Source: a virus | Virus record (IMG/VR): IMGVR_UViG_3300025889_000285 | Location: 1-40,144 of that record | Reading direction: 5' to 3' (one strand) | Length of the DNA stretch: 40,144 bases | Part shown: piece after piece, positions 1 to 40,144 of the stretch | Position numbering within the stretch: the stretch's first letter is position 1 | Layout: each line of letters opens with the position of its first letter | Notes under the pieces: generated by a model | What the model was told of the DNA's origin: nothing | The model's input: the letters and a program-made list of their open reading frames with translations, nothing else | Databases searched by the model: none | Position numbers and translations under genes: made by a program

Positions 1-154
1 ACACAGGCGGACTTCCTGCGTTCCGGAGAAGACACTGCTGCGAATTACGATGTCAATCTGCAATCGTTGAATCAGGATTACCTGAAGAATGCGCTCAATC
101 AGGCACTTGGATTCACCGGCACGATGTCAGGCACACAGGCGGGGTATTTGTCCG
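1..154. repeat. Terminal direct repeat (left copy) marking a circular map
   Basis: Bases 1-154 match 39991-40144 except at 127 (t against a) and 129 (a against g). The first 126 bases are identical. The reading frame continues across the join, so this is best read as assembly overlap of a circular or circularly permuted genome rather than a packaged terminal repeat. The two mismatches change a Ser codon to a Thr codon and suggest strain variants in the sample. Confidence 0.9.
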
Positions 155-681
155 AATTGAACAATGCCGCGCTGGGCTATCAGGGTGATCGCCAGTCAAA
201 TTATATGGATTATTTGACGAATGCGGACAAAACAAATGCGGTTCTGTACGGCATGGCTCCGCAGATTTATGGCCAGAATGCCAGCAACTATTTAGCGCCG
301 TACATGACCGGGCTGCAGATGGGTGACTTCCAGTATGGCCTGGGTGATCAACTCTCGGGATATCAACAAGCCCTGCTGAACAATGACATTGCGAAATACG
401 AGTACGATAGAGACTTCTATACCAACAAGTTGAATCAAATAAATATGTGGCTGAATGGCATCGGTGGCATGGGCGGAACCACCACAACCACAGCGAATAA
501 CCCCGCCGGTAGTCCGTGGGTGAACGCGCTAGGTGGTGGTTTGATGGGCGCGGGGGCTATGACTGGCAGTTTAGGGTATGGGTTGGCTAATGCTGGGATT
601 ACATCAGGATCAATGTTGCCGTGGGGTGCTATGGCCGGGCCGGTAGGCTTTGGTTTGGGTGCTTTGCTTTCTTTCTTATGA
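1..681 (+). CDS. C-terminal part of a repeat-rich virion protein (continues from 38437-40144)
   Basis: This open frame has no start at the left edge. It is the in-frame continuation of the gene starting at 38437, giving a product of about 744 residues once the 154-bp overlap is removed. The sequence is rich in Gly, Ala, Gln, Asn and Tyr. It repeats blocks of the form ALxxxLGFxGTMxGTQAxxL, then ends in a Gly/Ala/Met-rich, weakly hydrophobic tail over about the last 60 residues. The family is not recognised. Position in front of two long helical proteins, and the composition, suggest a virion-internal or ejected protein of a podovirus; this is inference. The next gene starts 10 bases after the stop. 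Confidence 0.8.
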   Translation, partial: TQADFLRSGEDTAANYDVNLQSLNQDYLKNALNQALGFTGTMSGTQAGYLSELNNAALGYQGDRQSNYMDYLTNADKTNAVLYGMAPQIYGQNASNYLAPYMTGLQMGDFQYGLGDQLSGYQQALLNNDIAKYEYDRDFYTNKLNQINMWLNGIGGMGGTTTTTANNPAGSPWVNALGGGLMGAGAMTGSLGYGLANAGITSGSMLPWGAMAGPVGFGLGALLSFL

Positions 682-691
682 TAGGTGATTT

Positions 692-1783
692 ATGTTCGGA
701 TTCGATCAAAATGGTTTGTTTGGCATAAACCCATTGAGTAATCAAATGGGATATGCGGGATTAGGGCTTATTGCTGCCAACAACGGCCAACCCGGCGCAT
801 TAGGCCGTGGCCTGATGGCGGGCAACCAGATGTGGACGCAGGCGCAGAACAATGCGCTTAACCAGCAATACCGCAAACTGCAAATGCAGGACACAAAAAG
901 CCAGATGGACATGCGGGACAAGGAATGGGCGCGGGAAAAAGAAGATCGTGAGTACATGATGAAGGCGTATGAAAGCCTGGTGGAAAGATACCCGCAATAC
1001 GCCGGGCTGCGGCCTGAATCAGCCATGCAAGCGCATGAGCAATCAATTATTGAGAGCATGAAACCGAATACAACTGACGATATTCGTGAATATCAATATG
1101 CTGTCCAGCAGGGTTATGAAGGGACATTTCGCGATTATATGCTGAGCAATAGAAAGGCAGGGGCTTCAAATATTACACAAACGACAGGCGGCACAGCACC
1201 ATACAATGTCCCGTCAAATTATATGCTGGTAGATCCGCATGACTATACAAAAGGCATAACGCCCATTCCAGGTGGACCTAAAGACCCTGCAAGTGAAAGC
1301 CTGACGCCGGAACAGGCTGCGAAGACGGCAATGCTGGAAACAGCAAGGACATTCACGCCTGTTATCACTAATTTGATTTTTTCTGGTGGCGATGCGTTGA
1401 CTGGCGAAATCAATCGCGGGGTGCTTTTTGAAAAAGCAATGTCGAATGTTGTGCCTGGGGCTTTAGTGCCAGAAGGCAGTCGGGTGGGCAATGCGATGGA
1501 ATTCGGCATCCAGGCCATCACCAGGGGGGAAACAGGCGCGGCCATGCCACCGGAAGAAGTCAACAATACCCGCAAAAGATTTGAGCCTAGTTTTACAGAT
1601 TCAGATCAGGTTATTAGGCAAAAAATAACAGCGTATAAGTTGTTTATGAACAATATGTCGCGTTATCTGGACCCTACGAATGCCAGGAAAGGGAATTGGA
1701 ATGTTGATTATGAATTAGCCATGGCGGACGCGGCCAAATTAATCAATGACACAGGGGATGGATGGTCCATAAGGAAAAAATAA
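692..1783 (+). CDS. Putative internal virion / DNA-ejection protein, 363 aa
   Basis: The product opens with a Gly/Asn-rich segment (GLxGINPLSN, GYAGLGLIAAN). It continues as a strongly charged Gln/Met/Lys/Glu helix at about residues 55-90, then a mixed alpha-helical region. No enzymatic motif is visible. The gene lies between two other long virion-type proteins and its stop overlaps the next start by one base (TAATG), so the three are co-translated. Podoviruses place ejection proteins in this position, and lengths and helical character fit, but sequence alone does not prove the role. The start ATG at 692 is preceded by an ATAGGTG stretch that could serve as a ribosome site. Confidence 0.7.
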   Translation: MFGFDQNGLFGINPLSNQMGYAGLGLIAANNGQPGALGRGLMAGNQMWTQAQNNALNQQYRKLQMQDTKSQMDMRDKEWAREKEDREYMMKAYESLVERYPQYAGLRPESAMQAHEQSIIESMKPNTTDDIREYQYAVQQGYEGTFRDYMLSNRKAGASNITQTTGGTAPYNVPSNYMLVDPHDYTKGITPIPGGPKDPASESLTPEQAAKTAMLETARTFTPVITNLIFSGGDALTGEINRGVLFEKAMSNVVPGALVPEGSRVGNAMEFGIQAITRGETGAAMPPEEVNNTRKRFEPSFTDSDQVIRQKITAYKLFMNNMSRYLDPTNARKGNWNVDYELAMADAAKLINDTGDGWSIRKK

Positions 1784-3726
1784 TGGCAACGTATGAGATA
1801 ACTTCCCCAGATGGGGCAATATACGAAATAACCGCACCTGATAATGCGTCAGAGGCGGAAATTCTGAATTATGCCAAGTCTTCGATGAACTCAAGAAAAC
1901 CGCAAACAAGAGGATCATGGACTGACCCACTGATGCAGGGTTTGACGGGTGGATGGGCGGACGAGTTGGGCTATATGGGAACCAAGGCGGGCGCAACACT
2001 GGCGGGCGCAAACCCAACGCAAGCAAAAGCTATGGCGCAAGCAGAAATGCAGGGGCAACGTGATGATCTCAAGTCATTTCAATCCCGCAATCCATTAACA
2101 TCTTTGGGTCTTGAGTTTTCTGGCGGGCTGGTTTCTGGTGCGCCTGCGGTCAAATTGGCAGGCACAGGGAAACGGGCTTTAGGTGTAGCCGGGCTTGAGA
2201 GTGGGCTGTTTGCAGCAGGCGCGGCTGATGAAAACAAACTGAATTGGGGGATGGGCGGTGCGGCAGCAGGGACAGGGATGGCATTGGCGCTTCCCACGCT
2301 GTTTGCGGCAGCACATGGTGGAGGAAGCTGGTTATATAATCACTTGGTTAAACCAATCTATGACCGCTATGCCAAGAACCCGACAACTGCCGGGGATAAG
2401 ATCATTAAAGAAGGGTTCAGCAATGTTTCGCCGGACGACATCATTCGACGCAAGCAGGAACTTGGCGACATGGCAATGCCTGGAGAATTGGGCGATCAAA
2501 AAACGATTGGACTAACACAGAGGGCGGTGATTGAGTCGCCGGACTCATTGGCACAGGCCAGGACTGCAGTAGGGCAAAGGCGTGAAGGAATGTCGGCCCG
2601 TGTTAAAGAATCCGCCAGGGAGCTTTTTGGAGATCGCCCGTCCATTCTGGAAAGCCTTGATGAAATAACCGCAAGGCAAAGCGCATTGTCGAGTGACGCC
2701 TATAAAGAGGCTTATAAATACGACATCATTGGAAACCTAGATGATGAATTGTTAGAAATAATGAATCGCCCGGCTATCCGCAATCGGATGAAAAGTGTGT
2801 TGGAAAATCTTCGGAACGGAGGCAAGCCAATCCCTGAAATGGAAAAGATAGTCATGCAGGGCGATGACTTTATTTTTACAAAAGAAGCATTTCCAAACAT
2901 GGAAGCCTTGGACCTAATGAAAAGGGAACTGGACCGACAAGTAAACACGGCTTTTCGCAACGGTGCTGTGGACGCCCACAGTATGAAGATTGCAAGAAAC
3001 GCTCTGAGGGATAAGCTGGATAACATGAATCCCGCATATAAAGACGCCAGGGCAGTATTTGCCGGTGATGCCGAATTGGCAGACGCCATCCTTGAAGGCG
3101 AAAAGATTCTGACGAAAAAGGGCAGGGAAGTGCAGGAATATGTCAGGAAATTAAACCCATCACAGAAAGAAGCCTATTTGACAGGCGTGATGGAAGCCAT
3201 CACGGAAAAAATGAATGCTGCGCGAAATGGCACATTGTCATCCTTCAATTTTCTGGAAACCGATAAAGTCAAAAATAAATTAAGGTTGTTATTCCCACCC
3301 ACGCGGGATGGGGCCGATATGCTTGAAAACTTCTTTAGGGCGTTGCAAAAAGAAAGGGATCTAGCTTTCGGTGAAGGGCTGATTGTTGGTGGATCTCAAA
3401 CAGCCATGAGGCAGCATGGCGGTGATTTGTTAAGGAGGCAGGCAGGGCGGTCCGGTGCGATGGACATTGCAACATCGCCGGTCAGGGGGGCATTTGGTGC
3501 AGCGGCATCGAAGGTTGATGATTTAATCAATTCGCTTCCGCAGCAGACATTGGATTATGTCGGCAAATTGCTGACAACTCCAGGGCAGGAGCGAGAAATT
3601 ATACGCATACTGCAAACACAAGCTATCCCTGAAGAAACAATCTCCCAAATCTTGAGCAATTACATGAGAAACATGGGAGGCGTGGCCCCTGCTGCCGTGG
3701 GCAGTAGCACATCGCTGGCACAATGA
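1783..3726 (+). CDS. Large putative ejection / internal virion protein, 647 aa
   Basis: I place the start at ATG 1783, after AAGGA, because the frame then opens with two matched short segments (YEITSPDGAIYEITAPDNASEAEILNYA). Such a module is often seen at the N terminus of phage internal proteins. Residues 70-170 are Gly/Ala-rich with hydrophobic stretches near residues 120-180 that could span a membrane during ejection. The rest is long, charged and helical with Glu/Lys/Arg-rich segments. No catalytic motif is seen. It is the last gene before a strong terminator, closing the late structural operon. Role inferred from size, composition and position. Confidence 0.7.
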   Translation: MATYEITSPDGAIYEITAPDNASEAEILNYAKSSMNSRKPQTRGSWTDPLMQGLTGGWADELGYMGTKAGATLAGANPTQAKAMAQAEMQGQRDDLKSFQSRNPLTSLGLEFSGGLVSGAPAVKLAGTGKRALGVAGLESGLFAAGAADENKLNWGMGGAAAGTGMALALPTLFAAAHGGGSWLYNHLVKPIYDRYAKNPTTAGDKIIKEGFSNVSPDDIIRRKQELGDMAMPGELGDQKTIGLTQRAVIESPDSLAQARTAVGQRREGMSARVKESARELFGDRPSILESLDEITARQSALSSDAYKEAYKYDIIGNLDDELLEIMNRPAIRNRMKSVLENLRNGGKPIPEMEKIVMQGDDFIFTKEAFPNMEALDLMKRELDRQVNTAFRNGAVDAHSMKIARNALRDKLDNMNPAYKDARAVFAGDAELADAILEGEKILTKKGREVQEYVRKLNPSQKEAYLTGVMEAITEKMNAARNGTLSSFNFLETDKVKNKLRLLFPPTRDGADMLENFFRALQKERDLAFGEGLIVGGSQTAMRQHGGDLLRRQAGRSGAMDIATSPVRGAFGAAASKVDDLINSLPQQTLDYVGKLLTTPGQEREIIRILQTQAIPEETISQILSNYMRNMGGVAPAAVGSSTSLAQ

Positions 3727-3751
3727 TCTTCTGGTACGCACTTTATTTATT

Positions 3752-3774
3752 ACCGGCCACTGAGCCGGTTTTTT
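3752..3774 (+). terminator. Rho-independent terminator after the virion genes
   Basis: A perfect 6-bp stem (ACCGGC / GCCGGT) with a 6-base loop (CACTGA) is followed by five T. It starts 26 bases after the stop of the 647-aa gene and separates the structural genes from the lysis operon. Confidence 0.88.
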
Positions 3775-3788
3775 ATTGGATTTAAGTC

Positions 3789-4190
3789 ATGGCTCCACTT
3801 GTTGCGATTCTCGGCCCTGCTATCGGAACTATCATTGATCGCCTCATCCCAGATAAGCATGAGGCAGAAAAAGCAAAATTGGAGATGGAGGCGAGATTAC
3901 TGGAAGCAGCGAATCAAGTCAACCTTGAACAGATCAAAACTAACCAGATAGAGGCAGGGCACAGAAGTATTTTTGTCGCAGGCTGGCGTCCTGCGATTGG
4001 GTGGACTGCGGCACTTGGTTTTGGATGGGCATTCATTGGTCAGCCGATTGCTGTGTGGATCATGGCTCTATCAGGGAGCGAAGTGCCGTTGCCTGAACTG
4101 GATGTTGCGCCATTGATGGAGATGACCTTCGCCATGTTGGGACTCGCGGGATTGCGTACCTGGGAAAAGAGCAGAGGGCTAACGCGATAA
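3789..4190 (+). CDS. Holin of the GTA-type three-segment family (PF11351-like)
   Basis: A 133-residue protein. An N-terminal hydrophobic segment (residues 3-19, rich in Gly/Pro/Ile) is followed by a charged helix with Glu/Lys/Gln. Two further membrane segments lie at about 62-90 and 105-122. The motif AGHRSIFVAGWRPAIGW before the second membrane segment is typical of the 3TM holin family found in gene transfer agents and many phages. It would permeabilise the inner membrane at lysis. It is the first gene of a tightly overlapped lysis operon, and its stop shares a base with the next start. Confidence 0.85.
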   Translation: MAPLVAILGPAIGTIIDRLIPDKHEAEKAKLEMEARLLEAANQVNLEQIKTNQIEAGHRSIFVAGWRPAIGWTAALGFGWAFIGQPIAVWIMALSGSEVPLPELDVAPLMEMTFAMLGLAGLRTWEKSRGLTR

Positions 4191-4456
4191 TGATTAAAGA
4201 AGATTGGCACATCTCAAGGACGGTGAGTATCTCCCATATGTTAGCCACCATTGCTATGGCTGCTACATTGTTCAGTTGGGCAAGCGATGTTGATAAAAGA
4301 ATCGCGGGCAATGCACAAGCGATTATCCATCACCGTGAACTGGTGGATCAACATGTAACAGCAATGAAGGCAGACATCACAGAGATCAAGCGCGGGATTG
4401 AACGACTGGATCACAAATTTGAAAAACTAATTGAGCGCACGAACGGAGTCAGATGA
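4190..4456 (+). CDS. Small membrane-anchored coiled-coil lysis-operon protein
   Basis: An 88-residue product with one predicted N-terminal membrane helix (about residues 11-29, SHMLATIAMAATLFSW) followed by a charged helical region to the C terminus with heptad-like spacing (ITEIKRGIERLDHKFEKLIE). This layout resembles haemolysin XhlA-type and inner-membrane spanin-like proteins, but no family is certain. Start and stop overlap both neighbours (TAATG at 4188, ATGA at 4453), so translation is coupled to the holin and to the tiny ORF that follows. A helper in lysis or in holin control is the likely role. Confidence 0.75.
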   Translation: MIKEDWHISRTVSISHMLATIAMAATLFSWASDVDKRIAGNAQAIIHHRELVDQHVTAMKADITEIKRGIERLDHKFEKLIERTNGVR

Positions 4457-4536
4457 TGGACATTTTGATGCTGGTGAATCTTTTTGTTTTCGCGGGACTG
4501 TTATTGTGCTGGCTGATTGGGTGTTTCAATGAATGA
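4453..4536 (+). CDS. Tiny membrane peptide, 27 aa, in the lysis operon
   Basis: The frame ATG 4453 to TGA 4536 overlaps the previous stop (ATGA) and the next start by 8 bases. The peptide is almost wholly hydrophobic: MMDILMLVNLFVFAGLLLCW is followed by LIGCFNE, so it is one membrane helix with two cysteines. It could be a real small membrane protein (holin partner or antiholin), or merely a translational bridge to the peptidase gene. It is too short to judge by homology. The in-frame packing between two coupled genes is the main support. Confidence 0.5.
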   Translation: MMDILMLVNLFVFAGLLLCWLIGCFNE

Positions 4537-4921
4537 ATTCCACTGCGGCATTGAGCTAGAAAACTTTCGCCCCGATGAGTTCATCTGCCCGTGTTGCGGG
4601 ACAGAAAAAATGCACCAAGACACCCTGGAAAAACTGCAACGCCTGAGAACACTATACGGCCGCGCCATCAGGATCGTTGAGGGCGGCGGGTACAGGTGTC
4701 CTGTCTACCATTCAGGTGAGCATTCAGCACACCGGGAGGGCAGGGCGGTTGACTTGGGAATATACCTTGAGGATTATTACGCCGTCATTGGGCTGGCGCA
4801 GCTCCAAGGCTTCACCGGGATCGGCATCAAGAATCATGGTGGACGGTGGCAAATTCATTTGGATGATGCCGTCAATCTGCCAGGGATTCGGCCTCGGCCT
4901 TGGGTGTGGACGTATCCTTAA
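4529..4921 (+). CDS. Endolysin: M15 family zinc D-Ala-D-Ala peptidase
   Basis: The 130-residue protein matches the M15A peptidase fold used by many phage endolysins, which cleave peptide cross-links in peptidoglycan. The zinc site is visible as SAHREGRAVD (H68, D75) and WQIH (H110), and the upstream GGYRCP holds the usual conserved Arg (R56). A CPCCG knot at residues 20-24 is typical of the family's N terminus (FxxxEFxCPCCG). I chose ATG 4529; a TTG at 4517 would add four residues. It is the last gene of the lysis operon and has no signal peptide, so export would depend on the holin. Confidence 0.92.
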   Translation: MNEFHCGIELENFRPDEFICPCCGTEKMHQDTLEKLQRLRTLYGRAIRIVEGGGYRCPVYHSGEHSAHREGRAVDLGIYLEDYYAVIGLAQLQGFTGIGIKNHGGRWQIHLDDAVNLPGIRPRPWVWTYP

Positions 4922-5112
4922 AACCTCTTTTCTAATTCTTTGGTTAATTCCTTAAGCATACTTATACTGGATGTCATTATCTCGTAATGCTGCAAATAAC
5001 AATTCGGATCATCATCCTTCGTTAATGATGATTGTTTCTCGATCGCTTCGGTGGTGTTATCCATTATCCAAGATAGATACCAGATGAGATTTGTAATTTC
5101 TGATTCAGTCAT
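4918..5112 (-). CDS. Small acidic helical protein of unknown function, 64 aa
   Basis: A 64-codon minus-strand gene whose end overlaps the end of the endolysin gene by four bases, so the two converge. A good ribosome site (AGAGGA, nine bases ahead of ATG 5112) supports it. The product is helical with an N-terminal aromatic patch (LIWYLSWIM) and a Lys/Glu C terminus. No family is recognised. It sits between the lysis genes and attP, a place where temperate phages often carry lysogen-expressed accessory genes, so expression from the prophage is possible. Confidence 0.6.
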   Translation of the reverse strand: MTESEITNLIWYLSWIMDNTTEAIEKQSSLTKDDDPNCYLQHYEIMTSSISMLKELTKELEKRF

Positions 5113-5138
5113 TAGTTCTATTTTCCTCTAAGGTTTTT

Positions 5139-5166
5139 GGACACAGTTTTCTAAAAATGTGTGTCC
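5139..5166. repeat. Perfect 7-bp inverted repeat upstream of the 64-aa gene
   Basis: GGACACA at 5139-5145 and TGTGTCC at 5160-5166 form perfect arms around a 14-base AT-rich spacer. It lies 27 bases upstream of the minus-strand start at 5112. T residues lie on the wrong side for a minus-strand terminator, so an operator or RNA leader hairpin is more likely. Confidence 0.5.
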
Positions 5167-5205
5167 TTCCCGGCTTGCCTCCTATTTCATGTCCCGCTTA
5201 TAAAG

Positions 5206-5235
5206 AAAAAACCCAAGCCACAACAACGACTTGGG
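5206..5235 (-). terminator. Leftward Rho-independent terminator behind attP/integrase
   Basis: Read on the minus strand, CCCAAG (5235-5230) and CTTGGG (5217-5212) pair in a 6-bp stem, followed directly by six T. It would stop leftward transcription that has passed the integrase gene and attP. Confidence 0.75.
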
Positions 5236-5248
5236 CTGAGAGCAAGCA

Positions 5249-5295
5249 GACTTTTAATCAATTGGTCGGGCGTTCGAATCGCCCACGACCCACCA
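5249..5295 (+). other. attP: attP core: 3' half of a tRNA-Lys(UUU) gene
   Basis: Bases 5249-5268 (GACTTTTAATCAATTGGTCG) are the anticodon loop (anticodon TTT), the 3' anticodon stem and the variable loop of tRNA-Lys. A T arm follows (GGGCG-TTCGAAT-CGCCC, 5268-5284), then the 3' acceptor strand ACGACCC, discriminator A and CCA (5293-5295). The D arm and 5' acceptor strand are missing, so this is not a working tRNA. It is the identity segment with which a phage rebuilds the host tRNA gene after integration. It lies 60 bases from the 3' end of the integrase gene, the usual attP position. Host tRNA-Lys as attB is a firm inference. Confidence 0.88.
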
Positions 5296-5329
5296 ATTAA
5301 AGGAATGTAGGTAAGGGACTACTTACATT

Positions 5330-5344
5330 CTGGGAATTTCCCAG
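5330..5344. repeat. Palindrome between attP and integrase
   Basis: CTGGGA and TCCCAG flank a 3-base centre just past the integrase stop. An imperfect inverted repeat (GAATG...CATTC with GTAAG/CTTAC inside) adjoins at 5303-5330. These may be arm-type integrase sites or an RNA hairpin at the 3' end of the integrase message. Confidence 0.4.
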
Positions 5345-5355
5345 GTTTGTCCCAG

Positions 5356-6246
5356 TCACTTGATTGGCCGCACTTTCCGGCCTGTCCGCAGATAATGTTT
5401 TTGGGTTACTGACCTTGATGAATGCCCAAGCTGCCGAGTGGCATCGCCGCCCTGGTCTTCCAATTCGCCAGCATGTGCGGCTCTCAAGTCTTTCAACTGG
5501 AACAAGTCATAAGGCTTGAGTTTCTGTCTAAGTCTCTGCCATGCGGAATCTATGCCTGATTCGCTTATCCCTTGGAAATACCCAGGCTGCAATCTTTTGA
5601 TGACCTTTCGCAGCGAAGGCGTCCATTCAATCCTGACTTTCTTGGCCGTCTTGCCTTCCACTAGATGAATTCCATCCTGGCGGATATTCATGTCTGTCAT
5701 GTTTAACGCATCCTCGCGCCTCAAGCCTGTCAAATAGATGAGCCACATCAAATGCCTCTCTCTTGAATTGGCCTGTCGCATGACCGACCACAATTCGCCT
5801 GGCGACACTTGCCTGTCCCTGGGTGTCTCTTTCACCCGGTACTGCAGGCCACGTAGCGGGTTGAATTCAACAAGCCCCCAGTGGACACACTTTGTCAAAA
5901 CATGCCTCAAAAGGGCGATCTCTCTATTAGCCGACACGTTCCCGAAACGGTCCAGGTATTCGATGGCATGCGGTGCTTTGATCCTATCTACCGGGAAATG
6001 CCCGAAGATCTTGTCCAGCTTTGTAAGTTGCCTTGCCTGGACCTTGGAAGTCTTTTCGGCCTTGGTGAATAAAACCTCTTTTCTGTAGCGCCTGATTGCT
6101 TTGGACAAGGTGTTTAGGCTGATGCCTAATAGTTCCTCAGCCTTGTTGACGGCTTCCTGCTCATCTGGCCCCAGATTGATCCAGACCCATCTGTTTTCCT
6201 TTTTTACCCTCAGTCGGTAGTTTTTACCATGTCTATGAATCTTCAC
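5356..6246 (-). CDS. int: Tyrosine recombinase (phage integrase)
   Basis: The 296-residue protein has an N-terminal arm-binding-like region, a core-binding domain (about 60-140) and a catalytic domain (about 145-296). Visible catalytic residues are R176 (TGLRRED), K199 or K202 (GKTAKK), R255 (KDLRAAHA), H275 (LGHSS) and Y285 (HYLR). The residue that is His in the usual HxxR motif is Lys here (K252). It recombines attP with the host tRNA-Lys gene. The gene starts two bases after a DUF4224 gene, as in many prophages, and its 3' end faces attP. Confidence 0.95.
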   Translation of the reverse strand: MKIHRHGKNYRLRVKKENRWVWINLGPDEQEAVNKAEELLGISLNTLSKAIRRYRKEVLFTKAEKTSKVQARQLTKLDKIFGHFPVDRIKAPHAIEYLDRFGNVSANREIALLRHVLTKCVHWGLVEFNPLRGLQYRVKETPRDRQVSPGELWSVMRQANSRERHLMWLIYLTGLRREDALNMTDMNIRQDGIHLVEGKTAKKVRIEWTPSLRKVIKRLQPGYFQGISESGIDSAWQRLRQKLKPYDLFQLKDLRAAHAGELEDQGGDATRQLGHSSRSVTQKHYLRTGRKVRPIK

Positions 6247-6248
6247 GA

Positions 6249-6431
6249 TTACCCCCAGTTTGGTCTATAGGTTGCCTCGGACGGACTCCGAGACAGCGCA
6301 GATTCATGGACTACGGGCTTGCCGTCAAGCCGCACCCAGAATTTGATGCCCATTTTTTGCAAGGCTTCAATCTGTTTCCCAGGCCGCTTGTAGCCTGTTA
6401 AGTCGCTGATTTCCTTGGGCGAAAGGATCAT
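6249..6431 (-). CDS. DUF4224 protein (integrase-associated, AlpA/excisionase-like fold)
   Basis: Sixty residues with the family pattern: LSPKEISDLTGYKRPGKQ, then a segment ending MGIKFWVRLDGKPVV. DUF4224 proteins are small winged-helix-like proteins that almost always sit directly upstream of tyrosine integrases in prophages. A role in excision or in controlling integrase has been supposed but is not shown by the sequence. The start overlaps the stop of the upstream HTH gene (ATGA at 6428-6431), and integrase follows after two bases, so the three form one coupled unit. Confidence 0.88.
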   Translation of the reverse strand: MILSPKEISDLTGYKRPGKQIEALQKMGIKFWVRLDGKPVVHESALSRSPSEATYRPNWG

Positions 6432-6616
6432 TCAACCCATCTCCAGGTTTCGAATGTCACCACTTTCTCAATCGTTGTCTGACACACGCCAAACTTTTCT
6501 GCCAACTTCTGTGGCGACTGATGGCGCACGGCATCCATTGCAGCCTTGTATTCCTCATACAGGGCGCGGATGAGCCGCACATCATCGGGTGTTAGTTTTC
6601 TGTTTCTCGCTTTAAT
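6428..6616 (-). CDS. Small helix-turn-helix protein, start codon uncertain
   Basis: The frame reads KARNRKLTPDDVRLIRALYEEY, continues through a helix, then QKLAEKFGVCQTTIEKVVT, which is a clear helix-turn-helix (residues about 36-53). The extent 6428-6616 is taken from the first codon (ATT) after an in-frame stop. No ATG precedes the conserved part. Possible starts are ATT 6616, GTG 6580, or ATG 6538, which has an AAGG in front but would cut off the first helix. The missing start lies against an attC-like junction (6610-6645), so the 5' end may have been replaced. The stop overlaps the DUF4224 start. Likely DNA-binding. Confidence 0.6.
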   Translation of the reverse strand: MKARNRKLTPDDVRLIRALYEEYKAAMDAVRHQSPQKLAEKFGVCQTTIEKVVTFETWRWVE

Positions 6617-6645
6617 CTCAACCGCCGGTTACTTGGTCGTTAGGG
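6610..6645 (+). other. attC-like half site / cassette junction
   Basis: GCCGGTTACTTGGTCGTTAGG resembles the right half of an integron attC and matches, with small gaps, the corresponding half of the better site at 17053-17107 read on its minus strand. The core G/TTAGGG lies at 6639/6640, and an AACCG/CGGTT inverted repeat (6620-6630) replaces the usual long stem. The stop codon of the neighbouring minus-strand gene lies inside it (6640-6642). This is a degenerate site and the call is tentative. Confidence 0.45.
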
Positions 6646-7029
6646 CGCAAACCGTATTTCATCGAGGCGCGCCACCATTTCAAGCAATTCTGTGCGCAAT
6701 GCGTCAACCATTGGCTTGTCGGCTTCATCCATCACCACGTCATCTGCGTTTATATGGCGGTGAAAAAAGATCATGTCCTCTACGCATTCCCTTACAGAGA
6801 ACCTGAAGTTCATGTCCACGTCGCCGCCTTCCGCCCATTTTTGGATTGCCTCGTTCAGTTCATCATCATCGAAGTGACTGCCTGTCGATAGATACACGCC
6901 AAATGTATTCTCGCCAGCCTCAAAACTACTGTGCAGGCAAAGGTTGGTTCTGGTAATTTCCACATCAATCTCGCAAGGTGGATGATTAAAGGCTTTTAGC
7001 ATCTCGTTGATTTGTTCAATTATTTTCAT
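6640..7029 (-). CDS. Acidic protein of unknown function, 129 aa, cassette-like
   Basis: A 129-residue soluble acidic protein with Glu/Asp-rich helices and a few scattered His and Cys residues (for example FHRHINADDVV). No family is recognised. ATG 7029 follows a GAGGTGAGCC stretch that can act as ribosome site. The gene is flanked on both sides by integron-like recombination cores (6639/6640 and 7135/7136) and a full attC-like site begins 23 bases from its start. The whole piece 6640-7135 therefore has the size and shape of one gene cassette, with the gene pointing opposite to the attC. Confidence 0.7.
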   Translation of the reverse strand: MKIIEQINEMLKAFNHPPCEIDVEITRTNLCLHSSFEAGENTFGVYLSTGSHFDDDELNEAIQKWAEGGDVDMNFRFSVRECVEDMIFFHRHINADDVVMDEADKPMVDALRTELLEMVARLDEIRFAP

Positions 7030-7051
7030 GGCTCACCTCGTATCAAGAATC

Positions 7052-7141
7052 GTGTAAAAAGTCGCTCCACCGGACGCCGGGAAGCATTGCGGTTTTTTCT
7101 GCGTGTTCATTGGCGGCGTCCGGTGGCCTCAGTCGTTAAGG
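7052..7141 (+). other. attC: Integron attC-like recombination site (about 90 bp)
   Basis: Perfect 12-bp arms (CCACCGGACGCC at 7067-7078, GGCGTCCGGTGG at 7115-7126) enclose a 36-base loop. Outside the arms are a left box (GTGTAAAAAGTCGCTC) and a right box (CTCAGTCGTTAAGG). These correspond to the attC plan, R''-L'' (consensus RYYYAAC...CGYTC) and L'-R' (CTC...CGTTRRRY). The core GTTAAGG (7135-7141) departs from consensus at its last base and the left core is degenerate. No integron integrase is present in the genome. Confidence 0.6.
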
Positions 7142-7156
7142 TGCGGGCCTTACACC
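7132..7156 (+). repeat. 25-bp repeat, copy 1 (attC core plus cassette start)
   Basis: Matches 7521-7545 at 24 of 25 positions, beginning GTCGTTAAGGTGCGGGCC. It includes the GTTAAGG core and the stop codon of the 94-aa gene (7150-7152). Confidence 0.8.
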
Positions 7157-7434
7157 TTCACCATGCTATTAGCTGCATCAACTAATGCTGTAGCACATGC
7201 ACCAGCCGCAGAAGTGCTTAGTGCTTTTAGGGCATCGTTCCAGCCAGCGCGGTATCCAGACATATATGGCTCCTTCGGCTCAGAAGGATTGCGAATGCCT
7301 TTCTTAGCCGCACTTTCTACGGTTTCAGGGCTAAACAGATTCAACGACAACGCATCAACGAGTATAGAAAACTCGTCGAAGCACTGGGCGCATTCGCTGC
7401 GTGGTAGCCCGTGTTTACATCGTTGTTCGCTCAT
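7150..7434 (-). CDS. Small Cys-rich protein, 94 aa, cassette-like
   Basis: The N terminus MSEQRCKHGLPRSECAQC is a short zinc-knuckle-like pattern (C-x-H-x6-C-x2-C) seen at the start of several small phage and cassette proteins. The rest is helical and acidic, then Ala-rich (about 70-90). Function unknown. The gene lies between two copies of a 25-bp repeat that contain attC-like cores (7135/7136 and 7524/7525), so 7136-7524 also resembles a cassette. The stop codon falls inside the repeat. Confidence 0.65.
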   Translation of the reverse strand: MSEQRCKHGLPRSECAQCFDEFSILVDALSLNLFSPETVESAAKKGIRNPSEPKEPYMSGYRAGWNDALKALSTSAAGACATALVDAANSMVKV

Positions 7435-7606
7435 CTTCAGGCGGTCAACCAGTAAATATTTGCCACATCCGCTCGCTGTGCTTTCGTTCTACTCATTTCA
7501 AAATTCCGTATAAGATGCTTGTCGTTAAGGTGCGGGCCTCACACCCGCTTGAAGGTTTCAGTTTTTGGTCCGCCACCCGGGGCCTCACCTCTAACCGCAT
7601 GGGCGC
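7435..7606. other. Intergenic stretch with second attC-like core and GC-rich inverted repeats
   Basis: This piece holds the second 25-bp repeat (7521-7545) and mirrored GC-rich segments (GTTAAGGTGCGGGCC at 7524-7538, and GGGGCCTCACCTCTAAC at 7579-7595). It ends in a stretch (CTAACCGCATGGGCGCTCAA) that resembles the left half of an attC. A 19-codon minus-strand frame at 7439-7498 is not convincing. No other gene is seen. Confidence 0.5.
7521..7545 (+). repeat. 25-bp repeat, copy 2
   Basis: Second copy of the repeat at 7132-7156, with one mismatch. The left part of an attC is not obvious next to it, so this may be a remnant core left by loss of the rest of a site. Confidence 0.8.
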
Positions 7607-7876
7607 TCAAAAAGGCACATCGTCATCTAAAAAGTCTCGGCTTTCCTCGACATGCTGCATTGCTTTATCTTTGTCTGGTTTCCATGTGTCCAATTCAACG
7701 TACCATTTACCCTCCCGACTTTCTTTGACGTTGAAATTAAGCCAGTCGTCGTCTTTACCTCTTAACCAGTTGCCCAAGTCTTTGCGTTTTATTGACAATT
7801 TTGCTTTCACGAAATCCGGCGCGTTTTCGTTTGGTTGCTGTGCAAATAGTCCTGCTGGAAATTCTTTTTCGCTCAT
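7607..7876 (-). CDS. Small protein with SSB-like acidic C-terminal tip, 89 aa
   Basis: The start at 7876 (MSEKEFPAGLF) is chosen because AGAGGAAG lies directly upstream; the longer frame to 7924 has no such site. The body (FVKAKLSIKRKDLGNWL, then WYVELDTWKP) is beta-rich and resembles uncharacterised phage proteins. It ends in DFLDDDVPF, very like the DDDIPF tip with which bacterial single-strand-binding proteins recruit DNA-repair partners. A single-strand DNA role in the recombination operon is possible, but no OB fold is certain from sequence alone. Confidence 0.72.
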   Translation of the reverse strand: MSEKEFPAGLFAQQPNENAPDFVKAKLSIKRKDLGNWLRGKDDDWLNFNVKESREGKWYVELDTWKPDKDKAMQHVEESRDFLDDDVPF

Positions 7877-7904
7877 GCTACTTCCTCTTGTGGTGTGTAA
7901 TTTA

Positions 7905-8213
7905 TTAAATTTCAAACATGTCAATTTGTTTCGATTTTATTGATCTTTTCAACATGAAGTAATATTCAGAATCTTGCCCAAAAAAACCAAGAGATTTCAT
8001 AGAATGATCATTTCTTAATAGTGCCATTGCTATTGATTTATAGGATGGTGCGCGTAATGACTTTGAAAGTAGCTCAGGTATCTCATCAGGTATCCCATCC
8101 GAATAACATCTCTGTTCCCATGTGCTTATATAACTCTGTATTTTTGAAGTGATGGTATTCCCATGTTTGAATAGCTTGCTCTGCTTCTTTATTTGCCAAT
8201 AATTGCTGCTCAT
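7905..8213 (-). CDS. Small partner of the PP-loop/ParB module, 102 aa
   Basis: Its core reads SKIQSYISTWEQRCYSDGIPDE, then APSYKSIAMALLRNDHSMKSLGF, a pattern I associate with small proteins next to IbrA/IbrB-type genes in prophages. The stretch SYKSIAMALLRNDHSMKSLGF is similar to the C-terminal part of the PP-loop protein encoded upstream (SWKRFAITILKNDHTCKYLGL), suggesting a shared binding module. The start overlaps the preceding gene by 128 bases, and a GGAG 11 bases ahead of ATG 8213 is the only candidate ribosome site. Biochemical role unknown. Confidence 0.72.
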   Translation of the reverse strand: MSSNYWQIKKQSKLFKHGNTITSKIQSYISTWEQRCYSDGIPDEIPELLSKSLRAPSYKSIAMALLRNDHSMKSLGFFGQDSEYYFMLKRSIKSKQIDMFEI

Positions 8214-8508
8214 CAGTTAAGTAACTCCAGGCTTTTCTAGTAATGTCTTCTGGGCAATTTAATGCTAAGGCGCAAGCTGCATGTCCAACCCATGCCTTTC
8301 TATTAATACTGTAATCAGTCAATGCGTTTTCACATGAATATATCCATTCATTAATAACGCGCTTCATATAACTACCATACAACTTATGATTACCAGTAAA
8401 CTCTATTGCTTTCTCCAGCATTGAATTTCGGTCTGATACAGTCCCCCACATATTGTGTTTGATTTCTTCCCATATCTGATATTGATGGTAAATACGTTTA
8501 AGCTGCAT
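8086..8508 (-). CDS. Third protein of the PP-loop/ParB module, about 140 aa
   Basis: Helical protein with a recognisable conserved middle: EKAIEFTGNHKLYGSYMKRVINEW, then NRKAWVGHAACALALNCPE, then a C-terminal segment with Trp and Gln. It accompanies ParB/PP-loop pairs in other temperate phages as far as I recall, but has no known activity. I prefer ATG 8508; ATG 8532 adds eight residues and neither has a strong ribosome site. It overlaps the ParB gene by 11 bases and the 102-aa gene by 128, so all are translationally linked. The region is clearly AT-richer than the late genes. Confidence 0.72.
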   Translation of the reverse strand: MQLKRIYHQYQIWEEIKHNMWGTVSDRNSMLEKAIEFTGNHKLYGSYMKRVINEWIYSCENALTDYSINRKAWVGHAACALALNCPEDITRKAWSYLTDEQQLLANKEAEQAIQTWEYHHFKNTELYKHMGTEMLFGWDT

Positions 8509-9409
8509 CTTCGTTGAATTCCATTTCAGCATCCCATGAATCTGAAAAGTCCTGATTCTGGAATAAAGAAGATAATCCGGTAATTTGCTTCATCCGTAAC
8601 AACTCATCTGGACTCATGCCTATATGCTTGCATATCCATCTGTCACCTTTCCCCATCTCAACAAGCTCAGAAACAATATTGCTCATTAGTTCAATATTGT
8701 GGCTACCCCTCGCCCTGTTGTGTCTGATAGTAGATGCCATTCTGTCTGACATCTCTTTATTGAGTACAACAACAGGCAGCATTCCTTTTTCCCTTTCTCT
8801 AATACGCTCAGAGTCGCGGAGAGTCTTGAATCTATGGAATCCATCAACTACAACATAGGTATCACTATCTGGGTTGTAAACAACTACTACAGGCTGGGTG
8901 TAACCGTCTTCCCAAATAGAGGTTTCAAGCAATTCCATTTCAGGAGGCGCAACACTGTTTGGGTTGTAGTCGTTGGCAGTGACCTTATCTATCGGCACTC
9001 GCCTTACATCATAGACAGGTGATTTATATTCAGATGGATATGACCCATCATCACCGTGTATCTCTTTGCCTTTTAACGGAGGGTTAAAAACACATAAAAG
9101 CGTAACCTCTTCAAAAGCCTGGAAGGTGTGTGGGTCATGCTGGTCTAGGATATAAGTTGTGTCTGGTTCAATAGTGAAAGACTCACCAGTTATTGTATTG
9201 ACAAGTTCACCCTTGCCTGCGATGCAGTAACAACTTTCTATATGATTTTTGTAATGCCAAAATTGCTTTTCACCTACAGGGATGGTTGTTTTGTGTAGGC
9301 CATATCCAACATTATCTTCTTCTATCAAAATCCTGTTACTTATAAAGCCATTATTCGGACAGAAAACAATTCTTTCATTTGCTAATTCATTTGTTTTTAT
9401 AACCTTCAT
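8498..9409 (-). CDS. Ectoine-synthase-like cupin fused to a ParB nuclease-type domain (IbrB-like)
   Basis: Residues 1-125 follow ectoine synthase (EctC) closely: HYKNHIESCYC, YILDQHDPH, and CVFNPPLKGKEIHGDDGSYP. The iron ligands known for EctC (Glu, Tyr, His) align to E58, Y86 and H94. Residues about 130-300 are a ParB/sulfiredoxin-fold domain (VPIDKVTANDYNPN, VVDGFHRFKTLR, RHNRARGSHN) with an HTH-like tail. ParB-like IbrB partners of PP-loop proteins are known; I do not know of an EctC fusion. It starts inside the stop of the PP-loop gene (ATGA). Ectoine synthesis is unlikely because no ectA or ectB genes are present. A sensor or a small-molecule enzyme coupled to DNA binding is more plausible. 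Confidence 0.88.
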   Translation of the reverse strand: MKVIKTNELANERIVFCPNNGFISNRILIEEDNVGYGLHKTTIPVGEKQFWHYKNHIESCYCIAGKGELVNTITGESFTIEPDTTYILDQHDPHTFQAFEEVTLLCVFNPPLKGKEIHGDDGSYPSEYKSPVYDVRRVPIDKVTANDYNPNSVAPPEMELLETSIWEDGYTQPVVVVYNPDSDTYVVVDGFHRFKTLRDSERIREREKGMLPVVVLNKEMSDRMASTIRHNRARGSHNIELMSNIVSELVEMGKGDRWICKHIGMSPDELLRMKQITGLSSLFQNQDFSDSWDAEMEFNEDAA

Positions 9410-10710
9410 GCTACGCTCCTATATTTTTCTTGTATTTCTTTTTGCCTGACAGCTTGTTCCCTGGTAGGAGCAAGCCCCAAATATTTACAAGTGTGGTCAT
9501 TCTTGAGAATTGTTATTGCAAATCGCTTCCATGAAGTCACCATGCTGTTATGGCACTTCAGCATATCCAGGTGATCTGGTGGTCTTTTTATAATTACCCG
9601 TTGCAGTGAGTTGCCACCATGAGGGGTGACACCATTTAACTTAAAGGGGATTCGATTGCTTTCTAAATCACTGATGATTTCTTCTGGCAATCCGCGCCCT
9701 ATCCTTCCCCAGTATTTGATTGACTGGATAAAACGCTGTCTAAAATTTTCACCAACTTCCTTTGGCAGGGTTTCTAACAAAAACTTAACAAATGATTTCC
9801 ATGTATGACCATTGGGGAGATTGAATGAGTGATAGCTCAACTGTTTTCCGTATGTCGCTATAAAATTAGCACCAGCAACCCTGGCGCATAATCTGGCCCA
9901 TACATCAGGATCAATGACGCGATAAAGAGATAGACTGCTTTTAGACTCACTCATAAATGGCGAAGCGACCCGCATTTTTCCTACTGGTACGCCAGCCCTA
10001 TAGAAAATGTCGTATAGCTTGTTGTATTCAAAATCAAAACGATCGTTAGCTATCCATACATCATCTGTTTTCCAATCATAAATAGGGTATACGTTATAAG
10101 TGTGCAAAGTATTCTTTTTCGTCCAGGGTTTTCCAGAAAACATCACTTTATCTTCATTCATTATTGCCCTGAATCGATTTAGGCTTTCTGATGCCCTGAT
10201 TCCTATAAGATTGGCGCAGCTTTTCCCTTGTGAGTACCATTCTGCGAAACCATCCCAAAAATCATCGTAGTGCATATTTTCAACAAAGAAATCGAATGGA
10301 TGATTGGCGATATTTACAATGTAGTCATTGTCAGGCATTGGCCTAACCCATTTGTCTTTGTCTTCCTCTCCCCAACACTGCCAATCAACAGCGTATGAGG
10401 AGATCGTACAAGGCAAAGTTATAGGCAAACAACACCAATAAATATCGAATAAATCCCTATTGCTCTGCAATATAGAGTGCATGAAGTTCAAGGATTGAAT
10501 GTAATTAGCTTCGTTGTCTAATATTTGAATGCCTATTTTTTTATCTATTTTGTTTTTACGCATATATTGGATGACAAGATTTATCATCAATCCTGAATCC
10601 TTACCTCCAGAAAATGAAAGATATATCCGTTCAAAATTATTGAAGATAAAATCTATGCGCTCCATTGCAGCGTCATAAACATTCTTATTTTTGTTATATA
10701 CTCTTTTCAT
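9406..10710 (-). CDS. PP-loop ATPase of the PAPS-reductase / DUF3440 family (IbrA-like)
   Basis: The N terminus carries the PP-loop SFSGGKDS (residues 32-39 from ATG 10710), which binds ATP for adenylation. The rest shows PAPS-reductase/DUF3440 features: LIGIRASESLNRFRAI, YPIYDWKTDDVW, and PFMSESKSSLSLYRVIDPD. The family includes IbrA of E. coli prophages and is distantly related to DndC, which places sulfur in DNA. The substrate is unknown. I start at ATG 10710, one base beyond the upstream stop; ATG 10731 would add seven residues. Its stop overlaps the cupin-ParB start. Local base composition is AT-rich, suggesting a separately acquired module. Confidence 0.9.
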   Translation of the reverse strand: MKRVYNKNKNVYDAAMERIDFIFNNFERIYLSFSGGKDSGLMINLVIQYMRKNKIDKKIGIQILDNEANYIQSLNFMHSILQSNRDLFDIYWCCLPITLPCTISSYAVDWQCWGEEDKDKWVRPMPDNDYIVNIANHPFDFFVENMHYDDFWDGFAEWYSQGKSCANLIGIRASESLNRFRAIMNEDKVMFSGKPWTKKNTLHTYNVYPIYDWKTDDVWIANDRFDFEYNKLYDIFYRAGVPVGKMRVASPFMSESKSSLSLYRVIDPDVWARLCARVAGANFIATYGKQLSYHSFNLPNGHTWKSFVKFLLETLPKEVGENFRQRFIQSIKYWGRIGRGLPEEIISDLESNRIPFKLNGVTPHGGNSLQRVIIKRPPDHLDMLKCHNSMVTSWKRFAITILKNDHTCKYLGLAPTREQAVRQKEIQEKYRSVA

Positions 10711-10711
10711 T

Positions 10712-11470
10712 CTAAAAAGGAATATCGTCATTTGGTTGATAATTCTTGGTCAACTGCCAGTATTTCAATAGGCAGAGAAATTTTTCATAATGACTGCCTT
10801 CATCGGCCCGTTCTTCCCAAACATGCCAGACAATTAAGCCAGGGTTGTTTCGGCTGACGAAAACATTTGCCATCCTGGCATTCGCCATTCCCAGTCCATG
10901 TGCGTATGCCGCAAGCTGCATAGCATGTTCGTCCCAAGCCATTTTCTTGCCCATGTCCTCGGGTCCGAAATCTTTGGTTTTGTAATCGATGACCCACCCA
11001 CCGGGATGGTGTAAATCACACATTCCGCCATAACCATTGTGCGAAAAACTTTTTTCAGCTATCCAGCCGTCTTCAAATCCAGTGACTTCAAGCGTCCTTT
11101 CTTTAACTAGCTCGGCAATCTCACGCCATGTCCCGGCGGGTTCATCCTTCCAGACGGCTTCTATATCGGCATGAATGGCCGATCCGGTTTCCATCGCCTG
11201 CTTGGTTTGCTCAGTAGAATCCTGCTTTGCGCGTTTTTTATAATCGTCCAGGCTTTCGCCTTCGACCTTTGGCAGAGTCAAGGCCGACAAAAGTGCCTGC
11301 TCAACTAACCAGTTGGTCAGGGCAGGCTTTGCCGCCATGTTCAAGATTTCTGTCACGGATGGGAAAAGGTTTTCTTTCCTGGCATCACGCAAAGTGGTTG
11401 CTCTTTCGTTGCCGTTTTTCCCAACAATAAAATGCCGAGGGTTGCCTTCTGAATCGTACCAGTGGCCCAT
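10712..11470 (-). CDS. PD-(D/E)XK exonuclease of the recombination operon
   Basis: A 252-residue RecB/Cas4-type nuclease. Motifs in order are GSAIHADIE (about 97-105), GGMCDLHHPGGWVIDYKTKD (acidic residue, then the D-x-K pair) and QLAAYAHG (QxxxY). It would resect double-stranded DNA 5'-3' and load the annealing protein encoded two genes upstream, as in lambda Red-like systems. The C terminus is QPNDDIPF, an SSB-like tip not usual for this nuclease class. Its start overlaps the stop of the 88-aa gene by one base. Confidence 0.9.
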   Translation of the reverse strand: MGHWYDSEGNPRHFIVGKNGNERATTLRDARKENLFPSVTEILNMAAKPALTNWLVEQALLSALTLPKVEGESLDDYKKRAKQDSTEQTKQAMETGSAIHADIEAVWKDEPAGTWREIAELVKERTLEVTGFEDGWIAEKSFSHNGYGGMCDLHHPGGWVIDYKTKDFGPEDMGKKMAWDEHAMQLAAYAHGLGMANARMANVFVSRNNPGLIVWHVWEERADEGSHYEKFLCLLKYWQLTKNYQPNDDIPF

Positions 11471-11736
11471 TAGTCCTCCTGTGTGATTGCAAGCAGATCA
11501 GAGATTTTGCGGTCGATTTCCATGACACGCGCTTGAGCGGCGGCATGGATTTCTTTTTTCAAATCTTTCAATGCTTGGATTTCGATATTGACAATTTCTT
11601 CGCGTGGCCTTTCAACAAAATCAACCTCTACATATTCAGTCATGCGAATAAAATCATCCTTGTTTTCGTAAAATTCCCGGCTCTCACCGATGGTGATGTA
11701 ATCATGTTTCACGCTTCTGTATTGGGCTATCTTCAC
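11470..11736 (-). CDS. Small helical protein of the recombination operon, 88 aa
   Basis: Acidic N-terminal half with aromatic residues (YITIGESREFYENKDDFIRM) followed by a long amphipathic helix (about 40-80) ending ISDLLAITQED. It lies between the ERF annealing protein and the exonuclease and overlaps both, so the three are expressed together. Unrecognised small genes at this position are common in phage recombination operons. No function can be read from sequence. A coiled-coil partner of one neighbour is possible. Confidence 0.75.
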   Translation of the reverse strand: MKIAQYRSVKHDYITIGESREFYENKDDFIRMTEYVEVDFVERPREEIVNIEIQALKDLKKEIHAAAQARVMEIDRKISDLLAITQED

Positions 11737-12329
11737 GCAGCTAACCTCTCTTTTGCTTGGTTTTTGTCATCTTCGTAAAGCGCATGTTGATCTTTGTTCA
11801 GCGACTTCCAGATCGCCGCGAGTTCCTCGATTGATTCCGCTGATTCGAATTTCTGTAGGATGCTTTTGACTTTGCGTGGCTTTTTAACTGGAGTAGGGTC
11901 TTCTGGCGAACCATAACGCGATTCGTCATCATCGCCAGATTCAAGGGCGAAAACCTTCAGCATGGCCATTTTTACGGCATAAGAAACAGCCTTGCCAGGT
12001 GCTTTATCGCCGTTATCGTCTGCATGTGATTCGATCTCTAAAACAAGCCTGTCCTCGGGCGCGTCTACATTGACGAAATCTACAGAATAGGTGGCTTCAT
12101 AACGTATCTTTTCGCCACCCTTTTGAGTAACACCTGGGATGCTCTCAGATGACTTTAATGATGGATAGATCACTATCCCATGTTTGACTAACAGTGGATG
12201 CAGCATCCCAGCTACAGCGTCATGTGAAACAGCAGAATAGGTATTATTGCCCCAGCCTACGGTTGAATCTTTCTTGACATAACTGGTTTCAGCCATGACG
12301 GCATTGATTCTTTGAAATATGTTTTTCAT
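11733..12329 (-). CDS. erf: ERF-family single-strand annealing protein
   Basis: 198 residues. The ERF domain covers about 1-140. It opens with a segment ending VGWGNNTYSAVSHD, continues through LLVKHGIVIYPS, and ends in the hallmark DNGDKAPGKAVSYAVKMAMLK. A Pro/Lys linker and a helical C-terminal domain (about 155-198) follow. ERF proteins form rings that anneal complementary single strands, giving the phage its own recombination and circularisation route after infection. It is paired with the exonuclease downstream and the start codon follows directly on the 61-aa gene. Confidence 0.93.
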   Translation of the reverse strand: MKNIFQRINAVMAETSYVKKDSTVGWGNNTYSAVSHDAVAGMLHPLLVKHGIVIYPSLKSSESIPGVTQKGGEKIRYEATYSVDFVNVDAPEDRLVLEIESHADDNGDKAPGKAVSYAVKMAMLKVFALESGDDDESRYGSPEDPTPVKKPRKVKSILQKFESAESIEELAAIWKSLNKDQHALYEDDKNQAKERLAA

Positions 12330-12330
12330 C

Positions 12331-12516
12331 TTATTCCCCCCTCAACGCTTTTTCGCGCTGGATGATTAATTGGCTCAACAAAACCATGGCCCGCCTTTCG
12401 TCTAAGCTCAGGCTTTCAAGAAAGCGATCCTCGTATTCGTTCAACGCCCGGCGCAGGTATTCACAAGTCGCCTCGGGTGGCTCATCCACCCATCCAATCT
12501 GGGGAACATGCTTCAT
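12331..12516 (-). CDS. Small protein of the leftward operon, 61 aa
   Basis: The start is placed at ATG 12516 (MKHVPQIGWVDEPPEATCEY) because it overlaps the stop of the upstream membrane-protein gene as ATGA; the longer frame to 12567 would run deep into that gene. The product is a short Pro-containing head followed by one Leu/Glu/Arg-rich helical hairpin. Function unknown. It is the second gene of the leftward operon. Confidence 0.7.
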   Translation of the reverse strand: MKHVPQIGWVDEPPEATCEYLRRALNEYEDRFLESLSLDERRAMVLLSQLIIQREKALRGE

Positions 12517-12641
12517 GGCCGATACCTCTTGAAGATTCGCGGAAGCAGGACATCTGACACCCAGCACCCGATGGCCAGGCAGGCCAGGAACGGCACTAGC
12601 AGTAAAAACAGCTCGATGAGTCCGAATGTGAATGTGTCCAT
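12513..12641 (-). CDS. Single-span membrane protein, 42 aa, first gene of the leftward operon
   Basis: ATG 12641 follows a strong ribosome site (AGGGGG, four bases away). The 42-residue product has one long hydrophobic segment (LIELFLLLVPFLACLAIGCW) and then a basic tail ending IFKRYRP, so an N-out, C-in inner-membrane orientation is expected. It is the first gene after the leftward promoter, where lambdoid phages often carry host-takeover or superinfection-exclusion genes. Its role is unknown. The stop overlaps the next start. Confidence 0.7.
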   Translation of the reverse strand: MDTFTFGLIELFLLLVPFLACLAIGCWVSDVLLPRIFKRYRP

Positions 12642-12659
12642 GTTGCCCCCTGTGATTGA

Positions 12660-12695
12660 TGAATAAAGTTTAATTCATCGAAACGTCAAAGGCAA
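12660..12695 (-). promoter_or_regulatory. Leftward early promoter (PL-like) with operator in the spacer
   Basis: On the minus strand, TTGCCT (12695-12690) and TAAACT (12672-12667) are separated by exactly 17 bases. The spacer contains most of the operator shared with the cro promoter, which has the same plan (TTGCAT, 17 bases, TAAACT). Transcription would begin near 12660, about 19 bases before the first start codon. Confidence 0.72.
12666..12686 (-). promoter_or_regulatory. Operator OL1
   Basis: Read on the minus strand this segment begins CGTTTCGATGAATTAAACTT. It matches 13158-13178 on the plus strand at 18 of 21 positions. The same sequence between the -35 and -10 of both divergent early promoters marks it as the repressor/Cro operator. 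Confidence 0.72.
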
Positions 12696-12702
12696 GGTAA
12701 AA

Positions 12703-12719
12703 GTTTCGTTAATCGAAAT
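12703..12719. promoter_or_regulatory. Second operator-like palindrome (OL2)
   Basis: TTTCG and CGAAA flank a 5-base AT centre at 12704-12718, upstream of the PL-like -35. The half-site TTTCG is shared with the main operators, so cooperative repressor binding is likely. Confidence 0.55.
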
Positions 12720-12730
12720 ATTTTTTGCAT

Positions 12731-12756
12731 AAAAAATCCTTAGCGGAAATGCTAAG
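12731..12756 (-). terminator. Terminator of the repressor gene
   Basis: On the minus strand CTTAGC and GCTAAG pair around a 6-base loop and are followed by GATTTTTT. The repressor stop codon (12752-12754) lies inside the first arm. Confidence 0.8.
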
Positions 12757-13069
12757 TGTCGAGTGCTTTAAGGATGGCGATCATTTTGAGTGCTTCCCGT
12801 TTTTGTTTCTCATCCAGATCGCGGACGGCATCAATCAATTCACGTTCCGTTTCGTCCGAAACGTAGTAATGGTCTTCGCTTGTCAGTTCTGCAACGGACA
12901 TATTCAACATATCGGCAATCCCTTTAATATAGCCAATCTTCGCGTTCGTGCGCCCGTTCAACATCTGGCTCACGTTCGATTTGCCGATTCCTAGCTTCTT
13001 GCCAACCTGTTCAAGCGTGATGTGCCTCTCCCTTAAAAGCGTTTTAGCTTTGGTGTACCAGGGAATCAC
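12752..13069 (-). CDS. CI-like lysogeny repressor (short, XRE family)
   Basis: A helix-turn-helix of the XRE class is plain: ITLEQVGKKLGIGKSNVSQML (residues about 17-37 from the start used here), followed by ADMLNMSVAEL. The C-terminal half is short and helical (SDETERELIDAVRDLDEKQKREA) with no LexA-type self-cleaving peptidase domain, so induction by RecA cleavage is not expected. I choose GTG 13069 (105 aa) because a TATAAT at 13081-13076 would put the transcription start on or next to it, giving a leaderless message like lambda cI. The ATG at 13153 lies inside the cro promoter and is unlikely. It would repress both early promoters. Confidence 0.85.
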   Translation of the reverse strand: MIPWYTKAKTLLRERHITLEQVGKKLGIGKSNVSQMLNGRTNAKIGYIKGIADMLNMSVAELTSEDHYYVSDETERELIDAVRDLDEKQKREALKMIAILKALDT

Positions 13070-13081
13070 CTTGAAATTATA
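13069..13081 (-). promoter_or_regulatory. Repressor-maintenance promoter -10 and leaderless start
   Basis: TATAAT lies at 13081-13076 on the minus strand and GTG at 13069. The 7-base distance fits transcription beginning at the start codon. No consensus -35 is seen at 17 bases, consistent with a weak promoter that may need activation by bound repressor. Confidence 0.5.
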
Positions 13082-13147
13082 GCGTATCCGGCAATTTACA
13101 AAGTTTAACATAAATGGATGGTTCACTGGATGACCTACATATTTCGG

Positions 13148-13178
13148 TTGCATAGTCCGTTTCGATGGACTAAACTTC
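13148..13178 (+). promoter_or_regulatory. Rightward early promoter (PR-like) with operator OR
   Basis: TTGCAT (13148-13153), a 17-base spacer and TAAACT (13171-13176) copy the plan of the leftward promoter. The spacer holds the operator (13158-13178) and a palindrome TAGTCC/GGACTA (13153-13172). Transcription would start at about 13183, the A of the cro ATG. Confidence 0.72.
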
Positions 13179-13182
13179 GTCT

Positions 13183-13374
13183 ATGCTTAAGAATTACCTG
13201 AAAGAACACAAAATCAAGCAGATCACCATGGCGAAAGCCTTGGGAATCTCCAAAGGGCTGATGTCCTGTTACGTCAATGGCGTTTATCAAATCCCGCCAT
13301 TAAGAGCCAAACAGATAGAGGCTCTGACGAAGGGCGAAATCACCCGCCAGATGTTACGACCAGACATTTTTTAG
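13183..13374 (+). CDS. Cro-like DNA-binding protein, 63 aa
   Basis: A 63-residue HTH protein: KITMAKALGISKGLMSCYVNG-type pattern (KQITMAKALGISKGLMSCY), then IPPLRAKQIEALTKGEITRQM, the usual layout of Cro and YdaS-type antirepressors. It is transcribed away from the repressor gene across a shared operator. It would turn off the repressor and later the early promoters. There is no Shine-Dalgarno before ATG 13183 and the PR-like promoter would start transcription at the ATG itself, so the message is probably leaderless. Confidence 0.88.
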   Translation: MLKNYLKEHKIKQITMAKALGISKGLMSCYVNGVYQIPPLRAKQIEALTKGEITRQMLRPDIF

Positions 13375-13378
13375 GGCG

Positions 13379-19728: not shown

Positions 19729-21680
19729 TGGAAGTTAAAACAGAGAAGACGCCCGATGACTTTGTAGAAAAAGTCCAGGAGCGTTGGAAGCAAAGCAAAG
19801 CACACTCATCTCAATGGCGCCAGGAAGCCCGTGCTGACTATGAGTTTGTCGCTGGAAAGCAGTGGACAGATGACGAACTGGGAGAACTTGAGGACGCCTT
19901 GAGGCCTGCTATTGTCTTCAATCGAATCGGTCCTGTCATTGACAGCGTGTGTGGTCATCAGGTCAACAATCGCCAGGATATCCGCTTCACGCCTCGCCAG
20001 TTGGGTGATGTGCAAGTGAGTGAAATCCTCACAGGCGCAGCCGCATGGGTGGATGATGAATGCGACGCCGAGGACGAAATCTCAGACAGTTTCTGGGACT
20101 TAGTCATCTCGGGCATGGGTTGGACGGAAACCCGAATATCGTATGACAGCGATCCTGACGGCAAGATTCATTCAGCCGAGCGCATTTCACCGCTAGAAGT
20201 CTGGTGGGATTCATCATCTCGCAAGCGCAACCTGTCGGATGCCCAGTATGTTTTCAGAGGCAGATGGATACCACGCAAAGAAGCAGAAGCCCGCTGGCCC
20301 AAGATGAAAGAGCTGGAACCGTCCGAGGGCGATTTCTGGGAAGGTGACGATCGTTTAGATACGCATGATGCACAGGAAGCCTGGAAATACGAATCGGGTG
20401 AGAGTGAATGGAACAACCCGAAAAAAGATGAGGTCTTCGTCCTGCAGTATCAGTGGTGTGAACGGAAGCCGATGTACCGCGTACTCGATCCGATGACTGG
20501 TGAACTGGTTGAACTGGACGAGAAAAAATACAACAAGATCAAAGATGCAATCGACGATCTGCAGACGGTTAAACAGGTTAAGAAATACTATTACCAGGCG
20601 TTTCTGTGTGGGTCGTCTGTGCTGGAGAAAGGCGATTGCCCTTGTCCGCACAGCTTTACCCTGCTGTGCATGACGGGCAAGCGGGACATGAACGACAACA
20701 CCTATTATGGCTTAGTTCGTGGGATGAGAGATCCGCAACGCTGGGCAAACAAATTCTTTGCCGAGATTCAGGATATCCTTGTAAGCAACCGCACGGGTGG
20801 TGCATTTGTCGAAGAATCCGCGTTAGCCAACCCACGCCAGGCGGAAGAAAAGTGGAATCAACCGAATCCACTCATCACTGTCAGGGATGGTGCGTTAGGT
20901 CGAGGTGCGATACAGGAGAGGAATCCCATTGCCTACCCGGCAGGGCTGGACAGGCTGATGAACTTCGCTGTCAGTGCGATTCGTGATGTCTCAGGCGTCA
21001 ACCTTGAATTAATGGGCCTGGTGGACAGGCAACAAGCCGGTGTTCTGGAAGCCCAAAGAAAGCAGGCAGGCATGACGATCCTTTCGTCTTTCTTCGATGC
21101 GTTAAGGCGTTACCAGAAAGAGCGTGGCCGGGTGCTGCTTTACTTCATTCAGACGTACATCTCCGACGGAAGATTAATCAAGATCATCGGCGGCGATGGG
21201 ACAGAACAATACATCCCATTGATGCGCGATCAGCAGGCCACCAAATACGACATTATCGTGGATCAATCACCCACATCCACAAGCCAGAAAGAAGAAACCT
21301 TTGCTGTCCTGCAACAGCTTTTGCCCGCGCTGATGAAAATGGGTGCGCCTATTCCGCCGGATGTGCTTGATTACATGCCCTTGCCGTCTTCGCTTGTCAG
21401 CAAGTGGAAGGAAATGATGGTCGGATCGCAGCAAGATCCACAAGCTCAAGCTGAAGCACAAAAGATGATGGCGGACGTTGAACAGAAGAAATCCCAGGCC
21501 GCTTTGAATTACGCCAGGGCGCAGTCAGAAGGCGGCAAAAACCAGGTCGCACAATTCAGGAATCAGATTGACGGCATGAAGACATCGCAAGACGCGAAGA
21601 AATTAGAAATTGAAGAAAGACGGGTTGCTAACCAAGAGGCAGAGACAGTTAGCAAGATGATTGAACGAGCAACACTGTGA
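19728..21680 (+). CDS. Portal protein, P22-like family
   Basis: 650 residues. The N-terminal pattern (RWKQSKAHSSQWRQEARADY, FVAGKQWTDDE, RPAIVFNRIGPVIDSVCGHQ) and the later SAERISPLEVWWDSSSRKRN are those of P22-type podovirus portals. The C-terminal 80 residues are a Gln/Glu/Lys coiled-coil barrel-like extension. It forms the dodecameric ring through which DNA enters and leaves the capsid. It is preceded by terminase and followed by the scaffold gene. Confidence 0.93.
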   Translation: MEVKTEKTPDDFVEKVQERWKQSKAHSSQWRQEARADYEFVAGKQWTDDELGELEDALRPAIVFNRIGPVIDSVCGHQVNNRQDIRFTPRQLGDVQVSEILTGAAAWVDDECDAEDEISDSFWDLVISGMGWTETRISYDSDPDGKIHSAERISPLEVWWDSSSRKRNLSDAQYVFRGRWIPRKEAEARWPKMKELEPSEGDFWEGDDRLDTHDAQEAWKYESGESEWNNPKKDEVFVLQYQWCERKPMYRVLDPMTGELVELDEKKYNKIKDAIDDLQTVKQVKKYYYQAFLCGSSVLEKGDCPCPHSFTLLCMTGKRDMNDNTYYGLVRGMRDPQRWANKFFAEIQDILVSNRTGGAFVEESALANPRQAEEKWNQPNPLITVRDGALGRGAIQERNPIAYPAGLDRLMNFAVSAIRDVSGVNLELMGLVDRQQAGVLEAQRKQAGMTILSSFFDALRRYQKERGRVLLYFIQTYISDGRLIKIIGGDGTEQYIPLMRDQQATKYDIIVDQSPTSTSQKEETFAVLQQLLPALMKMGAPIPPDVLDYMPLPSSLVSKWKEMMVGSQQDPQAQAEAQKMMADVEQKKSQAALNYARAQSEGGKNQVAQFRNQIDGMKTSQDAKKLEIEERRVANQEAETVSKMIERATL

Positions 21681-21687
21681 GGCACAG

Positions 21688-22545
21688 ATGAACGAGGCAA
21701 TTTTAGAGGAAACAGCTGAAGAACGTGATTTTTTTGAGACTGGAGGGCAACAAGATGAAGTGCAAGACACCCAAGAAGCCACAGCCGCCGAAGAAAGGCC
21801 GGTAGAAGCCAAAGAGGAAACCAAGGAAGAAAACACCATCCCGCATGCGCGATTCCATGCAGAAATGCAGGAACGACAGCGTTACCAGGCAGAGGCGGAA
21901 GCACTCAGGCGTCAGAATGAAGAACTGATGTCCTTGAAAGAACAGCTTAACGAATTACGCCAAGGCAAGGCTCAGGAAGAAGACAGCCAAAGTTTCGATA
22001 ATGACCCGCTGGGTTACATGAAGAACAAGATTGACGGCATGGAGCAGATGACAGCGCAACAACAAGCGCAATACCAGCAGGCCATGCAGCAACAGCAAGC
22101 GATTGCCAATCTGAATAACTGGGCTGGCACACAGGTTAATGAATTTGCCACAAAGCACGAAGACTATGGCGATGCGTTGAATTTTGTCATGGAAAAACGC
22201 GCCGAGCAGTTGAGGTTTTTCAATGAACAGATGGGCGTGAACACACCCATCGAGCAGATCCTGCAACAAGAGAGCTTCAATCTCATCGCCCAGGCCGCGC
22301 AAATGGGTAAAAACCCGGCGGAAATCGTTTACAACATGGCCAAGTCACAGGGGTATAAGAAGCCCGAGACTGAAGCCAAGTCCAAACTCGACACAATCAA
22401 CAAAGGGCAGGCGGCATCTCAGTCTTTGGCAGGCACTACCTCGAACCCTGATGTAAAACCGAATGTGTCAGACATTTCCGGCATGTCAGATGAAGAATTT
22501 GATGCTTACTGGGCCAGGTATGAAAAGGAAGCTAGGGCGCATTGA
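21688..22545 (+). CDS. Capsid scaffolding protein
   Basis: ATG 21688 has GAGG upstream; the frame from TTG 21661 overlaps the portal and is less likely. The product is very acidic and Gln-rich: Glu/Thr/Ala-rich residues 1-45, a coiled coil with EALRRQNEELMSLKEQLNEL, a run of Gln around 110-140, and a C-terminal acidic end (SDISGMSDEEFDAYWARYEK). This composition and its place between portal and coat genes are typical of scaffolds, which shape the prohead and then leave it. Confidence 0.88.
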   Translation: MNEAILEETAEERDFFETGGQQDEVQDTQEATAAEERPVEAKEETKEENTIPHARFHAEMQERQRYQAEAEALRRQNEELMSLKEQLNELRQGKAQEEDSQSFDNDPLGYMKNKIDGMEQMTAQQQAQYQQAMQQQQAIANLNNWAGTQVNEFATKHEDYGDALNFVMEKRAEQLRFFNEQMGVNTPIEQILQQESFNLIAQAAQMGKNPAEIVYNMAKSQGYKKPETEAKSKLDTINKGQAASQSLAGTTSNPDVKPNVSDISGMSDEEFDAYWARYEKEARAH

Positions 22546-23089
22546 AGACTTCCCTGTCAAAGACTATGCAGAACGTGTCAAGTATTTGAGGGATGCCTGG
22601 ACAGAACGGCAAGGCTTTTTCACTTTGGGCGCAGCCGCCTATCTGGACAGGGACTATCGGGAACTGGCGCATCAGGTCAACCCGGTCATCTGGCACTACT
22701 TTCCAGACTTGTTACAGGACATCAAGACATACTTTGACGGGGAATATGACTTAACCATCGGGTTGCCGGGCTTTCACATCTTTGACAAACAAAGCAATGG
22801 CCTGGTGGGTAGTATTCATGTAGACACGCCCTGGGCGAAAATCTGGGGCCGGGCCGATGATGTGTTTTCCTTCACTTTACCTTTAGAACTGCCGTCCTTT
22901 GGCGGTGGCTTAAACTGGTGGGATGAAGGCATGCACTTCATGGACTACGAGATTGGCAAGCTATACATCCATGATGGCGCAACCTATCATCAGATCGCGT
23001 CTTTAGGTGATATGGCTGAAGACGAATATAGAATTACACTACAGGGCCACGGTGCAACCGTGGGTAATCGCAAATACCTGTACTTCTAG
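22520..23089 (+). CDS. 2-oxoglutarate/Fe(II)-dependent oxygenase-like protein, 189 aa
   Basis: The double-stranded beta-helix signature is visible: GSIHVDTPW (H100, D102), YIHDGATYHQIAS (H157) and EYRITLQGHG (R171), i.e. HxD...H...R with the Arg that holds 2-oxoglutarate. The family includes prolyl hydroxylases and nucleobase oxygenases. It sits between scaffold and coat genes, so it is made with the capsid and may hydroxylate a virion or host protein. ATG 22520 overlaps the scaffold gene by 26 bases and its ribosome site is weak, so the exact start is uncertain. Confidence 0.82.
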   Translation: MKRKLGRIEDFPVKDYAERVKYLRDAWTERQGFFTLGAAAYLDRDYRELAHQVNPVIWHYFPDLLQDIKTYFDGEYDLTIGLPGFHIFDKQSNGLVGSIHVDTPWAKIWGRADDVFSFTLPLELPSFGGGLNWWDEGMHFMDYEIGKLYIHDGATYHQIASLGDMAEDEYRITLQGHGATVGNRKYLYF

Positions 23090-23090
23090 C

Positions 23091-23263
23091 CCGAAGTAAA
23101 AGGGCTGTGGTTGGTTCACCTAAAACTAATCGAGCGAGATTCAAAATTGCTGTGGCCCTCATGTGCCGGGCCTTAAACTCACATGCCCTCACAGCCGAGC
23201 GAGGCTATAAATTGCTGGTCCGTGCGAGGACTCAAACCGCTGTGCCTGGTCAGGCTCACGACC
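23091..23263 (+). ncRNA. Tandem hairpin array in the leader of the coat gene
   Basis: Three 25-base units share one plan: a 4-bp stem, a loop GAGCGA or GTGCGA, then NNAAANNGCTG. The stems differ but still pair: AATC/GATT (23128-23141), AGCC/GGCT (23193-23206), GTCC/GGAC (23218-23231). Units 2 and 3 abut. Between units 1 and 2 a 40-base piece can fold as GCTGTG/CACAGC around CATGTG/CACATG, or as an H-type pseudoknot with GGCCC/GGGCC. A hairpin AGCCC/GGGCT also starts at the previous stop. No protein frame is present. I know no RNA family with this loop. Confidence 0.6.
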
Positions 23264-23298
23264 AATAAATCACGACCTTAATTTTTGGAGTTAAAAAA

Positions 23299-24375
23299 AT
23301 GGCTACAACTTCGTATGGAGTAAATGCCAATGAGGCCGTCAAACTTTGGTCGCGCAAACTCATGCGCGAGGCGCTCAAGCAAACCTGGGCATCGAAATTC
23401 ATGGGCAAGGATTCAAACTCTTTGTGCCAGGTACAAGATGACACCCAGAAAGGGCCAGGCGACAGAATCCGTACCATCCTGCGTATGCAGTTGGCGGGCA
23501 CGGGTATACAAGGTGACGGAACCCTCGAAGGCAATGAAGAACAACTTGTCACACACACCGACAATCTGCTGATTGACCAACTTCGCCACGCTGTAAGAAG
23601 CGGCGGCAAGATGACCGAGCAGCGCATTCCTTTTTCTGTGCGTGAAGAAGCACGGATGGGTCTGCAGGATTGGTGGGCGGACAGGTTTGATTCCTGGTTC
23701 ATGAACCAAATTTCAGGCAACAGCGCACAAACCGACACCCGTTACACAGGGAACAATGCGGCCACTGCACCGACTGCAAGCAATGTAATTTTTGCGAACG
23801 GTCATGCGGTTGAAAGCACCCTGACGGCAACGGCCAGTGCAATCTTCAGCCTGTCACTGATTGACGAAGCGGCGCTTAAAGCCCGCACCCTGTCGCCCAT
23901 TATCCGTCCGATTAACACGGAAGCCGGGCAGCATTACGTCATGTTTATCACGCCAGAACAGCATTACGATCTCAGACGGGACACGAACACGCTGCAATGG
24001 GGTGACATCCAGAAGGCGGCAATGCAGGGCGGTCAAATCAGCAAGAACCCAATCTTCACCGGAGCCTTGGGCATGTACAACGGTGTAATTCTGCATGAAG
24101 CCTTCAGGCTTCCCAGGATATCAACCGGCGGTGCATCCACCACAGGACGTGCGGTGTTGTGCGGGGCGCAGGCGGCAATGTTTGCCTTTGGTCGAGGATT
24201 CTCGAAAGACCGGATGGACTGGAATGAGGAGATGTTCGACTACGGCAATCAACTGGGTGTGTCAGCCGGGTGTATCGCGGGCTTGAAAAAGACTGTTTAC
24301 AACTCGAATGACTTTGCAACTGTAACAGTCTCGGCGGCGCATTCTGCTGCGGCTGAATCTGCGAACGGGAGGTAA
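23299..24375 (+). CDS. Major capsid protein, N4-gp56 family
   Basis: 358 residues with family features: NEAVKLWSRKLMREALKQTW near the N terminus, GDRIRTILRMQLAGTGIQGD, then a helical spine, and HYVMFITPEQHYDLRRD, GMYNGVILHEAFRLPR and GRGFSKDRMDWNEEMFDYGN in the second half. It is an HK97-fold coat protein as in N4-like gp56 relatives. The gene has a good ribosome site (TTTGGAG) after a structured leader and is followed directly by a probable decoration gene, fitting very high expression. Confidence 0.92.
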   Translation: MATTSYGVNANEAVKLWSRKLMREALKQTWASKFMGKDSNSLCQVQDDTQKGPGDRIRTILRMQLAGTGIQGDGTLEGNEEQLVTHTDNLLIDQLRHAVRSGGKMTEQRIPFSVREEARMGLQDWWADRFDSWFMNQISGNSAQTDTRYTGNNAATAPTASNVIFANGHAVESTLTATASAIFSLSLIDEAALKARTLSPIIRPINTEAGQHYVMFITPEQHYDLRRDTNTLQWGDIQKAAMQGGQISKNPIFTGALGMYNGVILHEAFRLPRISTGGASTTGRAVLCGAQAAMFAFGRGFSKDRMDWNEEMFDYGNQLGVSAGCIAGLKKTVYNSNDFATVTVSAAHSAAAESANGR

Positions 24376-24380
24376 TTGAA

Positions 24381-24830
24381 ATGGCTGCACATTTTATTAA
24401 CTCTGACGTTACTGCAGTTGGCAACACCATGCCGCAAGTGCATGCGGGCCTGAATTACTTTCAGACCACATACAAGCTGCAAGAGACTGCAACCGCTTCC
24501 ATGTCCATCGCCATGTGCGCCCTGCCGGGCGGTGCGCGAATTGTTGACGCCACGTTAGGCATCGACAACAACGCATTCGACACCACTGGCGGCGGCAATG
24601 TCGCGGTAATCACCACCACTGGCGGTAACAGCAACGGAGCCATCATCCAGTCTGCATCTGGATCACTTGAGATCAGCACCTACAATCCGGTTTATGCACA
24701 AATTGGATATAGGCACACGTCATCAAGTATCGTGCAGATTGCGCTGACGAACTTCGTTGATACTGGTACTGCAACGACCATCTTCTCACTGGCGATCACC
24801 TATGATTGCCAGAAAGAGGGCGATGGCTAA
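24381..24830 (+). CDS. Probable head decoration protein, 149 aa
   Basis: Five bases after the coat gene, with a GGAGG site. The product is rich in Thr, Ser, Gly, Asn and Ala with alternating hydrophobic residues (IVDATLGIDNNAFDTTGGGN, SLEISTYNPVYAQIGYRHTS), so it is a beta-rich protein. No family is certain. Position directly behind the coat gene and before a strong hairpin makes a capsid-decorating or cement protein the best guess. Confidence 0.65.
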   Translation: MAAHFINSDVTAVGNTMPQVHAGLNYFQTTYKLQETATASMSIAMCALPGGARIVDATLGIDNNAFDTTGGGNVAVITTTGGNSNGAIIQSASGSLEISTYNPVYAQIGYRHTSSSIVQIALTNFVDTGTATTIFSLAITYDCQKEGDG

Positions 24831-24836
24831 CCCATA

Positions 24837-24854
24837 GGGGGGCTTCGGCCCCCC
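24837..24854 (+). terminator. Strong UUCG hairpin after the coat operon
   Basis: GGGGGGC and GCCCCCC pair across a TTCG tetraloop. The downstream run is GACTAATTT, so T content is poor. It may protect or partly terminate the abundant coat message before the glycosylation genes. Confidence 0.75.
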
Positions 24855-24875
24855 GACTAATTTCTGAGGCACAGA

Positions 24876-26291
24876 ATGATTGTTGGAGAAGAACTTAAAA
24901 GACTGAACGCTTTGCAGCAGACAGCATCCACGGCGGACGAACTCAAGTATCTCATTGATGAATATTCCGCATTGTTGAACACCGTTCCTGAAGACCCTGT
25001 GATTACATTTCTTCTAGCGACGGCAAACATGCAGTATGGCTACAACGGTGTGGCGATTGCGCTATTTAAGCGTGTCTTGTATTACCACCCGGATTTTCAT
25101 GAATGCTGGAATAATTTGGGCAGCAGTTGGAAGGCCGAGCATGAGAACGACAAGGCGCTGGAGTGTTTCTTAAAAGCCGTACAGTATGCGGACGAAAAAG
25201 ATCACAAAGTCCTGTCTGACTACTTCAACAATTTAACCACGTTATATATCAATACAGGCGATCCCAAACCGGGGCTGCCTTATGCCGAAAAAGCGGTTGA
25301 GCTAAACCCTGATTCACCCAAAGCTCACTGGAACATGGGCCTGGTCTTATTGGAAATGGAACAATGGGACCGAGGCTTTCAAGAGATGGACGCCGGTTTG
25401 TTGAGCGGTGATCGCCCGTTACGATTCTTTGCCCAAGACCCTGAAAAGATTCCCTGGTGGGAAGGCCAGGAGGACGGCAAGATTATCGTCTACGGTGAGC
25501 AGGGCATGGGCGATGAGATTCTTTTCGCGTCATGTATGAATGACCTCATTGATGAAGTCGGCAAAGACAGGGTGATATATGAATGTCACCCAAGAATGGA
25601 GAATTTATTTAAGAGGTCTTTCGATGTCGAGGTTGTCCCGACAAGAAAGAAGATGGAAATCACCTGGCCCATGGATCGGGATGACATCGGGTACAAAATA
25701 GCCATCGGGTCATTGATGCACCGTTACCGCATGAACGGCGATTTTCCGAAGACAGCTTATTTAACGCCTGACAGCGAGATGGTGGAAGACTATCAGAACA
25801 TGCTGCAGGAATGGGGCAAGGGTCCGTTTATAGGCATTGGATACGCAGGTGGTAACAAGCGCACATCCTCGCATGAGAGAAGTTATAAATTAAAAGAACT
25901 TCTACCCATACTGGAACAGGACGCAACTTTTATATCCTTGCAGTACACCAAGGGCGCAAAAGAAAAGTGGGATCGGTTCTATGACGACACCGGAATTCGT
26001 GTCCATCACTGGGACGACGTGGTGCGTGGCTTTGACTATGACGAAAGCGTGGCCCTGATGGCGGCACTGGACCTGGTAATCGTGCCGAACACCACAGCCG
26101 TGCATGTCTGCGGCGCAATTGGCCAGGACTGCTGGACATTCACACCCAAAGCGAAAGCCTGGCGGTATTCAGACCGGGATGAGATGGCCTTTTATGGGCG
26201 CTGGGTACGTCAGTATCACGAGAGTGATGACCAGATCGAGCGCATGGCTGACGACTTGGCGGAATTTCTCGACACCCGGGCGGCAGCATGA
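24876..26291 (+). CDS. TPR-domain glycosyltransferase-like protein (GT-B)
   Basis: 471 residues. About four tetratricopeptide-type repeats occupy residues 1-185 (FHECWNNLGSSWKAEHENDK, SPKAHWNMGLVLLEMEQWDR). The second half is a GT-B-like domain (IIVYGEQGMGDEILFASCMN, PFIGIGYAGGNKRTSSHERS, LDLVIVPNTTAVHVCGAIGQ) similar to heptosyltransferase/OGT-type enzymes. A TPR-linked transferase suggests that a protein is the acceptor. It opens a six-gene block of sugar and methyl transferases inside the late operon. The next gene overlaps its stop by four bases. Confidence 0.82.
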   Translation: MIVGEELKRLNALQQTASTADELKYLIDEYSALLNTVPEDPVITFLLATANMQYGYNGVAIALFKRVLYYHPDFHECWNNLGSSWKAEHENDKALECFLKAVQYADEKDHKVLSDYFNNLTTLYINTGDPKPGLPYAEKAVELNPDSPKAHWNMGLVLLEMEQWDRGFQEMDAGLLSGDRPLRFFAQDPEKIPWWEGQEDGKIIVYGEQGMGDEILFASCMNDLIDEVGKDRVIYECHPRMENLFKRSFDVEVVPTRKKMEITWPMDRDDIGYKIAIGSLMHRYRMNGDFPKTAYLTPDSEMVEDYQNMLQEWGKGPFIGIGYAGGNKRTSSHERSYKLKELLPILEQDATFISLQYTKGAKEKWDRFYDDTGIRVHHWDDVVRGFDYDESVALMAALDLVIVPNTTAVHVCGAIGQDCWTFTPKAKAWRYSDRDEMAFYGRWVRQYHESDDQIERMADDLAEFLDTRAAA

Positions 26292-26920
26292 ATGTAGCCA
26301 TCATAGGACACGGACCCTCCATGCTGGGCGGATTCCTGGGTAAAGAGATCGACGAGCATGACAAGGTGATCCGTCTGAAACGCTGTCAGGATACCCTGAA
26401 ATATCCTGGCCACTATGGCCGAAAGGTCTCGGCGGTCTGCGGGTCTTTGACGATTGGCGCACACCTTAAAAACATCCCGGCAGATGGATATTGGGTTTTT
26501 GCGGATTCGCGCCATAAGGATCAGGACATCAATCTTGAGGCCTACAAAGAACACTTCTCACCCAAGCCGGTCATCATTGATCGGAAATTGTGTGACGAGT
26601 GGAACGAACGCTATCGGGACTTGCGGACAGAGCGTGAATTCCCTGACACGGTGGAACTGAAGAAGTCATCCACCGACAAGCTGGGCGAGGATCACCTATC
26701 CGCAGGCTTGCATGCTGTTTTGTATGCCGCGAAACACTTAAAGCCTGAAAGGATTGACTTGTTCGGATTTGATAACGTGTTCACCAGAGATTACGGCTGG
26801 TCGATCACACGCGGACCTGAGTGGGACAAGTACCCACCACACAGGTGGGATATTGAGAAAGACTTGTTGAACGACATTGAGCAGGAGTTTGATACCGAGA
26901 TCCACTTTGTTTTTCCATGA
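26288..26920 (+). CDS. GT29/sialyltransferase-like glycosyltransferase
   Basis: The N terminus NVAIIGHGPSMLGGFLGKEI, with HDKVIRLKRCQ next, follows the first sialyl motif (VxxVGNGPSxxG...DxVIRxN). Later LSAGLHAVLYAAKHLKPERI and DLFGFDN match the second. Proteins of this type are common in phages and bacterial surface loci and move a sugar (possibly a nonulosonic acid) to an acceptor. The actual donor is unknown. The 210-residue length is short but complete for phage versions. Confidence 0.78.
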   Translation: MNVAIIGHGPSMLGGFLGKEIDEHDKVIRLKRCQDTLKYPGHYGRKVSAVCGSLTIGAHLKNIPADGYWVFADSRHKDQDINLEAYKEHFSPKPVIIDRKLCDEWNERYRDLRTEREFPDTVELKKSSTDKLGEDHLSAGLHAVLYAAKHLKPERIDLFGFDNVFTRDYGWSITRGPEWDKYPPHRWDIEKDLLNDIEQEFDTEIHFVFP

Positions 26921-26931
26921 TGAGGCACATT

Positions 26932-27639
26932 ATGAATAAATTTTTAACGTCCTTTTCACAGGACGGCTATGAGCTGTACGGGCGGCGATTCCTGAAAAGT
27001 TTCGTCAAGTATTGGGATTTTCCGATTGTTGTCTACTATGAACAAGAACCGGACTTTGAACACCCAAACGTCACCTATAAGAATCTGTTTGACGTTCCAG
27101 GGTGTAAGGAATTCCTAACCGCAACCGGGTCAACCTTTCCCATCTTCAGAGGGACGGTGGACGATCAACGGAACTATCGGTTTGACGTGCATACCTTTGC
27201 ACGAAAGATGTTTGCACAGGTAGACGCCGCGACTGAACACCAGGGCAACCTGTGGTGGATAGACGCAGACACTGAAATAAAGAAAGCACTTCCAGAAGCC
27301 TGGCTGGATGACGGGCTGAAAGAAGTGTTTATGGCATATATGGGTCGGCCTGGCTGGCATAGCTGTGCCTCACTTGTTGGCTGGGACACGACCCACCCTT
27401 ATGCAGAAGCCTTTTTTAACGCTTATTTGAATTTACATCTGACCGGACAAATCTTCGCACTGCCTGAATGGCATGATTCATTCGTTCTCGATGTCTTGCG
27501 GACTGAAAGCCAGTTACCGTCACGCAATCTGGCAGCAGACATTGAAATGAGCGATGGCCCGGTGAATGTTTTTGACCTGGTGATGGACGGCAAAGCGGTG
27601 CATTTCAAAGGTAACAAAAAATACCGGATGGCCTCATGA
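26932..27639 (+). CDS. GT-A type glycosyltransferase, 235 aa
   Basis: ATG 26932 follows GAGG; the frame from 26917 adds five residues. The DxD metal/nucleotide-sugar motif is seen in GNLWWIDADTEIKKALP (about 105-121), with FPIVVYYEQEPDFE before and a mixed alpha/beta end. Family not certain among GT-A enzymes. It lies in the middle of the glycosylation block, overlapping the FkbM gene by four bases. Confidence 0.75.
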   Translation: MNKFLTSFSQDGYELYGRRFLKSFVKYWDFPIVVYYEQEPDFEHPNVTYKNLFDVPGCKEFLTATGSTFPIFRGTVDDQRNYRFDVHTFARKMFAQVDAATEHQGNLWWIDADTEIKKALPEAWLDDGLKEVFMAYMGRPGWHSCASLVGWDTTHPYAEAFFNAYLNLHLTGQIFALPEWHDSFVLDVLRTESQLPSRNLAADIEMSDGPVNVFDLVMDGKAVHFKGNKKYRMAS

Positions 27640-28247
27640 TAGGGCCGTATAAGCACATTGTATTGCCGAAGTCAGATACGCATTTCAAACCTTTTGTTAA
27701 AAAGGGCAAGTACCAGCTGGCTTTGTTTGGCAAAGGCGTTGAAAAAACGAAACGCTTCGGCACAGCGGTAGACGTGGGCGCTCATGTGGGTTTCTGGTCA
27801 TGTGCCATGGCGGATAAATTTGACAAGGTAATCGCGTTCGAGCCGGTTAAGGATAACTACGACTGCCTGGTGAAGAACGTGCCAGACAACGTGAAAACCT
27901 ACAATTATGCTTTGGGTGAGAAGTCGAAGCGGATTGGTTTGTACAACCCGGCTCCTGACAATTCCGGCGCCTGGGAACACAAGGATGGCGATGAGTATTC
28001 GGTGCATTCACTGGATTCTTTGGAATTCGTAGAGAAGATTGATCTGATTAAGATTGACGTGCAGGGCATGGAAATGGCTGTACTAGAAGGCGCAAAGAAC
28101 AAAATCAAGCAGAGTCATCCTGTGATTATCACAGAGATTCCGAAAGGCGAAGCGCAGCGTTCTGATGAAGTGCAATTTATTTTATTTGAACTGGGCTACG
28201 ACAACGTGCAGATTATTGGCAACAAAACCGCAATCGGGTGGTGGTGA
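27636..28247 (+). CDS. FkbM-family methyltransferase
   Basis: 203 residues. AdoMet-binding motif I AVDVGAHVGFWSCAMADKFD, then VIAFEPVKDNYDCLVKNV, and LDSLEFVEKIDLIKIDVQGM followed by EMAVLEGAK are FkbM hallmarks. These enzymes O-methylate sugars or small molecules, here probably the glycan built by the neighbouring transferases. Start and stop overlap both neighbours. Confidence 0.9.
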   Translation: MIGPYKHIVLPKSDTHFKPFVKKGKYQLALFGKGVEKTKRFGTAVDVGAHVGFWSCAMADKFDKVIAFEPVKDNYDCLVKNVPDNVKTYNYALGEKSKRIGLYNPAPDNSGAWEHKDGDEYSVHSLDSLEFVEKIDLIKIDVQGMEMAVLEGAKNKIKQSHPVIITEIPKGEAQRSDEVQFILFELGYDNVQIIGNKTAIGWW

Positions 28248-28768
28248 TGATTTCTGCAGAATACAGAGCCTTAAATACTCAGTTGCACATGGAACGCAAG
28301 GACTACGGACGCTCAGGGCGAAAGTGGGCAGTCACCGTGGCGGATTTGGTCAAAGAGTCTGGCGCACAGTCTGTGCTGGACTACGGCTGTGGTAAGTCTA
28401 CATTTAAGAACGCTTTCAGCCAACTTTCTGACATACCGGTATCAGAGTATGACCCTTGCATTCCAGGCAAGGAAAAATTGCCCGATCCCGTGGATGTGGT
28501 GGTGTGTACTGATGTGATGGAACATATTGAGCCGGAATTCTTGGATGAGGTTTTATCGCATATTCATTCATTGGGCAAATTGTTTGTCATGACCGTGGCA
28601 ACAAGGGAAGCAAAGCGCAAACTACCAGACGGCAGAAACACACATTTGATTGTTCGGGGTGTTGACTGGTGGCGTGAAAAACTGTCCGAACATTTCACGA
28701 TACTCGGAATTCAGATGGACCCGACTGAAAACGGTGAATTTTTAACCATCATGGCGAGGCACACATGA
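28247..28768 (+). CDS. Class I SAM-dependent methyltransferase, 173 aa
   Basis: ATG 28247 shares its first base with the preceding stop. Motif I is SVLDYGCGKSTFKNAF and the post-motifs are VDVVVCTDVMEHIEPEFLDE. It is a compact Rossmann methyltransferase in the group found in phage sugar-modification islands. Substrate unknown; a glycan or a small metabolite is likely from context rather than DNA, because no target-recognition region or N6A/5mC motif is present. Confidence 0.82.
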   Translation: MISAEYRALNTQLHMERKDYGRSGRKWAVTVADLVKESGAQSVLDYGCGKSTFKNAFSQLSDIPVSEYDPCIPGKEKLPDPVDVVVCTDVMEHIEPEFLDEVLSHIHSLGKLFVMTVATREAKRKLPDGRNTHLIVRGVDWWREKLSEHFTILGIQMDPTENGEFLTIMARHT

Positions 28769-29475
28769 AAAAACTAGAAATATATATCGGCTACGATCCG
28801 GTTGAATCGGTGGCATGGCACACATTGACGCATTCGATTCTAAGTCGAAGCTCGATCCCGGTGTCCTTTACGCCGGTTAATATTCGCAACCTGAAGAAAA
28901 TCTTCAATCGTAAACGCGACCCAAAACAAAGCAACGAGTTTTCTTTTTCACGCTTTTTAGTGCCTTACCTGAACAACTATCAAGGTTTCGCGCTGTTCAT
29001 GGACTGCGACATGATGCTGAGATGTGACATTGCGGAGATTCTTGAACAGGCAGAACTGGACCCAGGGAAGGCCGTTTATGTGGTGCAGCATTCCTATAAA
29101 CCCAGCGATAACATCAAGTATCTGGATACCGTTCAATACCCGTATCCGCGTAAAAACTGGTCGTCCGTGGTCTTGTGGGATTGCTCGCACCCTTCTAATC
29201 AAGCCGTCACGCCGGAATGGGTGGAGACTGCATCAGGGCTTGATTTACATAGATTCACCTGGCTGAAGGACGAGGAAATCGGCGAACTTGATGTCAGATG
29301 GAACTGGCTGGTGGGTGAATACGCCTCTCCACCGGAGGACGTGAAAAATGTTCACTGGACAATCGGCGGGCCGTATTTCCGTGAATACGCACACGTCGAC
29401 TTTGCAGACGAATGGTTTACTGAAAAATCCCTGATGAACCATTGCATGCAGAGAAGCGAGGTTAAAAGTGCGTAG
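28765..29475 (+). CDS. GT8-like glycosyltransferase
   Basis: 236 residues. IYIGYDPVESVAWHTLTHSI, FSRFLVPYLNNYQGFALFMD with CDMMLRCDI (the DxD), and KNWSSVVLWDCSH are features of GT8-like retaining transferases in phages and bacterial surface gene clusters. It is the last of the six modification genes and overlaps the zinc-finger gene that follows by eight bases. Confidence 0.8.
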   Translation: MKKLEIYIGYDPVESVAWHTLTHSILSRSSIPVSFTPVNIRNLKKIFNRKRDPKQSNEFSFSRFLVPYLNNYQGFALFMDCDMMLRCDIAEILEQAELDPGKAVYVVQHSYKPSDNIKYLDTVQYPYPRKNWSSVVLWDCSHPSNQAVTPEWVETASGLDLHRFTWLKDEEIGELDVRWNWLVGEYASPPEDVKNVHWTIGGPYFREYAHVDFADEWFTEKSLMNHCMQRSEVKSA

Positions 29476-29605
29476 GCGTGGCGGGACGCCTGAAGTCAGG
29501 GAAGTGAAGCCGGTTAAGCCGGTTTTTTTATGTCCTGTCTGTAAAAACGAATTCCGTACTGAGGTTGGCTTAAAGAGACATAGGACACGCATGCGTCATG
29601 AGTGA
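29468..29605 (+). CDS. Mini C2H2 zinc-finger protein, 45 aa
   Basis: The frame starts with GTG 29468, six bases after GAGG, inside the end of the GT8-like gene. It contains one textbook finger: CPVC, 12 residues (KNEFRTEVGLKR), H, five residues, H. A basic head (VRRRGG, then PEVREVKPVKP) and tail (RTRMRHE) suit nucleic-acid binding. Its end overlaps the start of the tail-adaptor gene by eight bases. Single-finger C2H2 proteins of this size are rare in bacteria and their role in phages is unknown. Confidence 0.68.
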   Translation: MRRRGGTPEVREVKPVKPVFLCPVCKNEFRTEVGLKRHRTRMRHE

Positions 29606-30206
29606 TTTGGGTACGATGGAAAACCGCATTGCAGATGAATTAAACCGGACGGACATGACTTCACATGCCCGCACGGCAATCCTGACAGCGGTGAAACACT
29701 TTGAAGGGGAAAGATTCTGGTTTTCAGAAGAACGCGCCACGGCTTCGACTGTCGCCTCACAGGAATGGTATGACCTACCAACGGACTTTCGCGGGATTGA
29801 TTCCATCACGGTGACGATCAACAACAATGCCTATCCATTGATTGAAAGAACCTACAATGAACTGGAAGACTGGAACATATCATCGTCAACCTATACCGGG
29901 TATCCCACAGACTTTGCCATCTACAACGATCAGCTTAGGCTGTATCCGATACCGAACGGCGCCTATACCCTGACGATCTCTTACATCAAGAACCTGTCAT
30001 CTCTGGCGACAGCGACAGATACGAATGCCTGGATGGTGGAAGCGGAGGAACTGATACGCTCAAGGGCGGAAAGCGATGTCTGCATGCGGGTTATTCGAGA
30101 CTTTGAGCGGGCGCAGGGTTTCAAGCTGTTGGAACAGGAAGCACTCAAAAGGTTGTTGAGAGAGTCGAATCGTAGGACATCTACTGGATTCACCCGCAGG
30201 CGATGA
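29598..30206 (+). CDS. Head-tail adaptor protein (P22 gp4-like position)
   Basis: 202 residues. A helical N terminus (MENRIADELNRTDMTSHART) is followed by a beta-rich middle with the pattern EWYDLPTDFRGIDSITVTIN and GYPTDFAIYNDQLRLYPIPN, then a helical end. This layout matches adaptor proteins that close the portal in podoviruses and siphoviruses (phage_gp4/DUF6682-like). It is the first tail gene after the modification island. Confidence 0.78.
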   Translation: MSDLGTMENRIADELNRTDMTSHARTAILTAVKHFEGERFWFSEERATASTVASQEWYDLPTDFRGIDSITVTINNNAYPLIERTYNELEDWNISSSTYTGYPTDFAIYNDQLRLYPIPNGAYTLTISYIKNLSSLATATDTNAWMVEAEELIRSRAESDVCMRVIRDFERAQGFKLLEQEALKRLLRESNRRTSTGFTRRR

Positions 30207-30511
30207 AACATTTTCGGATTTATTACACCGATCATCTTACCCATGATGACGATGTACAATCCGCGCCTTCTTATGGGGTTTTAGCTATCCTGCAGCGCAG
30301 GACCAGTGACGGCAGATGGTATATATCAAGTAATGCGCCCTATTACGCTTACAACGGCAGGGAGTGGTTACATTTTTATCAGAATGACATGGTGGATCAC
30401 CTAGTCCATCAGATACCCATCTCCAAATTGATTGTTGGCAGAATGACGGACAAAGGTGAGTTTAATCGTGTCTATGAACAAGCTAAAAAAGACAAAGACA
30501 CAATGGATTAA
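30203..30511 (+). CDS. Small virion-region protein, 102 aa
   Basis: The pattern MKHFRIYYTDHLTHDDD, VQSAPSYGVLAILQRRTSDG, then YYAYNGREWLHFYQNDMVDH is common to small proteins in podovirus late operons. No function is known; it may be a tail assembly factor. Start overlaps the adaptor stop by four bases. Its 3' end overlaps the long fibre-like gene by 38 bases. Confidence 0.75.
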   Translation: MKHFRIYYTDHLTHDDDVQSAPSYGVLAILQRRTSDGRWYISSNAPYYAYNGREWLHFYQNDMVDHLVHQIPISKLIVGRMTDKGEFNRVYEQAKKDKDTMD

Positions 30512-32774
30512 CACCCGCACCGAATGGGTATGGGATGGTGAAAAATATGTAGAAATACTCAACGAGGGATATGAGTATTCCGGCCCTGTTGCCAGGGCTA
30601 CCGATCCGCCCGTCATGCACGTCACCAACTGGCAGTTCCAGTCAGAGGGTGCTGAAAGCACATCGGGTAATTTGATCGGAACAGTCAATGTGAATCCCAC
30701 GTTGGCACTGGATACAACCTATTTCATTCGCTGGGGTTTGGAGGAAACTTCAGGAAACGCCAGCAAGAACACCACGGCGCAACTGCGTTATCGTGTGGAT
30801 GGCGGGGCTTGGACAGATGTTAATTCAACATCGTCCTATGTCAGATCAACCACAACAGGCTCTGTTACTGACGGGGCTGATACCAGCCAGTTAATCACCA
30901 GTTTTACTCACGATTCAACCAATGAGGCTTTCGATAGTGGCGATGGGGTTGCTGGGGGTGCTAATGCTGACTTCACCACTAATGGTGCAGAGTTTGTTTA
31001 TTCAATTCAGTTTCGTTCAGCAGAGTATGCCGGTGAAACGATTGAATTACACATCAACCAGGAAGATGACACAGATTTTGATTCGTACAATCAGTCTGAT
31101 CCGAGTCTGACATTTCCGGTTGTAGCGACAGCCACTCCGAGCCAGGGGCTGCACAACATTGTAGGGCAGACGCCCTCAATCACCTTCACGTTGAGGGTTG
31201 ATCCGCAACAGGGCTTATGGACTTCCGAAGGGCAGACGCCCGCGATTGATTTCGGTGAAATCATCGTCAACCTGGAACCGTCACAGGGACTGTGGAACTG
31301 GGTAAGTCAAACCCTTGAGTGGGCGGCAATCCGTGAACTCAGCCCGTCACAGGGGTTGCTGAACCAGGTCAGCCAATCCGTGTCGGTGGATTCATGGAGT
31401 GAAATCAAACCCACGCAAGGTTTGTTAAATCTGGTCAGTCAGGCTGTCACGCTTGACGCCTGGAATGAAGTCAAACCCACACAGGGTTTGTTAAATCAAA
31501 TCAGTCAGACGCCCTCGATTGGGATCGCGGTGAATTTGCAGCCTGCACAGGGGCTGCACAAATTCATCAGCCAGTCCGTGACTGTTACCCGTGATGTCAA
31601 TCTGCAGCCTGTTGCGGGTTACTGGGTGGTTAAAAATTACGTGCAGGATGCGTCCACGCCGCAGATTTCCCAATGGTGGGATTCTGACTACGGCCAGTGG
31701 GACAATGATGACGAACCCTGGGACTGGTACATTGCGCGTCCGTCTGCCGGTTTGCATTCGATCAGCAGTTATATTGTCACTGTTACGATAGAGCAGAAAG
31801 TCCTGCCCTCGACGGGATTTCATAGCCAACAGGCGCAGACACCCACTGTTAGCACGGTGGTCAATGTCCTGCCCACCCAAGGGCTGCAGAATCTGTTGGG
31901 CCAAACTGTCACGGTTGATTCGTGGAACGAGGTCAAGCCCACGCAGGGACTGCTGAACCTGGTCGGCCAAAGTCCAACCGTTGCCGGGGTGGGCACTTCG
32001 GCCACGGTGACACCCACCCAAGGGCTGCATAATTTAATCGCTCAAACCCAGACGGTTGATTCATGGCACGAGGTCAAGCCTTCTGACGGGCTGCACTCGA
32101 CCACGGGCCAGACGCCCACGGTGGTGACGATCTTCACCCTTGCGCCAGACACCGGAAAGCTGAACCTGGTCGGCCAGACGCCGGAGGCAACATGGGTGGC
32201 AGACATCTTCCCGTCTGCCGGATTAATCAAACTCATCGCTCAAACCCAGACGGTTGATTCATGGTATGAGCGCAAGCCCACGCAGGGGCTGTGGAACTGG
32301 TCTGCACAGACGCCCGCATCTGAGTTGATTATTAACCTTCAACCCACACAAGGGTTGTTGAAGCATGTCAGTCAGACGCCGACTGTGGATTCATGGAACG
32401 AAGTCAAGCCACAGGCCGGGCTGCACAATTTAATTGGCCAGACACCCACGGCCCTGCCGGTGGGCTTCTCGCAACTGGAACCCAGCGCGGGACTTCTGAA
32501 AACATCGGGCCAAATGCCCACCGTGGAACGGGAATGGGAAACCTTTCCCAGCAGAGGGTTGTGGAAGACTCGGGGTTCTGCGGCTTCACAGACATTTGAA
32601 TTTGCGGTCCTGCCGACCCACGGGAGGATCACATTCACAGGCTACACCATGATTGTTACAACTGGCCCATGGAAGCCTATACAGGATGAAATCAGCGTTT
32701 GGACGCCGGTTTCTGATGCGTCATCTACCTGGTCAACCGTGGCCAGTTCAGCAACAACTTGGACTTCAATTTAG
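30474..32774 (+). CDS. Long repeat-containing tail appendage protein, 766 aa
   Basis: The N-terminal 220 residues are beta-rich and probably dock the protein to the tail. From about residue 221 to 730 there are 22 tandem units of 20-25 residues built on P(T/S)QGLLNLVGQTPTV, often linked by DSWNEVK. The C terminus is short and Trp-rich (WTPVSDASSTWSTVASSATTW), like the ends of adhesins with short carbohydrate-binding tips. The repeat length suggests a long thin fibre. One unit recurs in the 288-aa protein at 36542. ATG 30474 is preceded by AAAGGTGAG; GTG 30468 is also possible. Confidence 0.8.
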   Translation: MNKLKKTKTQWINTRTEWVWDGEKYVEILNEGYEYSGPVARATDPPVMHVTNWQFQSEGAESTSGNLIGTVNVNPTLALDTTYFIRWGLEETSGNASKNTTAQLRYRVDGGAWTDVNSTSSYVRSTTTGSVTDGADTSQLITSFTHDSTNEAFDSGDGVAGGANADFTTNGAEFVYSIQFRSAEYAGETIELHINQEDDTDFDSYNQSDPSLTFPVVATATPSQGLHNIVGQTPSITFTLRVDPQQGLWTSEGQTPAIDFGEIIVNLEPSQGLWNWVSQTLEWAAIRELSPSQGLLNQVSQSVSVDSWSEIKPTQGLLNLVSQAVTLDAWNEVKPTQGLLNQISQTPSIGIAVNLQPAQGLHKFISQSVTVTRDVNLQPVAGYWVVKNYVQDASTPQISQWWDSDYGQWDNDDEPWDWYIARPSAGLHSISSYIVTVTIEQKVLPSTGFHSQQAQTPTVSTVVNVLPTQGLQNLLGQTVTVDSWNEVKPTQGLLNLVGQSPTVAGVGTSATVTPTQGLHNLIAQTQTVDSWHEVKPSDGLHSTTGQTPTVVTIFTLAPDTGKLNLVGQTPEATWVADIFPSAGLIKLIAQTQTVDSWYERKPTQGLWNWSAQTPASELIINLQPTQGLLKHVSQTPTVDSWNEVKPQAGLHNLIGQTPTALPVGFSQLEPSAGLLKTSGQMPTVEREWETFPSRGLWKTRGSAASQTFEFAVLPTHGRITFTGYTMIVTTGPWKPIQDEISVWTPVSDASSTWSTVASSATTWTSI
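31133..32660 (+). repeat. Twenty-two tandem protein-coding repeats
   Basis: Units of roughly 60-75 bases encode P-[TS]-x-G-[LFY]-x4-[GSA]-Q-x-x-x-[VI]. Several share near-identical DNA (GATTCATGGAACGAAGTCAA variants). Unit number could change by recombination between copies. Confidence 0.85.
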
Positions 32775-32784
32775 GAGATTTAAC

Positions 32785-33246
32785 ATGGCAGCGGGTAAAT
32801 TTTTCACCTACACAACCGCAATCAAATACATACTGCAGGGCAACATCGACCTTGACGGCGATACCATTGTCGCCTATCCCTTGCATTCAGGTTATACACC
32901 GTCGACTGCATCGCACTCTGCTCTAGGGCAGATCACGAATTTTCAGTCCACTGCGTCATCCACTATTGTGAATTCGATTGCCTTGAGCAGTTTGAATGTC
33001 ACCGGTTCTGGCGCAGTGGCCGTCAAATTTGATGCTGCTGATATTGCCGGGTTCTCATCGGATGGCGACACCTTCCAATGTAAATATGTGGCACTGGTCG
33101 CACAGTCCGCATCTGCAGGCGGGGTGGATAATCTGCTTATCGGTTTCTTTGACACCGACACGGCTGCTTCGACAGGCGTTGAGGCAACACAGGTGAATGT
33201 CACCTGGGCGGCAGGCGGCATCTTCAAAGTAGACGGCAATCAATAG
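32785..33246 (+). CDS. Small beta-rich virion protein, 153 aa
   Basis: ATG 32785 follows AGGAG at seven bases. The earlier open frame from 32653 overlaps the previous gene and is not supported. The product has repeated Ser/Ala/Thr/Val stretches (ALGQITNFQSTASSTIVNSI, ALVAQSASAGGVDNLLIGFF) typical of small tail or capsid surface proteins. No family is recognised. It lies between two fibre genes. Confidence 0.7.
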   Translation: MAAGKFFTYTTAIKYILQGNIDLDGDTIVAYPLHSGYTPSTASHSALGQITNFQSTASSTIVNSIALSSLNVTGSGAVAVKFDAADIAGFSSDGDTFQCKYVALVAQSASAGGVDNLLIGFFDTDTAASTGVEATQVNVTWAAGGIFKVDGNQ

Positions 33247-33255
33247 GTGACATAG

Positions 33256-34560
33256 ATGGGTCTTGAAACTGGAACATACATATCGGACTTGAATTCCGCG
33301 AATCCGTTAGGCACTGATCTGAAGTCTGCCGGTGACGATCATTTAAGGCTCATCAAGTCCACCATTCTTGCCACGTTTCCTAATATCACAGGTGCTGTGA
33401 CCTCGACGCATACCGAATTGAACTATGTGGATGTCACGACATTAGGCACGGTTCAAGCCAGTAAAGCGGTCACTGCCGATGGTAGTGGGAATATCAACCT
33501 TGGTACTGGTAATTTAACCAATGGTGGCACTGCTGCTTTTGGCGCATTGACTTGTACGGCCCTCACCTCTACGGGTATTGACGATAATGCCTCAAGCACT
33601 GCCCTTACCATTGACTCCAGCCAGAACGCATCGTTCACAGGTAACGTCACCCTTGGAGATGCCAGCACTGACACTGTAACGGTGAATGGGTATATTGGGG
33701 TGGGGGGTTCTGGTGGTTCATCTACGGGTATTTGGGTTAGAAATTCTGCACTTACTGGAACAACTCAGCGAGGCATATTAAATTATCCAGTAGGTTCATC
33801 TGCTGCAACATCGGCTATTAATGGATTTGAAGCCGTTGTCTCTACTGCCGCTGCTTCCTTTACTGTCTCAAACGTATCAGCGTATTACGCTGATAATGCT
33901 ACCAAAGGAGCAGGCTCCACCATCACCAACCAGCACGGCCTCTACATCGCCGACCAAACCCAAGGCACTAACAACTACGGAATCACTTCCGCAGTTACCT
34001 CTGGTGCGAACAAGTGGAACATCTATGCGAGCGGGACGGCGAGTAATTATTTTGCTGGGAATGTCGGGATAGGTACGAATTCGCCACAGATACAAGCATG
34101 GAGAACTGGCGCGACTGCTACAGTTCTCGGTTCGGTTGCTGGAAATTTAGAGGTTGCATCTTCTCGCGGGGATGCTGATGGGGTGGCTGTTGGCGCGATT
34201 GAATTCGCATGGACGACCAATGACACAAACCACAAACACCTTGCAATTATCGAGGCACAAACGTCAGGGGCTACCGCAGGACAACGTGGCGGGGCGCTAA
34301 AGTTCCTAACCAAAGCAAACGGCACCGCTGCACCCACAGAACGTATGCGCATCGACTCCAGCGGTAACGTTTACGGCACAACCGGCACAACCGGAATGAC
34401 CGATGGTTTCTTCTTTATGCCAGCAGCAGCAGGCGCACCATCAGGTACACCAACAGTCACCACTGCCACACTAGCCGCGTTCTATTACGACACCACCAAT
34501 AAGAAATTCTACGTTTATAACCATGTAGCTAACGCATGGGAAGGAGTGACTTTAAGCTAA
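33256..34560 (+). CDS. Tail fibre protein, 434 aa
   Basis: The N terminus (ETGTYISDLNSANPLGTDLK, then SAGDDHLRLIKSTILATFPN) is a well-known phage fibre start that attaches to the tail. The rest is Thr/Gly/Ser/Asn-rich beta-helix-like sequence (GSGNINLGTGNLTNGGTAAF, TERMRIDSSGNVYGTTGTTG). The C-terminal part (FYYDTTNKKFYVYNHVANAW) is a small domain common to fibre tips. It lacks the Ser-Asp chaperone of self-cleaving fibres. Probable receptor-binding protein. Confidence 0.88.
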   Translation: MGLETGTYISDLNSANPLGTDLKSAGDDHLRLIKSTILATFPNITGAVTSTHTELNYVDVTTLGTVQASKAVTADGSGNINLGTGNLTNGGTAAFGALTCTALTSTGIDDNASSTALTIDSSQNASFTGNVTLGDASTDTVTVNGYIGVGGSGGSSTGIWVRNSALTGTTQRGILNYPVGSSAATSAINGFEAVVSTAAASFTVSNVSAYYADNATKGAGSTITNQHGLYIADQTQGTNNYGITSAVTSGANKWNIYASGTASNYFAGNVGIGTNSPQIQAWRTGATATVLGSVAGNLEVASSRGDADGVAVGAIEFAWTTNDTNHKHLAIIEAQTSGATAGQRGGALKFLTKANGTAAPTERMRIDSSGNVYGTTGTTGMTDGFFFMPAAAGAPSGTPTVTTATLAAFYYDTTNKKFYVYNHVANAWEGVTLS

Positions 34561-34844
34561 TGCTTATCCTGCTCATCATCTTCATCGCCCTGCAACTCGC
34601 AGACGGCTATACCACATACCGCATTCTCAGTGCGGGTGGGCGTGAACTGAATCCAGTGGTGGATTGGGCGATCCTGCAGACGGACATTGTAACGGGCATT
34701 AGCGCAAGCAAGATGGTAGCCGTTGCAGGAGGTGGTGTTTTGTATTTCTTGCAGCAAGAGACTTTGCTGTTTCTACTGATCGCGGTGTATGCCGTGGTTG
34801 TTTTGAAAAACCTTAAACAAATGAGGCATAAAAATGAATCCTGA
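34560..34844 (+). CDS. DUF5658-like small membrane protein
   Basis: 94 residues with three hydrophobic segments (LILLIIFIALQL, GISASKMVAVAGGGVLYFLQ, LLFLLIAVYAVVVL). The pattern LQLADGYTTYRILSAGGREL with NPVVDW next is that of DUF5658. Found in many phages after fibre genes; function unknown, perhaps membrane-related at lysis or entry. Start shares a base with the fibre stop. Confidence 0.78.
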   Translation: MLILLIIFIALQLADGYTTYRILSAGGRELNPVVDWAILQTDIVTGISASKMVAVAGGGVLYFLQQETLLFLLIAVYAVVVLKNLKQMRHKNES

Positions 34845-35004
34845 CATTGCTAGAGTTATGGCGGCCTTTCTTTCTCGCGTTGATCTGAAAGGCAGTGAAG
34901 TCCCGGCCTATAACGCTTGCTTAAATGAATTGTCGCAGCACATCCCGCAAGATGAGTCGCCCGTAGAAGTTGAAACAGCAGAGGTTAAAGAAGAAGCCGC
35001 ATGA
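34834..35004 (+). CDS. Small acidic protein, 56 aa
   Basis: Start ATG 34834 has GAGG seven bases upstream and lies inside the end of the membrane gene. Its TGA overlaps the next start (ATGA at 35001). The product (MNPDIARVMAAFLSRVDLKG, then a Glu/Val-rich tail ending KEEAA) is helical then acidic. Function unknown; gene packing on both sides supports it as real. Confidence 0.68.
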   Translation: MNPDIARVMAAFLSRVDLKGSEVPAYNACLNELSQHIPQDESPVEVETAEVKEEAA

Positions 35005-36545
35005 TATACAGTGTGCCGAATGCCGGAAGCCTCGGCATTATCAAGGACATTGAAAGCCAGGAACTGCCACCGGAAGCCTGGACGGATGGCGTCAATGTCC
35101 GGTTCGATGATGGCAAGGTCTACAAGGTGGACGGCTATTCGTCCATTTTCACGCCGTCCGTATCTGATGCGAATTGGATCACGCCTGTGCAGACCAAGAC
35201 CGATATCTATTGGGCCTATTGCGGGACGGATGATATTTATGTCTATCGTCCGAGCGCAGACACACACCACAAAATTACCCGTGCAGCCGGTGTCTACACA
35301 GGCACGGCAGCCGCCCGCTGGAATGGTGGCGTGTTGGGCACGGTGGGTATTTTCAACAACGGCACGGATGTGCCGCAGTCATGGAACCCGGCATTGCATG
35401 GGACGTTGTTAGTCAATCTCCCAAACTGGCCGTCAGGCGTGACTGCAAAAGTCATACGGCCTTACAAAAATTTCCTGGTCGGGCTGGACATCACAAAATC
35501 AGGCTCAACCTACCCGCAGATGGTGAAGTGGTCTAATCCTGCCGAAGCGGGCGCAGTGCCTACCACCTGGGACCAAACAGATACATCTCAGAATGCCGGT
35601 GAAGTTATCCTGGCCGATACCGGCGGTTTTCTGGTGGACTGTTTACCCATGCGGGACGTAAACATTGTTTACAAGGATTCCGAAGTCTACGGGATGCAAT
35701 TCATCGGCGGGCAGTTGGTATTCAGGTTTAATCAAATCCTCAAAACTTCCGGCCTGATCGCCCAAGGTTGTGCAAAAGAATTCAAAGGCCAGCACTTTGT
35801 CATCGCAAATGACGACATTATTTTATTCAATGGCAATGATGCCGAGTCCATCATTGACCGCCGCCTGGCTAGAACAGTATTCGCTGAAATTGATTCAACC
35901 AACTATGCAAACTGCTTTGTCGTGCCGAATTATTCGCAGATGGAAATGTGGTTTTGTTACCCGCAGGGCGGGGATACCTATGCCACCAAAGCGGCGATCT
36001 GGAACTGGCGTGAAAACACCTGGGGCTTCCGCGATCTTCCCACCACGCCATATATTTCGTTTGGCGTCTATGGCGCAGGGACACTGAACAACTGGGACAC
36101 GGACAGCAATGCCTGGGACACGGATAACACATTCTGGGGGTCACAAAACTACAACCCGACAATCTCTGAACTGATTGGCATTGCCACAGGCAACGGCTAC
36201 AAGATGAATGACACCCATCAAGCCGCAGGCACAGACATCACCTCCTGGGTGGAACGGACCAACCTTCCGCTGGGCGGGCATCAGGGCAAGGTCATGGTGA
36301 CAGCTGTATATCCAAGGGTGGAACTGGGCGCATCCTCCACCTTGTCCGTCTATGTCGGTGAACACAATGCCATTGAAGACCCTGTAACCTGGAGTGGGCC
36401 TTTTACCTTCACGCCTGGGACAGACTATAAGGTTGATTGTCGGGTAACAGGCAGGTACATCGCCATCAAATTTGAATTTCCTGGCGACAATTCTGGCAAC
36501 CTGTCAGGCTATGAAATCGAGTATGAACTGGCGGGACTTCGATGA
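35001..36545 (+). CDS. Tail tube/nozzle-like protein, 514 aa
   Basis: The sequence is beta-rich with recurring short motifs (GTDDIYVYRPS, GGQLVFRFNQILKTSG, KAAIWNWRENTWGFRDLPTT), a beta-propeller-like layout. It corresponds in place and type to P22 gp10 and similar podovirus tail-hub proteins that lie between adaptor and needle. The N terminus (NAGSLGIIKDIESQELPPEA, then WTDGVNVRFDDGKVYKVDGY) is the family's conserved start. It would form the tube through which DNA passes. Confidence 0.82.
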   Translation: MIYSVPNAGSLGIIKDIESQELPPEAWTDGVNVRFDDGKVYKVDGYSSIFTPSVSDANWITPVQTKTDIYWAYCGTDDIYVYRPSADTHHKITRAAGVYTGTAAARWNGGVLGTVGIFNNGTDVPQSWNPALHGTLLVNLPNWPSGVTAKVIRPYKNFLVGLDITKSGSTYPQMVKWSNPAEAGAVPTTWDQTDTSQNAGEVILADTGGFLVDCLPMRDVNIVYKDSEVYGMQFIGGQLVFRFNQILKTSGLIAQGCAKEFKGQHFVIANDDIILFNGNDAESIIDRRLARTVFAEIDSTNYANCFVVPNYSQMEMWFCYPQGGDTYATKAAIWNWRENTWGFRDLPTTPYISFGVYGAGTLNNWDTDSNAWDTDNTFWGSQNYNPTISELIGIATGNGYKMNDTHQAAGTDITSWVERTNLPLGGHQGKVMVTAVYPRVELGASSTLSVYVGEHNAIEDPVTWSGPFTFTPGTDYKVDCRVTGRYIAIKFEFPGDNSGNLSGYEIEYELAGLR

Positions 36546-37408
36546 GGTTTTATCCTGAACCTCCTCCACACCTCGACACGGAGGAAGGCCGGATTCTGGC
36601 TGAATATCTGTACCGGCAGTTGTTGCAGATATCCGGTGAACAGACGCAGGATTTGGATAAATCGGGCATGGTCCCTCCAAGGTACGTTGACGGGATGCTC
36701 AGGTATGCGGACGGGACCGGCTGGGACCCTGGCAACGGGGAGGGACTTTATGCCTTTTTCAAGAACAGATGGAACTATGTGACTACCACACCCACAGATG
36801 GCGTGTGGGAAGACCTGCTGGCTGATTTGTCTGGCGCACAACCAGGCGTGTCTTCGCCCGCTGACTGGGAGGTTTTCAGGGATGGCATTGTCATGCCGAC
36901 CTTCAGCGACACCATAGAAGAAGATGTTTATGTAAATTTTCATATACCGCATCATCTTTTAATCAGTGCCGAGTCAAAATTGCATGTTCACGTTCACTGG
37001 TCGCCGGGCAACAACACCGACACAGGAGTGGTGAGATGGGGTCTGGAATATACCTATGCCAAAGGACATGGACAGGAAGCCTTTCCAGCCACGCAGACGG
37101 CCTACATCAACCAGGCCGGGCCAGGTGTAGCCTACCAGCACATGATCGCTGAGATGTCCTACGAGGACGCCATACCCTCGACTGACCTGGAGACTGATTC
37201 GATTATTTCAATTCGCGTCTTTCGCGACGTGGGATCGAGTGAGGACACCTTTTCGGGTGATGCCTACGGGTTTCAGTGTGACATCCATTATTTGAAAAAC
37301 GGCAAGTCAGGCACGAAGAACAAAGCGCCCGATTTTGACAATCATTCATTCCTGCGTCCGACCACGGGTGTGGTCAATTTTATCGGGCAAGCGCCCACAG
37401 TCTTATAA
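36542..37408 (+). CDS. Tail-region protein with a C-terminal fibre-repeat unit, 288 aa
   Basis: The N-terminal half has helical and Pro-rich parts (FYPEPPPHLDTEEGRILAEY). The middle is beta-rich (LHVHVHWSPGNNTDTGVVRW, a segment with three His). The last 20 residues include RPTTGVVNFIGQAPTV, one unit of the repeats in the 766-aa appendage. This suggests the two proteins interact or exchange ends. No named family. Start overlaps the hub gene by four bases. Confidence 0.75.
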   Translation: MRFYPEPPPHLDTEEGRILAEYLYRQLLQISGEQTQDLDKSGMVPPRYVDGMLRYADGTGWDPGNGEGLYAFFKNRWNYVTTTPTDGVWEDLLADLSGAQPGVSSPADWEVFRDGIVMPTFSDTIEEDVYVNFHIPHHLLISAESKLHVHVHWSPGNNTDTGVVRWGLEYTYAKGHGQEAFPATQTAYINQAGPGVAYQHMIAEMSYEDAIPSTDLETDSIISIRVFRDVGSSEDTFSGDAYGFQCDIHYLKNGKSGTKNKAPDFDNHSFLRPTTGVVNFIGQAPTVL

Positions 37409-37427
37409 CTCTCGTCTAGGAAATAAC

Positions 37428-38009
37428 ATGAATCTTCAAGACTACCTTTCGATGCTCAATCCAAACATCAAAGCTAAACTGCAAAGCGGTATGTTGCAGA
37501 ATGGCGCAAATCCATTGATGCCACAACAAACTCAAAACCCATTGCAAAATCGTCCTATGACTGCCATGGGGCGAGGTATTGGCGGACAACTGCCGCAGAT
37601 TCCTGGCATGGGGATGAACGCTCGACCAGCCATGAATGGAACAATGCCAACAATGCCGACAATGGCACAAGGCTCACCACCCGCCATGACGGGAACAATG
37701 CCGACAATGGCACAGGGTACGCCACCTGCCATCCCAAGGCCGCCAATGACCGGCGGCATGCCTCCGTACAAACCGCCTGCACAACAACAGGCTCAAGCTG
37801 GGGCAGCGTCGCCATCATACACCGCCAAACAAATACAAGGCATGTATAGCGCGGGTTTGGGTGATACAGATACACAAGGCATAAAAAATAGGCCGCCGGC
37901 AGGATTTAACCAATGGGTTAACGCTGGCATGTCGGAAGATGTACCCTCAGTGTACAAATTTATCAATGGCAATTATCAGTTAGTGCCAGATTTTAGCAAG
38001 TGGCTTTGA
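37428..38009 (+). CDS. Pro/Met/Gln-rich virion protein, 193 aa
   Basis: ATG 37428 follows AGGAAATAAC. After a helical start (MNLQDYLSMLNPNIKAKLQS) the middle is low-complexity with tandem units GTMPTMAQGSPPAM (about 70-105) and Pro/Gln stretches. It ends in a folded domain of about 60 residues (GIKNRPPAGFNQWVNAGMSE, VYKFINGNYQLVPDF). Likely unstructured linker plus a small binding domain; probably packaged in the virion. Function unknown. Confidence 0.72.
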   Translation: MNLQDYLSMLNPNIKAKLQSGMLQNGANPLMPQQTQNPLQNRPMTAMGRGIGGQLPQIPGMGMNARPAMNGTMPTMPTMAQGSPPAMTGTMPTMAQGTPPAIPRPPMTGGMPPYKPPAQQQAQAGAASPSYTAKQIQGMYSAGLGDTDTQGIKNRPPAGFNQWVNAGMSEDVPSVYKFINGNYQLVPDFSKWL

Positions 38010-38437
38010 CGCATTTTCACGGTGTGCCTGCTGAAGACGTGATAAAAGTCGCGCCGTTGATCCTCCCTTTGCTGAAAAAGCCCATCGAGAGAATGAAGAT
38101 GGGCAGGTACTACCGTCCAGAAGATGTGATTGAAAAATGCCTCACTCGCCATTGGCAGTGTTGGGTCGCCTGGTCAGATGAAGGGATTGACGCGGTGTTC
38201 ATCACCTACATCGAGGTTTTTCCGACAGGGCACAAAACTTTAACCATCTTTCTGATTGGTGGGAATAAAATCAAGGAATGGTACGTCCCGGCCTGGACGC
38301 AATTCAAAGCCTTTGCCAAGGAACACGATTGCCAGGAAATCATCGGCATGGGACGAAAAGGCTGGGTCAAAACACTAAACAACTATGTCGATGAGCATGA
38401 CATTGAAGACAGGTATTCTTTTGCGGTGAACTTATGA
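38000..38437 (+). CDS. GNAT-like phage protein, about 145 aa
   Basis: The product has a compact alpha/beta pattern with no His/Asp enzyme triad: YRPEDVIEKCLTRHWQCWVA, IEVFPTGHKTLTIFLIGGNK and EHDCQEIIGMGRKGWVKTLN. This resembles the N-acetyltransferase-like protein found just before the large internal gene in many podoviruses. GTG 38000 or TTG 38006 overlaps the previous gene. Its stop overlaps the next start by one base. Role unknown. Confidence 0.7.
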   Translation: MALTHFHGVPAEDVIKVAPLILPLLKKPIERMKMGRYYRPEDVIEKCLTRHWQCWVAWSDEGIDAVFITYIEVFPTGHKTLTIFLIGGNKIKEWYVPAWTQFKAFAKEHDCQEIIGMGRKGWVKTLNNYVDEHDIEDRYSFAVNL

Positions 38438-40144
38438 AAATTACCACCTATGCAGTTTATGACTTCGCCACAGGGGAACTGTTGGAGGAAGAATCTTACG
38501 ACTATTTTGGGCCTGTTTCTGAGGCCAAAAAGGGCGGGGGTGGGTCTTCCACCCAGACCATCCAAAAAGCGGACCCGTGGGCGGGCGTACAGGATGATCT
38601 GAATGCCTTTTATGCGAAAGTAAACGAATGGGGTTATGGCGCACCGACTGCTCAATGGGCTTTCACCTTGCCGCAGGATGGCTGGTATCCGAAAGATCCT
38701 ATTGTCAACTACCAGAATCAACACTGGTTATCTGGCACGGGTTTATACACCGATTCGTTGAACAACATCGCACAGATGCAGGCCGCGCAAATCTCACCGT
38801 TTCAGAATCTGACCGATCTGTATGCGGCAACTTTGTCGAATCCGTACCGGTCCGGTATGCCCACAGACATGGCGAGCGCCTATTCAACGCCCTGGTCGAA
38901 TTTGAATTATGGCGATTATCTGGGCGATGCGGCCCTAAGCGCCGGTTATTATCAGCCGCAATTATCGAATAATCTCAGCCAAAGCTCATGGAATGACATA
39001 GGCAATTATTTGGGGCAAGGCATGGCCCTGACAGGCGGGCTGTGGAGTGGTCCTCAAGCCGGGTTATACGGTGGGGATCGTTATGGCGCACAAGTCCTGC
39101 AGAATGCACAAAGTCTGTGGGGCGGTCCACAGGGCAGTTTTGACGCCGGGAACCAATATGCCGCAAATGCCTTGAATGCAGCGGGTGCAATGTGGAGTGG
39201 TCCGAGCAATGACTGGTCTTCGATTTATGCCGGAACGCCAAATTACGTCAATGCCGCATCTTATCTAAATCAAGCGAATTCACTCTTACCCGATTATCGA
39301 AACCTTGAAAGCACAATTAATTTTGAAGACGCGAACCCTTACCTGGAACAACAAATCTCGGACATGCGCGACAACGCCCAGAAAGAACTGGCGCGGCAAC
39401 AACTTCAAAACCAGGACATTGCCCAACAAGCCGGACAGCTAGGATCAAGTCGGGATGTGATGCAGGAAATGCTGTTAAACGTGGATTCCTCGAAAGCTAT
39501 GAATCAGGCTGAAACGTCCATGCGCGCTCAAGCCTGGGATGCGATGTTACGTGAACAGACAGCGCGGGGCCAGATTGAGGCTCAAAATCAAGCTAATATT
39601 CTGGGTTACTTGGGGCAAGGCTATCAGGGCGCGTTAGGTTATGGGCAGGGCATGGCCGGGACGCAAGCGGATTTACAGGCGGCAATGGCACAGGCGGCAA
39701 TGGGCTATTCACAGGGGCTGCAAGGGCTGGGCAGTCAATATGCCGCATCGGCCTTGGGTGATGCACTTGGCTTCCAGGGCACAATGGCAGGGCTGGGCAG
39801 TGAATACGGACTCACTCAAAACCAACTGATGCAGGATTATGCTAAGTCCGCATTAGGCACAAGCGCGGATCAACAACGAGCCTTCGCGCAACTTGGTACA
39901 CAACTCGGGATGAACAGCGATCAGTTGCGCCAAGCCTATGCTTCAGGCGCATTGGGCGACATCCTGGGGTATCAGGGCCAGATGACAGGCACACAGGCGG
40001 ACTTCCTGCGTTCCGGAGAAGACACTGCTGCGAATTACGATGTCAATCTGCAATCGTTGAATCAGGATTACCTGAAGAATGCGCTCAATCAGGCACTTGG
40101 ATTCACCGGCACGATGACGGGCACACAGGCGGGGTATTTGTCCG
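38437..40144 (+). CDS. Large repeat-rich virion protein, N-terminal part (continues at 1-681)
   Basis: ATG 38437 shares a base with the previous stop. The frame is open to the end of the window and continues in frame at base 1 to the stop at 681, giving about 744 residues. The N terminus is a distinct acidic stretch (KITTYAVYDFATGELLEEES) with a Gly/Ser hinge. The remainder has Ala/Gly/Gln/Tyr blocks such as ALGDALGFQGTMAGLGSEYG repeated every 30-45 residues and a charged helix at about 310-380 (QQISDMRDNAQKELARQQLQ). It is probably a tail-tip or ejected internal protein of the podovirus type; the exact role is inferred. Confidence 0.8.
39991..40144. repeat. Terminal direct repeat (right copy)
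   Basis: Equivalent to 1-154 with differences at 40117 and 40119. See the left copy for the circular-map interpretation. Confidence 0.9.

Follow-up and report, generated by a model that had tools for sequence, protein, structure and literature searches.

The window analysed here is a virus contig of 40,144 bases, and the locus under study is a module of four genes on its minus strand, called A, B, C and D (Table 1). All four open reading frames are intact, with one stop each. Genes A and B overlap in an ATGA (4 bp, 9406-9409), B and C overlap by 11 bp (8498-8508, counted with the ATG at 8508), and the start codon of D lies inside C. The four overlapping genes of the original prediction (ATGA, 11 bp, 128 bp) are therefore exactly where it had placed them. 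Its outer boundary at 10710 also agrees with the start of gene A as supported by homologues, which begin at a Met with its codon start at 10710, though the frame stays open to 10731; for gene C, agreement with homologues led us to prefer the ATG at 8508 over that at 8532. The module is AT-richer than the rest of the window, as had been claimed (GC 0.383 vs 0.498). The proposed check on composition was borne out for GC and for GC3 (0.33-0.39 in the module genes, 0.43-0.61 in the other genes compared) but not for codon choice: a simple measure of synonymous-codon distance to the late genes did not set the module apart, so codon usage alone gives no support for a "foreign" module.

On its upstream side the module is bordered by a PD-(D/E)XK exonuclease-like gene (10712-11470), with a gene for an Erf annealing protein (11733-12329) further upstream. 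Its downstream flank contains a tyrosine integrase gene (5356-6246) as well as several small genes. The phage is of the temperate type, its portal and capsid resemble those of P22, and the module lies in its early region. In the late region (24876-29475) we noted a TPR protein, an FkbM-type methyltransferase, a second methyltransferase and ORFs recognised by eye as glycosyltransferase-like. An ORF overlapping the scaffold gene (22463-23089) has, by eye only, an HxD...H-like pattern and could be a 2-oxoglutarate oxygenase. The Pfam scan of the window covered 47 ORFs, with 25 listed of 30 matched families.

Table 1. Features of the module in the window and of tailoring genes in related loci (prefix L)
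Feature	Positions	Strand	Evidence
Gene A, IbrA-type PP-loop ATPase (PAPS_reduct-like domain + DUF3440)	9406..10710	-	PF11922 E=5.5e-56, PF01507 E=5.9e-9
Gene B, N-terminal half: ectoine synthase (EctC) cupin domain, aa 1-126	9032..9409	-	PF06339, PRK13290, PDB 5onm
Gene B, C-terminal half: IbrB-type ParB_N/sulfiredoxin-fold domain + ParB-like HTH region	8498..9028	-	TIGR00180, phrog_2159
Gene C, 140-aa all-helical predicted protein	8086..8508	-	homologues in module, confident model
Gene D, 102-aa stand-alone relative of DUF3440/IbrA C-terminal region	7905..8213	-	PF11922 positions 110-174, E=3.7e-5
Two-frame C/D overlap, 128 bp	8086..8213	-	overlap 113-143 nt in 92/99 distinct loci
EctD homologues	L085:3664-4509, L205:7998-8846, L206:7992-8873, L098:2242-3111		TIGR02408 E=6.7e-51 to 3.4e-111, PDB EctD matches
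MycE-like O-methyltransferase	L205:8861-9391 (separate gene); insert in L085:4515-6011, between EctC and ParB		L205 gene matches MycE 3ssm E=3e-27

Gene A belongs to the IbrA/DUF3440 family. Its DUF3440 domain, behind the PP-loop domain, scores 189.6 bits against a cut-off of 25, the motifs SFSGGKDS and GIRxxES are conserved (SGGKDS in nearly all lineages), and SGGKDS, DxE and GIRxxES are retained with few exceptions across 37 diverse IbrA proteins. Searching the PDB by sequence gave nothing useful for A. With the predicted structure (mean pLDDT 78), the Foldseek matches over the PP-loop domain had PAPS reductases at the top and included FAD synthase, TilS, NcsA and TtuA.

Gene B had been described as a cupin-ParB protein. 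The fusion of a cupin to a ParB is correct, but the cupin label is too general, as the domain is that of an ectoine synthase and retains the catalytic residues (PF06339, E=1.6e-40; NCBIfam PRK13290, 138.5 bits vs a cut-off of 128; PDB EctC 5onm, E=3.6e-26). With residue roles taken from the structures of P. lautus EctC (PMC6344544), the equivalents of the iron ligands Glu57, Tyr84 and His92 are identical in 28/28 lineages, and the same is true of Ser23, Arg25, Thr40, Tyr52, Cys104 and Phe106. Two further positions depart from the conservation expected of EctC. Trp21, which is reported to be retained, at times with a shift of two positions, by ect-cluster and orphan EctC alike (PMC6344544), is replaced by Phe in all 20 aligned lineages, and the position is missing in the other eight. 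Asn38, a contact to the substrate carboxylate (PMC6344544), is Thr in 25 and His in 3 of the 28 lineages. Because the ligands and most contacts are invariant while these two contacts are altered, the module EctC looks like a working cyclase with a changed substrate, and the replacement of the carboxylate contact would fit a substrate in which the carboxylate is possibly derivatised.

The C-terminal half of B matches TIGR00180 (aa 136-281, reaching the HTH region) and phrog_2159, and is the most conserved part of the protein, with 75-87% identity across 28 lineages. The motifs DGFHR and HNRARG replace the canonical ParB motifs; the GERR-type P motif of ParABS ParB is absent, with DGFHR present in 28/28 lineages, and no ParA-type family was found in the window among the 25 listed of 30 matched Pfam families. 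An assignment of this half as a SerK/SbnI-type serine kinase gave marginal matches (E=0.04-0.1) and was not adopted.

The two small partners that had been proposed are indeed present in the conserved module, and to this we can add that the fourth protein, D, is a relative of the C-terminal region of DUF3440. Gene C has no Pfam, PHROGs or NCBIfam match and shares 49-67% identity with its homologues in the module. Its structure is confidently predicted as helical (mean pLDDT 91), with no PDB match to the fold (Foldseek best E=2.6; VIA-align 2 no Z above 3.7); helical proteins give weak chance matches, so C may still have a known fold. Gene D starts with ATG in 94/99 distinct loci, and in one lineage (L015:4074-5333) it carries a fused stretch of some 340 extra aa that matches nothing in Pfam. 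When a D profile was compared with the C-termini of IbrA proteins, three loci with a Par-C-A arrangement (L094, L127 and L128) gave E-values of 4e-16 to 6e-11, better than the other IbrA proteins tested. In these loci IbrA comes directly after C, in the place that D occupies here. Based on these two observations, we infer that D is what survives of the tail of a second IbrA.

The linkage of these genes extends well beyond the window. By tblastn, four phage records matched B across 80% of its length or more; they come from Mycobacterium phages Gaia (two records) and Nebkiss (69% identity) and Pseudoalteromonas phage XCL1123 (65%). Nearly all other phage matches cover the ParB half only. C and D come after B in the Gaia, Nebkiss and XCL1123 records, and the module of Gaia corresponds to gp103-107. 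In IMG/VR, we found 186 relatives of B (with its own peptide patterns) and 203 of C, while a looser B profile gave more than 590 relatives, ParB-only relatives included. Among the fetched loci, 128 have the order A-Ect=Par-C-D, with EctC fused to ParB, and 14 a split A-Ect-Par-C-D. The orders Ect=Par-C-D-A and Par-C-D-A-Ect also occur, as does C-D-A-Ect-Par in further contigs, and the set stays together throughout. Some contigs were fetched repeatedly, and distinct loci were counted once per distinct ParB DNA. On this count, all five domains are present in 94 of the 134 distinct loci with A, and 30 are plain A-Par pairs; 42 of the A sequences cluster together at 85% identity, and the independent lineages number about 28-30. 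The original prediction that the four genes would be linked elsewhere is thus confirmed, as is its view of an IbrA/DUF3440 PP-loop protein, a ParB protein and two small partners as one conserved module. Judged by these neighbourhoods, phages of unrelated hosts share a linked unit made up of A, EctC, ParB, C and, in most cases, D, in which EctC and ParB are fused, split or reshuffled. Of the 28 matches in the genome collection, just 2 had EctC, both on MAG contigs, one of them with phage-like neighbours, and the EctC-ParB pairing therefore looks essentially viral.

Genes of the helicase, exonuclease, annealing-protein and SSB type (named by sequence reading and only in part by profile) recur next to the module. 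In three lineages, GIY-YIG-type endonuclease genes at differing module junctions (L003:8890-9264, L015:2532-2849, L089:4728-5045) look like mobile inserts. In another, a second IbrA copy starts after D (L056:3924-4256), which suggests a tandem duplication of the module, and in a single lineage a 1-Cys peroxiredoxin gene (L088:3868-4614) takes the usual place of EctC between A and a ParB-only gene.

An EctD homologue joins the module in four lineages, and a MycE-like O-methyltransferase is also present in two of these. In L085/L204, L205 and L206 the EctD-like gene is flanked by A and EctC; in L098 it follows ParB and exceeds the NCBIfam equivalog cut-off (371 vs 336.5 bits). The 2-oxoglutarate dioxygenase of L085/L204, located between A and B, has a near-complete EctD signature (WSWHSDFETWHSQDGMP), and gene B of this lineage carries an insert between EctC and ParB. 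Scanning IMG/VR with the L085/L204 EctD returned three contigs, with the gene between A and EctC in 3/3, a module-derived query that reaches close relatives only and leaves room for phage EctD elsewhere. An order of ring closure, hydroxylation and O-methylation makes chemical sense. Taken with the intact catalytic residues of EctC, the EctD and O-methyltransferase of some relatives suggest that the chemistry of the module is of the ectoine type rather than the sulfur type. At a haloarchaeal DUF3440-ParB pair (Halomontanus rarus plasmid, L126:3511-6704), a GNAT acetyltransferase and a second PAPS-reductase-like gene follow, a possible tailoring variant.

To our knowledge, IbrA and IbrB have no established biochemistry, although they are common in phages, plasmids and E. 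coli. The module shares its PP-loop/DUF3440 and ParB core with the IbrA-IbrB pairs of phages and E. coli (YbdN-YbdM in K-12), in which the two genes are adjacent and usually overlap. These pairs differ in having no EctC, nor C and D in the 30 A-Par loci examined. With ect operons, the module has in common the EctC fold, the iron ligands and most substrate residues, and the EctD signature in four related loci; the differences are the lack of EctA/EctB, the altered equivalents of Trp21 and Asn38, the fusion or adjacency of EctC to ParB, and the presence of IbrA. Dnd/Ssp phosphorothioation likewise combines a PAPS-reductase-class PP-loop protein with a ParB-superfamily protein (DndB), but the module has EctC instead, no DndA/DndD/DndE was seen in the window or among recurrent neighbours, and the conserved cysteine dyad is absent. 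A further likeness is to CmoA/CmoX/CmoY carboxymethylcytosine hypermodification, where the phage ligase is an ATP-dependent, AMP-forming enzyme of the asparagine-synthetase type and many of the contigs also have ParBc genes (PMC12783734). That system uses a different PP-loop family and has no EctC, and no CmoA/CmoX-like handle enzyme was seen in the window.

The same protein in the same module already has a GenBank name, "ectoine synthase/ParB multidomain protein", in Gaia (gp104) and in XCL1123. We found nothing beyond such gene names, in keeping with the claim that the module had not been described in this form; a search of open-access papers gave no description of the module, its EctD/O-methyltransferase variants or the changed EctC site, and for ectoine synthase together with ParB in phages only irrelevant genome papers. 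The main text of a survey of the ParB fold does not mention ectoine, cupin, PAPS or IbrB (PMC12704722). What is already known is the fusion, by name (Gaia, XCL1123), and IbrAB as a pair; there is a substantial chance that the chemistry of the module itself is new.

The explanation we favour, with a probability somewhat short of even, is that the module represents a version of the phage IbrA-IbrB pair with ectoine chemistry, a tailoring pathway for making an ectoine-like cyclic amidine, with DNA as the most likely site. Adenylation of carbonyl or carboxyl groups with ATP is carried out by TilS, asparagine-synthetase-like and other PP-loop enzymes. In the same way, A would use ATP to adenylate a carbonyl or carboxyl group and then join this group to an amine, and EctC would close the cyclic amidine (tetrahydropyrimidine) ring. 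Where present, EctD would hydroxylate the ring and the methyltransferase cap the hydroxyl. The ParB-HTH half would direct this chemistry to DNA, probably with the help of C and D, and the outcome would most likely be phage DNA with a hypermodified base that protects it from host restriction. Three points lead us to favour DNA as the target: the ParB-HTH partner, the setting among replication/recombination genes, and a published parallel in which an asparagine-synthetase-like ligase hypermodifies phage DNA and the contigs also hold ParBc genes of unknown role (PMC12783734). Least certain are the target, which might instead be RNA, a protein or some free metabolite, and where the ring precursor comes from. 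DNA binding by the ParB half is not proven by homology. Two results count against the proposal: no base-modifying handle enzyme (C5-methyltransferase, hydroxymethylase) was found among the 25 listed of 30 Pfam families in the 47 window ORFs, and no EctA or EctB was found among the same listed families of the window nor among genes inside the module in relatives. The variable tailoring would also fit a secreted or signalling metabolite. The more specific idea, that IbrA and EctC-ParB build an ectoine-like cyclic amidine (in some cases hydroxylated and O-methylated) on DNA or attach it there, as an undescribed class of phage DNA hypermodification, is one that we regard as possible but on balance doubtful.

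Several other explanations have to be weighed against this. ParB-derived VirB works as an NTP-switched DNA-binding regulator, and the ParB-HTH half could do the same, with EctC as a ligand-sensing or activating domain and IbrA making or sensing the ligand, so that phage or host genes would be switched on. We consider this unlikely, though it deserves to be taken seriously. It rests on the name of IbrA/IbrB, which the annotations of several phages give as co-activators that act on the expression of prophage genes; from work on ECOR-9, such co-activation is reportedly the only role known for the EctC-less IbrAB pair, which fits regulation as well as modification. The strong conservation of ParB and the HTH region (75-87%) is in line with it, as is the description of ParB-fold orphans as diverse NTP-binding proteins fused to many domains (PMC12704722). 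However, a pure sensor should need neither iron ligands and catalytic residues that are invariant in 28/28 lineages nor an added hydroxylase and methyltransferase. The same ectoine-type chemistry might instead act on tRNA or protein, for example to shield translation of the phage against nucleases of its host; tRNA is the substrate of many PP-loop enzymes, and TilS, NcsA and TtuA are among the structural matches of A. We find this distinctly improbable, since the ParB-HTH partner and the replication/recombination neighbourhood point to DNA and searches with Pfam, PHROGs and NCBIfam showed no tRNA-binding domain in any of the four proteins.

That the phage supplies its host with ectoine or hydroxyectoine, as an auxiliary metabolic gene for salt stress, is how a published survey reads viral ectoine genes (PMC13288924), and EctC is present, with EctD in a few lineages, one over the equivalog cut-off. 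We nevertheless give this little credence, as the loci seen contain neither EctA nor EctB, none of the lineages retains Trp21, Asn38 is replaced, and a ParB fusion with the constant company of IbrA would be unexpected for a free solute. Neither regulation nor osmolyte supply accounts for the whole gene set. The original prediction had drawn a parallel to DndC and phosphorothioation, and A as a PAPS reductase or DndC-like enzyme seems to us the most remote of these explanations. It is of the same PP-loop superfamily, with PAPS reductases as its top structural matches, but its DndC profile match is weak and confined to aa 152-227. Moreover, the CysH motif EC[GSA]xH is absent from 112/112 IbrA sequences and the IbrA alignment has no invariant Cys column (the best is 32/37, with Ala there in E. 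coli YbdN), which makes both PAPS reduction and phosphorothioation by A unlikely. No DndA-, DndD- or DndE-like partner or cysteine desulfurase was seen nearby either, and the parallel is not supported.

Phage IbrA genes are routinely annotated "PAPS reductase". In metagenome surveys, "ectoine" and "cysH" genes of viruses may be parts of this module, and not of osmoprotection or sulfur assimilation. The linked ectoine enzymes give a concrete chemical hint for the IbrA/IbrB pair, testable in the cultured phage Gaia (M. smegmatis), and a hypermodification class of this kind, if true, would also explain the role of the widespread IbrAB/YbdNM pair. The same core pair is present as ybdM-ybdN in E. 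coli K-12 (L130:6748-8570), a genetically tractable strain.

Follow-up and report, generated by a model that had tools for sequence, protein, structure and literature searches.

The window analysed here (the whole 40,144-nucleotide stretch of viral DNA, IMG/VR record IMGVR_UViG_3300025889_000285) carries at positions 8498..9409 of the minus strand an open reading frame that begins with ATG, has no internal stops and codes for a 303-amino-acid protein of two parts: an EctC-like iron cupin (residues 1-126) and an IbrB-type ParB/Srx domain with a helical C-terminus (residues 128-300). An earlier note on this DNA had described the fusion without giving its strand. The cupin domain (9029..9409, minus strand, approximately residues 1-127) contains the predicted iron ligands E58, Y86 and H94, and F22 occupies the place of Trp-21 of characterized EctC. 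The IbrB/ParB domain (8498..9028, minus strand) contains the nucleotide-loop motif VVDGFHR (residues 187-193), an HNRARG motif and the helical end.

The fusion gene overlaps by 4 bases the gene of IbrA (9406..10710, minus strand), a PP-loop ATPase (SGGKDS motif) with PAPS-reductase and DUF3440 domains (DUF3440, PF11922, E=5.5e-56 for the frame 9406-10731; the listed open reading frame starts from 10731, a start at 10710 being likelier). The same 4-base overlap between IbrA and a fusion-type gene is present in 68 loci. On the other side of the fusion gene lie two small minus-strand genes that had no place in the earlier note's reading. The first, d148 (8086..8532), codes for a conserved all-helical protein, for which we found no family in Pfam, NCBIfam, PHROG or PADLOC, no credible relative by profile search or PDB fold comparison, no match in plasmids and none in 149 genomes of one bacterial phylum, the last being a weak negative since that set holds no positive control. 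The second, d102 (7905..8213), codes for a small homologue of the C-terminal region of DUF3440/IbrA and overlaps d148 by 128 bases in a different frame. The two are a conserved long overlapping gene pair: an overlap of 110 to 140-odd bases (8086-8213 in the window) is found in 76 of 80 related loci, and the relative frame is always the same. The fusion gene sits in a run of recombination genes; a PD-(D/E)XK exonuclease-like gene (10712..11470, minus strand) lies directly upstream in the same gene run, and an Erf-like single-strand annealing protein is encoded at 11733..12329 (minus strand). Both belong to the context, a recombination/replication operon, the exonuclease gene lying outside the conserved set of genes described below.

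The assignment of the N-terminal part to EctC, made in the earlier note from the sequence alone, was borne out by family searches, with residues 1-126 matching Pfam Ectoine_synth (PF06339) at E=1.6e-40 and 138.7 bits (cut-off 27), the protein scoring 138.5 bits against the NCBIfam ectoine synthase model PRK13290 (cut-off 128) and EctC chains in the PDB matching it at E=3.6e-26. The three iron ligands named there likewise align with Glu-57, Tyr-84 and His-92, the iron ligands of Paenibacillus lautus EctC (PMC6344544). An AlphaFold2 model of the cupin half is a beta-barrel with a pLDDT of ~90, the structure that the note's reading called for, and its top PDB matches are the EctC structures 5bxx (S. 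alaskensis, TM 0.94 by target) and 5onm (P. lautus), with TM values by target not exceeding 0.94. Further fold matches, 6b8w and 1y9q, are cupin sensor domains in transcription factors.

The C-terminal half is, as had also been claimed, ParB/IbrB-like. Residues 135-200 match ParB_N at E=4.8e-5, slightly below the family cut-off, PHROG 2159 (ParB-like) matches the protein at E=7.5e-83, and this half is 57-69% identical to plain IbrB proteins; its AlphaFold model is poor. Its nucleotide loop reads DGFHR, as against GERR of the ParB CTPases, and the DGxHR(Y/F) loop of IbrB proteins resembles that of the free serine kinases SbnI and SerK (DGxHRY), which the IbrB profile matches weakly (E 0.03-0.05), Noc/ParB scoring higher. 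With IbrA as partner and a loop other than GERR, a plasmid-partition ParB is not favoured. In the defence library PADLOC, neither the fusion nor d102 has a match, and the best match of IbrA is to DndC of DNA phosphorothioation, at a weak E=4e-7.

The cupin is not a standard N-terminal extension of IbrB, a possibility that the earlier note had raised against itself: plain IbrB proteins of bacterial genomes (loci L087-L112) and most phage IbrB matches begin at the ParB part, and relatives in bacterial genomes are nearly all plain IbrB without a cupin. No fused EctC was found in 299 sampled genomes of one bacterial phylum, where the longest EctC-like open frame had at most 223 amino acids. An IbrA-IbrB fusion in a Cellulomonas locus (L107) proved to be apparent only, being a long unrelated frame with IbrA in a different frame.

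The fusion is part of a widespread phage module that consists of IbrA, IbrB, the EctC-like cupin, d148 and d102. We searched IMG/VR with three different queries, which lessened but did not remove the identity bias toward the query; the scans share contigs, and each was examined at its best 80 loci. The whole fusion protein matched at least 186 places, the best 80 of which are all fused. Among 38 non-redundant loci, IbrA is present in 38, d148 in 37 and d102 in 36, and any other gene family in at most 13 (leaving aside antisense and alternative shadow frames within core genes). The scan with d148 matched at least 583 places and supplied 73 new loci; all five parts are present in 67 of these, and the remainder are mostly interrupted by contig ends, absence from fragmentary contigs being weak evidence. 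For the cupin, a scan with an exact peptide was too narrow (one match) and was replaced by one with a bacterial EctC profile, which gave 173 places; 79 of the best 80 have IbrB, and 73 of the 80 have IbrA, IbrB, d148 and d102 together. The co-occurrence with the PP-loop gene that the earlier note had proposed to look for is thus near-universal.

At the same best 80 of 173 places, the cupin is fused in 35, adjacent in 34, elsewhere in the cluster in 10 and beside ectB in 1. With 35 fused and 44 separate cupins, fusion is only one arrangement of these genes. Once identical sequences were removed, 120 distinct sets of IbrA, IbrB and cupin remained (80 fused and 40 separate), and a tree of IbrA plus IbrB requires at least four changes between the two states, three of them forced by well-supported branches. 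The fusion on which the earlier note laid its stress therefore exists but is not essential. Gene order is variable and membership constant, IbrA or IbrB sometimes standing at the far end; plain IbrAB loci are without d148 and without a separate d102. One locus, L202, has IbrA, cupin and IbrB and is without d148; the same absence in L085 is apparent only, its contig ending just inside d148. The sole EctC-like genes found outside the module on virus-labelled records, L192:1376-1792 (IMG/VR) and L084:1244-1636 (a gut scaffold), form ectB-ectC pairs that look like host-type ect clusters.

The architecture as such is already in GenBank, so the earlier note's impression that it was new did not hold: gp104 of Mycobacterium phage Gaia is the same fusion and is annotated as 'ectoine synthase/ParB multidomain protein'. 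What is new is the module context, which is apparently undescribed; we found no paper on the fusion or the module in the open-access literature. Gaia (gp103-107) and phage Nebkiss carry the same module; the Gaia fusion gene adjoins a gene named 'PAPS reductase' in GenBank, and, unlike in the window, a GIY-YIG-type gene is inserted. Pseudoalteromonas phage XCL1123 (QGJ84328-QGJ84331) also has the module, its cupin and its ParB protein being encoded separately. A shorter row of IbrB (ParB), d148 and IbrA, three parts that the window has as well, occurs without a cupin or a separate d102 in Pseudomonas phage Amjad_SA and Microcystis phage Mwe-JY13; it probably represents a simpler version of the module. 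The IbrA/IbrB pairs of phages and bacteria share with the window the DUF3440 PP-loop protein and the ParB-like protein in one operon and differ in having no cupin, d148 or separate d102; E. coli K-12 YbdN/YbdM are IbrA/IbrB-like by their description (PMC9068703).

We next consider what the cupin may do. In P. lautus EctC the substrate is contacted by Trp-21, Arg-25, Asn-38, Thr-40, Tyr-52 and Glu-57 (PMC6344544). Equivalents of the window's iron ligands E58, Y86 and H94 are present in 77, 77 and 76 of 77 viral cupins, respectively, and those of Ser-23, Arg-25, Thr-40, Tyr-52, Glu-115 and His-117 in all 77. Conversely, the equivalent of Trp-21, which is invariant in 437 EctCs of ect clusters and whose replacement in W21A leaves 9.7% activity (PMC6344544), is present in none of the 77, being Phe in 49 and deleted in 24. 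Residue 39, beside Thr-40, is K or R in 71 of 77 viral cupins, as against D, E or I in bacterial EctCs. The viral cupins form a single clade apart from 33 others (SH-aLRT 99, stem 0.67) in a tree of 126 columns that has little resolution within the viral clade. The bacterial orphan EctCs are also EctC-like proteins without ectAB whose function is unsolved (PMC5924519, PMC6344544); they keep Trp-21, in some cases two residues away from its usual position, and the examined ones consist of one domain and are without IbrAB.

As the earlier note had stated, neither ectA nor ectB is found in the window record, and we share its view that ectoine synthesis is unlikely. Family searches of 23 whole phage records, which may be incomplete, found no ectA and no ectB/dat; in control genomes the ectA and ectB searches do pick up distant relatives. 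Since the iron ligands and core residues are nearly invariant and the EctC fold is kept, and since Trp-21 is lost, residue 39 is basic, the viral clade is separate and ectA/ectB are absent, we infer that the viral cupin is an active iron-dependent cyclase with an altered substrate. Compared with true EctC, then, it has the fold, the three iron ligands and most of the substrate core in common, and differs in the lack of Trp-21 and of ectA/ectB, in being fused or clustered with IbrB and in its separate clade.

A search of IMG/VR with a degenerate form of the EctD motif WHSDFETWH retrieved only three contigs, and in all three a gene for an EctD-like Fe/2-oxoglutarate dioxygenase lies between IbrA and the cupin (L231:3003-3977, L225:3066-3998 and L269:2912-3763), directly before the cupin or before its methyltransferase neighbour. 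Two of these genes were tested and scored 284.5 and 172.8 bits against TIGR02408 (cut-off 336.5) and E=1.2e-76 and 1.1e-43 against PDB EctD, so that they rank as EctD-like and fall short of the level for EctD proper; the L269 gene was recognised from the motif and resemblance only. Methyltransferase-like domains accompany two of the three hydroxylases. In L269 a separate methyltransferase gene stands ahead of the cupin (PHROG methyltransferase, E=1e-17), and L225:4001-5500 encodes a 499-amino-acid triple fusion of cupin, methyltransferase-like domain and ParB, the middle domain of which was recognised by eye from similarity to L269. These putative tailoring enzymes provide the strongest indication of a product made by the cupin; since EctD-type genes occur on three contigs only, hydroxylation would be optional. 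The earlier note had left the choice between a sensing and a modifying protein; the nearly invariant core residues and the EctD-like hydroxylases favour the enzyme and make the sensor less likely.

With moderate confidence, we propose that the fusion joins an EctC-like cyclase to an IbrB subunit, both belonging to a phage enzyme module that forms an ectoine-like ring, most likely on phage nucleic acid. IbrA would adenylate and so activate a group by PP-loop chemistry; IbrB would bind a nucleotide and probably also DNA, and bring the cyclase to the same target; and the substrate, in which the cupin would close a cyclic amidine ring like that of ectoine, would differ from free N-gamma-acetyl-diaminobutyrate. 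A few phages may also hydroxylate the product by means of an EctD-like enzyme and methylate it by means of a methyltransferase-like domain. The least certain step is the target, which would most likely be phage nucleic acid, the outcome being a hypermodified base or nucleotide that could serve, for example, against host restriction.

The pointers to a nucleic-acid target are the ParB-type domain, the weak match of IbrA to DndC, the recombination and replication neighbours and a single contig (L011:4074-5336) in which a single frame joins d102 to a DNA polymerase processivity factor of the sliding-clamp type (PHROG 947, E=6.4e-34). A position near replication genes is common to any early phage gene. 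A precedent comes from Dnd and Dpd, two modification systems with ParB-superfamily proteins (PMC12839542, PMC10853773), where DndB (ParB family, with the PP-loop protein DndC) and DpdB (ParB-like) are paired with base- or backbone-modifying enzymes much as IbrB is here, although the resemblance of IbrA to DndC is only weak. The fully specified form of hypermodification, in which activation by IbrA readies a base or nucleotide to receive a diamino-acid-like side chain, the cupin closes the ring and EctD-like and methyltransferase enzymes decorate it in some phages, is more tentative, and we put it forward as a possibility.

Because these pointers are indirect and the IbrB loop resembles that of SbnI/SerK, we also considered a cupin that acts on an amino acid, cofactor or nucleotide in free form, for instance by a kinase/cyclase route with a SerK/SbnI-like IbrB, and yields a signal, a counter-defence molecule or a metabolite outside DNA or RNA. 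EctC substrates are free amino-acid derivatives, and EctC accepts L-glutamine with low efficiency (PMC5924519), which makes a free small-molecule product possible. The kinase match is, however, weaker than that to Noc/ParB, and the fusions of d102 to a clamp and of the cupin to ParB point to DNA; we regard a free product as rather unlikely. A regulatory role is unlikely, too; in it, DNA binding by ParB/IbrB would be adjusted by a cupin that responds to a metal or a small molecule, and IbrA would act as co-activator in the manner proposed for E. coli IbrAB on prophage genes. A ParB-type domain with a helical C-terminus would suit such a regulator, cupins serve as sensor domains in transcription factors (the fold matches mentioned above), and IbrAB are, according to a reference as cited in PMC10434257, named for activating prophage eib genes. 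Yet the conserved residues are catalytic, beyond what mere binding calls for, roughly one third of the distinct sets have a free-standing cupin gene, sometimes beyond IbrA, and tailoring enzymes of the EctD and methyltransferase types stand in the cluster. Least probable is an osmoprotective auxiliary metabolic gene making free ectoine (or, with EctD, hydroxyectoine) from host-supplied N-gamma-acetyl-diaminobutyrate: the ectoine synthase score above the cut-off, the EctD-like genes of three phages, a 2026 survey that interprets viral ectoine synthase in this way (PMC13079714) and an orphan Pseudomonas syringae EctC reported to function in a Halomonas ectC mutant (PMC5924519) are outweighed by the absence of ectA/ectB from the 23 phage records, the loss of Trp-21 from every viral cupin, the fusion to ParB and the near-obligatory link to IbrA, IbrB, d148 and d102, none of which is known to take part in ectoine synthesis.

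Since nearly all viral EctC-like genes found in IMG/VR belong to the module, labelling a viral 'ectoine synthase' as osmoprotective, as in that survey (whose contigs lie outside this comparison), is unsafe without checking for IbrAB neighbours. The module joins three open questions, the roles of orphan EctC-type enzymes, of IbrA/IbrB and of the phage 'ectoine synthase', all now testable in the culturable phages Gaia, Nebkiss and XCL1123; should nucleic-acid hypermodification be true, the long-unexplained IbrAB pair would gain a biochemical role.

Several minor observations concern the module and the window. GIY-YIG-type endonuclease genes are repeatedly inserted at module joints (L082:6890-7264, L203:4395-5147, L011:2532-2852, L200:3666-3983 and L236:3509-3844), as identified by Pfam for L203, by annotation for Nebkiss gp105 and by resemblance for the others. 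Inspection of the window by eye suggests a tyrosine recombinase/integrase-like gene at 5356-6246 (minus strand), which, if correct, would make the phage temperate, a possible Fe/2-oxoglutarate oxygenase amid structural genes at 22463-23089 and, at 24876-29475, clustered genes that resemble those of glycosyltransferases and FkbM methyltransferases. Finally, in L126 a 1-Cys-type peroxiredoxin gene (2736-3485) stands between IbrA and IbrB at the cupin's place, which is curious as IbrB belongs to the sulfiredoxin superfamily.

Follow-up and report, generated by a model that had tools for sequence, protein, structure and literature searches.

A row of repeated hairpin-like sequences lies directly before the major capsid protein gene in the window analysed here, the 40,144-nt stretch of viral DNA spanning positions 1 to 40,144 of IMG/VR record IMGVR_UViG_3300025889_000285. 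This locus raises the question of which RNA structure the repeats adopt and what that structure could do for the capsid message. Upstream of the capsid gene the window encodes a P22-like portal. A 208-aa ORF (22463-23089, plus strand) is found between a probable scaffold gene (21661-22545) and the leader; it gave a weak match to PHROG 24927 and no Pfam match. On the minus strand (5356-6246 and 8498-12329), genes for an integrase, a ParB-like protein, a PAPS-reductase-family protein and an Erf-like annealing protein were identified, and on this basis the window probably belongs to a temperate phage that carries a PAPS-reductase gene as a moron. No long sense-strand ORF spans the array (23083-23264): frame 1 of the leader is interrupted by many stops, and the other frames stay open for about 30-58 codons past the upstream stop, contain nothing recognised and are not joined to the capsid frame.

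The first-pass annotation had described three 14-base hairpins with compensating stems, an invariant loop and an invariant 3' flank. The three 14-mers are present exactly (AATCGAGCGAGATT at 23128, AGCCGAGCGAGGCT at 23193 and GTCCGTGCGAGGAC at 23218), all four stem pairs vary with compensation among them, and AAA-NN-GCTG follows each. The letters of the loop and of the flank AAANNGCTG were also as described, but the description was incomplete, in that loop and flank are the two strands of a second predicted helix, AGCGA pairing with TTGCT in the first two 14-mers (units 3 and 5) and only GCG with CGC in the third (unit 6). Since the loop GAGCGA pairs with the flank AAANNGCTG, each unit is predicted to fold compactly as an H-type pseudoknot whose third loop is rich in A, laid out in the classical order S1a-L1-S2a-S1b-L3-S2b. 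The larger stem or pseudoknot suspected between the hairpins corresponds to unit 4, in which GGCCC/GGGCC is combined with CATGTG/CACATG. The array exceeds the extent originally proposed, and comprises about seven units, four strong and three weaker (Table 1). Unit 1 overlaps the end, including the stop codon, of the upstream ORF, and its stem 1 may lengthen to UACUUC/GAAGUA. Unit 2 can alternatively be drawn as GUG/CAC with UUGGU/ACUAA, two bases then being common to unit 3, while stem 2 of unit 6 has only 3 bp and is weaker.

Table 1. Predicted features of the capsid leader and the adjoining gene (positions in the window)
Feature	Position	Strand	Description
Whole tandem pseudoknot array	23083..23264	+	5' leader of major capsid gene; non-coding past stop at 23089
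Unit 1	23083..23106	+	CUUC-U-AGCCC-GAAG-UAAAA-GGGCU; stacking about -17 to -21 kcal
Unit 2 (weak, uncertain)	23109..23127	+	GGU-U-GGUU-C-ACC-UAA-AACU
Unit 3 (first annotated hairpin)	23128..23151	+	AAUC-G-AGCGA-GAUU-CAAAA-UUGCU
Unit 4	23154..23185	+	GGCCC-U-CAUGUG-CC-GGGCC-UUAAACU-CACAUG; stacking -22.9 kcal
Unit 5 (second annotated hairpin)	23193..23216	+	AGCC-G-AGCGA-GGCU-AUAAA-UUGCU
Unit 6 (third annotated hairpin)	23218..23240	+	GUCC-GU-GCG-A-GGAC-UCAAAC-CGC
Unit 7	23244..23263	+	GCC-U-GGUC-A-GGC-UCAC-GACC; loop 3 without AA
Shine-Dalgarno (SD) GGAG	23287..23290	+	From sequence; outside every predicted pseudoknot
Major capsid protein gene	23299..24375	+	Pfam Phage_capsid_3, PHROG 334

The array was compared with chance by means of a pseudoknot finder accepting H-type structures with stem stacking of at most -11 kcal and a third loop of 4-8 nt containing AA. 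The window leader (23080-23264) yielded 5 strong pseudoknots, whereas 1000 dinucleotide shuffles averaged 0.5 and reached at most 3, and was the best-scoring region of the 40-kb window on both strands. A nested fold of the same leader has a similar energy (-59.5 kcal/mol), and one of its helices, a long-range pairing of 23101-23109 with 23180-23189, is in competition with units 1 and 4; stacking energy versus nested folding does not decide between the two folds. As the finder settings were picked after inspection of the window and its relatives, the relatives constitute the real test. Five sets were considered. Set A comprised 80 IMG/VR loci retrieved with the capsid protein; sets B, C and D contained relatives of Rhizobium phage RHph_Y1_10, Microcystis phage Mae-JY35 and Erwinia phage Pavtok, respectively, and set E was drawn from named bacterial genomes. 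Sets B, C and E, fetched after the settings had been fixed (one loop limit was widened from 3 to 4 nt, with shuffles treated alike), gave the same result as the earlier data.

Tandem rows of 2-4 units were found in the leaders of three groups of relatives and in alphaproteobacterial prophages, with the consensus CGNN-S2-NNCG-U(U)AAA-S2'. Across 62 capsid leaders, we counted 1.82 pseudoknots per leader; shuffles gave 0.49, and windows elsewhere on those contigs 0.62. Per 220-nt leader (shuffles in brackets), the values were 1.93 (0.58) for set A, 2.04 (0.54) for set B and 1.56 (0.66) for set C, while set D leaders contained no arrays and gave 0.47 versus 0.52 in shuffles. A strict motif, requiring CG at the start of stem 1 and a third loop U[UAC]AA, occurred at 3.11, 3.16, 1.64 and 2.45 per kb of leader in sets A, B, C and E, respectively, at 0.00 per kb in set D leaders, and at 0.06-0.09 per kb elsewhere on the same strand of the same contigs. 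The density of tandem units in leaders is about 20-50 times that elsewhere on the same contigs, and the strict motif is confined to the sense strand of capsid leaders, with background levels elsewhere on either strand. Arrays are carried by isolated phages of Paracoccus, Rhizobium and Microcystis, among others, and by prophages in named hosts such as Bradyrhizobium, Reyranella, Vineibacter and Pseudohoeflea. A similar array is present in Acidovorax phage AP1, which has a betaproteobacterial host and a capsid identity of 26%. IMG/VR pattern scans with fixed-letter versions of the motif returned few loci, and some of the matches (L095-L097, L268) look like chance occurrences inside genes, making the fixed-letter pattern a poor detector.

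Two observations were made beside the main survey. The exact string CGUC-U(U)-GCCC-GACG-UUAAA-GGGC, a predicted pseudoknot of the same type, occurs just before phage tRNA genes (L090:138-160, plus strand; L092:6779-6801 and L094:4340-4361, minus strand). At two further sites (L093:14025-14047, plus strand; L089:7659-7681, minus strand) it lies just before a terminator-like hairpin and is there apparently part of a separate non-coding RNA. At all five sites Rfam returned no family except tRNA, and the L093 and L094 sites had no match in phage records. Separately, in the Manatee Spring phage MW202512.1 (L082:2475-3043) the capsid match does not begin until residue 29 and follows immediately on an ORF annotated as "icea protein", and an intron or homing-endonuclease insertion near the capsid start is possible there.

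Covariation was assessed by pair counting and by an anchored permutation; a covariance model cannot hold a pseudoknot. For the permutation, 70 distinct units were chosen only by the anchor CG-U[UAC]AA, with no selection on pairing. Their stem 2 had an energy of -7.87 with its own partner versus -4.17 with permuted partners (sd 0.42; z = -8.8), and own partners also beat shuffled letters of the same strand. Within one leader, the values were -7.50 for own partners and -3.40 for those of the remaining units (p about 5e-6). In an alignment of 20 Rhizobium-phage-like leaders of set B, with three of the four pseudoknots written out, (i) both sides had changed in 19 of 25 pairs, including all five pairs of stem 2 in the second unit, (ii) 80% of paired cells could pair, versus 29-48% when partners were slid by 1-3 columns, and (iii) the covariation score was 0.391 versus 0.177 in shuffles (0/500). 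The only close leader to that of the window is an identical copy (L001), and the covariation is therefore shown for the family rather than for the window's own units. Throughout the relatives, stem sequences vary freely, and what recurs is chiefly loop 3 together with the stem 1 ends; units are several per leader and variable in number. In the general unit, stem 1 spans 3-6 bp, a loop 0-4 nt and stem 2 4-7 bp; the third loop is rich in A, of the U(U)AAA type, and is predicted to cross stem 1. Comparison among relatives establishes that the predicted fold is conserved, that it occurs in tandem and that it lies before the capsid gene, and we are highly confident that the leader forms tandem pseudoknots. 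The annotation had named relatives without similar leaders and unconserved stems as the outcome that would speak against it; the opposite was observed, with similar leaders found and stems conserved. Simple hairpins with an invariant loop read by a protein were rejected, given that the loop is base-paired with the flank in the predicted pseudoknot and the two co-vary, relatives varying freely at these letters while keeping the pairing.

The Pavtok/Bcep22-like phages of set D (loci L170-L249, L086 and L088) encode the same capsid family and are devoid of arrays, as are phages of Agrobacterium, Sinorhizobium and Ochrobactrum with a set-D type capsid. Of 74 set-D loci, 43 have a CsrA-like gene upstream of the capsid gene, versus none of the 114 loci of sets A-C, although array loss and CsrA-like genes are confounded with phylogeny in this set. 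The Pfam CsrA score is above the cut-off for BcepIL02 and below it for Pavtok. A common sequence, GCGCATGACGTGC, is shared by 29 of 77 set-D leaders, about 44 nt before the AUG.

The distance from the upstream stop to the capsid AUG has a median of 153-159 nt in sets A-C, where a median of 58-71 nt separates the AUG from the end of the array's last strong knot, leaving the SD uncovered; an SD-like stretch is present in 80-100% of these leaders. In some relatives a sigma-70-like promoter is positioned at about -140 to -210, immediately upstream of the leader, the best being TTGACA-17-CATAAT in Paracoccus phage KLEP18-1, which would place the array near the 5' end of the capsid transcript in those phages. 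Such promoters are only modestly above shuffles in sets A and C (0.18-0.20 versus 0.05-0.07) and not above shuffles in set B, and a promoter search in the window gave only weak 9/12 matches.

Based on these comparisons, we think that the array is an undescribed cis-acting RNA control element for capsid production. Action through shape is favoured on three grounds: the stem letters are free to drift, each leader has several units whose number varies, and the SD is not part of them. Quite possibly, although we put this forward tentatively, the array is a stability or processing element of the capsid message that acts in cis as a shape barrier to ribonucleases. The action of the pseudoknots on the RNA would depend little on stem sequence and would involve several copies, the row forming a mechanical obstacle at the start of the capsid message or, alternatively, at the scaffold-capsid junction of a processed late transcript. 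This barrier would stop or stall ribonucleases, and the capsid cistron, required in hundreds of copies, would outlive the remaining late mRNA while the downstream SD stays free. Against the barrier stands the fact that the set-D groups manage without an array. A narrower form, the specific blocking of the 5'-3' exonuclease RNase J, is less likely in view of the host spread, being weakened both by the array of a betaproteobacterial (Acidovorax) phage and by the array-free phages of Agrobacterium, Sinorhizobium and Ochrobactrum. An effect on ribosomes rather than on nucleases, whereby the knots would bind S1 or the 30S subunit and hold ribosomes at a standby site near the capsid start, raising translation, is less probable but a live alternative, with precedents: in tisB, S1 and the 30S subunit need the 5' pseudoknot in order to bind, about 100 nt upstream of the ribosome-binding site (RBS), and an H-type pseudoknot obtained by SELEX is bound by S1 with nanomolar affinity (PMC7708055). 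The array likewise lies tens of nt upstream of an apparently exposed SD, and such loading would require no sequence-specific protein, consistent with free stem drift. However, standby in tisB follows from a sequestered RBS whereas the capsid SD looks free, and a single pseudoknot is enough for tisB, which leaves 4-7 copies unexplained.

Somewhat less probable still is a translational operator, at which coat, scaffold or another late protein would bind cooperatively and repress capsid translation when in excess. The gp32 protein of T4 represses its own mRNA by nucleating on a single pseudoknot 67 nt upstream of the AUG, adjacent to UUAA(A) repeats (PMC3014915), the CsrA-like gene of set D looks as if one post-transcriptional control had replaced another, and a protein could recognise the U(U)AAA loop and the CG at the stem 1 ends, both of which recur. 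Yet stem 1 in the window has no conserved letters, so that little would be readable beyond the A-rich third loop, and with the array clear of the SD repression would require spreading. A ligand-sensing riboswitch or a DNA-level element (packaging or recombination site) seems improbable: compact pseudoknots are common among riboswitches and the place is constant, but there was no match to an Rfam riboswitch, no conserved ligand-pocket letters, a variable copy number and no expression platform over the SD, and the strict motif is restricted to the sense strand of capsid leaders. The packaging element suggested by the first-pass annotation found no support. The weakness of units 2, 6 and 7 of the window, and the letters that units 3 and 5 have in common, speak for chance hairpins or decayed repeats without RNA function; this explanation, rejected by the shuffle, permutation, sliding and elsewhere-on-contig controls, is contradicted for the family and very hard to credit overall.

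Overall, rows of 2-7 pseudoknots are maintained through compensating changes in a capsid-gene lineage comprising dozens of related phages, among them Rhizobium, Paracoccus and Microcystis phages and prophages of Bradyrhizobium, Reyranella and others. It is conceivable, although we hold it with some doubt, that these rows form a new and widespread RNA class in podovirus-like phages, in which modular tandem H-type arrays would set capsid output by RNA shape alone, either as a bacterial counterpart of viral nuclease-resistant RNAs or as a multi-copy ribosome-loading platform, replacing the CsrA-like protein of sister phages. The lineage offers cultivable leaders in which to study how phages increase or adjust capsid expression, and whether the shape of an RNA is by itself enough to block bacterial ribonucleases or to recruit ribosomes.

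Searches against Rfam 15 found no family at gathering score in the window and none, STAXI included, in nine relatives at E<=1, apart from a sub-threshold chance match elsewhere; the STAXI model RF01728 gave no match in the window at gathering score and none in the leader region at E<=10. Together with the covariation across phage groups, this lends good support to the annotation's proposal of a new structured RNA class; its translational operator for coat or scaffold and its RNA-stability element each keep some probability. In open-literature searches, with most subscription papers outside their scope, no report of tandem pseudoknots before phage capsid genes was found, and tandem pseudoknot arrays are rare among described RNA families. 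Rows of pseudoknots form the upstream pseudoknot domains in the 3' UTRs of plant RNA viruses, and also occur in type III toxin-antitoxin (ToxI-like) RNAs, as near-identical repeats preceding a toxin gene; in contrast, the units of the capsid leaders differ in most stem letters and are followed by the gene for the major capsid protein. The closest described tandem-pseudoknot RNA is the STAXI motif (Rfam RF01728), a small pseudoknot in two and usually three tandem copies, found close to enterobacterial ssb, topoisomerase, antirestriction and integrase genes and often carrying UUCG tetraloops (PMC2864571). The capsid-leader arrays resemble it as tandem pseudoknots in at least two copies, and differ by their place, in the window and its relatives, by the A-rich U(U)AAA third loop and by fast stem drift. 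The gene 32 leaders of T4, T2 and RB69 similarly have an H-type pseudoknot tens of nt upstream of a phage gene start, under cis control, but in a single copy, before a gene for an ssDNA-binding protein and with a known protein ligand (PMC3014915); according to the same 2010 T4 review, this pseudoknot may be the sole viral example in translational autoregulation. The tisB mRNA shares with the capsid leaders an upstream H-type pseudoknot far from the RBS, and is set apart by its single copy, its toxin-encoding message and the demonstrated binding of S1, and apparently also by its sequestered RBS (PMC7708055).
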